From contig JAKALU010000008.1 of the NCBI GenBank assembly GCA_021824065.1, forward strand, positions 1 to 42,392: a stretch of DNA of 42,392 bases, given 5' to 3'. The DNA is from Nitrospirota bacterium. GTDB taxonomy: Bacteria > Nitrospirota > Thermodesulfovibrionia > Thermodesulfovibrionales > UBA1546. The position numbers and the translations under genes are program-made. The notes under the pieces are model-generated. The model did no database searches and had not been told where the DNA came from. It saw only the letters and a list, made by a program, of their open reading frames with translations. Positions 1 through 42,392 of the stretch are shown here, piece after piece (the stretch's first letter is position 1; every line of letters begins with the position of its first letter).

Positions 1-331
1 GGTCGGCAGAAGAACCATCGCCTTCACAACTGATTTCTCCTTTTGACGCTTCTCTGCGGTTTCCGATCATCGCAGTGATAATCTGAGTGAGATCGAACCC
101 GCCATCAACACAGCCCTTGCTCAAACATTCTACCTTGAAAAGGGCATAACTGCTGGGAAAGAAATTAACGACCCGGGGTAAAGATTTTTGTATTCCCCGC
201 TGATTGTACATCATGCTAATGACGATGCCCGCAACCTCAGGGAAGTGTGTAGCAACAGATCCTGCTTCAACCCTCTGTTGCAGTCTTTCTGTCCTTGCCG
301 CATTCTTCCTGCTATTTATGTTGTTGTTCAT
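1..331 (-). CDS. Hypothetical protein, partial (runs off left edge)
   Basis: An open minus-strand frame runs without a stop from an ATG at 329-331 to the window edge, giving 110 codons and no C-terminus. A GGGAGGA ribosome site lies four bases upstream of the ATG. The protein starts MNNNINSRKNAARTE and continues with a conserved-looking segment containing LPRVVNFFP, a two-cysteine stretch (FKVECLSKGCVDGGFDL) and a further cysteine near the edge. These cysteines could bind metal, but I do not recognise the family. It lies downstream of the cold-shock gene, behind a strong terminator, so it is probably expressed separately. The plus-strand frames here are broken by stops, which supports the minus reading. 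Confidence 0.7.
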   Translation of the reverse strand, partial: MNNNINSRKNAARTERLQQRVEAGSVATHFPEVAGIVISMMYNQRGIQKSLPRVVNFFPSSYALFKVECLSKGCVDGGFDLTQIITAMIGNRREASKGEISCEGDGSSAD

Positions 332-340
332 GTTCCTCCC

Positions 341-376
341 AAATGAAAAGGCCCCTTCACCAGGAAGAGGCCTTTT
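341..376 (-). terminator. Rho-independent terminator after the cold-shock gene
   Basis: The arms AAAAGGCC (346-353) and GGCCTTTT (369-376) are perfect complements. Five further inner pairs, one of them a wobble, extend the stem to 13 bp around a small loop. On the minus strand the stem runs into TTTTCATTT. It sits 9 bases past the cold-shock stop codon. Confidence 0.85.
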
Positions 377-384
377 CCAGCTAA

Positions 385-585
385 TTACAGTTTAACGACA
401 TTGATCGCCTTGGGGCCTTTCGGTCCCTTTTCAGTATCAAAGCTGACTGAGTCACCCTCGGCAAGGCTCTTAAAGCCGTTGCCCTGGATGGAAGTGTGGT
501 GGACAAATACATCACTACCGTCTTCGCTTGTGATAAAGCCAAAACCCTTTGAGTCATTAAACCACTTTACTGTTCCATTAGTCAT
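385..585 (-). CDS. Cold-shock domain protein (Csp family)
   Basis: A 66-residue single cold-shock domain, the usual length for CspA-type RNA/DNA chaperones that melt secondary structure in mRNA. The RNP1 motif KGFGFI is at residues 13-18 and the RNP2 motif DVFVHH at 25-30. The N-terminus ([10 protein letters not shown]) is typical. AAAGGAGGT lies just upstream of the ATG at 585. The gene stands alone between two rho-independent terminators, so it is a single-gene transcript. Its promoter should lie within the roughly 200 bases before the start, but I could not assign it. Whether it responds to cold or to growth phase cannot be told from sequence. Confidence 0.95.
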
Positions 586-633
586 TTCTTTTACCTCCTT
601 TTCTGTAAACTCAAATCTCAGAAGGTCTCAACA

Positions 634-670
634 AATAAAAAAAGCCACAAAGTCGAAAAGTCTTTGTGGC
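634..670 (-). terminator. Rho-independent terminator of the lpx/dap run
   Basis: A perfect 9-bp stem (GCCACAAAG at 644-652 with CTTTGTGGC at 662-670) and a 9-base loop are followed on the minus strand by a run of seven T, then ATTT. It lies about 125 bases past the lpxI stop and upstream of the cold-shock gene, so it most likely ends the lpx operon. It could also act as an attenuator in the cold-shock leader if that promoter lies farther upstream. Confidence 0.85.
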
Positions 671-794
671 CTCATAAACTGCAAAAACTTCTAAAATTCT
701 GTTTGTAGCTTACCACGTCCTGAGCTAAAAAATCAATGCCTTTCAAAAAATAAATACAGGTCTATCTAGGCTGAACCTCCATAGTTCTAAAGTG

Positions 795-1604
795 TCACTC
801 CTTATACCCCACAATCGAAATTCCGGCTTCATCAGCCTCTTTTATCATTGTTCCCCGCTGTAGGAGTATGCTTTTGCCTGCTTCAACAGCGAGGACTCGT
901 GCGCTAACCTCAATCATGGATTTCAATGTTTTCATCCCAACAACAGGGACATCGAATCTCATATCCTGTTTAGGCTTGCTAACCTTCACGACAACGGAGC
1001 CTTCGCCTGCAAGTTTCCCGCCTCTCAGGATTGCCTCATCTGTTCCCTCTATTGCCTCAATTGCCATAACAGCCTGGTCTTTTATTACAACTGTCTGGCC
1101 TATGTCAAGCCTGCCGATCTCTTTTGCTATCTTCCAGCCAAAAGCCACATCCTTCCATTCGTTTTCTGAAAGGCTTTCTTCTGTTAAAAGGCCATCAGGA
1201 GTCATAATCCCTGCACTGAAATCAGTTGTGTTGAGGAGCGTGATACCATCTTTTTCAAGCTCTTTTGCTATTGCAAGGAGTATAGAATCATCGCTGTGAT
1301 CTTTGAGGGTAAAAAGGAGTTTTACTGCCCTCAGGTCGGGTATTATACGGCTTTTATAAAGCAGAGACTTTGGTACCTTACCAGCCATGATAGCCTCTTT
1401 TACATTGCTTTTCTTAAGGGATTCTATTATCTCACCGAGTTTGCCAACACTTATCCGTTTTATCTCATCGACATGCCTATCGAGGTTTTTGTCTGCAAGT
1501 GGTTCTAATGCAATCGCAAAAACCCTGTATCCTTTTGCCTTTGCCTCTGCTGCCACGAGCTTTGGCAGTTCACCCATGCCTGCAATAAGTCCAATTGTTT
1601 TCAT
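795..1604 (-). CDS. lpxI: UDP-2,3-diacylglucosamine diphosphatase LpxI
   Basis: A 269-residue protein of the LpxI (DUF1009) family. It hydrolyses UDP-2,3-diacylglucosamine to lipid X and UMP in lipid A synthesis, replacing LpxH where LpxH is absent. The N-terminus (IGLIAGMGELPKLVA) is the family's characteristic start. The middle KEAIMAGKVPKSLLY and the C-terminal domain with GTDEAILRGG and KPKQDMRFDVPVVG also match. AGAGGA lies upstream of the ATG at 1604. It is last in the lpxD-fabZ-lpxA run, separated from lpxA by a 142-base gap holding a palindromic repeat. lpxB, often next, is not in this window. Confidence 0.93.
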   Translation of the reverse strand: MKTIGLIAGMGELPKLVAAEAKAKGYRVFAIALEPLADKNLDRHVDEIKRISVGKLGEIIESLKKSNVKEAIMAGKVPKSLLYKSRIIPDLRAVKLLFTLKDHSDDSILLAIAKELEKDGITLLNTTDFSAGIMTPDGLLTEESLSENEWKDVAFGWKIAKEIGRLDIGQTVVIKDQAVMAIEAIEGTDEAILRGGKLAGEGSVVVKVSKPKQDMRFDVPVVGMKTLKSMIEVSARVLAVEAGKSILLQRGTMIKEADEAGISIVGYKE

Positions 1605-1632
1605 TAGTCCTCTAATCCAGCGAATCTATTTT

Positions 1633-1735
1633 TTAGTAATCTCCCCTCACCCCTCTTTAAAAAAGAGGGGATACAATTTTTAGAGAACACCTGAAAATCC
1701 CCCTTTTCTAAAGGGGGATGGGGGGATTACTAATC
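1633..1735. repeat. Palindromic repeat element, C5/G5 family
   Basis: The gap between lpxA and lpxI holds two G/C-run hairpins: CCCCTC..TTT..GAGGGG (1641-1670) and CCCCCTTT..AAAGGGGG (1698-1718). The outer ends form an inverted repeat, TTAGTAATC against GATTACTAA. Similar C5/G5 hairpins occur inside larC (20190-20236) and inside the element at 30034-30197. It may cut transcription between the two lpx genes, but there is no clear T-tract. Confidence 0.7.
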
Positions 1736-1746
1736 ATCATCTTCAC

Positions 1747-2526
1747 CTATCTGCATATCCCTCTCTTATTCTTCTCAATAAATTCTATCAGATACTTTAT
1801 CTCTTTTGATTGAGTAAAATCCTTTTGCAGCTTTTTGATTGCTTCTTTTAGGGTATGTTTTTCCCTGAAGAGTATCTTGTATGCCTTTTTAAGCTCGTTG
1901 ATTGTTGAATCAGAAAAACCCTGCCTTTTGAGTCCCACTGAATTTAAGCCGAAGAGTTTTGCTCTCGGGCCTGACGCCATTGTGTATGGCGGTATGTCCT
2001 GGCCGACTCCGCTGAATCCGCCTACCATGCAGTACCCGCCGATCCTTGTGAACTGGTGTACGACAACAAGGCCGCCTATATATGCATGATCCTCAACAAC
2101 CACATGGCCAGCGAGTGTCGCAAGGTTTGCCATGATTACATTGCTTCCTATCTTGCAGTCGTGAGCGATATGGACATAGGCCATAAGGAAATTGTTGTTT
2201 CCGATTTCGGTTATCCCATCGCCTCCGACTGACGCTCTGTGAATGGTTAAATATTCTCTTATTATGTTGTTGTTTCCTATTTTTACGCCTGTCTTCTCTC
2301 CTTTATATTTAAGGTCCTGGGGGGGAAGTCCGATGCTTGCGAAGGGATATATCTGACAGTTTTCTCCGATCTCTGTATCACTATCTATTATTACATTTGA
2401 TATAAGTCTTGTCCCTTTTTTTATCCTCGCACCTGCACCCACAATGCAGTACGGCCCTACATATACATCTTCATCAATATGTGCCTTGGGGTCTATAATT
2501 GCTGTCGAATGTATTTCTTTTGCCAT
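1747..2526 (-). CDS. lpxA: UDP-N-acetylglucosamine O-acyltransferase LpxA
   Basis: A 259-residue cytoplasmic left-handed beta-helix acyltransferase. It moves a hydroxyacyl chain from ACP to the 3-OH of UDP-GlcNAc, the first step of lipid A synthesis. Hexapeptide repeats fill residues 5-190. The signature MAYVHIAHDC holds H119 and the catalytic base H122, the latter equivalent to E. coli H125. The helical C-terminal domain (NSVGLKRQGFS onward) is complete. Length matches the family. It follows fabZ by 3 bases, so the two are co-transcribed and probably translationally coupled. The acyl chain length cannot be read with confidence from sequence. Confidence 0.97.
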   Translation of the reverse strand: MAKEIHSTAIIDPKAHIDEDVYVGPYCIVGAGARIKKGTRLISNVIIDSDTEIGENCQIYPFASIGLPPQDLKYKGEKTGVKIGNNNIIREYLTIHRASVGGDGITEIGNNNFLMAYVHIAHDCKIGSNVIMANLATLAGHVVVEDHAYIGGLVVVHQFTRIGGYCMVGGFSGVGQDIPPYTMASGPRAKLFGLNSVGLKRQGFSDSTINELKKAYKILFREKHTLKEAIKKLQKDFTQSKEIKYLIEFIEKNKRGICR

Positions 2527-2529
2527 TTT

Positions 2530-2982
2530 CTATTGCTCCTTTTCGCCTCGGCGAATCTCTGATGTAATCACCATTGCTGTGAATTCAGATTCTGAAACAA
2601 CCTTTTCGTCAACAGTAGCAATCCCTGAGAATCTCCATACATTGCCTCTCTGCTGAAGCACTGTAATTTCAAACCTTAATTGGTCACCTGGCACAACAGG
2701 CCTTCTGAATTTCGCTTTTTCTATGCTCATGAAATAAACCGCACTGCCCTGGACACCTGAGCCGAATGCGAGCACACCTGCAACCTGTGCCATTGCCTCA
2801 ACAATCAATACTCCAGGCATTATGGGATTGTCAGGGAAGTGTCCCTGGAAAAACGGCTCATTGATAGTCACGTTCTTAATACCCACTGCCTTCACACTGG
2901 GCTCCATCTCGATAATCCTGTCAACCATGAGGAAAGGGTATCTATGTGGAATCAGATTTTGTATGCCTTTGATATCTATCAT
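2530..2982 (-). CDS. fabZ: 3-hydroxyacyl-ACP dehydratase FabZ
   Basis: A 150-residue hot-dog fold enzyme that dehydrates (3R)-hydroxyacyl-ACP in fatty acid elongation. It competes with LpxA and LpxD for the same acyl-ACP pool, which explains its place between them. The catalytic motif [12 protein letters not shown] carries H48, and E62 lies in the following VEAMAQ helix. The [11 protein letters not shown] start is typical. The ATG overlaps the lpxD stop by four bases (ATGA). The C-terminus is slightly extended with charged residues. Confidence 0.97.
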
Positions 2983-4001
2983 TCTTTCTCTCTCCTTTCG
3001 ATAGTTTCTATTTTATCCTCAAGTTCCTTTATTTTTTTATTTAGTTCAGGGAGCTTTGCAAATATTGAAATTGCCTTAAGCCAGTCCCTGTGCGGTATAA
3101 CAGGGGAGCCTGAATAAATCCCCTTTTCAAGATGCCCCATCACTCCTGACTGAGCCCCTATCATGCAACCGTCATCTATCCTGGCATGGTCAGCAATTCC
3201 AACCTGGCCTCCCATCACAACATAGTTTCCTATCTCTGCACTTCCAGCAATCCCGACCTGCGATACAATAATAGAGTTCTCTCCGATCTTTACATTGTGT
3301 GCGATCTGAACAAGATTATCGATCTTTGTGCCTTTGCCTATCACGGTATTGCCGGTTGTTGCCCTGTCAATTGTGACATTAGCGCCTATCTCAACGTCAT
3401 CTCCAAGAATAATACCCCCGACCTGCGGAATTTTATAATGGACGCCTTTCTCAAATACATAGCCAAATCCATCTGAGCCGATTACAGCGCCAGGATGGAT
3501 TATAACCCTGCTGCCGATCTTTATTTTTTCTCTTATTGTTGCGTTTGGATATATTATGCACTCATCGCCAATGGATGAATTTTCGCCTATAAATACTCCC
3601 GGATAAATAGTTGTCCTATCGCCTATTGACACACCATCTGAAATAAATACCAGAGGACATATAGATACATCCTTCCCGATCTGCGCTTTATCAGAGACAT
3701 ATGCCTTATCGCTTATGCCTGATGGAATAAGTGGTTTCACATAAAAGTACTCAAGAAGCCTTGCAAATGCATACTGTGGATTTGGAACCTTCAGTTGCGC
3801 TTTTTTTATATCAGGGATTTGATCCTTAACTATTACACATGCTGCTTTACTCTCTGAGCATTCTTTGATAAGCTTTGCGCTCGATAAAAATGTTATATCC
3901 CCCTCTGCAGCATCTGATATTCCTGCAACCCCGCTTATTACTATATCGGGGTCGCCGATAATCTCTCCGTTAAGCAGCTTCGCAATCTCTCGCAGTTTCA
4001 T
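2979..4001 (-). CDS. lpxD: UDP-3-O-(3-hydroxyacyl)glucosamine N-acyltransferase LpxD
   Basis: A 340-residue acyltransferase that adds the second hydroxyacyl chain, to the 2-amino group, in lipid A synthesis. An N-terminal uridine-binding domain (residues 1-95, with [17 protein letters not shown]) precedes a long hexapeptide beta-helix (about 98-310). The catalytic histidine lies in [12 protein letters not shown] (H235). The C-terminal helix is an E/K-rich coil ([16 protein letters not shown]), expected for the trimer's ACP-recognition helices. Its stop overlaps the fabZ start. In many Gram-negatives lpxD follows bamA-skp; here those two lie about 8 kb away on the other strand. Confidence 0.97.
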
Positions 4002-4019
4002 TTGAAAATCCGGGTAACC

Positions 4020-4892
4020 TTATATCAGCCCGTAGTCCTTTAATGTCTTCCTGAGTTTCTCTTTATTTGCCTCGGACATCTCGCAGAGCGGAAGCCTGAA
4101 CTCTTCTTTTATCTTCCCCATCATGGCGAGGGCTGTCTTTGCTGGTATCGGGTTTGTTTCTATGAACATCGCAGTATTTAATGGCTCTAATTTGTAATGC
4201 AATCTCCTTGCCTTCTCGATATTCCCCATCTCCCATGCTGCGCACATCTCAGCGACATCTTTTGGCGCAACATTTGCTGAGACAGATATGACACCTCTTC
4301 CTCCGAGTGCAAGGAGCGTTAGTGTTGTGAAGTCATCGCCAGAAATAACTGTAATCCTGTCGCCGCACAATCTGATAACCTCACTAACCTGTTTCATATC
4401 TCCTGTTGCTTCTTTTATAGCAACTATGTTTTTTATCTCAGCGAGACGTGCAACTGTTGACGGGAGTATATTTACAGCGGTTCTTCCGGGCACGTTGTAA
4501 AGGACGATCGGGATATCAACAGCCTTTGCAACTTCTTTATAATGTCTGTAAAGGCCTTCCTGTGTTGGCTTGTTATAATAAGGAGAAACAAGGAGCGCAG
4601 CGTCGGCACCGACCTGTTTTGCCTTTTTTGTTATCATTATTGTCTCATCAGTCGCATTTGCGCCTGTACCTGCAATTACAGGGATGCGTCTGTTGACTGC
4701 CTTGACTGTTATCTCGATTACCCTGTAGTGCTCTTCGTAATCGAGTGTCGCTGATTCCCCGGTTGTCCCGCACGGCACAATAGCATCAGTACCCTGTTTT
4801 ATGTGCCATTCTATTAAATTGCAGAGTGCCTTTTCATCTACCCCGCCTTTTTTAAAGGGTGTGACTATTGCAACTATTGAGCCTTTGAACAT
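4020..4892 (-). CDS. dapA: 4-hydroxy-tetrahydrodipicolinate synthase
   Basis: A 290-residue TIM-barrel aldolase that condenses pyruvate with aspartate semialdehyde, the first committed step to diaminopimelate and lysine. The Schiff-base lysine is K160 in AIKEATGD. The proton-relay tyrosine is Y132 in LYNVPGR, with R137 for substrate binding, and T43-T44 lie in CGTTGES. AGGAGG precedes the ATG. It lies between the PilZ pair and lpxD, with dapF upstream, so diaminopimelate and lipid A supply appear to share one transcript. Confidence 0.97.
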   Translation of the reverse strand: MFKGSIVAIVTPFKKGGVDEKALCNLIEWHIKQGTDAIVPCGTTGESATLDYEEHYRVIEITVKAVNRRIPVIAGTGANATDETIMITKKAKQVGADAALLVSPYYNKPTQEGLYRHYKEVAKAVDIPIVLYNVPGRTAVNILPSTVARLAEIKNIVAIKEATGDMKQVSEVIRLCGDRITVISGDDFTTLTLLALGGRGVISVSANVAPKDVAEMCAAWEMGNIEKARRLHYKLEPLNTAMFIETNPIPAKTALAMMGKIKEEFRLPLCEMSEANKEKLRKTLKDYGLI

Positions 4893-4928
4893 AAAAACCT
4901 CCTTATAAGTTTGCAGACCTTAAAAGTA

Positions 4929-5219
4929 TTAAACAAACATTAAGCCCACTCTATACCAGAGACCCTTTTTAGCTCTCCATCTGACAACAGCATCTGCAGA
5001 TAAAGAACTGCCATTAAGGCCTTTGATTCTCAAGAGGTGATCCGGCATAACAGGATAACTTGTAATTATCCCCATGCCTTTCTTGCTGATATCAACTGCC
5101 ATTGCAGTCTCAGTGATTGTTATTGTTTTAGATGCGCGATGTTTTGATATACTTACCGAATAATCTACCGGGGCACCATAAGTTTTACGCTTGCATCTCC
5201 TTTTTTCAGCCTTATTCAT
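4929..5219 (-). CDS. Small PilZ-domain protein (second of pair)
   Basis: About 96 residues from the ATG at 5219. An N-terminal basic RRCKRK stretch resembles the PilZ RxxxR c-di-GMP-binding motif. A DISKKGMGI segment matches the second motif (D/NxSxxG), and the end YRVGLMFV matches the closing strand of PilZ barrels. The frame stays open upstream to 5294, but an ATG there would overlap the preceding gene by 59 bases, so I prefer the internal start; its GGAG abuts the ATG unusually closely. It pairs with the PilZ gene 16 bases upstream. Target unknown. Confidence 0.72.
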   Translation of the reverse strand: MNKAEKRRCKRKTYGAPVDYSVSISKHRASKTITITETAMAVDISKKGMGIITSYPVMPDHLLRIKGLNGSSLSADAVVRWRAKKGLWYRVGLMFV

Positions 5220-5235
5220 CTCCTTTTCTCTGCCT

Positions 5236-5508
5236 TTATACAAACTTAATCCCAACCTTATAAGTGTTATCTTTAATATGCATGCCCCATACAACGATCC
5301 CTACCTTGTGCCCTATTCCTTCATTGAACCTGAGCACATGTCCGGGCTCCAAGGGATAACATGTCTGGATGCTCATCCCTATATCGCTTATATCAATTAT
5401 TTCTCCTTTCAGGCTCAAATTCTTTGGCTCTCTGAACTCAAGGACAGTTACAGAATAACCGATTATGCCTGCACGGGGCATTCTCTTAGCCTGTCTTCTT
5501 TCCCCCAT
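5236..5508 (-). CDS. Small PilZ-domain protein (first of pair)
   Basis: About 90 residues. The N-terminus ERRQAKRMPR carries the RxxxR-type motif, EIIDISDIGMSIQT carries the second motif (D-x-S-x-x-G), and TYKVGIKFV closes the barrel. This suggests a single-domain c-di-GMP-binding protein. The start is uncertain: a GTG at 5520 or the ATG at 5508, which has AAGGGA just upstream. Both lie inside the end of dapF, so translation is probably coupled to dapF. The protein resembles its neighbour at 4929 in size and motif order, consistent with an old tandem duplication. Confidence 0.75.
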   Translation of the reverse strand: MGERRQAKRMPRAGIIGYSVTVLEFREPKNLSLKGEIIDISDIGMSIQTCYPLEPGHVLRFNEGIGHKVGIVVWGMHIKDNTYKVGIKFV

Positions 5509-6337
5509 GAGTCCCTTCACTTAGATTTATTTCTCCTGTGAATACTTCCACAGCCGGGCCTGTCATATAGATGTGATTATCTTCCTCCCACTCAATGAAT
5601 AGATCTCCTCCCATGAGATGAACTGTAACATTCTTTGCTGTTAGCCCTTTCAAGTTAGATGCAACCACGGCAGCTGATGCCCCTGTGCCGCATGCCATTG
5701 TCTCACCAGAACCTCTTTCCCATACCCTCATCTTTATCTCTGAAGGATTTATTATTTCTATGAATTCCACATTAGTTTTTTTGGGGAAAAGCTCATGCTT
5801 TTCAAGCAAAGGCCCATAATAAATTACAGGGAACTCAGCGACGTTGTCAATGAAAATAACAGCATGCGGATTACCCATTGAGATACATGTTATACGGAAG
5901 GTTTTGTCTTCTATACGTAGTGGATGATCGATAACCCTGCCGTCAAGATTTACAGGTATCTCTCTGCCGTCAAGTACAGGCTCCCCCATGTCAACCCTGA
6001 CCATCTCGCCCTTTCTTTCAGGTCTTATGATGCCTGCGAGTGTCTCGATATTCAGGATGGCTTTCTCTGATAAGCCTTTATCCCATATGTATTTCGCAAG
6101 ACACCTGATGCCATTACCGCACATTTCGACCTCTCCACCATCTGCATTAAATATCCTCATCTTAAAATCGGCGATGTCTGAAGGGTAAAGAAGAAGGATC
6201 TGGTCAGCACCTATCCCAAATCGTCTGTGGCAGAGATTTTTTGAGACGAGAGGAAGATCGGGCAGTTCCCTGTTTCTACAATCTATAAGAACAAAGTCGT
6301 TGCCCAATCCATGCATCTTGGTAAAATTAATCTTCAT
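5486..6337 (-). CDS. dapF: Diaminopimelate epimerase
   Basis: A 283-residue PLP-independent epimerase converting LL- to meso-diaminopimelate for peptidoglycan and lysine. The two catalytic cysteines are present: C73 in EMCGNGIRC and C216 in MACGTGAS. The N-terminal FTKMHGLGNDFV is diagnostic. The protein ends with a short Gly/Lys tail (GTHGGKKTG) that overlaps the start of the PilZ gene. Only a weak AAGG lies upstream of the ATG. It heads the dap/lpx run unless the FmdB-like gene across the 130-base gap is part of the same transcript. Confidence 0.97.
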   Translation of the reverse strand: MKINFTKMHGLGNDFVLIDCRNRELPDLPLVSKNLCHRRFGIGADQILLLYPSDIADFKMRIFNADGGEVEMCGNGIRCLAKYIWDKGLSEKAILNIETLAGIIRPERKGEMVRVDMGEPVLDGREIPVNLDGRVIDHPLRIEDKTFRITCISMGNPHAVIFIDNVAEFPVIYYGPLLEKHELFPKKTNVEFIEIINPSEIKMRVWERGSGETMACGTGASAAVVASNLKGLTAKNVTVHLMGGDLFIEWEEDNHIYMTGPAVEVFTGEINLSEGTHGGKKTG

Positions 6338-6358
6338 GAAGAAATACCTTATTTATGT

Positions 6359-6424
6359 TGTCATCCCTGCGAAAGCAGTGATCTATATTTTTGTTTCTGG
6401 ATTCCCGCTTACGCGAGAATGACA
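6359..6424. repeat. TGTCAT/ATGACA inverted-repeat element, copy 1
   Basis: A 66-bp element bounded by TGTCAT and ATGACA, with an inner CTGGATTCCCGCTT arm near its right end and a CCCTGCGAAAGCAG arm on the left. The right arm (6397-6424) is nearly identical to the one at 24720-24747. It lies between the FmdB-like gene and dapF. Confidence 0.75.
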
Positions 6425-6467
6425 TTTTGTTTGTTGCTGAACTCACGGCTCAGCATGATGAAACCCC

Positions 6468-6671
6468 TCAGCCGCCACCGAAACCTCTGGCCGGGGCTGA
6501 TGTGGAAAAAGTCTTCCCTTCCAAGGAAGAACACGAAAAGGCTGATAATAGTTTCGTTACAGCGTTAGAGCCACATTCTGTGCAGACCGTATCTTTTTCT
6601 GTAGCGCCAACTCTTTGTAAAACTGAAAATGCTCTGTTGCACTTCGTGCATTTATATTCATAAATCGGCAT
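6468..6671 (-). CDS. FmdB-family zinc-ribbon protein
   Basis: A 67-residue protein beginning MPIYEYKCTKC, the hallmark of the FmdB/putative regulatory zinc-ribbon family. Two Cys pairs (C8/C11 and C30/C33, the second in CTECG) would hold one zinc. The tail is low-complexity and Gly/Ser-rich (ARGFGGG), as is common in this family. TGGAGG lies 5-10 bases upstream of the ATG. It is divergent from amrS, with an 81-base gap. The family's role is poorly defined; regulatory or co-chaperone roles have been proposed. Confidence 0.9.
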   Translation of the reverse strand: MPIYEYKCTKCNRAFSVLQRVGATEKDTVCTECGSNAVTKLLSAFSCSSLEGKTFSTSAPARGFGGG

Positions 6672-6740
6672 TTTTAACCTCCATATACAAATTTATTTAT
6701 TTTGCCCTATCCGTCTCTTTTAAGTCAAACAACTCTCTGT

Positions 6741-6746
6741 TATAAT
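6741..6746 (+). promoter_or_regulatory. -10 box, probable leaderless start of amrS
   Basis: A consensus TATAAT ends exactly 6 bases before the amrS ATG, and no ribosome-binding sequence lies between. The expected transcript start is at or next to the ATG. The -35 region is weak (TTTTAA at a 17-base spacing). Confidence 0.6.
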
Positions 6747-6752
6747 CAAATT

Positions 6753-7766
6753 ATGAAAGAGGCAATGCTGTATGAAAAGCTTGAAGACAAAAAGGTCAGG
6801 TGTTTTTTATGCGCCCACGGCTGCCATATATCTTCCGGCAAGAGAGGAATCTGCGCTGTAAGGGAAAATATTGACGGGACACTCTACAGCCTTGTATATG
6901 GAAAAGTCATCTCTGCCAATATCGACCCCATCGAGAAAAAACCCCTTTTCCACTTTTATCCAGGCTCAACATCTTTTTCAATAGCAACTGTTGGCTGTAA
7001 CTTCAGGTGCGAGCACTGTCAGAACTATGAGATATCGCAGTTCCCAAGGGAAAGACCGGACGTTCCCATCCCTGGCAATGACATGACCCCTGAGGATATA
7101 GTAAATCTGGCTGAGAGAAACAGGTGTAAAAGCATCTCTTATACTTACACAGAACCAACAATATTCTTTGAGTTTGCATACGATTGTGCGAAACTTGCCC
7201 ATGAAAAGGGGATAAAGAATGTGTTCGTCAGTAATGGCTATACAAGCCCTGAGGCAACGAGGCTTATAGCGCCGTATCTTGATGGAAACAATATAGACCT
7301 TAAAGGAGGAGCGGAATTCTATAAAAAAATCTGCCATGCAAAGGTTGAGCCGGTCAAAGAGACAATAAAACTGATGAAAGAACTTGGCGTATGGGTTGAG
7401 GTTACTACACTTATAATACCAGGGCATAATGACTCTGAAGTGGATTTAAGGAGTATTGCCGAGTTTATAAAATCAATCGATCCTGCAATGCCCTGGCATG
7501 TAACACAGTTTTATCCAACATATAAAATGACAGACGTGCCGAGAACTCCTGTCAGGACTCTGAGATGGGCAAGGCAGATGGGACTCGATATCGGACTTAA
7601 ATATGTTTATGAAGGGAATGTCCCTGGCGAGGGGGGTGAAAACACCTACTGCCCGAATTGCAAGGAATTGCTGATTCATAGATTTGGCTTTAGCATTGGC
7701 GAGATTAAGATGAAGAACGGCAAATGTATTAACTGCGGTATGCAGTTAGCCGGAGTATGGAAATAA
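6753..7766 (+). CDS. amrS: AmmeMemoRadiSam system radical SAM enzyme
   Basis: 337 residues from the ATG at 6753; a TTG 51 bases upstream is possible but less likely. The radical-SAM cluster is C82-x3-C86-x2-C89 (GCNFRCEHC). N-terminal cysteines C17, C20, C24 and C34 and C-terminal CPNC and CINC pairs could hold further metal. SGKRGICAVREN, SYTYTEPTIFFE and NVFVSNGY match the AmrS/PflA-like family. Its usual partners, a Memo-like and an AMMECR1-like protein, are not visible here. The substrate is not established. The gene probably has a leaderless transcript and is followed by a long hairpin with a T-tract. Confidence 0.9.
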   Translation: MKEAMLYEKLEDKKVRCFLCAHGCHISSGKRGICAVRENIDGTLYSLVYGKVISANIDPIEKKPLFHFYPGSTSFSIATVGCNFRCEHCQNYEISQFPRERPDVPIPGNDMTPEDIVNLAERNRCKSISYTYTEPTIFFEFAYDCAKLAHEKGIKNVFVSNGYTSPEATRLIAPYLDGNNIDLKGGAEFYKKICHAKVEPVKETIKLMKELGVWVEVTTLIIPGHNDSEVDLRSIAEFIKSIDPAMPWHVTQFYPTYKMTDVPRTPVRTLRWARQMGLDIGLKYVYEGNVPGEGGENTYCPNCKELLIHRFGFSIGEIKMKNGKCINCGMQLAGVWK

Positions 7767-7767
7767 T

Positions 7768-7859
7768 AGGTCAGGGCATAGTATTTGAGCGGACCCTTTT
7801 GTCCCGATAGTCATCGGGGCGAGAATGAGCTAAAATACTATACCTGGCCTGTTTTTTTT
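7768..7859 (+). repeat. Long palindromic element with T-tract, copy 1 (also terminator)
   Basis: The left arm 7768-7790 and right arm 7829-7850 are near-perfect complements of about 22 bp, with a nested CCCGAT/ATCGGG hairpin inside. Eight T follow (7852-7859), so it should terminate amrS transcription. Inner blocks GTATTTGAGCGGA and CGAGAATGAGC recur, in reverse orientation, in the element at 30034-30197. This makes it a dispersed repeat and not just a terminator. Confidence 0.75.
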
Positions 7860-7920
7860 CTTAAACTGGTGATAGCTTGAACTTTTTTATGCATTTTGTT
7901 AAGCTGTTTTTAACACTAAC

Positions 7921-8958
7921 ATGGCACTCGAAGATATTGAGAAATTAAAAGAAAAGGTTGATAAAGACCCCAACTCAAAACTCTTTGTCCCGCTTGCTGA
8001 TGAATACAGAAAAATGGGTATGCTTGATGAGGCTATATCTGTCCTTTTAAAAGGGCTCGATAACCAGCCAGGATATATGAGTGCGCGGGTATCCCTCGGA
8101 AAGATATACCTTGAGAAAAATATGATGGCCGAAGCTAAGGAAGAATTCGAAAAGGTAATATCAGTAATACCCGACAACCTGTTTGCTCACAAGAAATTAG
8201 CTGAAATATATAGAGACTTAGGAAATAAGGAAAGGGCTGTAGGAGAATACAAGACGGTGCTCAAATTAAATTCTCTTGATGAGGATGCCATGTCGAATCT
8301 TGAGATGCTTCAGAGCAAACATATTGTCGGGGAGACCCCAATAGAATCAAAGCCCATCCCCGAAGAATTGCCTGTTCCGGAGCCTGTTGAAGTTGAGGAG
8401 GCGACTGAGGCAGAAGAGGGGATCTCAGTATTGCCTGCAGAGGAAGCACTTCAATCTGCTACAGAAGATGAGTTCGAGGAATTCAAGAAGTCTGTCACTG
8501 AGCGTGGCGAAGGGGTAGAGGAGGTTATTGCAGAAGAGGTCGTCTCTGAAGAGGAGATTGAAGAAGCGGAAAAGGAAGCTATAAGTTATGCAGATATATT
8601 TAAAGAAGCAAAGACAGCATTGCCGGCAGAAGATGTGGATAAAGGCATTTCCTTTGAAACGCTGCTAAAAGAAAGTGAGCCTGTAGCAGAGAAACCCTTA
8701 GAGAAAGAAGAAAAACCCGTATCTAATCTAAAAGAGGCAGAACTATTTATATCCGAGGGTAATTACTCTAAGGCAATGAAGATATACAGAGAGATGTTGT
8801 CTGCGGAGCCGGGCAATAAATATGTATTACAAAAGGTTGAAGAACTGAGGATGCTGCTCAAGATGCTCGGCAAAGAACAGGATGCGGTAATTGATAAACT
8901 GGAAGCATTTAAGGAGGGGGTTAAGAAAAGGAAAGATGAGTTTCTCAGGAATCCTTAA
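7921..8958 (+). CDS. TPR protein with acidic linker
   Basis: A 345-residue protein with no signal peptide. Residues 1-130 form three to four TPR-like helical hairpins (ADEYRKMGMLDEAISVLLKG and following). Residues 130-265 are rich in Glu, Pro and Val and look disordered. Residues 270-345 hold another TPR and a short coiled coil (ELRMLLKMLGKEQDAV). No Shine-Dalgarno is seen before the ATG. Its 3' end overlaps the Roadblock gene by 23 bases, so the two are translated together and may interact. TPR/Roadblock pairs often accompany polarity or motility GTPases, but no GTPase gene is next to it. Confidence 0.75.
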   Translation: MALEDIEKLKEKVDKDPNSKLFVPLADEYRKMGMLDEAISVLLKGLDNQPGYMSARVSLGKIYLEKNMMAEAKEEFEKVISVIPDNLFAHKKLAEIYRDLGNKERAVGEYKTVLKLNSLDEDAMSNLEMLQSKHIVGETPIESKPIPEELPVPEPVEVEEATEAEEGISVLPAEEALQSATEDEFEEFKKSVTERGEGVEEVIAEEVVSEEEIEEAEKEAISYADIFKEAKTALPAEDVDKGISFETLLKESEPVAEKPLEKEEKPVSNLKEAELFISEGNYSKAMKIYREMLSAEPGNKYVLQKVEELRMLLKMLGKEQDAVIDKLEAFKEGVKKRKDEFLRNP

Positions 8959-9292
8959 GGAAACAGTTGACAGGGTTGATGGAGCGGTCTCTGCCATGAT
9001 AATAGGTGCAGACGGTATGCCTGTTGAGGAGTATGCCAGTGAAAAGCTTATCAACCTCGACGACCTCAGTGCTGAAGCATCTGCAATGATAAAGGATATT
9101 GGAACCGCAGCAGAAACACTTGGTCTTGGTGAGGCAAAAGAGTTTTCCATAATCTCGGATAAATGCGGGATAATAATGAGAAAGATAAATATGGATTATT
9201 ACCTTGCACTCATAATAAAACCTGAAGGAAATTATGGGAAAGGCAGATTTGTCCTTAAGACCACAGTCCCTAAAATAGAAAAAGAATTTTGA
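8936..9292 (+). CDS. Roadblock/LC7-domain protein (MglB-like)
   Basis: About 118 residues from the ATG at 8936. A single Roadblock/LC7 fold is suggested by ETVDRVDGAVSAMIIGADGMPVEEY, the two helices after it, and a KCGIIMRKINMDYYLALIIKP strand pair. In MglB such domains act as GAP and partner of the Ras-like GTPase MglA. No MglA gene lies in the window, so the partner is unknown. The start lies inside the upstream TPR gene, with AAAGGAAAG nearby. A longer frame opens at 8891, but the family's N-terminus matches the internal ATG. Confidence 0.8.
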   Translation: MSFSGILKETVDRVDGAVSAMIIGADGMPVEEYASEKLINLDDLSAEASAMIKDIGTAAETLGLGEAKEFSIISDKCGIIMRKINMDYYLALIIKPEGNYGKGRFVLKTTVPKIEKEF

Positions 9293-9340
9293 GTTTTTAA
9301 AAATTAATTATACAAAAGATGTTCCAACCTTCAAGGAGCA

Positions 9341-9820
9341 TTAAAACTTAGGAAGAAAGCGAGCTTCCTTTTCTATTTCGGAAAGCCACTGTTTAGTCTG
9401 AAGCCATTCGTTTGTGTCCCTGAGTTTCCTGCAGAGACTTACTGCAATAGCCCTGAAGATCTTGTAGGCAAAAGCACTGTCAGAGGTTAAGAGACCTTCA
9501 AAGCTCTTTTTAGGTATTCTTACGAGGACGCTGTCTTCCTGGGCAGTCGCTGTGGCAGAGGGAAGACCCATGTCTATGAAGGAAAGCTCCCCGAGCGGAG
9601 CCCCTTCGCCCAGTATTACATTAACCCCTCCGCTGCTTTTAACCATTACACAACCACTTTTTATGATATAAAGAGAGTCCGAGTGCCTGCCTTCCTCGAT
9701 AATCACATCTCCTGCCTTAGTGTGTACCTCTTCGGCAATGGTACCGAGTCTAACAATTTCTTCATTCCCCAGGGAACTGAAGATCTCAAGTTTTCTTAAT
9801 GTCTCTTCTGTACCACTCAT
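9341..9820 (-). CDS. Cyclic nucleotide-binding-domain protein
   Basis: About 159 residues from the ATG at 9820, which has AGGAGGG upstream. A cNMP-binding fold covers residues 8-125 (LEIFSSLGNEEIVRLG, DVIIEEGRHSDSLYIIKSG, LGELSFIDMGLPSATATA). A short helical tail follows, with no HTH domain. The phosphate-binding cassette has GEL, but serine stands where cAMP-binding members have arginine (LPSATA rather than RxATA), so the ligand may differ or be absent. It is a stand-alone regulatory module, divergent from the TPR gene at 9953. Confidence 0.85.
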   Translation of the reverse strand: MSGTEETLRKLEIFSSLGNEEIVRLGTIAEEVHTKAGDVIIEEGRHSDSLYIIKSGCVMVKSSGGVNVILGEGAPLGELSFIDMGLPSATATAQEDSVLVRIPKKSFEGLLTSDSAFAYKIFRAIAVSLCRKLRDTNEWLQTKQWLSEIEKEARFLPKF

Positions 9821-9914
9821 AATTCTTTTTACCCTCCTATTATTGATAACTGAAAATATCTCAATTTTATCGCCTTTAAAGATCAAAAGCAAGCAGGGAT
9901 TGACAGATTTGCTG

Positions 9915-9920
9915 TATAAT
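9915..9920 (+). promoter_or_regulatory. Candidate -10 box for the TPR gene at 9953
   Basis: TATAAT lies 32 bases before the ATG, which has its own AGGTAAAGGA site. A perfect TTGACA at 9900-9905 is only 9 bases away, too close to act as its -35. Confidence 0.4.
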
Positions 9921-9952
9921 ATTAAAAACTTTTGCTTGAGGTAAAGGACTCC

Positions 9953-10702
9953 ATGTCAGACGCGCTTGAAACAGAACTTCAGATGATAGAAAAAAGCCTC
10001 AATTCCATCAGAAAGGATGATAACCCTGTAGGATGGTCAAAGCTCATGAATATGAAAGGGGTTATCCTTATGAACCTCGGGAGATACAAAGAGGCTGAAG
10101 ATGCCTTCCAGAAGGCCGCATCTGTGGCAGACGAAAACCTCAAGGCGAAGATACTCATGAACTATGCCAAGCTCAACTTCTTTATAAAGGACATGAACAG
10201 GGCGATAGACCTTCTAAGGAGGGTTTTTGAGGTTTCAAAAGGAAGCAAGCACACCGAACTTAACCTCATCTTAGGCTATGCCCATCTCCTTAAGGGGCAG
10301 ATATTTTACGTCACAAAGGATGACAAAAGCGCCCTCAATGAGTTCAAGAAGGCTGAGTTTTACTTTGAGGGGTCGGCAGACTTAAAAGGAGTTGGGATTT
10401 CCTGTATGGAGATAGCGCGCATCCACATAAAGAACAAGAACCTCACTACTGCATGGAATTACCTGAGGAAGAGTGAAAACTGCCTGAGCAAGTTCGGCTC
10501 AGAGGAAAACCTTGGGGTTGCGGTCTGCAAAGGAGTTGCCCTCTACTATGCAGGGAGGGAAGACGAGGCTCAGGTAATCCTCAGGAGAGCATATGACGAG
10601 AACCCGGAGTTCGGAAAGGGAAGGTATATGCTCTATGAGATACTCGATGCCTACCTCGATACCCGAAGCAGATTTCTATCTTCACAGAAGGCCCTTATGT
10701 AA
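9953..10702 (+). CDS. TPR-repeat protein
   Basis: About 249 residues from the ATG at 9953, chosen because AGGTAAAGGA sits upstream. The protein is almost wholly helical. TPR-like units include LMNMKGVILMNLGRYKEAED, HLLKGQIFYVTKDDKSALNE and CKGVALYYAGREDEAQVILR. No signal peptide or membrane segment is seen, so it is a cytoplasmic scaffold. It converges on the RluD-like gene with an 8-base gap and no visible terminator, so the two transcripts probably overlap at their 3' ends. The partner is unknown. Confidence 0.75.
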   Translation: MSDALETELQMIEKSLNSIRKDDNPVGWSKLMNMKGVILMNLGRYKEAEDAFQKAASVADENLKAKILMNYAKLNFFIKDMNRAIDLLRRVFEVSKGSKHTELNLILGYAHLLKGQIFYVTKDDKSALNEFKKAEFYFEGSADLKGVGISCMEIARIHIKNKNLTTAWNYLRKSENCLSKFGSEENLGVAVCKGVALYYAGREDEAQVILRRAYDENPEFGKGRYMLYEILDAYLDTRSRFLSSQKALM

Positions 10703-10710
10703 GAATCTTA

Positions 10711-11643
10711 TTAAGGATTTCGTAACCTTCTTATCCGTTCTTCCATATCTTCTGGCAAAGGGCTGTGGAATTCAAGATACTCACCTCTAACTGGATGTAT
10801 AAAACCGAGCAATTCTGCATGGAGCATCTGTCTTGGGAATGCAATCTTTTTCTTGTCCTTAACCTCAATCTCGACCTTTTTCCCATAACTTCTGTCTCCA
10901 AGCACAGGGTGCCCGATGGATGCAAAGTGTACCCTTATCTGGTGTGTTCTTCCTGTCCTGAGTTTTGCCTCGATTAATGTGGCATTCTGAAATCTTTCGA
11001 TTACCCTCCACATGGTCAGGGCTTCTTTGCCTTTTTTCATCCTCGTTGACATCTTTTTTCTGTCAGATTCAGACCGCCCTATTTTCAATCTTATCTCTCC
11101 GCTGTCCTCCTTGAGGTTACCGTATACAAGTGCGATGTATCTTCTGTTTATTGTCCTGTGCTTGAATTGTTCAGCAAGGTTGTAATATGCCGTGTCATCG
11201 AGGGCTATGACCATTGCACCTGATGTGTCTTTATCAAGCCTGTGCACAACTCCGGGTCTTAAGGGCCCACCTGTTTTTGCCAGCTTTTTACAGTGATACA
11301 AGAGGGCATTCATTAATGTGCCTCTGTTATGTCCTGCAGCTGGATAAACCACCATTCCTGAAGGCTTGTTTGCGACAACGAGATATTTATCTTCATAAAG
11401 TATTTCCAGAGGGAGCGGTTCTGGTATAAGACCTGAAGCCTCTTCTTCGGTCATGGTTAAGGTAATAATATCGCCTGTCTTTACTCTATAATTCTGCCTT
11501 ACGGATTTAGAGTTAACGAGCAAGGAGCTTTTTTCTATAAGCTTCTGTATCTGCGAGCGGGTAATGCCTGTTTTTCCAGAGGCTAAAACATCTATACGCT
11601 GGCCTGAATCTTCTTCGTTAACTGTTATTCTTTGCAATGTCAT
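10711..11643 (-). CDS. rluD: RluA/RluD-family 23S rRNA pseudouridine synthase
   Basis: A 310-residue protein with an N-terminal S4 RNA-binding domain (residues 15-75, QRIDVLASGKTGITRSQIQKLI). The catalytic domain carries HRLDKDTSG, whose RLD aspartate is D137. RTGRTHQIRVHF and HPVLGDRSYG are the other family motifs. S4 plus this length fits RluD, which modifies helix 69 of 23S rRNA, but RluC or RluB-like targets cannot be excluded. No clear Shine-Dalgarno is seen before the ATG. It is divergent from bamA. Confidence 0.88.
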   Translation of the reverse strand: MTLQRITVNEEDSGQRIDVLASGKTGITRSQIQKLIEKSSLLVNSKSVRQNYRVKTGDIITLTMTEEEASGLIPEPLPLEILYEDKYLVVANKPSGMVVYPAAGHNRGTLMNALLYHCKKLAKTGGPLRPGVVHRLDKDTSGAMVIALDDTAYYNLAEQFKHRTINRRYIALVYGNLKEDSGEIRLKIGRSESDRKKMSTRMKKGKEALTMWRVIERFQNATLIEAKLRTGRTHQIRVHFASIGHPVLGDRSYGKKVEIEVKDKKKIAFPRQMLHAELLGFIHPVRGEYLEFHSPLPEDMEERIRRLRNP

Positions 11644-11725
11644 TGTAGTTTAATTTTACCTGAAAAGACATGCAGTGTGTATTTTTCACTCCCTCTCGTT
11701 TTTTGTCTGTTATTTGATTTTTTTG

Positions 11726-11755
11726 TTTACACGCACCCTTTTGGAAAGCTATACT
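11726..11755 (+). promoter_or_regulatory. Candidate promoter of bamA
   Basis: TTTACA (11726-11731) and TATACT (11750-11755) are separated by 18 bases. They lie about 30 bases before the bamA ATG, which has GAGGAG. Confidence 0.5.
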
Positions 11756-11786
11756 AACACGCTAATTTAGTTTTGAGGAGTAACCG

Positions 11787-14039
11787 ATGAAGAAATCGTC
11801 TTTAGTGGTTTTTTGTTTTGTTATACTTGCTTTCCTTACAGCAGATGCATATAGCGCCTTTGCGCAGGAACTCCCTCTGGTAACCTCTATAGAGATCAGG
11901 GGACTTAAGAGAATAGAGGAAGGGGCTATAAAACCTAAGATAACACAGAAAACAGGCGAACCCCTTGCGAGCGAGAAGACTACAAACGATATAAGAGATA
12001 TCTACAGGATGGGTTATTTTGATGATGTAAAAGTCGAGATAGAGCCATTCGAGGGCGGAGTTAAATTGATCTACCTGATAAAAGAAAAGCCTACAATTAT
12101 AAGGATAGACTTTCAGGGGAATGAAGAGATGGGTGATTCAAAACTGAAAGAAAAAATAACAATAACTCCTAACTCTATTGCAGACACGGTTTTGATACAG
12201 GATAATGCTGAGAAGCTCCGGGCTTTTTATGAAGAGGAAGGTTACTGGTTATCAAAAATTATTCCTGTTGTGAAAAAGATAAGTGACGACGAGGTTTCAC
12301 TTACATATCAGATAGATGAAGGTCCTAAGGTCAAGATAAAAAACATAAACATTGAAGGGAATAAAGGTATCTCATCAAAAAAGATAAAAAAGGTGATGAA
12401 GACCAAGGAGTGGTGGTTATTCTCTTTTGTGACGTCCTCGGGATACTACAAAAAAGAGGCGATGAGTTCTGACGTCGAAAAAATAAGAGACCTCTACTTT
12501 AACAATGGTTATATTAAGGTTGCTGTAGCGGACCCAAAGATCAAGCTTACAGATGACAAGAAAGGCATGATAATAACAATCATGGTTTCCGAGGGAGAAC
12601 AATACAAAATCTCCTCTGTGGATATTTCGGGGAATAAGGCATTTTCCGGGGACGAACTGAGAAAGAAGATACAATCTTTTCCTGAAAATATATTCAGCAG
12701 GGGGACCCTGAGAAAAGATGTGACATCCCTGATAGAGACATATTCAGAAAAAGGCTATGCACTTGTGAGCATATATCCTGACGTGGTGACCGATGAAACG
12801 CTGAAAAGGGTTAAAATAACTTTTAAGATAGACGAGGGAGACATTTACAAAATCGGCATGATAGAAATTTCAGGGAACATAAGTACAAGAGATAAGGTTA
12901 TAAGGAGAGAGATACGTCTCGATGAAGGGGATACGTTCAATAGCGCACTCCTCAGGAGGAGCTATGAGAGGATTAACAATCTTAATTATTTTGAATCTGT
13001 CGAGATGCACCCAAAACCAAGATTTGAGGAAAAACTTGTGGACATCGATATTAAGGTGAAGGAAAGGCCGACGGGTTCTTTCAGCGTAGGTGGGGGTTAT
13101 AGCTCAGTAGATAAGTTTATAGCCAGCCTGGACATCACAAAGGCTAATCTGTTCGGGAAAGGGCAGTATATAAAACTCAAAGGTCAATTTGGCGGCAGCA
13201 GCACATACTATGAACTTTCATACAGAGACCCATGGTTTATGGACAAGCCAGTTTCGTTCGGGGCTAACATATATAATACAACAAGGGACTACAGGGAGTA
13301 CGAAAAGAAAGCTACAGGTTTTGATTTATCATTTGGCAAGAGTCTGTCTGAATACTGGAAAGGTGATATTACGTATAACTTTGAACGAGCCACGATATAT
13401 AATGTAGAGGATGATGCCTCATCAGAAATAAAAGAGCAGGAAGGCACAAGTGTAACAAGCAGCATTACGCCCACAATTAGCAGGGATACGAGGGATAATT
13501 TTCTTGATCCTCACAAAGGGTCAAGGAATACCTTATATGTGACCTATGCTGGACTTGGAGGAGACAATGCATTCCTGAAAGGGGGAGTTGACTCTGCATG
13601 GTTTTTCCCTATAAGCGAAACTACATTTTCTCTCAGAGGCCGCTACGGTTATGCAACAGGCATTTCTGGCAAATCAGTGCCTCTTTATGAAAGATTTTAT
13701 GTCGGCGGCATATACACTGTGAGAGGCCTTGATTTTGGCGAAGCCGGACCAAGAGATGAAAATGGCGATGTAAAGGGAGGGACAAAAGAGATTATATTCA
13801 ATGCAGAATTTATCTTCCCTATAATTACTGAACTACGACTTAAGGGACTTGTATTCTTTGACGCGGGTACGGCATATGATTCTTCAAAGGAACTTCAGGA
13901 TATCAGATACACAACGGGAGGTGGTTTCAGGTGGATCTCTCCGATAGGCCCGTTGAGGTTAGAATGGGGATTTAATATTAATAGAAAACCAGAAGAAAGC
14001 CAAAGCCGGTGGGAATTCACATTTGGCAGCTTTTTCTAA
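11787..14039 (+). CDS. bamA: Outer membrane protein assembly factor BamA
   Basis: A 750-residue outer-membrane insertase. A signal peptide (residues 1-27) ends at AFAQE. Five POTRA-like repeats follow in the periplasm (about 30-360), each with the GN or EG turn motifs (IEIRGLKRIEEG, INIEGNKGIS, VDISGNKAFSG, IEISGNISTRD). The barrel starts near FSVGGGYSSVDKF. The lid/rim motif VRGLDFGEAGP is present and the chain ends in phenylalanine (FGSFF), the recognised outer-membrane signature. GAGGAG precedes the ATG. It is followed by skp, its usual periplasmic chaperone partner. Confidence 0.96.
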   Translation: MKKSSLVVFCFVILAFLTADAYSAFAQELPLVTSIEIRGLKRIEEGAIKPKITQKTGEPLASEKTTNDIRDIYRMGYFDDVKVEIEPFEGGVKLIYLIKEKPTIIRIDFQGNEEMGDSKLKEKITITPNSIADTVLIQDNAEKLRAFYEEEGYWLSKIIPVVKKISDDEVSLTYQIDEGPKVKIKNINIEGNKGISSKKIKKVMKTKEWWLFSFVTSSGYYKKEAMSSDVEKIRDLYFNNGYIKVAVADPKIKLTDDKKGMIITIMVSEGEQYKISSVDISGNKAFSGDELRKKIQSFPENIFSRGTLRKDVTSLIETYSEKGYALVSIYPDVVTDETLKRVKITFKIDEGDIYKIGMIEISGNISTRDKVIRREIRLDEGDTFNSALLRRSYERINNLNYFESVEMHPKPRFEEKLVDIDIKVKERPTGSFSVGGGYSSVDKFIASLDITKANLFGKGQYIKLKGQFGGSSTYYELSYRDPWFMDKPVSFGANIYNTTRDYREYEKKATGFDLSFGKSLSEYWKGDITYNFERATIYNVEDDASSEIKEQEGTSVTSSITPTISRDTRDNFLDPHKGSRNTLYVTYAGLGGDNAFLKGGVDSAWFFPISETTFSLRGRYGYATGISGKSVPLYERFYVGGIYTVRGLDFGEAGPRDENGDVKGGTKEIIFNAEFIFPIITELRLKGLVFFDAGTAYDSSKELQDIRYTTGGGFRWISPIGPLRLEWGFNINRKPEESQSRWEFTFGSFF

Positions 14040-14040
14040 A

Positions 14041-14075
14041 GACAGTGAATAGTGTATAGTGAACAGTAAATGGTT
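14041..14075. repeat. Short degenerate tandem repeat between bamA and skp
   Basis: Overlapping copies of AGTGAAYAGTGTATAGTGAACAG-like units lie in the 79-base gap. They resemble the simple A/G/T-rich repeats in larC and upstream of folD. Confidence 0.45.
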
Positions 14076-14121
14076 GCTATCTTTACTTTCACGAATGAGT
14101 AATAAAAGATAGGAGGAAATG

Positions 14122-14700
14122 ATGAAAAAGGTATTTTTGTTGATGTTAATTATGGTTTTGCTGACTGCAACAACAGCAGTAGCAGCCGAGGCGCTGAAGA
14201 CAGGTTTTATTGACCTGCAGCGGGCACTTGTGGAATCAGAGGCCGGGAAAAAAGCAAAAGGAGATCTCGACTCTCTCGAAAAATCAAAGAAGGCAGTAAT
14301 AGATGAAAAAGTTAAGGCCATTAATAAAATTGAAGACGAGCTCAAGGAGCTCAAGAAACAGTCATCTGCCATTTCTACCGAGGCAATAAAGGTAAAAGAA
14401 GAGGATATGGAGAGGCTCAACAGGGATCTGCAGAGGCTTGTGACGGACGCCCGGGCAGAACTGCAAAAGAAAGAGAACGAACTCACAGAGGCAATTCTTA
14501 AGAATTTAAGTGAGGTTGTGGAGGCGTTCGGCAGGGAAGAGGGATATGCATTCATATTACGAAGCGAGGTAATCCTTTACGCAAAGAAGGAACTTGATCT
14601 TACTGATTTGATTGTAAAGAGGTTTAACGAGGCAAAAGAAAAGTCAAAGGAAGAGCCGAAGGAAAAAAAGGAAGAATCAAAACCGAAGAAGAAAAAATAA
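14122..14700 (+). CDS. skp: OmpH/Skp-family periplasmic chaperone
   Basis: About 192 residues with a signal peptide ending near AVAAE. The mature start GFIDLQRALVESEAGKKA is the Skp/OmpH signature, followed by a long alpha-helical coiled coil (residues 50-150) that forms the chaperone tentacles. The C-terminus is an unusual Lys/Glu/Pro tail of about 25 residues. AGGAGG at 14111-14116 is 5 bases from the second ATG (14122) and 2 from the first (14119), so I prefer 14122. Skp holds unfolded outer-membrane proteins for BamA, which is encoded just upstream. Confidence 0.92.
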   Translation: MKKVFLLMLIMVLLTATTAVAAEALKTGFIDLQRALVESEAGKKAKGDLDSLEKSKKAVIDEKVKAINKIEDELKELKKQSSAISTEAIKVKEEDMERLNRDLQRLVTDARAELQKKENELTEAILKNLSEVVEAFGREEGYAFILRSEVILYAKKELDLTDLIVKRFNEAKEKSKEEPKEKKEESKPKKKK

Positions 14701-14718
14701 GGCTGCTGATTGAAAGAC

Positions 14719-15039
14719 ATGATAACGATCGAAGAATTTGCTAAGGCTGAACTCAAGATTGGGAAAATACTTGAGGCAAAAAGGGTTGAAGGTTCCAGTA
14801 AATTGATCGTTATGAAGATTAACATAGGCGAGGAACGGCAGATTGTAGCAGGGATTGGCAAGGCATATGAACCAGAGGAGATTGTAGGCAAAAGTATTGT
14901 AGTGGTCGCAAACCTCCAGCCTGCAAGGCTTATGGGTGTAGAATCACAGGGGATGTTGCTCGCAGCATCAGATGATGAAGGAAGGCTGGCAATAATCACT
15001 CCGGACAGGCAGATAAAAGAAGGCTCAAGGGTAAAGTAG
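14719..15039 (+). CDS. Stand-alone tRNA-binding domain (MetRS beta-like/Arc1p-like)
   Basis: About 106 residues forming one OB-fold tRNA-binding domain. ITIEEFAKAELKIGKILEAKRVEGSSKLI and PARLMGVESQGMLLAA match the C-terminal dimerisation domain of bacterial methionyl-tRNA synthetase and the CsaA/EMAP-II family. As a separate protein it may be a MetRS beta subunit working in trans or a CsaA-like chaperone. The ATG at 14719 is preferred to a TTG at 14710. It lies 18 bases after skp. The catalytic metG is not in the window. Confidence 0.85.
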   Translation: MITIEEFAKAELKIGKILEAKRVEGSSKLIVMKINIGEERQIVAGIGKAYEPEEIVGKSIVVVANLQPARLMGVESQGMLLAASDDEGRLAIITPDRQIKEGSRVK

Positions 15040-15081
15040 GATTATAATGCTCTCTTTTTTGGGAGAGGCCACTAATACTTT

Positions 15082-15831
15082 TTATCCCCGGAGTTTATGC
15101 AAAAGCGTGCCTATATATTTGTTTATAGGATTTGACCTGCTCAGAAACGGCACCGCAGGCTTTTTCCTTATACCGAGTCTTTTTAGTTCTGCAACAAGCT
15201 CACTGTCTTCCCTGTTCATAAGCAGTCCTGTATTGAATGCCTCAATCGCATTCTTCTTTTTTCCTGTTGCAAGGTATGCCCGTCCGAGATTGAGGTAAAA
15301 CACGGGATAAAGGAATCTTTCTCCTATAGGGACATTCCTCTTCAATGCCTCTATTGCCCTGTTGCATGTATCTATGCCGAACCTGTAATTTTTATTCACA
15401 ATAGCCTCAAGGCATCCATAATAAGATAACAGAAACGGATCATCGGGATATTGTTCGAGGGACTCCTTTAAAAGTTCCAGGGCATTTTTCTGGCTTTTTC
15501 TCCTCAACAGGATTTTAACATCCTCAAGATAATCAGAAGGGGTTTTTTCGCCCTTCTTTTTCTCTGACGTAAACATGCTTATGGCCGAGAGATGCTGTCT
15601 CCTCATAAATTCAGTTACCCTGCTCTCAATATCAGGATCGCTTATCATGTCTTTATAATCTGTCTTCATTGTAGAAAGTATCTTGCCTTTCAGATATATC
15701 CTGGTGATTATGTATGGAGTTTTAGGCCCGCCTTTTTCTGTCAGTATCAGATATTTATCATCCCCCACTCTGACATCAGATGCCAATTCGTTCTTTGACT
15801 TTGCGATTATCTTAATCTCCTCTTTCTTCAT
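15082..15831 (-). CDS. TPR-repeat protein
   Basis: A 249-residue protein. Residues 1-65 form a small beta-rich domain (KKEEIKIIAKSKNELASDV..YLILTEKGGPKTPYIITRIYLKG) that I do not recognise. Residues 100-225 are TPR hairpins (LLKESLEQYPDDPFLLSYYG, FYLNLGRAYLATGKKKNAIE), and the C-terminus is basic. There is no signal peptide. A TATAAT lies 9 bases before the ATG with only AGGA between, so its leader would be very short. It converges on the tRNA-binding-domain gene. Confidence 0.72.
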   Translation of the reverse strand: MKKEEIKIIAKSKNELASDVRVGDDKYLILTEKGGPKTPYIITRIYLKGKILSTMKTDYKDMISDPDIESRVTEFMRRQHLSAISMFTSEKKKGEKTPSDYLEDVKILLRRKSQKNALELLKESLEQYPDDPFLLSYYGCLEAIVNKNYRFGIDTCNRAIEALKRNVPIGERFLYPVFYLNLGRAYLATGKKKNAIEAFNTGLLMNREDSELVAELKRLGIRKKPAVPFLSRSNPINKYIGTLLHKLRG

Positions 15832-15840
15832 ATCCTATTC

Positions 15841-15846
15841 ATTATA
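15841..15846 (-). promoter_or_regulatory. Candidate -10 box for the TPR gene at 15831
   Basis: TATAAT on the minus strand ends 9 bases before the ATG, implying a leader of only a few bases. Confidence 0.4.
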
Positions 15847-15997
15847 CTTCGGATACAGAAAATTAAAAAGAATAACAGTATTCAATCCACAAGAAAACGG
15901 AAAAAGGGATATACATGCTCACTAATTCAGTAACTTTTTAGGGTTGTCTCTAATTTTTTATCACTAAAATAACTCTATCAACATTGCTGTAATAGAT

Positions 15998-17014
15998 TCA
16001 CGGAATGATTGCGTACTTTATGCCTTCGCCTTTGAGCAACTTCTGAAATGCCTTCTCAGTGTCTTTCAGTTGATAACATCCAGAGATGAGTTTTGATACC
16101 TTGATCTTCCCAGCCTTTAGAAGGCGATATGCTTTTTTCACATCATCAGGTGTGAAGTGAAAAACACCTTTAAGGGTTATCTCATCGTAATGCAGCCTTC
16201 CTGTGTCATAGGTTACAGTGGTCCCCGATTTACAACCTCCGAAGAGGATAACTGTCCCGCCCTTTCTTACATAATTAACAGATGACTGCCATATATCAGG
16301 CTGGCCTGTACATTCAAATACATAGTCAACACCTAAGACGCCTGCGAATTTCTTAACCGTGTTGTTAAGTTTATCAGGTGTTATTGTAGACGCTGCACCA
16401 AGTTTTTTTGCGAGTGCCAACCTTTTTTTCTCAAGCCCTGTGATTATTACATCAGCCCCTTTATTTTTTAATAAGAGTAGATGCAGAAGCCCTATGGGTC
16501 CTGCCCCGATTATCAACGCTTTTTCCCCTCTTTTGATTCTCAGGTCATACATTCCGTGAACTACACAAGAAAGCGGCTCGATGAACGCAGCCTCTTTGAA
16601 TGTTAGATTCTTTGGTTTATGAAATACATTCTGCCTTACAATGTGCGAAGACAGCAGGATATACTCTGCAAATGCTCCAAGGACTTTGGTATCCATTATT
16701 TTTTCGCAGAGGTTGTAAAGTCTTTTTTTGCAGTATCTGCATTTAAGGCATGGCGCGCTGTGAACTGCCATTACTTCATCGCCCTTTTTAAATCCCTTAA
16801 CCCCTTTGCCAACATCTGCAACTATTCCTGAGAATTCATGCCCGAAAACTCCCGGCATTGGAATCACAGGGTGACCACGACTGAACGCTTTCAGATCTGT
16901 TCCGCAGGTCAATGCCGCCTTGATCTTTATCAGCATCTCTCCGCGAGATGGTTTTGGGGTTTTTATCTCACAGAACTCTATTTTGCCCGGGCTAAGAAGG
17001 ATATTGGCCTGCAA
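15998..17014 (-). CDS. Zinc-dependent medium-chain dehydrogenase
   Basis: A 338-residue alcohol/polyol dehydrogenase of the medium-chain family. Catalytic zinc ligands are C37 and the GHE pair H59/E60. The structural zinc cysteines are C89, C92, C95 and C103. The Rossmann motif GAGPIG marks the NAD(P) domain. It resembles sorbitol or threonine dehydrogenases, but the substrate cannot be assigned. It starts at a TTG, with GGAG 7 bases upstream. That start lies right after the stop of the small membrane-protein gene, so the two are translationally coupled. Confidence 0.88.
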   Translation of the reverse strand: MQANILLSPGKIEFCEIKTPKPSRGEMLIKIKAALTCGTDLKAFSRGHPVIPMPGVFGHEFSGIVADVGKGVKGFKKGDEVMAVHSAPCLKCRYCKKRLYNLCEKIMDTKVLGAFAEYILLSSHIVRQNVFHKPKNLTFKEAAFIEPLSCVVHGMYDLRIKRGEKALIIGAGPIGLLHLLLLKNKGADVIITGLEKKRLALAKKLGAASTITPDKLNNTVKKFAGVLGVDYVFECTGQPDIWQSSVNYVRKGGTVILFGGCKSGTTVTYDTGRLHYDEITLKGVFHFTPDDVKKAYRLLKAGKIKVSKLISGCYQLKDTEKAFQKLLKGEGIKYAIIP

Positions 17015-17015
17015 G

Positions 17016-17264
17016 CTAAAACTCCAGCTTGCCTCCCCATATCTGGCCTATCAGAGCAGCAAGTACGAGGAGGGGGATATATCTGAAATCGAGATGCGAA
17101 AAAAATCTTCCGAGAAAAACAATAGGGATTGGAAGGTGAATACAGAGAAACCATTTAAGGGATAGCTTCTTTGTCTTTGCCCTCAGGTATCCAAAGGGCA
17201 GGTTAAGCATAAAGGTTAGTGAGAAAAGACCTATGATCAGGGCAAGCCTTGCATCAAAATCCAT
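17016..17264 (-). CDS. Small membrane protein
   Basis: About 82 residues from the ATG at 17264, with two to three hydrophobic segments (LALIIGLFSLTFMLNLPFG, IPIVFLGRF, YIPLLVLAALIGQIWG). A basic RAKTKKLSLKW loop should face the cytoplasm. I do not recognise the family. It has no Shine-Dalgarno; instead TTGACT and a TTATTC/TATTCT -10 lie at 17-18-base spacing, ending 6-7 bases before the ATG. It is coupled to the dehydrogenase gene downstream. Confidence 0.65.
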   Translation of the reverse strand: MDFDARLALIIGLFSLTFMLNLPFGYLRAKTKKLSLKWFLCIHLPIPIVFLGRFFSHLDFRYIPLLVLAALIGQIWGGKLEF

Positions 17265-17270
17265 GATTGA

Positions 17271-17300
17271 AGAATAACCAAAAGAGAAGGGCAAAGTCAA
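17271..17300 (-). promoter_or_regulatory. Promoter of the membrane protein gene, probable leaderless start
   Basis: TTGACT (17295-17300) and TTATTC (17272-17277) are separated by 17 bases, or TATTCT (17271-17276) by 18. The -10 ends 6-7 bases before the ATG at 17264, and no ribosome site lies between. Confidence 0.55.
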
Positions 17301-17323
17301 ATAAGATTGGATTTTTGTAAGTG

Positions 17324-17332
17324 TGATATATT
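17324..17332 (+). promoter_or_regulatory. Extended -10 box of the TMTC-like gene
   Basis: TGATATATT matches an extended -10 (TGN-TATATT). It ends 5 bases before the ATG at 17338, again with no Shine-Dalgarno. It is divergent from the promoter at 17271-17300. Confidence 0.5.
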
Positions 17333-17337
17333 ATTTC

Positions 17338-19302
17338 ATGGGCAAGGCATCAAAGAGGAAGAAAGCTAAAAAGAATACTGCCAACCCCCTTTTAGAAAAC
17401 AGGTTATTAGAATCAGCAGTGGTTTACTCTAAGGCAGGCCTGTTAAGCAGTTCTTTTATTCACATTATACTCATAGCCATAGTCGGTTTTCTTGTCTATT
17501 CAAACACATTTTCAGTGCCTTTTCATTTTGACGACAGGAATATCTTCAAAAATCCTATCGTTAAAAACTTTAACAATTCAGGATCTTCAAGCGCAGATAT
17601 ATATTCGAAGGATGTTTTTAAAAGCAGATATGCAGGGTATCTTACTTTTGCGTTAAACAAAAAAATTAACGGGCTGAATGTTTCAGGCTACCATGTTGTG
17701 AACCTCTCAATTCATATTGCTAATGCATTTTTGATTTATTTTCTTGTTATCCTGAGCTTTAGAACCCCTTATTTAATTAAGTCTTCGCTAAGAGAGCATT
17801 CTAAATATATTGCCTTATTTTCAAGTCTGTTTTTTTTATCCCATCCGGTGCAAACACAGGCGGTTACCTATATTGCTCAGAGGCTTGCGTCACTTGCGAC
17901 GATGTTTTATATCCTTTCTATTGTGAGTTATATCAAGTCAAGAGTTTCGACGCCATACGCTACACGCTACACGCTTTACGCTGTCTCTCTCGTCTCCGCT
18001 GTTCTTGCCATGAAGACAAAGGAGACAGCGTTTACTTTACCGGTTGCTATTACCCTTTATGAATTTATGTTCCTGGAAGGTAAGATTAAAAGGAGGCTTC
18101 TGTATCTTATTCCGCTTCTCTTTACCATGCTTATAATCCCGTTAACCTTCATAACGATAAATAAACCTGTTGGAGATCTAATAGGCGATGTGAGTGAGGC
18201 GACGAGGGTTCAGACTTCAATGTCGAGGTTTGATTACCTGTTCACTCAATTCAGAGTGGTGGTCACTTACCTGAGGCTGCTGTTTTTCCCGATAGACCAG
18301 AGGCTTGTTTATGACTATCCAATATATCATTCATTGCTTGTACCACAGGTGTATCTGCCATTTCTGTTTCTGTTGTCAATATTCGGCCTTGGAGTTTTTC
18401 TTTTTCGCCGCTCGAAGGTTTATGACCATGGGTTGCGGTTGATCTCTTTCGGGATATTCTGGTTTTTCATAACACTTTCGGTTGAATCGAGCATAATACC
18501 GATAGTTGATGTGATATTTGAACACAGAGTCTATTTGCCATCTGTCGGAGTTTCTTTTGCGATAATGTCAGGGATATTCTTATTGTCTGGAAGACTTAAG
18601 AGCAGGAAAACGCAGATAATCGCAGCCTCGTTTTTTATACTGTTGCAGATTATGTTTGCAATAGCTGCTTATGCACGGAATAATGTCTGGGGAAGCGAGA
18701 TAAGTTTATGGGAAGATGTGGTGAGGAAATCTCCTAAGAATGTAAGGGGACATAATAACCTTGGCGATGTTTACTGGGGCATAGGGTTAAACGATAAGGC
18801 CATAGAACAGTATGAGATTGCCATAAGAATAGACCCTGATTATGCAGGGGCGCATTATAATCTCGGTTATGCTTACAGGGCAAAAGGGCTAAACGATAAA
18901 GCCATAGAACAGTATGAGATTGCCATAAGAATAGACCCTGACAATGCAGATGCACATAATAATCTCGGCAGCGCTTACAGAGCTAAAGGCCTGACCGACA
19001 AGGCTATAGAGCATTACCGGCTTGCCTTAAGCATTAAGCCTGATTATGCTGGTGTGCATTATAATCTCGGTATTGCTTATGAAGTTAAGGGTTTAACTGA
19101 CAGAGCTATAGAGCATTACCAGCTTGCCATAAAGCTGGAGCCGGATTTTGCAGAGGCACACAATAATCTTGGAGAAATTTATCTTGGGAAAAAACTCATA
19201 GACAGGGCGCGCAGAGAATTCGAAATAGCATTACAAATAAACCCTGACCTTCACCAAGCCCGAAAGCGTCTTGACTATATAAATAAAATTCATTCTCTTT
19301 AA
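17338..19302 (+). CDS. Polytopic glycosyltransferase-like protein with C-terminal TPRs (TMTC-like)
   Basis: About 654 residues from the ATG at 17338. Residues 40-450 hold about ten membrane segments. The first external loop carries FHFDDRNIFKNP, the acidic motif seen in TMTC and related GT-C glycosyltransferases that use lipid-linked sugars. The last 190 residues are five regular 34-residue TPRs (NLGxxYxxKGLxDKAIEqYxxAIxIxPD). A short ATRYTLYA stretch near residue 205 comes from an ACGCTACACGCT DNA repeat. The family glycosylates or modifies envelope proteins; the target is unknown. The transcript is probably leaderless. Confidence 0.8.
   Translation: MGKASKRKKAKKNTANPLLENRLLESAVVYSKAGLLSSSFIHIILIAIVGFLVYSNTFSVPFHFDDRNIFKNPIVKNFNNSGSSSADIYSKDVFKSRYAGYLTFALNKKINGLNVSGYHVVNLSIHIANAFLIYFLVILSFRTPYLIKSSLREHSKYIALFSSLFFLSHPVQTQAVTYIAQRLASLATMFYILSIVSYIKSRVSTPYATRYTLYAVSLVSAVLAMKTKETAFTLPVAITLYEFMFLEGKIKRRLLYLIPLLFTMLIIPLTFITINKPVGDLIGDVSEATRVQTSMSRFDYLFTQFRVVVTYLRLLFFPIDQRLVYDYPIYHSLLVPQVYLPFLFLLSIFGLGVFLFRRSKVYDHGLRLISFGIFWFFITLSVESSIIPIVDVIFEHRVYLPSVGVSFAIMSGIFLLSGRLKSRKTQIIAASFFILLQIMFAIAAYARNNVWGSEISLWEDVVRKSPKNVRGHNNLGDVYWGIGLNDKAIEQYEIAIRIDPDYAGAHYNLGYAYRAKGLNDKAIEQYEIAIRIDPDNADAHNNLGSAYRAKGLTDKAIEHYRLALSIKPDYAGVHYNLGIAYEVKGLTDRAIEHYQLAIKLEPDFAEAHNNLGEIYLGKKLIDRARREFEIALQINPDLHQARKRLDYINKIHSL
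18789..18941 (+). repeat. Near-identical 102-bp tandem repeat inside TPR region
   Basis: A stretch of about 51 bases starting AAACGATAA at 18789 is repeated at 18891 with only one or two changes, encoding two nearly identical TPR units. The flanking TPRs are more diverged, so this duplication is recent or kept uniform by recombination. Confidence 0.75.
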
Positions 19303-19448
19303 AATCGCCAATAAGTCCACTGGCCTCGACAGCGAGATAGAGAGTCTTATGACTTGTTGTTATGTCTGGATATCGAGAAGATACTTGCTAAAGCAATATC
19401 TTTTTGATATAAGATAGTCGTTATGACATCTGCTGAAAGGAAACTAAT

Positions 19449-20681
19449 TTGAAGATAACATATTTTGACTGCTCTTCCGGCATAAGCGGTGATATGTGCC
19501 TTGGTGCGCTTGTTGATGCAGGTGTCTCTATAAAGAAGTTAGAAAGTGAACTCAGAAAGATCCCGATAAGAGGCTATAAACTCAAAGCTAAAAAAGTTAA
19601 ACGTGCAGGATTAAGGGCGACAAAAGTTGATGTAGTTCAGAAGTCAGAAGTCAGAAGTCAGAAGTCAGAAGCAAAGAAGTGGCAAGATATCGAGAAGATA
19701 ATAAAATTTTCTTCTTTATCAGATGAGATTAAACAGAAAGGGCTCAGAATTTTCAGAAGGCTTTTTAGTGCCGAGGCAAAGGTTCACGGCGAAAGATTCA
19801 ACAAAGTCCATCTCCACGAACTCGGTGCGGTTGATTGCATAGTGGATATCTTAGGAACAATCATCGGACTTGAAATTTTAGGGATAAAAAGAGTTTATGT
19901 GTCTCCTGTAAATATCGGGGGCGGTTCTGTTAAGACAGAGCATGGCATCCTGCCTGTGCCTGCTCCTGCAACTGCAGAGATTCTCAGGGCACAGAACACA
20001 GAGCACAGAACACAGGTTTATTCTGATGGAACAGATTTTGAGTTAACAACTCCAACAGGTGCAGCAATATTAAGAGAGTTATCATCTAATTTTGGGAATA
20101 TGCCTGATATGGTTGTTGAAAAGATTGGGATTGGAGCAGGCTCGAAAGATTTTAAGGACAGACCGAATGTATTGAGAATTTTTATTGGTAATCCCCCCAT
20201 CCCCCCTTTAGAAAAGGGGGGTAAAGGGGGATTTGAAAAAGAATTCCCAGAACAAAAGGTCACAGTAATCGAAACAAACATAGATGACATGAACCCCCAG
20301 GCATATGAATATGTGATGGATAGATTATTTAAGGGAGGCGCTCTTGATGTCTATCTCACACAGGTAATAATGAAGAAAAGCAGGCCAGGGATAAAACTCA
20401 CCGTGCTTTGCAGCAATAAAGCAAGAGAAGACATCGTGAAGATAATCTTTGAGGAGACAACCACAATAGGTCTGAGGTTTTATGAGGCAGACAGAAGAAC
20501 TCTAAAAAGGGAGATAAAAGAGCTTGGCACAGCATTAGGCAGGATGCGGTTTAAAATTTCAAAACTTGGAAATAAAATTATAAAGGTAACCCCTGAATAT
20601 GAGGACTGTAAAAGGCTTGCCAGAAAATTGAACATGCCATTAATAGAGGTGATCAAAAGAGTATCTTCCGGAAACCCATAG
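19449..20681 (+). CDS. larC: Nickel-pincer cofactor (Ni-PTTMN) insertion enzyme LarC, with in-frame repeat inserts
   Basis: A 410-residue single-chain LarC (DUF111), the CTP-dependent cyclometallase that puts nickel into the lactate-racemase pincer cofactor. YFDCSSGISGDMCLGALVDAG, VHLHELGAVDCIVDI and PVPAPATAEIL are N-terminal hallmarks; ETNIDDMNPQ opens the C-terminal domain. In Lactobacillus the two parts are joined by a programmed frameshift; here they are in one frame. It starts at TTG, with AAAGGA upstream. Three repeat-derived inserts are visible: residues 64-74, 180-189 and 248-262, the last at the domain linker. larB and larE are not in the window, so the cofactor's client is unknown. 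Confidence 0.93.
   Translation: MKITYFDCSSGISGDMCLGALVDAGVSIKKLESELRKIPIRGYKLKAKKVKRAGLRATKVDVVQKSEVRSQKSEAKKWQDIEKIIKFSSLSDEIKQKGLRIFRRLFSAEAKVHGERFNKVHLHELGAVDCIVDILGTIIGLEILGIKRVYVSPVNIGGGSVKTEHGILPVPAPATAEILRAQNTEHRTQVYSDGTDFELTTPTGAAILRELSSNFGNMPDMVVEKIGIGAGSKDFKDRPNVLRIFIGNPPIPPLEKGGKGGFEKEFPEQKVTVIETNIDDMNPQAYEYVMDRLFKGGALDVYLTQVIMKKSRPGIKLTVLCSNKAREDIVKIIFEETTTIGLRFYEADRRTLKREIKELGTALGRMRFKISKLGNKIIKVTPEYEDCKRLARKLNMPLIEVIKRVSSGNP
19638..19672 (+). repeat. Five tandem CAGAAGT heptamers inside larC
   Basis: Four copies of CAGAAGT and one CAGAAGC. Since 7 is not a multiple of 3, three units encode a seven-residue repeat, giving QKSEVRSQKSE. Confidence 0.9.
19989..20015 (+). repeat. CACAGAACACAGAG tandem repeat inside larC
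   Basis: Degenerate ACAGAACACAGAGC units encode AQNTEHRTQ in a variable loop of LarC. Confidence 0.65.
20190..20236 (+). repeat. C5/G5 palindromic repeat inserted in larC
   Basis: CCCCCCTTTAGAAAAGGGGGG and flanking GGTAATCCCCC match the intergenic element at 1633-1735. Translated in frame it gives NPPIPPLEKGGKGGF, residues 248-262, at the linker between the two LarC domains. Confidence 0.8.
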
Positions 20682-20716
20682 GGCTGTCTCAGAATTCTCG
20701 GCAGGCACAAAAATGC

Positions 20717-20722
20717 TATAAT
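20717..20722 (+). promoter_or_regulatory. -10 box, probable leaderless start of GAF/PAS gene
   Basis: TATAAT ends exactly 6 bases before the ATG at 20729, with no Shine-Dalgarno. No good -35 is seen. Confidence 0.6.
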
Positions 20723-20728
20723 TTTCTA

Positions 20729-22357
20729 ATGACAAGACTTATAGGCTATAGCATACTTTTAGGCACTCTGATAGCTGTCATTTCCGAGCTTCTGGAGGCG
20801 ATCCTCTTCGGGGAATCTTTTAGCCACGCTCTTCTGGACGCAGTGGTTCTTTTTATAATTATCACCCCTGTTATTTATCTTATTGCACGCCAGCTATTAA
20901 AACTCGAGACAGAACGTAAGGCGCTCAAGGAGAAAGAAGAGCTTATAAGGCTTTCCACAGAACATGCAGTCCTTTATGAGTTGTCTGACCAGTTTATGAA
21001 GACCTATGACAGGGATAGAATCATGGATATTGCTGTTAAGACAATTTATGAGTATTTTCAGGCTGACCTCGTAGAAATCAGGATACCTAATGAAACAGAA
21101 AAAAATCTCATACTCGTAAGCGGCATTGGATGGATGCCCGGACATGCGGGTTCTGCGATAGTCCCTGTGGATATTGAAAAACGGACAGGCTACACATTCC
21201 TTAAGAGAAGGCCTGTTATGATAATGGATTATTCGAGAGAAGATCGCTTCAAGATGTCTGAGCTTCTATTAAAGCATGGGGTTAAAAGCGGTATGTCTGT
21301 CCCGATGATAGCAACAGGAATGGATGGCGAAAAAGTCATTGGTGTTTTAGGGGTTCACTACAAAAAGCCGAGGAAGTTCATCTCGAAAGATTTATGGTTT
21401 TTAGCTCTTATGGCCAATGAAACCGCTATTGCTATTGAAAAGGCAAGGCTTAACGAAGAGATTAAATCTTCAAAAGATTTTTTGAACAGCGTGCTCGAGG
21501 GAATCGGAGAGGGTGTCATTGTCATTGACAGGGATTTCAGGATTGTCTCTGCAAACAGCGCTTACATCAATCAGGAAAAGCCAGAGGCAAAAGTTGTTGG
21601 AGAGCACTGCTATAGAATCTCCCACAACTCTGAAATCGCATGTCATGAAATAGGGCATGACTGCCCGGTGCTGAAGACATTCAAGACAGGTGAGTCCGCC
21701 TCTGGAATTCACACGCATTATGATTCAAAAGGGAAGGCTTCGTATATGGAGGTCCACTCCTATCCTTTAAGGGATCCCTCAGGCAATGTTTCTCTGGTCG
21801 TAGAGACCATAACAGACGTCACCGAGAGGTTTGAACTCGAAAGGAAGCTTGTAAAATCCGAAGAAATGTACAGAGACCTCTATGACAATGCTCCTGATAT
21901 GTATTTCTCGATTGCCCCTGATGAGACAGTCATTGAGTGTAACAACACTATGTCCCAGATCCTCGGGTACAAAAAAGAGGAACTGTTAGGCAAGCATATC
22001 ACTCTATTCTCAACTACACCGCCTGGAGAACTTAGGAGAAGGTTGGCAATAGTTAAAGAAAACGGAAGCCTTTCAAATATAGAAGCACAATGGAAAACAA
22101 AGGATAACAGGATAATCGATGTCATCTTAAATGTAACGGCATTTTACGATAAAGATGGAAATTATATTTTCGGCAGGGTAAGCGCAAGAGACATGACAGA
22201 GAAGAAAAAGGTGGAAACCGAGTTGAAGAAAAAGGTCAAGGAGCTCGAGGACTTTTACAATATGGCAATCGACAGGGAAATGAAGATGATAGAGCTTAAA
22301 AAAGAGATAGAAAAACTGAAGGAGTCTGCCTCGGCGGAGGTTCCGAAAGATAATTAA
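20729..22357 (+). CDS. Membrane GAF-PAS-PAS sensor without an output domain
   Basis: 542 residues. Two membrane segments (about 5-28 and 34-55) lead to a GAF domain (90-240), a first PAS (about 250-370) and a second PAS (about 380-495). A coiled coil (KKKVKELEDFYNMAIDREMKMIELKKEIEKLK) ends the chain, where a kinase or cyclase domain would normally follow. The first PAS holds a Cys/His-rich stretch (GEHCYRISHN..CHEIGHDCPVLK) typical of PAS modules that may bind metal or heme. The stop overlaps the ATG of the HD-GYP gene (TAATG), so its output is probably exerted through that partner. Confidence 0.82.
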   Translation: MTRLIGYSILLGTLIAVISELLEAILFGESFSHALLDAVVLFIIITPVIYLIARQLLKLETERKALKEKEELIRLSTEHAVLYELSDQFMKTYDRDRIMDIAVKTIYEYFQADLVEIRIPNETEKNLILVSGIGWMPGHAGSAIVPVDIEKRTGYTFLKRRPVMIMDYSREDRFKMSELLLKHGVKSGMSVPMIATGMDGEKVIGVLGVHYKKPRKFISKDLWFLALMANETAIAIEKARLNEEIKSSKDFLNSVLEGIGEGVIVIDRDFRIVSANSAYINQEKPEAKVVGEHCYRISHNSEIACHEIGHDCPVLKTFKTGESASGIHTHYDSKGKASYMEVHSYPLRDPSGNVSLVVETITDVTERFELERKLVKSEEMYRDLYDNAPDMYFSIAPDETVIECNNTMSQILGYKKEELLGKHITLFSTTPPGELRRRLAIVKENGSLSNIEAQWKTKDNRIIDVILNVTAFYDKDGNYIFGRVSARDMTEKKKVETELKKKVKELEDFYNMAIDREMKMIELKKEIEKLKESASAEVPKDN

Positions 22358-23694
22358 TGCTTAAATGGATAAAAAGGCATATTGTCCTCCTTTCTATAGC
22401 ACCTTCCGGATTTATCTTTCTTTTTATTTACCTCTATTATGACTACGCAGAACACGGTAAAAACATCTATGGGTTAGTCATGCATCTGACAGATACGCAT
22501 ATTCAGGATCTTCTGATGCATGGCATGGTATCCCTTGCACCTGTAATAAGCACAATCACCGGCTTTCTATACGAAAGAACATTAATCTATAAAAGGAGCC
22601 TTGAACAGAGGGTAGAGGAGAGGACCGTATCTCTTAAAGTATCGGAAGAAAGGTTCAGGAGGCTGTCAGAGGAGTTAGAGCAGAAGGTTGATGAAAGGAC
22701 TAAAAGACTCCAGGAGTCTGTACATTACTGGAAGGATACCTTTGACTCAACTCCATACGGCATATTCATCATTGATAAGGAATATAAGATTCTCAGGCTT
22801 AACAGATATATTACCCAGCTTTTAGGAAGGACCTATGAAGAAATAGAAGGCAAAAAATGCTACGAGGTTTTCCATGATTCTGACGAACCTGTAAAAAGCT
22901 GTCCTCTGGAGAAAGCCCAGTTTACGGAAAAACTCGAAGGCAGCGAGTTCTATGAGCCTTCCATAGGCCGCTATCTATGGATTCATGTAAACCCTGTAAT
23001 TCATGAAGGCGGGATTGAGGCTTTTGTTCACTCGATTGTGGATATAACAGAGCTTAAAGAGAAGGAGCAGTCTTTAGAAAAAGGCAGAGACGCATTTCTC
23101 AATATGCTCAGGGACATACATGAGTCATATAACGACCTGAAGGAGTTATTTGTTGGTATCACAAGGGCCTTTGTACATGCACTTGATGCAAAAAGCCAAT
23201 GGACAAAGGGTCACTCTGAAAGGGTGACAATGTACGCTACTCAAATAGCAGAGGAGATGGGACTGAGTAAAGACGAGATGGAGAACCTCAGGATCGCAGC
23301 TCTCCTTCATGATATTGGCAAAATAGGGACATACGACTATCTCCTGGATAAGCCTGAAAGGCTTACCAGCGAAGAATTTCAGATAGTACAAAGACATCCG
23401 GCAACGGCTATTGAGATTCTGGGTGATATAAGACAATTAAAAGACATATTGCCTATTATCAGACATCACCACGAAAGGTTTGATGGAAAAGGCTATCCTG
23501 ACAATCTTAACGGAGAAGACATCCCACTGGGGGCGAGGATTCTCTGTGTTGCAGACTCTTTTGATTCGATGACAGCAGACAGGCCATACAGGCCGTCACC
23601 GGGGATAGGATATGCAAAATTAGAACTGAAGAGATGTTCAGGGACGCAGTTTGATTCGAGGGTTGTAGAGGCGTTCCTAAGAGTCCTTGGCTAA
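22357..23694 (+). CDS. Membrane PAS-HD-GYP protein (predicted c-di-GMP phosphodiesterase)
   Basis: 445 residues. Two membrane segments (10-28 and 57-73), a coiled coil (EQRVEERTVSLKVSEERFRRL) and a PAS domain (about 120-230, with the GKKCYEVFH..SCPLEKAQ Cys/His pattern) lead to an HD-GYP domain (about 265-445). The HD is in ALLHDIGKIG, and the second signature HHERFDGKGYP is fully conserved, so it should degrade c-di-GMP. Its ATG overlaps the sensor's stop codon. The two may form a split signalling unit, with the upstream GAF/PAS protein as added sensory arm. Confidence 0.88.
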   Translation: MLKWIKRHIVLLSIAPSGFIFLFIYLYYDYAEHGKNIYGLVMHLTDTHIQDLLMHGMVSLAPVISTITGFLYERTLIYKRSLEQRVEERTVSLKVSEERFRRLSEELEQKVDERTKRLQESVHYWKDTFDSTPYGIFIIDKEYKILRLNRYITQLLGRTYEEIEGKKCYEVFHDSDEPVKSCPLEKAQFTEKLEGSEFYEPSIGRYLWIHVNPVIHEGGIEAFVHSIVDITELKEKEQSLEKGRDAFLNMLRDIHESYNDLKELFVGITRAFVHALDAKSQWTKGHSERVTMYATQIAEEMGLSKDEMENLRIAALLHDIGKIGTYDYLLDKPERLTSEEFQIVQRHPATAIEILGDIRQLKDILPIIRHHHERFDGKGYPDNLNGEDIPLGARILCVADSFDSMTADRPYRPSPGIGYAKLELKRCSGTQFDSRVVEAFLRVLG

Positions 23695-24591
23695 TAACAT
23701 CTCAAGCAATGCCTTTTGCACGTGCAGCCTGTTTTCTGCCTGATCAAATATAGCGCTGTGAGGTCCATCCATAACCTCGTCTGTAATCTCCTCACCCCTG
23801 TGCGCCGGCAGACAATGAAGAACAACAACATCCTTTTTAGCGCATGAAAGAATATTGCTGTTTATCTGATAGTTCTTTAATCTCTTCTTTTTCTCCTCGG
23901 ATTCCTTTTCCTGCCCCATGCTGACCCAGACATCTGTATAGATCACATCTGCCCGGCCTGCTGCCTCTTTCGGCTCCCTCAGGATAATTATCTCGCTCTT
24001 TGCAGATGCTCTTGCCCTCTCAAGCACATCAGGATCAGGCTCATAACCTTCAGGGCATGCAATGGTGATGTTCATACCCATCAGCGATGCAGCCTCTATC
24101 AGTGAATTAGCAACATTATTCCCGTCACCGATATATGCAATGTGGATATCTTTCAATCGGCCTTTTTTTTCGAGGATGGTCATTAAATCACCAAGCGCCT
24201 GACAGGGATGATGCAGGTCACTGAGGCCATTGATAACCGGTATAGAAGAACAGGATGCAAACTTATCGAGCAAATCATGTCCAAATGTCCTTATTACCAC
24301 AGCATTGAGGTATCTGGAGAGTGTTCTTGCAGTGTCAGGTATTGTTTCACCTCTGCCGAGCTGTATCTCATTGGGATTTAAATATATTGGATGTGCGCCG
24401 AGTTGATAAATCCCTACCTCGAATGAAACCCTTGTCCTCGTGGACGCCTTTTCAAAGAGAAGTCCGATGCTTTTCCCTATCAATGGACACTTATTAGCAT
24501 CTATACCCGATTTCATTTCGCCTGCCCTTTTTAAGAGCGTATCTACCTCTTCTGAGGATAAGTCCCATAATGTTAGAAAATCTCTCTTCAT
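23677..24591 (-). CDS. argF: Ornithine carbamoyltransferase
   Basis: 304 residues from the ATG at 24591, which has GAGGA upstream; the frame stays open to 24645. It forms citrulline from ornithine and carbamoyl phosphate in arginine synthesis. The carbamoyl phosphate motif STRTR (residues 50-54), HPCQALGD and the ornithine-side motif HCLPAHRG are intact. Its end overlaps the HD-GYP gene by 18 bases tail to tail. It follows argD on the same strand across a 190-base gap that holds a palindromic repeat. Confidence 0.96.
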   Translation of the reverse strand: MKRDFLTLWDLSSEEVDTLLKRAGEMKSGIDANKCPLIGKSIGLLFEKASTRTRVSFEVGIYQLGAHPIYLNPNEIQLGRGETIPDTARTLSRYLNAVVIRTFGHDLLDKFASCSSIPVINGLSDLHHPCQALGDLMTILEKKGRLKDIHIAYIGDGNNVANSLIEAASLMGMNITIACPEGYEPDPDVLERARASAKSEIIILREPKEAAGRADVIYTDVWVSMGQEKESEEKKKRLKNYQINSNILSCAKKDVVVLHCLPAHRGEEITDEVMDGPHSAIFDQAENRLHVQKALLEMLLAKDS

Positions 24592-24639
24592 ACCGCTTTC
24601 CTCTCGCATTTTATGTGCCGTCAACAAGTTTATAAAAAA

Positions 24640-24747
24640 TGTCATTCCGCACTTGATGCGGAATCCAGTTCCTTAGAGTTATCTGCAAATATCTTTATAT
24701 AAATCGTTCCATATCCCCTCTGGATTCCCGCTTTTGCGAGAATGACA
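24640..24747. repeat. TGTCAT/ATGACA inverted-repeat element, copy 2
   Basis: A 108-bp element bounded by TGTCATTCC and GAGAATGACA, lying between argD and argF. It has a left TGCGGAATCCAG arm and a right TGGATTCCCGCTTTTGCG arm. The right arm differs from copy 1 (6359-6424) by about two bases in 28. Confidence 0.8.
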
Positions 24748-24781
24748 AACGGGGCAACAATGACAAAAGTCGTTCTTTCTT

Positions 24782-25981
24782 TCACGACAGACTGCTAAGC
24801 ACTTCACCAAGTATATCAAGCATATGGTCTATGTCTTTTTCCTGCACTATGAGCGGTGGGGTAAAACGCAATACACTTCCTGCCGTGCAGTTCAGCAGAA
24901 GCCCTTTTTCCATGCACGCCTTTACAATAGATGAACAGTCCCTTGTAAGTTCCATCCCTATTAGAAGTCCCATCCCTCTTATATCGATTATTACGCTCGA
25001 GAACTCTTTTTGGAGATTCTTTAACCCTTCCGTGAGGTATTCGCCCATCCTTCTACACTGGTCTAATATAAACCCATCCTCAAGAAGTGTCTCGATCGTT
25101 GCTATTGCTGCTGTGCACACGAGAGGATTACCTCCAAATGTAGAGGCATGAGAACCTGGCACAAATGCTGATGCAACCTTATCAGAAGCAAGCGTTGCGC
25201 CTATAGGCACGCCACCGCCCAGTCCTTTTGCGAGAGTTACTATATCAGGCGTAAAATTAAAATGTTCGTATGCAAAGAGCTTCCCTGTGCGGCCCATGCC
25301 AGTCTGAACCTCATCGAGTAGAAGCAGTAGATTGTGTCCATTACAGAGTTCGCGCACATTCTTTAAATAATCAGGGTCGGGTATCTTTACTCCGCCCTCA
25401 CCCTGTATTGGTTCGAGCATGACAGCACAGGTATTCTGGTTTATTAAAGATTTAAGGGCATTGATATCATTGAATGGCACATATTTGAACCCCGGCACCA
25501 GAGGTTCAAACCCCTTCTGGAATTTTTCCTGTCCTGTTGCAGTTACAGTCGCAAGTGTTCTCCCATGAAATGAATTTAAGGCAGTTATTATCTCGAATTT
25601 ATCCTTGCCCGAATGCTCTTTTGCGTATTTCCGTGCGAGTTTTATAGCTGCCTCGTTTGCCTCTGCACCTGAGTTGCAAAAAAAGACCTTATCTGCAAAA
25701 GAGTGTTCTACAAGTAGACGGGCGAGTTTTATCTGAGGCTCTATATGGTAAAGGTTTGAGACATGGAGCAAACGCTGCGCCTGTTTCTGGATGGCAACAA
25801 CTACTTTTGGATGACAGTGCCCGAGTATATTTACTGCTATGCCACCAACAAAATCAAGGTATTCTTTTCCATCTGAACCCCATACCTTCATGCCACGCCC
25901 CTTTCTTAAGGCAACAGGGAACCGGTTATAAGTATTCATTATATAATGGCTTGATTCTTCAAGAAGTTTTTTGATTTCCAT
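24782..25981 (-). CDS. argD: Acetylornithine aminotransferase
   Basis: A 399-residue PLP-dependent class III aminotransferase forming N-acetylornithine from its semialdehyde. The PLP lysine is K252 in TLAKGLGGG. D223 lies in LLLDEVQTGMGR, and the cofactor phosphate segment NSGAEANEAA is present. The ATG at 25981 has no Shine-Dalgarno but has a promoter ending 6 bases upstream. It forms an arginine pair with argF. It may also act on succinyldiaminopimelate, as ArgD does elsewhere. Confidence 0.95.
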   Translation of the reverse strand: MEIKKLLEESSHYIMNTYNRFPVALRKGRGMKVWGSDGKEYLDFVGGIAVNILGHCHPKVVVAIQKQAQRLLHVSNLYHIEPQIKLARLLVEHSFADKVFFCNSGAEANEAAIKLARKYAKEHSGKDKFEIITALNSFHGRTLATVTATGQEKFQKGFEPLVPGFKYVPFNDINALKSLINQNTCAVMLEPIQGEGGVKIPDPDYLKNVRELCNGHNLLLLLDEVQTGMGRTGKLFAYEHFNFTPDIVTLAKGLGGGVPIGATLASDKVASAFVPGSHASTFGGNPLVCTAAIATIETLLEDGFILDQCRRMGEYLTEGLKNLQKEFSSVIIDIRGMGLLIGMELTRDCSSIVKACMEKGLLLNCTAGSVLRFTPPLIVQEKDIDHMLDILGEVLSSLS

Positions 25982-25987
25982 GCAGTG

Positions 25988-26016
25988 ATAATAACGAAAA
26001 ACTTGAGAAAAATCAA
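25988..26016 (-). promoter_or_regulatory. Promoter of argD, probable leaderless start
   Basis: TTGATT (26011-26016) and TATTAT (25988-25993) are separated by 17 bases. The -10 ends exactly 6 bases before the ATG, and no ribosome site lies between. Confidence 0.6.
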
Positions 26017-26102
26017 ACTCTTGGAATAAGTTTATGAGTGTGAATAATGAGAGATACCGTGTAGAAAATGATGTTGGTTTCTTATGTTTGTATCATTTGT
26101 CT

Positions 26103-26582
26103 CTATAGATATGCTACTTTCACGGTAACCTTTTTCTCAGCAAGCAATGACCTGAGGGAAAATGAGGACGCAAGCATGAGAAAGATGTAAGAGAGTTTTA
26201 AAATCCTTACATCTACCCCGAGAATGGTCCCGTCGAGTATGAATCCCTCGAATATTGAATAAAAGATAAAACCTATCCCGCCGACAATAAGCCCTATTGG
26301 TTTACGGATCAAAATGTAAAAGAGGTTGAACAACGCTATGCTCATTAAGATTGCGCTATGATACCCGAAACTATAGCGTGCAATCCTGTCAAGCTCGGAA
26401 GACTGGATTATGTTCAGATTGAATTCGACTAAGGTAGCAGCGCCTTTGCAAAATGAAAAAGTAACAAGCATATAAAAGGCATCCCCGAATAAAGCATCAC
26501 GGGTTCGTTTCAAGGCCATTGCAAATACAAGGGACATGATCAAGAAACCCAGGCTATAAACAAGGTAGTAGAAATAATACAT
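26103..26582 (-). CDS. Polytopic membrane protein
   Basis: 159 residues with about five hydrophobic segments, beginning YYFYYLVYSLGFLIMSLVFAM. A conserved-looking FSFCKGAATLVEFNL stretch and a YHSAILMSIALFNLFYIL helix resemble the membrane input regions found in front of PAS and GGDEF proteins. Here the region stands alone, divergent from a GGDEF-EAL gene. That suggests a possible sensing role, but the family is not recognised. It has a TATAAT exactly 6 bases before the ATG and no Shine-Dalgarno. Confidence 0.65.
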   Translation of the reverse strand: MYYFYYLVYSLGFLIMSLVFAMALKRTRDALFGDAFYMLVTFSFCKGAATLVEFNLNIIQSSELDRIARYSFGYHSAILMSIALFNLFYILIRKPIGLIVGGIGFIFYSIFEGFILDGTILGVDVRILKLSYIFLMLASSFSLRSLLAEKKVTVKVAYL

Positions 26583-26588
26583 ACTTAG

Positions 26589-26617
26589 ATTATATACAGA
26601 AATAAAAATACAACCAA
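26589..26617 (-). promoter_or_regulatory. Promoter of the membrane-protein gene, probable leaderless start
   Basis: TTGGTT (26612-26617) and a consensus TATAAT (26589-26594) are separated by 17 bases. The -10 ends 6 bases before the ATG at 26582. Confidence 0.6.
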
Positions 26618-26707
26618 ATCTACCAAGGGATATTTGTACGGCACCGTTAAATATGGATTTCTGTAAAATTAGAACCTATAATAGATAGATATAAAAGGGG
26701 ATCAAAT

Positions 26708-28600
26708 ATGAAGGCACATTGGACTTCAACGCCAATCCGCTTATCAATTATTACGCTATCGCTAATATTTCTGGGGGAAGTAACATCCGTCATTGTCCTT
26801 TCTGTTTTGCCTCCTTTATCATTATTTACTGCTTATATTATCAAGGCAATAGTGTTATTGACTGTGGTTTCTCCTGCCCTCTATTTTATTGCGGTGTCAA
26901 GTTATAGAGGAATGACACAAAAGGTTGATCTTTCACAAAAAGTCCTGGACAGCAGTAGCGAGGCTATCCTTATTACAGATGCCCATTCTCATATTGAATA
27001 TGTGAACCCTGCTTTTTGTGCAATAACCGGTTACGAAAAGGATGAGGTCATTGGTAAGACCCCCAGGATTATGCAGTCAGGACGGCACGATGCCGAGTTT
27101 TATAATATGATGTGGCAATCCTTAAAGGAGAGCGGGCAATGGCAGGGTGAGGTCTGGGATAGGCGCAAGAACGGAGAAATCTTTCCAAAATGGCTCTCGA
27201 TCAGCGCTGTAAAAGATGAAAAGGGCAGCACCGTTAAATACATAGGTGTTTTTACAGACATTACATCATTAAAGCAGACAGAAGAATACCTTGAACATTT
27301 AACTCACTATGACAGTCTAACAAATTTACCCAATAACATCTTATTCCGTGATCGTTTAAAACAGGCAATGCATCAGGCAGACCGCAATAAACGGCATATC
27401 GGTGTCATGTCTGTTGATTTAGACAACTTCAAATACGTCAATGACACATTTGGACATCTCGCAGGAGACCAGTTGCTTAAGGAAGCAGCTCAACGCTTAT
27501 TGCAATCTGTACGCGAGAACGACACTGTTGCCCGTCAGAGCGGTGATAAATTTTCTATAGTACTGACAGAACTCAGCGATGACAGGTTCGCTGCTGTAAT
27601 AGCCCAAAAAATTATCGATGCCATTTCAGCCCCTTTTAAATACAAAGGTTTTGAAGTTTATCTGAATGTAAGAGTTGGCATTACACTGTATCCTATGGAC
27701 AGCAACACGATTGATGGGCTGCTGAGAAATGCGGATATCGCCATGTATCGGGCTGAGGAACAAGTTGATAGCAGGTTTCAATTCTATGACTCTGAAATGG
27801 GTAACAGGTCATTCGAGCGCCTCAGCATAGAAACGAACCTGCGTCAGGCTATCGAGCGGGAAGAACTCGTCTTACATTATCAGCCCAATGTAGATCTGCA
27901 CACAGGACAGATGATCAGTATGGAGGCACTTGTACGCCGGCAGGAGCGTGAGTGGTTGGTTCCACCATCTTATTTTATTCCAATAGCAGAAGAGTCGGGT
28001 CTCATGATACCTATAATCAAATGGACACTTCAAACGGCCTGCAGACAGGCCAAGCGCTGGCAGGATGAAGGGCTTATGCCTTTACGCCTTGCGGTCAATG
28101 TATCAGCAAGTCAGTTCCAAGAGCAAAACCTGCTGCAAATGGTTGAGAACACTCTTAATGAAACTTCACTTGACCCTAAATATCTTGAATTGGAGCTCAC
28201 TGAAAGGGTGATAATGCATGACACTAAAGCAGCACTCCAGGTGATGCATCGGCTAAAGGAAATGGGAATCTATCTTACGATTGATGACTTTGGCACCGGC
28301 TATTCTTCGCTGAGCTATCTTAAAAGATTGCCCATAGATAAATTAAAAATTGATATATCATTTGTGAGAGATATTACCTCGGACCCTAACAGTGCTTCAA
28401 TTGCCAAGGCAATTATTGCTTTAGCTCACACTCTAAATCTCAGGGTGCTGGCTGAAGGAGTAGAAAATGAAGACCAGTTATCTTTCCTACTTGAACACAA
28501 GTGCGATGAGATGCAGGGATATTATTTCAGTATCCCTCTGCCGGCTGAAGCTTTTAAGAAGTTAGTGTTGAGAGGGAAACATCTGGAGTTCAGGATGTAA
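26708..28600 (+). CDS. Membrane PAS-GGDEF(degenerate)-EAL protein
   Basis: 630 residues. Two membrane segments (about 10-34 and 42-63), a PAS domain (75-190), a GGDEF-type domain (200-360) and an EAL domain (372-620). The cyclase signature is SGDKF (278-282) instead of GGDEF, so it should not make c-di-GMP. It may bind GTP as a regulator, as in other degenerate members. The EAL domain has EAL (406-408), NVSASQF, ELTERV, IDDFGTGYSS, LKID, EGVEN and QGYYFS, so phosphodiesterase activity is expected. AAAGGGGA lies upstream of the ATG. Confidence 0.92.
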   Translation: MKAHWTSTPIRLSIITLSLIFLGEVTSVIVLSVLPPLSLFTAYIIKAIVLLTVVSPALYFIAVSSYRGMTQKVDLSQKVLDSSSEAILITDAHSHIEYVNPAFCAITGYEKDEVIGKTPRIMQSGRHDAEFYNMMWQSLKESGQWQGEVWDRRKNGEIFPKWLSISAVKDEKGSTVKYIGVFTDITSLKQTEEYLEHLTHYDSLTNLPNNILFRDRLKQAMHQADRNKRHIGVMSVDLDNFKYVNDTFGHLAGDQLLKEAAQRLLQSVRENDTVARQSGDKFSIVLTELSDDRFAAVIAQKIIDAISAPFKYKGFEVYLNVRVGITLYPMDSNTIDGLLRNADIAMYRAEEQVDSRFQFYDSEMGNRSFERLSIETNLRQAIEREELVLHYQPNVDLHTGQMISMEALVRRQEREWLVPPSYFIPIAEESGLMIPIIKWTLQTACRQAKRWQDEGLMPLRLAVNVSASQFQEQNLLQMVENTLNETSLDPKYLELELTERVIMHDTKAALQVMHRLKEMGIYLTIDDFGTGYSSLSYLKRLPIDKLKIDISFVRDITSDPNSASIAKAIIALAHTLNLRVLAEGVENEDQLSFLLEHKCDEMQGYYFSIPLPAEAFKKLVLRGKHLEFRM

Positions 28601-28626
28601 CGTAAATGATGTCATGAGATGTAGGT

Positions 28627-28632
28627 TATAAT
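28627..28632 (+). promoter_or_regulatory. Candidate -10 box of the cooC-like gene
   Basis: TATAAT lies 34 bases before the ATG. A TAGAAAGTTTTCTA palindrome follows in the leader. No strong Shine-Dalgarno is seen. Confidence 0.4.
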
Positions 28633-28666
28633 ATAGAAAGTTTTCTAAATTATTAAGTAAAACGAG

Positions 28667-29449
28667 ATGAAAATAGCAATAACAGGAAAAGGCGGCGTTG
28701 GCAAGACAACCCTTTCTGCTGTCTTGAGCCATCTTTTTTCAACAGAGGGTAAAAGAGTGATTGCAGTTGATGCAGATCCTGATGCAAATCTTGCCTCTGC
28801 TTTTGGAATAAGCCGTGCCGAGACTTCAAGAATTAAACCAATAGCAGAGATGACATGGTTAATAGAAGAAAGGACAGGTGCAAAACCCGGCACTTCAGGG
28901 GGCATCTTCAAACTTAATCCGAGGGTAGACGATATCCCTGCTGAATATGGCTACAGGTTCGATAATATAGTCCTGCTGATAACAGGGAAGTCAAAAGAGG
29001 CTGCATCAGGCTGTTATTGCCCTGAAAATGTATTTTTGAGAAGACTCCTCAAACATCTGATTACTGAAAGGGATGAGGTTGTGATCGTGGATATGGAAGC
29101 AGGCATCGAACATCTCACAAGGGGAACTGCAGAGGCAGTGGATGCCTTCATAGTTGTTGTTGAACCCGGGCAGAGGAGCATGCAGACAGCAAACACTGTG
29201 AAGGAAATGGCAAAGGGGTTAGGCGTTAAAGAGGTTATGGTGGTTGCCAATAAGGTAAGGGGTAAGGAAGATCTGGATTTTATAAAGGCAGGCATCGGCG
29301 ATATGAAATTCATAGGTTATATCAGCTTTAACAACGCTGTGACGGAGGCTGATGTAAGAGGTGTATCTCCTTATAGTAATTCACCGGAAACAGTCAGTGA
29401 AATAAGGAAAATAAAAGACGTCCTTACTGAGTTCCTGAATGACAGATAA
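28667..29449 (+). CDS. cooC: CooC/AcsF-like nickel-insertion ATPase
   Basis: A 260-residue SIMIBI-class P-loop ATPase that matures carbon monoxide dehydrogenase or acetyl-CoA synthase by nickel insertion. The deviant Walker A GKGGVGKTT is at residues 7-15, DADPDANL is the switch region, and SGCYCPEN carries the CxC motif that binds metal in the CooC dimer. VDMEAGIEHLTRGT is also typical. It overlaps the cyclo-ligase gene by 11 bases. CODH/ACS itself is not in the window. Its presence beside folate C1 genes supports a Wood-Ljungdahl pathway. Confidence 0.9.
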   Translation: MKIAITGKGGVGKTTLSAVLSHLFSTEGKRVIAVDADPDANLASAFGISRAETSRIKPIAEMTWLIEERTGAKPGTSGGIFKLNPRVDDIPAEYGYRFDNIVLLITGKSKEAASGCYCPENVFLRRLLKHLITERDEVVIVDMEAGIEHLTRGTAEAVDAFIVVVEPGQRSMQTANTVKEMAKGLGVKEVMVVANKVRGKEDLDFIKAGIGDMKFIGYISFNNAVTEADVRGVSPYSNSPETVSEIRKIKDVLTEFLNDR

Positions 29450-30017
29450 AGAGATTAAAAAGACAATAAGGCAGGGAACTCTTCAGAAACGAGATTCCAT
29501 TTCTAAAAGCGCTAAGGAAGAAAAAGACGCTGCCATAATTCAGCGCATTGTCAAGCTTCCTGAATTTATAAATGCAAAGACCGTATTTTTCTATGCCTCT
29601 TTTAGAAGCGAGGTGGACACAATGAACATGATTAAGTTATCAATCAGCATGGGAAAGCTGATTGTGCTCCCCAAGGTTGACAAAGAAAATAACAGATTAA
29701 AGCTTTATGAGATAAAGGGCTTGAGTGAGCTTTCACATGGCTGTATGCATATCTTAGAACCATCAGTATCCGAAGACAGGTTAAGAGGGCTTAATGACGT
29801 TGACCTTATTGTTATTCCAGGTGCGGCCTTCGATTCCCGTGGCAACAGGCTCGGTTACGGTGCGGGGTTCTATGACATGTTACTTTCTAAGATGGAAAAG
29901 AAAATCCCGATAGTGGCTCCTGCATATGAAGAGCAGATTGTCGAACGAATACCTGAGGAGCCTCACGATATAAAGGTAGATAAAATTGTTACTGAAAAGA
30001 GAATAATTGAATGTTAG
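29439..30017 (+). CDS. 5-formyltetrahydrofolate cyclo-ligase
   Basis: A 192-residue enzyme (MTHFS/YgfA) converting 5-formyl-THF to 5,10-methenyl-THF with ATP. It returns a dead-end folate to the C1 pool. The signature PGAAFDSRGNRLGYGAGFYD is complete, and the N-terminal basic helices and FFYASFRSEVDT segment match. Its ATG lies inside the end of the cooC-like gene, so the two are co-translated. The palindromic element at 30034 follows its stop. Confidence 0.92.
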   Translation: MTDKEIKKTIRQGTLQKRDSISKSAKEEKDAAIIQRIVKLPEFINAKTVFFYASFRSEVDTMNMIKLSISMGKLIVLPKVDKENNRLKLYEIKGLSELSHGCMHILEPSVSEDRLRGLNDVDLIVIPGAAFDSRGNRLGYGAGFYDMLLSKMEKKIPIVAPAYEEQIVERIPEEPHDIKVDKIVTEKRIIEC

Positions 30018-30033
30018 GGTAATAAATTGTGCT

Positions 30034-30197
30034 ATTAATCCAGATACAGCATTTTCGCTCATTCTCGGTCGCCGAGGCGACCCCCGAGGGCTTTTACCTC
30101 TTATACCCCCTAAATCCCCCCTTGCCAAGGGGGGACTGAGGGGGGTGTCGTCTGAATATCGGCAAAAGAATCCGCTCAAATACTGTATCTGGATTAA
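30034..30197. repeat. Long palindromic element, copy 2, with nested C5/G5 hairpin
   Basis: The ends ATTAATCCAGATACAGC and its complement (30181-30197) form a 21-bp inverted repeat with one mismatch. Just inside lie GCTCATTCTCG on the left and CAAAAGAATCCGCTCAAA on the right. Both blocks also occur, in reverse orientation, in the element at 7768-7850. The middle contains a CCGAGG-rich hairpin and a CCCCCCTTG..CAAGGGGGG hairpin of the C5/G5 family, as if one repeat had inserted into another. Confidence 0.75.
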
Positions 30198-31306
30198 TCT
30201 TCCTGCTTCCTTACCGAACTTATCTTGAGCCTTCCATCTTCTATTATGAAATCAGCATAAAGTCGCTGCGAGAGTATTTTTGCCTCTGTCTTTTTCTTTG
30301 ACAGCAACTCCATTTCCCACGTTATGAGGCCCCTTGCCCTGCCCGGTTCTATTTTCACTTCATTGATTTTGTATTTTAGAGCCTTGAAGTCAAATCTCTT
30401 CCATTGTTCCAGCTGGTTTTCCTTCTTCCCCTCCATCTCGAGATAACTCTTTGAATACCGTGATTCCCAGAGACTCAGATTCTTATCCAGATTTGCCCTT
30501 CGTATGTCTTCAAGCAGATCAATTATGTCTTTTTCCTTAATTATGAATTTCCCCGCACGAACCTCTAAGGTCGAGGCTGTTTTAGGAGGAACCCTTTGAA
30601 CCTTTTTGCTGAAGATATACCATGACACTAAAAGCGATAGCATGATTGAAAGCACAACGATTGTAAGAATCCTGCTGAGCCTTAACAACTTAAGATAATC
30701 CGGGGACTTTTTACCTGTTAGAACATCCATCAGAGTTGTTTTTGTTTTTAACTCTGAGGAAAGCATCCTGTAATATCTGCCGTTCTCACTCAGAAGCTCA
30801 AAGATGCCCGGCTTTTTGATATCATTAATCCTGTAATCGAGGTCCGAGATATCCGCCTCGATTTTTTTCTTCAGGTTATCAAGTATTGATTCGATTTTTT
30901 TAATCCTGGTTGTAATCTCCTCGATGTCTTTTTCCTTTTCCTCTGCCTCTAACAGAAATGCAGATTGCTCCATCCCTGATTTCCTGTTCTTCAATTCGCT
31001 TAATGCTTTCTCTTTCTGTGACATCCTCTTTCTAAGCTGGTTCATCTCATGAAGAACGGTAGAAACAAACTTGTTTTCGATATCTGCCTTAAGCGTGTCT
31101 ATCTTTACATCTTCAATCTTTTCGCTGCTGACGGGGGTTTCGTCAGCAGATAATCTATCGGTACTCTTCTCAGTGGTTGCAGTCTCCTGCTCTTCAATTT
31201 CTATTGGCTCAAGCATGGCTGAACAGGATTCGCAATAACTTAAATCAACAGGGTATTCCCTTTTACATTTCGGGCACTGCATTATGATTTTAGGTGTTTG
31301 TTCCAT
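30194..31306 (-). CDS. Zinc-ribbon, coiled-coil, single-TM protein
   Basis: 370 residues. An N-terminal zinc ribbon (CPKCKREYPVDLSYCESC) is followed by an acidic linker, a long coiled coil (about 85-165), one membrane helix (about 215-237, VVLSIMLSLLVSWYIF) and a C-terminal domain. That last domain (LSLWESRYSKSYLEMEGKKEN onward) resembles the NTF2-like/SnoaL fold found after TPRs in envelope proteins. The zinc ribbon should be cytoplasmic and the C-terminal domain periplasmic. Its ATG lies 3 bases after the stop of the lipoprotein gene, without a clear Shine-Dalgarno, so it is coupled to it. Function unknown. Confidence 0.7.
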   Translation of the reverse strand: MEQTPKIIMQCPKCKREYPVDLSYCESCSAMLEPIEIEEQETATTEKSTDRLSADETPVSSEKIEDVKIDTLKADIENKFVSTVLHEMNQLRKRMSQKEKALSELKNRKSGMEQSAFLLEAEEKEKDIEEITTRIKKIESILDNLKKKIEADISDLDYRINDIKKPGIFELLSENGRYYRMLSSELKTKTTLMDVLTGKKSPDYLKLLRLSRILTIVVLSIMLSLLVSWYIFSKKVQRVPPKTASTLEVRAGKFIIKEKDIIDLLEDIRRANLDKNLSLWESRYSKSYLEMEGKKENQLEQWKRFDFKALKYKINEVKIEPGRARGLITWEMELLSKKKTEAKILSQRLYADFIIEDGRLKISSVRKQED

Positions 31307-31309
31307 AAG

Positions 31310-32020
31310 TTACATAGGGCTGATGTCATCGGGCTTGGTGCCCTTGTCAGGCTTCCTCTCTATTTTCGGTTTCGTACCGCCTTTTGGAGGTGTCTCGGTT
31401 TTTGGCTGTTCCTCTGTTTTTGGCTCTGATTTTACCGCGGGGGTTGGGGATGGCTTTTCTCTCTTGCCAAGATGTGAAAGTAGCGGAGCGAGCATCTCTG
31501 ACAATAAAGCCTTCTGGTCGGACGGGGCAAGAGAGCCCTCTCTGAAACTAAACTCAACCGCCTGCCACCAGAGAATCCTTGAATCTTTAGAAGATATAAG
31601 CTGCAGTATTATTTCGTGCTGTTTATCATTACTGAGAATAACGCCATTCAGTACAGCATCTACCTGAAGTGACCTTCCTATCTTACTTAAAAAATCAGGT
31701 CTGTCCTCGGGTTCCATGTTAGATAAATCTTTCCTGCTCTCTTTGATTATTCTATCAGTCTTTTCAGAATGAATAACAGATATCCTTGGTGAAGAAGTAA
31801 AGACCCCATGTGCTATCCCTTTCCAGTTATGCCTGTCGTCATAGAAGGGGGGGATTGAGATTGAGCGTACTTCTTCAATAAGGTTTTTTCCCATAAACGG
31901 CAGACTATTCTTTTGTTCTCCTGCGCTGAAGCCGGTTATGAGTCCTGTTGATGCACAGGCGTAAAGCAGGAGCAAAAGGAAAACAGATGTTGTAAAAAGG
32001 GTAATATTTCTGTTATTCAT
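31310..32020 (-). CDS. Predicted lipoprotein
   Basis: 236 residues. A signal peptide with lipobox LLYAC (cysteine about residue 22) indicates a lipid-anchored protein. The middle (VRSISIPPFYDD..IAHGVFTSSPRISVI..IGRSLQVDAVLNGVI) has the pattern of the CsgG/LpoB-like fold in which small lipoproteins regulate or gate envelope machines. The C-terminal 50 residues are Pro/Lys/Thr-rich and likely disordered. Its ATG has no Shine-Dalgarno; a TATAAA/TAAAAT box lies 6-8 bases upstream. It is translationally coupled to the zinc-ribbon membrane protein. Confidence 0.7.
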   Translation of the reverse strand: MNNRNITLFTTSVFLLLLLYACASTGLITGFSAGEQKNSLPFMGKNLIEEVRSISIPPFYDDRHNWKGIAHGVFTSSPRISVIHSEKTDRIIKESRKDLSNMEPEDRPDFLSKIGRSLQVDAVLNGVILSNDKQHEIILQLISSKDSRILWWQAVEFSFREGSLAPSDQKALLSEMLAPLLSHLGKREKPSPTPAVKSEPKTEEQPKTETPPKGGTKPKIERKPDKGTKPDDISPM

Positions 32021-32026
32021 ATATAC

Positions 32027-32058
32027 ATTTTATAACAAAATTGCTAATATTTTTACAA
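32027..32058 (-). promoter_or_regulatory. Candidate promoter of lipoprotein gene, probable leaderless start
   Basis: TTGTAA (32053-32058) and TATAAA (32029-32034) are 18 bases apart. The overlapping TAAAAT (32027-32032) ends 6 bases before the ATG at 32020. No ribosome site is seen. Confidence 0.45.
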
Positions 32059-32142
32059 AAGAATCGTTCTCTTACTTTTGACACTAAATATCCATAAATG
32101 TTAGACTTTTAATCCATTCTTGAAAAAAATAGAAGGGGTAGT

Positions 32143-32709
32143 TTGTTGGATCTCAAAAAGATAGAAAAGGGCGTGAGGCTTATACTTGAGGGGATAGGCG
32201 AAGACCCTGAAAGGGCAGGGCTTAAGGATACGCCAACGCGTGTCGCTAAGATGTATGAAGAGATATTCTCGGGCCTCGAGACGCCGACTGAGGAGATACT
32301 TAAACACATCGAAGGTGAGAGCCATGACGAGATGGTGCTTTTAAAAGACATACCTTTTTACTCTGTATGCGAACATCATCTCCTGCCATTCATAGGCAAG
32401 GCGCATGTTGCATATATACCGAGCGCTGGCAAGATTGCAGGGATAGGTGAGCTTGCAAAGGCCCTTGAGATCCTCGCAAAAAAACCGCAGGTTCAGGAAC
32501 GTCTGACAGCCCAGCTCGCAGATATGCTCATGGAAAAATTGAAACCAAAAGGCGCTATGGTGATAATCGATGCAGAGCATCTGTGCCTGAGCATGCGGGG
32601 GCTCAAAAAACCAGGAGCGAGGACAGTAACATCAGCTGTCAGGGGAATATTCAGGAGCAAGGAGTCGACAAGAGAAGAATTGCTTGAACTTATTAAAAAA
32701 CGGGATTAG
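32143..32709 (+). CDS. folE: GTP cyclohydrolase I
   Basis: 188 residues. It turns GTP into dihydroneopterin triphosphate, the first step of folate/pterin synthesis. Zinc ligands C76 and H79 lie in VCEHHLLPF and C148 in [21 protein letters not shown] and [13 protein letters not shown] are family hallmarks. There is no ATG: it starts at tandem TTG codons (32143 or 32146), and AAGGGG is better spaced (7 bases) for the second. It is followed by folD after a repeat-bearing gap, linking folate synthesis to C1 interconversion. Confidence 0.96.
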
Positions 32710-32716
32710 GTAATTT

Positions 32717-32783
32717 AAATATCAAAGTGTCATAGTGTCAGGGGACTTTGAGACTCTGATACTTTGATGCTCTGACGCTTTAT
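32717..32783. repeat. Degenerate GTGTCA/CTCTGA repeat upstream of folD
   Basis: Overlapping units such as TCAAAGTGTCATAGTGTCAG and ACTCTGATACTTTGATGCTCT fill most of the gap. Parts are inverted, since TATCAAAGT pairs with ACTTTGATG. It resembles the other simple repeats of this window. Confidence 0.5.
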
Positions 32784-32797
32784 ACCAAGGAGGAACA

Positions 32798-33664
32798 ATG
32801 GCGGCACAATTAATTGACGGTAAAAAGGTAGCAGCAGATATCAGGGAGAGTCTTAAGAAAGAAATAGGAGAATTAAAAGCAAGGGGGGTCCAGCCAGGCC
32901 TTGCAGTGGTGCTTGTTGGTGAGAACCCTGCATCAAAGAAATATGTTTCTTCAAAAGAAAAAACATGCGAAGAGATAGGCATCAAGAGCTTCGGGCATAA
33001 ATTGCCAGAATCAATCACGCAGAATGAGCTTATCAAACTTATAGACGACCTCAACAACGACAAAAATGTACATGGCATACTCGTTCAACTCCCGCTTCCA
33101 AAGCATTTGAATGAAAAAGAGGTAATGAACAGGATATCGCCTGCAAAAGACGTTGATGGGTTTGGGCCTGATGCGCTCGGGAAACTCGTGCTTGACGAGC
33201 CAGGGTTTGTTGCATGCACTCCTAATGGTGCAATGAAGATGCTCGAGGCATACGGCATTGACCCAAAGGGAAAACATGCTGTAGTTGTCGGCAGGAGCGT
33301 TATCGTCGGGAAACCGCTTGCATTGCTTTTACTCAGGAAACATGCAACAGTTACCATCTGCCATAGCAGGACTCCAAATCTCAAGGAAGAGTGCCTGAGG
33401 GCAGATATACTCTGCGTTGCGATAGGCAAGGCAAAGACCATAACTGGTGATATGGTAAAAGAAGGCGCTGCGGTTATAGACATTGGGATAAATGTAACCC
33501 CTGAAGGCAAGATAGTAGGAGATGTGGATTTCGAACCAGCGAAAGAGCGCGCAGGTTATATAACACCTGTGCCGGGCGGCGCAGGGCCGATGACCATAGC
33601 AATGCTCATGTATAACACGGTGCTTGCTGCAAAGATGGCTGCAGGAATGAAGGTAGAGATATAA
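32798..33664 (+). CDS. folD: Methylene-THF dehydrogenase/methenyl-THF cyclohydrolase
   Basis: A 288-residue bifunctional enzyme that interconverts 10-formyl-, methenyl- and methylene-THF with NAD(P). The catalytic lysine is K53 in KYVSSKEK. GILVQLPLPKH, PAKDVDGFG, VVGRSVIVGKP and PGGAGPMT are all present. AAGGAGG precedes the ATG. In the Wood-Ljungdahl direction it feeds methylene-THF to MetF, encoded 2 kb downstream on the same strand. Confidence 0.97.
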   Translation: MAAQLIDGKKVAADIRESLKKEIGELKARGVQPGLAVVLVGENPASKKYVSSKEKTCEEIGIKSFGHKLPESITQNELIKLIDDLNNDKNVHGILVQLPLPKHLNEKEVMNRISPAKDVDGFGPDALGKLVLDEPGFVACTPNGAMKMLEAYGIDPKGKHAVVVGRSVIVGKPLALLLLRKHATVTICHSRTPNLKEECLRADILCVAIGKAKTITGDMVKEGAAVIDIGINVTPEGKIVGDVDFEPAKERAGYITPVPGGAGPMTIAMLMYNTVLAAKMAAGMKVEI

Positions 33665-33680
33665 AATTTTGCTGGGCCGT

Positions 33681-34019
33681 TCATCGCTGTACTGTTTGTA
33701 TTTTTATTGTTCCAGGAAGAATCCGCCTTACAGCAGCTATTATGCCTATGGCAAGAAAAGGGCCTAATATGAATTTCTGTTTTTTCAAGAATCTGATAAC
33801 GGTCCATAGGAGTTCAAGAATTATTAATGCCAGAAGTACATCATTTACAAGATGTATTATGGAATCACGAGACGGATGTACGGCATTAAGCAATGCATAA
33901 TAAAGGATAAAGCCACACGCGGTAAGCAACAATAATGCTGCGACTACATGAAAGGCAATATCTATTTTTACAAGCCCTTTCCGGAATAGTTCAATTAATT
34001 CTACTTTTTGCTGTCCCAT
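33681..34019 (-). CDS. PsiE-like small membrane protein
   Basis: 112 residues with about four membrane helices (FHVVAALLLLTACGFILYYALL, LVNDVLLALIILELLWTVI, FILGPFLAIGIIAAVRR). HLVNDVLLALIILEL resembles the phosphate-starvation-inducible PsiE family. AGAGGT lies upstream of the ATG. It converges tail to tail on folD with a 16-base gap. Its function is unclear even in E. coli. Confidence 0.68.
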   Translation of the reverse strand: MGQQKVELIELFRKGLVKIDIAFHVVAALLLLTACGFILYYALLNAVHPSRDSIIHLVNDVLLALIILELLWTVIRFLKKQKFILGPFLAIGIIAAVRRILPGTIKIQTVQR

Positions 34020-34102
34020 AAAATATACCTCTGAAACGTTTTCTCTAAATTTGCAGCCTTCTCTTATCAGGATAGCACATTAATATACAATTGCCACTGA
34101 TT

Positions 34103-34888
34103 TCATGAGATATCTGCTGGTGAGAATACAATCTCATCCCTGAATGATTTTATGAGATATAAGGTTTTTTTTATCTCGTGGTCAAGTACGTTAACCATGG
34201 CAGCATCAAGTCCAGCACCTGAAAGATAGCTCAGGAATGCGGAATTCACTTTTGATTGTAACGCCCTGGGCATGCCTGTCGAAACATTTGATATCCATGC
34301 AATTGTATTTATCGGAGGCTCAACCATCTCTGTTAAGGCACGTATACACTCGTGTGAATTCACCAGATGGTCCTGTCCCATACCCCTCCCGATATGAACA
34401 ATTGAAGGGTCTGCAAACAGTCTTTCATTGGGAATATCAGCAGCATTGGCCTCTTCTATCAATTCCTCGATTATCTGTAGCTTTGCCTCGAGGGATGTGG
34501 GGACAATACCCTTTGCAGCCCTGATAACAAGATATGCCTTTGTATCTGCTACGAGAGACAGCAACCCTTTACGGTCGGCAGGCTCTGTGGCAGACACAAA
34601 GTTTATCATCGCTGGTTTATTGCAAAGTGGTATGGTTTTTTTCAATGCCTCGATATTCCTTGAATCAAGTGATATTGCAAGACCTGTTGTTTTCTCTACG
34701 GTTTCTACGACCATCGGCAGCGCCTCTACATCACCGCTTCCGTCCAGAGAACACTGGACATTTATTACCTCTGCCCCTGCATCAGAGAGCTCCTTAGAAA
34801 GTTGAGATATGGTCTTTGTATCCTTTTTTCTGACAGCTTCCATATATGCCTTGTTTCTGGTATTGAGATTCTCTGCTATTACAATCAT
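34103..34888 (-). CDS. acsE: Methyl-THF:corrinoid protein methyltransferase (AcsE-like)
   Basis: A 261-residue pterin-binding TIM barrel, the same size as AcsE. It would move the methyl group of 5-methyl-THF to the corrinoid iron-sulfur protein. AENLNTRNKAYMEAV, GAEVINVQCSLDGSGD, ISLDSRN, FADPSIVHIGRG and WISNVSTGMP match the methyltransferase/dihydropteroate synthase-like family. GGAGGG precedes the ATG. It is divergent from metV-metF, which make its methyl-THF substrate. MtrH- or MtvA-like alternatives are possible, but the neighbours favour AcsE. Confidence 0.85.
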   Translation of the reverse strand: MIVIAENLNTRNKAYMEAVRKKDTKTISQLSKELSDAGAEVINVQCSLDGSGDVEALPMVVETVEKTTGLAISLDSRNIEALKKTIPLCNKPAMINFVSATEPADRKGLLSLVADTKAYLVIRAAKGIVPTSLEAKLQIIEELIEEANAADIPNERLFADPSIVHIGRGMGQDHLVNSHECIRALTEMVEPPINTIAWISNVSTGMPRALQSKVNSAFLSYLSGAGLDAAMVNVLDHEIKKTLYLIKSFRDEIVFSPADIS

Positions 34889-34993
34889 CTTACCCTCCGT
34901 CTGTGATTTATTATTGCTGATTTGTCCCTGAATAGATTATATCATTCATTTGATTTCAAGAAAATATTATTTATTTTTGCTCATAAATCCCGT

Positions 34994-34999
34994 TATAAT
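34994..34999 (+). promoter_or_regulatory. Candidate -10 box of metV-metF
   Basis: TATAAT lies 74 bases before the metV ATG, giving a leader of about 65-70 bases. No strong -35 is seen. Confidence 0.4.
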
Positions 35000-35063
35000 A
35001 GCAAACTTGCTCACGATTGAATTTTCTAAGCAAAGACAACAGTTATAACTTATAAGTTTGCTG
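35000..35063 (+). promoter_or_regulatory. metV leader with inverted repeat before the ribosome site
   Basis: AGCAAACTT (35000-35008) and AAGTTTGCT (35055-35063) are perfect 9-base complements. The right arm abuts the GAGGAGG ribosome site of metV, so pairing could affect its access. It does not match a riboswitch that I know. Confidence 0.35.
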
Positions 35064-35073
35064 AGGAGGACGA

Positions 35074-35739
35074 ATGATTATTACAAAGAAAAGGGATTTT
35101 AAGGAACTGATGGAGAACATAAAAAACTGTAAGAGCTTTTTCTTGATCGGGTGTTCTGAATGTGCAAGTCTCTGCGGGACAGGTGGAGAGCCTGAGGTTA
35201 AAGCGATGAAAGAGACGCTTGAGGCAGAGGGGAAGATTGTAACAGGAGGAATCGTTGCCAAGACTGGTTGTCAGGTGCTTGGAACAAAGACAGAACTTAA
35301 AAAGAACAGGGAAGAACTGGATAAGGCAGAATGTATTCTTGTTATGTCATGCGGCGCAGGTACGCAGGCAGCCGTTGAGATATTTGAGGATAAGCCTGTT
35401 TATCCAACCAATGACAGCCTGTTCCTCGGCAACATGACAAGGTTTCAGATGTTTGATGAAAGATGCTCACTTTGCGGTAAATGCATACTCGATAAGACCG
35501 GGGGAATATGCCCTATAACAGCATGTCCCAAAGGCCTTTTAAACGGCCCTTGCGGGGGCTGCAAGGATGGGCACTGCGAGATAAGCCCTGATATTAAATG
35601 CGCATGGGTAAGGATATATGAGAGGATGAAGAGGCTCGACAGACTTCAGGAACTCTGTGAGGTAACGTTAGAGGCAAAAGACTGGTCAGCATCGCAAAAA
35701 CCAAGAACATTGGTAACGAGGGAGGAAAAGAAGAAATGA
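35074..35739 (+). CDS. metV: MetV-like methylene-THF reductase C-terminal-domain protein
   Basis: A 221-residue cysteine-rich partner of MetF in acetogen-like methylene-THF reductases. N-terminal GCSECASLCGTGGEPE and C-terminal CSLCGKCILDKTGGICPITACPKGLLNG provide ligands for zinc and Fe-S clusters. MSCGAGTQAAVE and NGPCGGCKDGHCE are family hallmarks. GAGGAGG lies before the ATG, and its stop overlaps the metF ATG by 4 bases. MetV-MetF complexes use reduced carriers rather than plain NAD(P)H, which fits an anaerobic energy-linked methyl branch. Confidence 0.92.
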   Translation: MIITKKRDFKELMENIKNCKSFFLIGCSECASLCGTGGEPEVKAMKETLEAEGKIVTGGIVAKTGCQVLGTKTELKKNREELDKAECILVMSCGAGTQAAVEIFEDKPVYPTNDSLFLGNMTRFQMFDERCSLCGKCILDKTGGICPITACPKGLLNGPCGGCKDGHCEISPDIKCAWVRIYERMKRLDRLQELCEVTLEAKDWSASQKPRTLVTREEKKK

Positions 35740-36617
35740 GTTTCAGAAACATATTGAATTCAGGCAAATTTGTTGTAACTGCCGAGGTCGGTCCGCCAAA
35801 GGGCACAGACGTCAAAGAGATGATCCACCACATGGAGCTTTTAAAAGGCAAGGTGGATGCTGTGAATGTCACAGACAACCAGTCTGCTGTGATGCGCATA
35901 TGCTCGATGGCTGTGTGTAAGATTGCTATAGAGCACGGTCTTGAGCCAATACTCCAGATGACATGCCGTGACAGAAACAGGATCGGCCTTCAGTCAGACC
36001 TTCTTGGTGCAAGCATTCTCGGCATTAAGAATGTCCTCTGCATGACAGGAGACCACGTCTCTGCAGGGGACCACAAAGGCGCAAAGCCTGTTTATGATGT
36101 TGAGTCAGTCCAGCTTCTTAAGATGGTTGATGGACTTAATAATGGTAAGGACATGTCAGGCAGTGATCTTAAAGGTACAACGGATTTTTTCCAGGGCGCT
36201 GTTGTAACTCCTGAGGCAAACCCTATAGAGCCGCAGTTAATAAAGTTCGAGAAGAAGATAAGGGCAGGAGCGAAGTTTTTCCAGACACAGGCAATTTATG
36301 ATATAGAGAAATTCAAAGAGTTTATGAAGTATGCAAGGAAATTCCCGGTAAAGATTCTTGCGGGTTTTGTTGTCCTTAAGTCCGCCGGGATGGCGAATTT
36401 CCTTAATAACAATGTCCCTGGCATAAGAGTGCCTCAGGCATTGATTGATGAACTGAAGGCTGCTGGCAAGGAAAAGGCACTGGATACAGGGATGGACATC
36501 ACTGCAAGGCACATAAAGCAGTTAAAAGACGAAAAAATCTGCGACGGCGTCCATATAATGGCAATAGGAATGGAGGACAAGGTGCCTACAATTATGGAGA
36601 GGGCAGGGCTTTTATAA
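35736..36617 (+). CDS. metF: 5,10-methylenetetrahydrofolate reductase
   Basis: A 293-residue FAD TIM-barrel enzyme reducing methylene-THF to methyl-THF. FVVTAEVGPPKGTDV, VNVTDNQSAVMRIC, QMTCRDRNRIGLQSDLLGA and FFQTQAIYDIEKF are family motifs. It overlaps metV (ATGA), and a strong terminator follows 30 bases after its stop. Together with FolD and the AcsE-like methyltransferase it completes the reductive methyl branch from formyl-THF to a corrinoid-bound methyl. Confidence 0.95.
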   Translation: MSFRNILNSGKFVVTAEVGPPKGTDVKEMIHHMELLKGKVDAVNVTDNQSAVMRICSMAVCKIAIEHGLEPILQMTCRDRNRIGLQSDLLGASILGIKNVLCMTGDHVSAGDHKGAKPVYDVESVQLLKMVDGLNNGKDMSGSDLKGTTDFFQGAVVTPEANPIEPQLIKFEKKIRAGAKFFQTQAIYDIEKFKEFMKYARKFPVKILAGFVVLKSAGMANFLNNNVPGIRVPQALIDELKAAGKEKALDTGMDITARHIKQLKDEKICDGVHIMAIGMEDKVPTIMERAGLL

Positions 36618-36646
36618 ATTACTCTTGAGTAAAACTGAATATAGCC

Positions 36647-36681
36647 GGCCTGTTCATTAGCAATGAACAGGCCTTTTTATT
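36647..36681 (+). terminator. Rho-independent terminator of metV-metF
   Basis: A perfect 12-bp stem (GGCCTGTTCATT with AATGAACAGGCC) and a three-base loop are followed by TTTTTATT. Confidence 0.95.
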
Positions 36682-36763
36682 CCCACTGAAAACAGGCATG
36701 CACAAGATTACGACTTTTACCTGCTATTTGATTTTAAAGTTGAAGTATGAGAGGGTCAATAAG

Positions 36764-36817
36764 AACAAATAAATCAACGGTTGCTATCAGCCATCCAGTG
36801 GATTTATTTGTTAGGCA
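36764..36817 (-). repeat. Inverted repeat, attC-like, at end of accessory genes
   Basis: AACAAATAAATC (36764-36775) and GATTTATTTGTT (36801-36812) are perfect 12-base complements around a 25-base loop. Read on the minus strand it begins GCCTAAC, whose TAA is the stop of the DUF2283 gene, and its other arm ends in GTT. This fits the layout of an integron attC site, though the last core box (GTTCTTA) does not fit GTTRRRY. It could also be a plain hairpin. Confidence 0.4.
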
Positions 36818-37035
36818 CTTTTTCGAATCAATTTATTATCGAGTTCGAGTTCGTAGGAGAGAATTGTTTTAATGTTCATCTTCTTGGAAGCATTAAGGAT
36901 TTCTATTCCGACTATCTTATTTTCAGATGTTGTATCTAAATTAACACCCTCGGAAATTTCAATAACTCCTTCAGGCTTTTGGTTCCCTAACTTAATATAT
37001 AGAGCATCAACCTTATTATCATAATGTACTCTCAT
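36811..37035 (-). CDS. DUF2283-family protein (antitoxin-like)
   Basis: A 74-residue protein. RVHYDNKVDALYIKLGN..GVIEISEGVNLDTTSENKIVGIEILNASKK is the DUF2283 pattern, a small beta-rich family often found beside DUF4258 proteins in toxin-antitoxin-like pairs. Its start overlaps the stop of the upstream DUF4258 gene by 4 bases. The C-terminus carries a basic DNKLIRKSA. The antitoxin role is inferred from pairing alone. Confidence 0.8.
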   Translation of the reverse strand: MRVHYDNKVDALYIKLGNQKPEGVIEISEGVNLDTTSENKIVGIEILNASKKMNIKTILSYELELDNKLIRKSA

Positions 37036-37259
37036 TTCTTCCTTCCTTTCTTCAGTGGATAGTTTGTTACTACGGTTATTAAATCTTCCTCAACGGAGAC
37101 GACAATCTTTAAGGGATACTTAAATCCAGGAACATCTTTTATAATCTCATGTTCACCCTGATGCAAATTCATGTTCCTTAAAATGTCTATCACCATTGAT
37201 TCTGAAATTCCGTAAAGTTTTGCTCGCCTTTTAGCATGCCGTGAAAATTTTATCTCCAT
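37032..37259 (-). CDS. DUF4258-family protein (toxin-like)
   Basis: A 75-residue basic protein. FSRHAKRRAKLYGISESMVIDILRN is the DUF4258 core, related in shape to RelE/HigB-type toxins, and DLITVVTNYPLKKGRKK closes the domain. GAAGGG lies upstream of the ATG, and a TATAAT box lies 18 bases before it. It heads a two-gene operon with the DUF2283 gene, the usual order for these pairs. Whether it is toxic is not known. Confidence 0.78.
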   Translation of the reverse strand: MEIKFSRHAKRRAKLYGISESMVIDILRNMNLHQGEHEIIKDVPGFKYPLKIVVSVEEDLITVVTNYPLKKGRKK

Positions 37260-37277
37260 TCGATATTGCCCTTCTAA

Positions 37278-37283
37278 ATTATA
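37278..37283 (-). promoter_or_regulatory. Candidate -10 box of the DUF4258-DUF2283 pair
   Basis: A consensus TATAAT on the minus strand, 18 bases before the ATG, with a GAAGGG ribosome site between. Confidence 0.45.
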
Positions 37284-37362
37284 GCTTTTTTAACAAAAAA
37301 AGAGGTAATTTTATCATTGCTGCATCCCGAAAGGCGTGATTCGTTATGATTTTTGTCATTCT

Positions 37363-37608
37363 TTATACTTCTGCCGTTTTGTTCCAAGCGCAATGAGGAC
37401 ATTCAACAACTACGACCGTATGTACATCATCTCCGAAAGCAGTTTTCTTGAAATCGTTTGCTGATGCCTTACATTCAGGACACGCAACATATCCAACTAT
37501 TGGGTCTATTTCGACCTCTCCCTTATCTAAGGCATCTTGAAAAAGCTCAAGAAGTTTTTCTTTTGTTGGTGGCTCTTCAGGCAATTTTTCGATTATCGGC
37601 TTCGCCAA
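37363..37608 (-). CDS. Small zinc-ribbon protein, TTG start
   Basis: 81 residues. An N-terminal acidic helix (LPEEPPTKEKLLELFQDALDKGEVEID) leads to two Cys pairs (CPEC and CPHC, about 25 residues apart) that should bind one zinc. No ATG is available; the only start is a TTG at 37608. An in-frame TAG lies 12 bases upstream of that TTG and ends the NERD reading frame. The ORF is thus in the same frame as the NERD gene and may depend on it for translation, or may be a relic. Family not recognised. Confidence 0.55.
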   Translation of the reverse strand: MAKPIIEKLPEEPPTKEKLLELFQDALDKGEVEIDPIVGYVACPECKASANDFKKTAFGDDVHTVVVVECPHCAWNKTAEV

Positions 37609-37620
37609 CCTGCTTTTTAT

Positions 37621-38283
37621 CTACTGTAAAATAGATAGCATATGGAAATCGTCTGAGAAGGTGTCGCCGAAAGTCCTGATCAAAGGTTTAGGATTCTTTT
37701 CAAGATAGAGTGAAACCGAAGGATTCGTAAGAGTTACCATGCCCTGGATAAATAGTCTTATGTTTTTACTTTCCAAAAATGATTTCAATTCGTGCAACGC
37801 GTAAAAGACCTGACCGCCAGGATTCTTTAGATTTCCATGATATGCAGTACCTCTGCGCCCAGTCTTTACCTAGCGCCAGCCGCCATCGCTATATTGAGTG
37901 CTGCCGTTATGATGCTTAGTCTCTATTACATATAGTCCCGAAGGTCCCAATAAAATACAGTCAATGTCGCCGCCGTCTTTCAAAGGATAGCCAAAATAAG
38001 CAATGTAGTCGTCCGCTAATAGTCTGTGTAACTCCTGTCTCAATAACATTTCACCTTTATGACCATGCCTATAAATTTCACCATGTTTTGAATTTCGCAC
38101 GAACATAACACCGCTGCCAATAGCCGCTGCAATTCCAATAAGTGTCAGTGGGATTAAATTTGACGATGCGCCAATAAAAAATACCACGACAGAGAATAAG
38201 AATATAAAAATCATATTGCGACCTGACTTCTTATATTCTCCTATTTGGTCTGAAACGTTAGATGTTACAATTTTCTCTCTCAT
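37621..38283 (-). pseudogene. NERD-domain membrane protein, interrupted by in-frame TAG
   Basis: The reading frame from the ATG at 38283 stays open for 137 codons, meets a TAG at 37870-37872, and then runs on in the same frame for 82 good codons to a second TAG at 37621-37623. The first part has two membrane segments (about 22-60) and the NERD core (KGEMLLRQELHRLL, GDIDCILLGPSGLYVIETK). The second part begins VKTGRRGTAYHGNLKNPGG and continues as an ordinary NERD C-terminal half. The TAG is best read as a CAG-to-TAG nonsense mutation after GGWR. NERD is a nuclease-related fold of unknown role. Confidence 0.8.
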
Positions 38284-38295
38284 AATTTATTCTGT

Positions 38296-38405
38296 GCCCA
38301 ACGTGGCGCTGAGCGAAGCTCAAGCACAGCGCCACAATGGGGCGACGTTGTCCTTCTTAATAATGCCGTTGTCGTTATTAATTTAATTTTAATCGTCGCC
38401 CCAAC
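38296..38405 (-). repeat. Compound palindromes upstream of the NERD gene, attC-like
   Basis: Two stems lie back to back. The first pairs GTGGCGCTG (38303-38311) with CAGCGCCAC (38327-38335). The second pairs GGGGCGACG (38339-38347) with CGTCGCCCC (38394-38402), with an inner TTAATAA..TTATTAA pair. On the minus strand the first stem is followed by GTTGGGC, which fits the integron core GTTRRRY, and then by the NERD ATG 12 bases later, as in gene cassettes. No integrase gene is present in the window. Confidence 0.45.
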
Positions 38406-38596
38406 ATATAATATACGAAGTTCGTTTTTTCCGAAAATTGAGAAGAATATAGCATAAAACAAAGCATTAGGGAAGACAAAAAGCTCAATAAAATCAGCAG
38501 ACTAATCTTTGTGGCATTTCGCTTTTTGCGGTAATATGGACTAAAAACGAGGTTCGTAAAATATGGGGAATTTGTCCATGCTTTTGGGGAATTGCA
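38406..38596. other. Non-coding stretch before malic enzyme end
   Basis: A+T-rich sequence between the palindromes and the malic enzyme stop. GGGGAATT occurs twice, at 38573 and 38587. No convincing gene, promoter or terminator is seen. Confidence 0.6.
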
Positions 38597-40003
38597 TTAT
38601 TTTCTCGCGATGCCGCTTTCCCTTGCTGCCTCAGCCACTGCATGCGCAACAGCAGAGACTACTTTCTTGTCAAATCCGCTGGGTATTATATAGTCTTCAT
38701 GGAGTTCGTCATCCTTCAGAGTGTAGGCAATGGCCCGGGCAGCAGCAAACTTGACCTCTTCATTAACACCTCGTGCCTTTGCATCCAGCAGTCCCCTGAA
38801 TATCCCTGGAAATCCGAGCATGTTATTTATCTGATTGGGATAATCAGACCTTCCTGTTGCAAGGACTTTTACTATGGGTAAGGCGTCCTCAGGCGCTATC
38901 TCAGGATCAGGATTTGCAAGGGCAAAGACTATCGGCTCCCTTGCCATTTTTCGTATGTCATCAGAAGTGACGATGTTTGGGACTGCAAGACCAAGAAATA
39001 CATTTGCACCTTTCATGGCATCTGCCAGGCTGCCCTTGATTTTTCTTGGATTAGTTTTTTTCGCAATAGCTGCTTTGTAAGGGTTCATGTCACTTTTTCT
39101 CCCAACATAAATCGTACCTGCCCTGTCACATAGTATGATGTCTTTTATCCCGTATGCTGACATCATCCATGCGTTGGCAATGCCTGCTGCACCTGCTCCC
39201 AGGATGACCACCCTGAATTTCCTTATATCCTTTTTCAGCAACCTTGATACATTGATAAGTCCGGCAAGCACGACCACTGCAGTGCCATGCTGGTCATCGT
39301 GAAAAACAGGGATATCGAGTTCTTTTCTCAGCCTTGTTTCTATCTCAAAGCATCTTGGCGCAGAAATGTCCTCAAGGTTTATACCTCCAAATGGAGTGGC
39401 AATATATTTAACTGTTTTAATGATCTCTTCAGTATCTCTGGTATTCAGGGCTATGGGGAAGGCATCAATCCCTGCAAATTCCTTGAATATCATTGCCTTG
39501 CCTTCCATAACAGGCATGGCTGCCTCTGGTCCTAAGTCCCCGAGACCGAGCACTGCAGTGCCGTCAGTTATTATCGCAACAGAGTTGCCTTTTATTGTAT
39601 AGCGGTATGCATGTTCTTTATGCTCCTGGATATCCCTGCAGATCCTTGCCACGCCGGGTGTATACACCTTTGAGAGGTCTTCTCTATCCCTTATCGGCAC
39701 TTTATTGTGGATCTCAATCTTACCGCCTTCGTGAGCAGAGAAAGTCCGGTCCATGACCCTGAGGACTTTAACGCCATCTATATTTTTGATGGAGGCCACG
39801 ATCTTTTTTTCGTGTTTTTCATCCCGTGCATTAACAGTAATATCCCTTATGATTTTCCCCTTTTCAACGCGGACAATATCAATAGCGCCTAAATCTCCGC
39901 CAACCTGGCTGATTACTCCTGCTATCAGAGAAAACATGCCGACCCTGTTATCTATCTCGGCACGAATGGTTATGCTATAGCTTGGACTTGGAATGCGCAG
40001 CAT
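38597..40003 (-). CDS. NAD(P)-dependent malic enzyme with N-terminal ACT domain
   Basis: 468 residues. Residues 8-85 are an ACT domain (YSITIRAEIDNRVGMFSLIAGVISQVGGDLG), a regulatory amino-acid-binding fold. The malic enzyme core follows, with VYTPGVARIC, GDLGPEAAMPVMEGKA, PVFHDDQHGTAVV for metal and substrate, the Rossmann GAGAAGIANAW, and NPDPEIAPEDA. It decarboxylates malate to pyruvate. GGGAGG precedes the ATG. In anaerobes it can run towards either pyruvate or malate. The gene appears monocistronic. Confidence 0.93.
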   Translation of the reverse strand: MLRIPSPSYSITIRAEIDNRVGMFSLIAGVISQVGGDLGAIDIVRVEKGKIIRDITVNARDEKHEKKIVASIKNIDGVKVLRVMDRTFSAHEGGKIEIHNKVPIRDREDLSKVYTPGVARICRDIQEHKEHAYRYTIKGNSVAIITDGTAVLGLGDLGPEAAMPVMEGKAMIFKEFAGIDAFPIALNTRDTEEIIKTVKYIATPFGGINLEDISAPRCFEIETRLRKELDIPVFHDDQHGTAVVVLAGLINVSRLLKKDIRKFRVVILGAGAAGIANAWMMSAYGIKDIILCDRAGTIYVGRKSDMNPYKAAIAKKTNPRKIKGSLADAMKGANVFLGLAVPNIVTSDDIRKMAREPIVFALANPDPEIAPEDALPIVKVLATGRSDYPNQINNMLGFPGIFRGLLDAKARGVNEEVKFAAARAIAYTLKDDELHEDYIIPSGFDKKVVSAVAHAVAEAARESGIARK

Positions 40004-40132
40004 CTGACCTCCCCCTTTTTAAAAGAGATTTCACTTACGCGTATGTGAATATTATACAGGAAATAAGAGATGTCTTCATGCTGTTTGTAATTGCATCTGT
40101 TCAGATGTAGTATATAGTTATCAAGTCAGGGG

Positions 40133-40288
40133 ATGGAGGCAGGAAATTTTGGAACAATGGTGGCTCTTGACCCGCCTGAGGTTAAGGCTGTACCGCTTGA
40201 AAGTGTTATCGGGAATATAAAGCGCGTCTCGATAGACAGCGACTCAATACAGACAGCAAAGGATATAGGCATCTCTTTCGGAGATTGA
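40133..40288 (+). pseudogene. pfkA: C-terminal remnant of ATP-dependent 6-phosphofructokinase
   Basis: A 51-codon open stretch gives GNFGTMVALDPPEVKAVPLE, SVIGNIKRVSIDSDSIQTA and KDIGISFGD. This is the normal C-terminus of phosphofructokinases (compare the consensus G-FG-MVAL-PP-I--VPLEEA and D---I--AR-LGI-FGD). An in-frame TAG lies at 40115, and I see no earlier PFK motifs upstream, so the catalytic part is missing. The fragment is very short and cannot be active. It converges on the HD-GYP gene. Confidence 0.7.
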
Positions 40289-40303
40289 AAAGAGATTCCC
40301 AAA

Positions 40304-41395
40304 CTAAATAGCATTAATTCTTTTTAGAGCTTGTACAAAATTTTCCACAAGTGCTGGATTGAATTCCTTCCCGGCTCCCTTCCAGAGAAGCCCGAGTATT
40401 ACAGGTATATGGAGCGCCTTTCTATAAGACCTTTCCGTTCTTAAGGCATCGAAGAAATCAGCAATTGATATTATCTGACTTATTATGTGCGGTCTTCTGC
40501 TCAACCCCTTTGTATCCGGGTACCCTTTTCCATCAAATCCCATGTGATGTTCCAATGCTCCAATTACTGCGAGCTTCGGGACATCGGGAAGGCTCGAAAG
40601 ATACAAGGCACCGTATACAGGATGTTTCCTCATCTCCTGCCATTCTGAACCATCGAGCTTGCCTTGCTTCTCTATAATCTCTATGGGTATGTACATCTTT
40701 CCTACATCGTGCAGAAGTCCGGCGAGACCCACATCATGAAGAAGTTCCCTGTCAATTCCGAGGGACTCGGCCTGGAATATTGACAGAACTGCGACATTAG
40801 TAATGTGAGTATATGTATATTCGCTGTATGATTTCATCGGGCATAGCACGCGGAGTATATCTGATTCTTTCTTTACGGTTGAGATGAAACTTATGACAAC
40901 ATCCTCGAGGCCAATCATGTCGAGCTCTTTTAATTTAGAAGCCTTCTGGTATATATCTTTGACCTTTTGTATATTTTCATTCATTATTGCAAGAACATTA
41001 TCGCCTTCGGACAGAACCCTGACTTCAAGCACGCCGGTAATTATGTGGGGATAATATCCGATGCCCTTATCTCGTGAAGCAATATCAAGGACAAACGACA
41101 TGAGTTCTTCTGCCGTGATACCCTTTTTTATGACAATCTTTTCAGCGCCTTTTCTTCTAAGCCTTGTCAGGAGATTATTAACCTGCAGGTTTTTCTCTTT
41201 TACCGGGACATCGTTTATGAGAAGGCTGCTTCCTAAAATAGTAATACTCAGTGCATCTTCAGAATAGAGTCCGTCCATAACACTTAGCGCCTTCTTACAG
41301 AGATGCGTGATCTCCGGATGTTCTCCGGAATAAAGATTGCAGTTTGACACTGCTGTCATTATGTATGTAAGAAATTCAATTTTCTCTTCAGGCAC
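40304..41395 (-). CDS. HD-GYP-domain protein with altered signature
   Basis: 363 residues. Residues 1-140 are an unassigned helical domain. Residues 160-350 are an HD-GYP domain, with the HD pair in LAGLLHDVGKMY and the signature HHMGFDGKGYP. The usual third residue, Glu (HHExxDGxGYP), is Met here, which could alter metal binding or c-di-GMP cleavage. It starts at a GTG with AGAGG upstream, inside the end of the HEAT-repeat gene, so the two are coupled. The protein is cytoplasmic, since no signal or membrane segment is seen. Confidence 0.85.
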   Translation of the reverse strand: MPEEKIEFLTYIMTAVSNCNLYSGEHPEITHLCKKALSVMDGLYSEDALSITILGSSLLINDVPVKEKNLQVNNLLTRLRRKGAEKIVIKKGITAEELMSFVLDIASRDKGIGYYPHIITGVLEVRVLSEGDNVLAIMNENIQKVKDIYQKASKLKELDMIGLEDVVISFISTVKKESDILRVLCPMKSYSEYTYTHITNVAVLSIFQAESLGIDRELLHDVGLAGLLHDVGKMYIPIEIIEKQGKLDGSEWQEMRKHPVYGALYLSSLPDVPKLAVIGALEHHMGFDGKGYPDTKGLSRRPHIISQIISIADFFDALRTERSYRKALHIPVILGLLWKGAGKEFNPALVENFVQALKRINAI

Positions 41396-42392
41396 TTTCA
41401 GCCTCTCGCAGTTTTTTCGAAAGCTCTTTGCTTATTGACAGTATCTCTTCGCTTTTTGAGCGCAGTCCCTGTTCGACAAATGGTTTAATAGACTGCAAAG
41501 GGTAATTGCTGAGGCTTTTGAATATCTCCACCTTGAGGTTCTCAAGCACTCTCCAGTAAAGGATGCTTTTGGAGTTATAAAGCTTGAGGAGTGTTTTCAG
41601 CGCCTTAGGGTCTCCAATCTCACCCAGCGACCTTATCAGGTCAACCCTGTAATATGACTTTGCGCCAAGGATATCTCTTTCCTCGAGCATTGCAGTAATA
41701 TGTGGAACTGCCTCTGTTATCCGGTATAGACCTGCAAGCTTGACTGCATCCATTCTTAAATCTATGTCATCGCTTTTCAGATACAGCTTCAGATATGGCA
41801 CTGCATCGTGGGTTTTAAAATGCAGGAGGGTCTTTACCGCCTCCATACATATCCTTCTATGTTTGTGCTTTGCAAATTTTCTCACCTGCTCCACATATCT
41901 TCTCCCCCCGCATTCCTTTATAAGGTAAAGCATGTTCCGCACCACATACCACCGCCTGTCATTGAGTCTTCGAATAGCATGTGGGATGACATCCGTGCCA
42001 AGCTCTCCAATCACGGAAAGCAAGAACTTCCTTGTGCTTGCACTTGCCTCTGCTGAGAGAGCATCAAGCAATGGATCGATTATATGTAATTTTAAAACCC
42101 TGGCAAGCCTGATAACACCATCCCTGTTGTTCCTGCCCCAAATTCTGAAAGCCTCTGTCAGCCTGGATATGAACTGCTCGGAACGGAAAAAGTACTCGAT
42201 CATCTCCAGGGAATATCGCTTACCTGTTAATGAATGAGAATAAACAGTATTATGAATCTTGAGTATCTCTTCGAATCTGCCTGTTTCAACGAAGATATTT
42301 ATAAATTCTGTAAGTCTTGAAATCAGTTTAAGATAATCATCAGCGCTTATGAAATCAGCATTAATGAGTTCGAGAAACACCTCGGATGTGGT
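41388..42392 (-). CDS. HEAT-repeat protein, partial (runs off right edge)
   Basis: At least 334 codons, open to the window edge. An apparent GTG start at 42380 is preceded by four more in-frame sense codons, so the true start lies outside. The sequence is all-helical, with at least five HEAT-like units (FLLSVIGELGTDVIPHAIRR, AVKTLLHFKTHDAVPYLKLY, DAVKLAGLYRITEAVPHITA, DLIRSLGEIGDPKALKTLLK). It likely serves as a scaffold and shares an operon with the HD-GYP gene, which it overlaps by 8 bases. Confidence 0.8.
   Translation of the reverse strand, partial: TTSEVFLELINADFISADDYLKLISRLTEFINIFVETGRFEEILKIHNTVYSHSLTGKRYSLEMIEYFFRSEQFISRLTEAFRIWGRNNRDGVIRLARVLKLHIIDPLLDALSAEASASTRKFLLSVIGELGTDVIPHAIRRLNDRRWYVVRNMLYLIKECGGRRYVEQVRKFAKHKHRRICMEAVKTLLHFKTHDAVPYLKLYLKSDDIDLRMDAVKLAGLYRITEAVPHITAMLEERDILGAKSYYRVDLIRSLGEIGDPKALKTLLKLYNSKSILYWRVLENLKVEIFKSLSNYPLQSIKPFVEQGLRSKSEEILSISKELSKKLREAESA

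Follow-up and report, generated by a model that had tools for sequence, protein, structure and literature searches.

The larC gene and its repeat segments

The window, by which we mean the whole 42,392-nucleotide stretch of DNA analysed, carries a larC gene whose intact 410-codon ORF reads through three segments of repeat DNA (Table 1). Its source genome (G000) is a draft of 2.73 Mb in 211 contigs. Relatives of the LarC product at no more than 70% identity carry Nitrospirae or Thermodesulfovibrionales bin names, which points to a Nitrospirota source, most likely in the latter order. The NCBIfam models TIGR00299 and NF052512 both score above cut-off on the product. Both LarC domains exceed their curated cut-offs within the single ORF (LarC1, residues 77-246, 209.5 bits against a cut-off of 90; LarC2, residues 271-388, 160.7 bits against 50), which identifies it as a LarC nickel insertion protein. 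The Pfam model PF01969 (Ni_insertion, 487 bits) spans residues 5-401, and PDB entry 12bi matches along nearly the whole length (E 3.7e-81).

Table 1. Features of the window discussed in the text
Feature	Positions	Strand	Remarks
larC, nickel pincer cofactor biosynthesis protein, 410 aa	19449..20681	+	TTG start as listed
LarC site 1: period-7 array TCAGAAG x5.0, 100% match	19637..19671	+	encodes KSEVRSQKSE, about residues 64-74
LarC site 2: period-7 array CACAGAA/CACAGAG (CACAGAR)	19985..20015	+	encodes AQNTEHRTQ, about residues 180-189
LarC site 3: 45-nt C/G palindromic element AATCCCCCCATCCCCCCTTTAGAAAAGGGGGGTAAAGGGGGATTT	20190..20234	+	encodes NPPIPPLEKGGKGGF, residues 248-262
Period-7 array ACGCTAC, 2.7 copies	17957..17975	+	inside TPR-repeat gene 17323-19302, upstream of larC
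Intergenic related palindrome, CCCCTCTTT...AAAGAGGGG variant	1643..1670	.	palindrome scan
Intergenic C/G palindrome copy	1699..1725	.	between ORFs 795-1604 and 1747-2526
Intergenic C/G palindrome copy	30116..30145	.	repeat and palindrome scans

All three segments are in frame, and their coordinates and residue numbers are those given in the preliminary description. This had presented them as three unrelated repeats. There are, however, two kinds rather than three: sites 1 and 2 are both heptamer arrays, with differing units, and site 3 is a palindrome. The reading of site 2 as an ACAGAACACAG repeat as such has to be replaced by that of a period-7 array, for which the tandem repeat listing has both period-7 and period-14 rows. 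The palindrome at site 3 measures exactly 15 codons and, as had been proposed, occupies the linker joining the two LarC halves, between the LarC1 and LarC2 models. According to the preliminary description, Lactobacillus uses a frameshift at the LarC1/LarC2 junction. In the portion of the literature available to us, larC1 and larC2 carry separate gene names in a figure legend.

An AlphaFold2 model of LarC (built with 45 LarC sequences; mean pLDDT 87) places the three segments in predicted loops: all are mainly coil and confidence is locally low. The ten-residue blocks of the site 1 region (residues 61-80) have pLDDT values of 72 and 71, that of site 2 (residues 181-190) has 67, and the site 3 region (residues 251-268) falls below 50. 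Elsewhere in the protein, block values of 75 or less are confined to residues 121-130 (75) and the C-terminus (71). In the alignment with PDB 12bi, all three segments fall at gaps.

The same loops in other genomes and enzymes

We scored 80 LarC genes, comprising 79 of the 80 named loci (L104, which is partial, was omitted) and that of the window, using 14 other windows per gene as controls (1120 in total). Period-7 arrays are present at sites 1, 2 and 3 in 19, 2 and 10 genes, respectively, compared with 2 of the 1120 control windows; the LarC loops are therefore recurrent sites of repeat DNA. The corresponding numbers for lag 6 are 1, 0 and 1, and for lag 8 they are 0, 0 and 0. Palindrome-like matches (C4..G4) occur in two genes at site 1, in none at site 2 and in five at site 3 (one of these, L077, is doubtful) against 5 of the 1120 controls. 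In the 80 LarC neighbourhoods, 33 tandem repeat rows have period 7 and the next commonest period, 14, has 13. That such repeats break assemblies, and that this metagenome bin is a fragmented draft of 211 contigs, might suggest an assembly artefact. This is scarcely credible, as the repeats are found at the same loops, with open frames, in many separately named assemblies.

The sequence of the repeat unit differs between species. When the DNA of 16 LarC genes is aligned, site 1 is seen to be composed of CAGAAGT in G000, CAGCTCT in G005, G009 and G011, CAGCAGT-like units in G006 and G001, CAAGGGG in G004, CAAAGTT-like units in G008 and CACAGAG in G025. A C/G palindrome takes its place in G012, and in other genes the sequence is decayed or irregular. 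At site 2, 9 of the 16 genes have a short turn (ELLKGIPVYS-like) and 7 an array, those of G005 and G008 being themselves broken by another small element. Site 3 is occupied by the C/G palindrome in G000, G002, G012 and G087 and by period-7 arrays in G004, G005, G009, G011 and G025, among others.

The preliminary description had considered that the repeats can add peptide to protein loops. For site 2 this holds, since the array stands where the majority of the aligned genes have only the short turn, and peptide has really been added. Site 3 is longer in G000 than in most relatives. For site 1 the proposal is less secure: the loop also varies in length in repeat-free LarC and is not clearly lengthened in G000, so that 'insertion' is the wrong word here. 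To judge from the alignment, site 1 would better be described as a loop filled by a repeat, not clearly extended by it. In agreement with the preliminary description, the segments are not conserved in LarC from species that lack the repeats.

That the same three loops are filled repeatedly could also indicate that the segments are selected for a role in LarC, for example in a cofactor channel or an oligomer contact. We think this very unlikely. One and the same loop contains the unrelated peptides SEVRSQK, LSALSSQ or SPPHPPLSKGG, or simply a short turn, in different species, and the low AlphaFold confidence is that expected of disordered loops.

Other small palindromic elements, such as CCTGCCTACCGGACAGGCAGG and GTAGGGGCG..CGCCCCTAC, were observed inside or against heptamer arrays in LarC of L043 (site 1), L052 and L019 (site 3), and L009 and L018 (site 2).

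A similar alternation of repeats is found in loops of other enzymes. For AroC, 12 loci were scripted, of which 4 were dropped because the motif was not located. In the 8 shown, the loop holds the palindrome in G013 and G015, neither repeat in G003, and heptamers in the others: TGCGGAA (G002), ATCCGAA (G005), ATCCGCA (G009), GGCAGAG (G011) and ATCAGAG-like units (G000). The Ddl loop includes GCTRTCA-like arrays in G001, G004, G006, G009, G010 and G011, ACGCTYA in G005, other arrays in G000 and G008, the C/G palindrome in G087 and other palindromes in G002 and G025. It has no clear array in G003, G012, G046 and G080. In Ddl of G002 (L336, L337), a long in-frame loop, apparently made of two further palindromic elements, splits the protein match in two.

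HypD provides a case that concerns the palindrome only, with no heptamer example. The element is present in G009 alone (1 of 11) and absent from the 10 relatives, which are at most 85% identical in protein. Here, 45-48 nucleotides stand in place of no more than 18 nucleotides of loop (net +30 nucleotides). Part of the loop is thus replaced rather than cleanly interrupted, and the site shows no evident target-site duplication.

Within arrays, lag-7 identity is 0.93 for LarC site 1 (8 species), 0.82 for AroC (3) and 0.91 for Ddl (7), whereas same-column identity between species is 0.47, 0.48 and 0.75, respectively; the strings were cut by eye from the alignments and the comparison is descriptive, but the higher identity within arrays in all three sets fits turnover of the unit inside an array.

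Heptamer arrays and palindromes across genomes

A sample of 519,276 bases of G000 (the window together with 40 stretches) contains 43 period-7 arrays with a score of at least 35, compared with none in a single order-2 Markov sequence as long as the sample. At the same score there are 16 arrays of period 8 and 19 of period 9, and 7-nucleotide units are thus over-represented. The heptamer arrays of G000 have many different sequences and do not form a single family. Mapping of the copies supports the earlier suggestion that repeats occur in frame in coding DNA: 17 of the 37 merged period-7 arrays of the sample are located at least 60 nucleotides inside called genes, and 23 of 39 palindromes of G000 are in called genes. 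The proteins with in-gene arrays include matches to NrdJ, Ddl, DnaX, PriA, RecJ, PyrC (dihydroorotase) and Kdo transferase. There is also a coding-strand bias. All seven places in G000 with TCAGAAG overlap called genes, and in all seven TCAGAAG is on the coding strand, which is its stop-free direction. Of 101 genomes searched, 14 contain TCAGAAG x3; the control gave no match in any of them.

The LarC array consists of five perfect units whose length, 7 nucleotides, is not divisible by 3. Adding or removing a single unit would shift the frame and switch LarC off. Such arrays might therefore act in phase variation, as does the AAGACTC array of neuO in E. coli K1 according to the available part of its description (PMC13001214). 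We regard this as improbable for the present arrays: they are short, none of 30 LarC translations contains a stop, and the arrays lie in the middle of genes whose products match essential single-copy enzymes, in which an OFF state should be lethal.

An inverted partner lies within 120 nucleotides of 10 of the 26 arrays located outside genes (controls 2/156), and such pairs could form hairpins; inside genes, 3 of 20 arrays have one (controls 3/120). Examples of inverted heptamer-array pairs are L121 2957-2996, L133 4916-4986, L135 1414-1447, L138 7394-7425, L146 778-807 and L148 5854-5941. The extragenic partners would be expected if the repeats served regulation at the DNA or RNA level, as protein-binding heptamers or as hairpins, and overlapped genes by chance, and the heptanucleotide sets MTYCTGA of Geobacter metallireducens are annotated, in the section of the source available, as predicted sites of a global regulator (PMC2700814). 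We nevertheless attach very little weight to this explanation, given that arrays in genes seldom have a partner and that units vary freely at one locus.

The C/G palindrome has a consensus of approximately 45 bp (AAT-C6-n3-C6-TTT-n3-AAA-G6-n3-G6-ATT), two reading frames of which encode NPPxPPFxKGGxGG(F/I) and (I)PPxPPLxKGGxG. The consensus was computed over both strands, which forces symmetry, and is by itself no evidence of inverted repeats. Individual copies are, however, palindromic and possess the terminal inverted repeats characteristic of MITEs. The core, CCCCCTTTNNNAAAGGGGG, is present in 23 copies in G000, 143 in G002, 109 in G087 and 54 in G012. It was found in 37 of 101 genomes (the reversed-pattern control being 0 in all 101) and in 21 of the 39 genomes reached through named loci; the reversed pattern matches 2 of these 39. 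Carriers include five labelled Syntrophaceae or Deltaproteobacteria (L097, L100, L105, L107 and L109). Within the 39-genome set, the core was not found in genomes labelled Aerophobetes, Zixibacteriota, Latescibacterota, Clostridia, Dehalococcoidia, Athalassotoga or Nitrospina/Nitrospinaceae.

In the window, two of the intergenic copies are placed between ORFs 795-1604 and 1747-2526, putatively lpxI and lpxA as named in the preliminary description; with these gene names, the earlier observation that the palindrome family lies between lpxA and lpxI is borne out. A pair of 32-nucleotide inverted arms (30034-30065/30167-30198, 84% complementary) flanks the third copy, possibly forming a composite element, and a related copy occurs at 7820-7847. 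A separate 29-nucleotide dispersed repeat (TCTGGATTCCCGCTT..GCGAGAATGACA) is found at 6396-6424 and 24719-24747, in direct orientation and 93% identical.

Palindromes are not enriched in genes of G000, where the in-gene fraction given above compares with about 89% coding DNA. In the relative G087, 57 of 79 copies are in called genes, a number biased upward since several of the loci were chosen from matches already known in open frames. Of 20 automatically chosen palindrome loci of G001, G006, G009 and G015, 19 are in called genes. Loci L216-L227 were taken into the analysis for carrying the palindrome. The span from C-run to G-run is of the form 3n+2 in 34 of 40 measurable in-gene copies of G087, compared with 2 of 10 outside genes, while the in-gene spans of G000 are mixed (8 of 3n, 6 of 3n+2 and 1 of 3n+1). 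The gene caller retains open frames and would score frame-breaking copies as edge or intergenic, so that 'always in frame' is partly built in.

The hosts in G000 include PurL (three copies), LeuS and TsaD. In G087, palindrome-encoded peptides of valyl-tRNA synthetase fall at alignment gaps against 1gax, and a palindrome in a P-type ATPase falls at an alignment gap against the best PDB match. The protein search with LarC returned many false relatives which share palindrome-encoded peptides. This is a warning for annotation: peptides such as PPSPPFSKGGMGG in unrelated proteins represent repeat DNA and not homology.

Two candidates for how the palindrome is mobilised or targeted were rejected. 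Y1_Tnp (RAYT) was searched in 21 genomes plus 4 with high copy number, and the palindrome core is near only 1 of 45 Y1/RAYT loci, which argues against RAYT as its general mobiliser. When the first 30 Y1 loci were scanned for hairpins less stringently, L161 was added. The second candidate was the heptamers as targets of the palindrome. The two repeats are co-localised for 6 of 57 palindromes in G087 genes (random 43/5000) and for 1 of 22 outside them (128/5000). In G000, the corresponding numbers are 1 of 23 in genes and 0 of 16 outside. Under a stricter threshold, co-localisation in genes drops to 3 of 57 for G087 and 0 of 23 for G000. The excess is confined to genes of G087, with none outside genes, and is better explained by shared tolerant loops than by targeting.

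Proposed origin and relation to known repeats

We consider it highly probable that LarC has three tolerant loops, supplied by heptamer arrays and a dispersed palindrome, and that selection retains the in-frame copies in these loops. In more general terms, the most likely explanation is that heptamer arrays maintained by slippage, together with a small dispersed palindromic element, persist where they are in frame in a permissive loop. The three surface loops of LarC would tolerate nearly any in-frame filling and, in this order of Nitrospirota, two processes acting at the DNA level would keep supplying it. Period-7 arrays appear to persist at a site while the unit turns over and is homogenised within the array, probably by replication slippage, and such turnover would leave neighbouring species with different heptamers at one loop. 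The palindromic mini-element of about 45 bp would be dispersed by the action of some enzyme. Selection would then retain only those copies that are in frame, stop-free in their orientation and in a loop. Individual copies may have arisen independently, and most are presumably neutral or nearly so, surviving where the protein tolerates them.

It is possible, although we propose this only tentatively, that the loops of universal enzymes have long carried the heptamer arrays as frame-neutral sockets. Their position and rough length would be kept, the unit would be replaced in concert and mini-palindromes would be accepted. As 7 leaves a remainder of 1 when divided by 3, gain or loss of one or two units would restore the frame after any insertion. 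The mini-elements found inside or beside arrays in LarC of G005, G008, G025, L043, L052 and L054 are compatible with sockets, as is the presence of a palindrome or an array at one loop in LarC, AroC and Ddl.

If, as we prefer to think, permissive loops retain whatever in-frame repeat reaches them, one enzyme loop with different short repeats in each species constitutes a natural repeated experiment on selfish or slippage-born DNA becoming protein. It raises the questions of which loops tolerate insertion, how rapidly heptamers turn over and why a unit of 7 is favoured in bacteria.

In-frame palindromic repeats in Rickettsia and heptanucleotide repeats common in bacteria are already known from sources available in part. 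In the literature searched, we found no description of the two kinds turning up repeatedly in the very same loops of universal enzymes, with units that differ by species. A literature search with the peptides PPLSKGG, PPFSKGG, PPLEKGG, PPFTKGG, PPLVKGG and PPLAKGG gave no match, and one with the palindrome DNA (CCCCCTTT/AAAGGGGG) gave nothing relevant among the matches listed; most subscription papers are outside this search and the element may be described there. Small repeats of cyanobacteria were reportedly treated by Elhai in 2008.

Rickettsia palindromic elements are described, in the accessible part of one account, as small (approximately 150 bp) and in frame in unrelated metabolic genes, where they encode a conserved peptide (PMC10969869). 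The present palindrome is likewise multi-copy and in frame in unrelated genes. It differs by description in its length of about 45 bp, its C6..C6..G6..G6 structure and its occurrence in Nitrospirota and some genomes labelled Deltaproteobacteria or Syntrophaceae. It also resembles the enterobacterial RU/ERIC sequences, mobile sequences of small size that are joined in frame to genes (PMC2759123), from which it is set apart, as far as the excerpted description goes, by their length (103-168 bp) and host. REP elements are, in the text available, also small dispersed palindromes (PMC3733652). Unlike REP elements with RAYT transposases, the palindrome has no consistent RAYT neighbour.

Of the heptamer arrays known elsewhere, that of neuO is also translated, copy number setting the frame. 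From what is available of its description (PMC13001214), it is long, variable and located at the 5' end of one capsule gene, whereas the arrays reported here are short, internal and present in many housekeeping genes. Geobacter metallireducens has intragenic tandem heptanucleotide elements (MTYCTGA x5 sets), again according to a partly available source (PMC2700814). One of the heptanucleotide consensus sequences there, MTYCTGA, is the complement of TCAGRAK. There, as excerpted, the elements are described as predicted regulatory, while location in loops and turnover of the unit are features of the arrays here. Heptanucleotide repeats (LSSR, STRR and TAACTGA arrays) are over-represented in many bacterial genomes, according to the portions available (PMC4679880, PMC4692102), and period 7 dominates here as well. 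The TAACTGA arrays, which include stops, are for the most part found between genes; in contrast, many of the present units are stop-free, almost half of the merged arrays are in genes and the units differ by species. Judged by eye, the triplet AGT, or ACT as its complement, is present in most of these units when they are read cyclically, a feature shared by the Beggiatoaceae unit TAACTGA.
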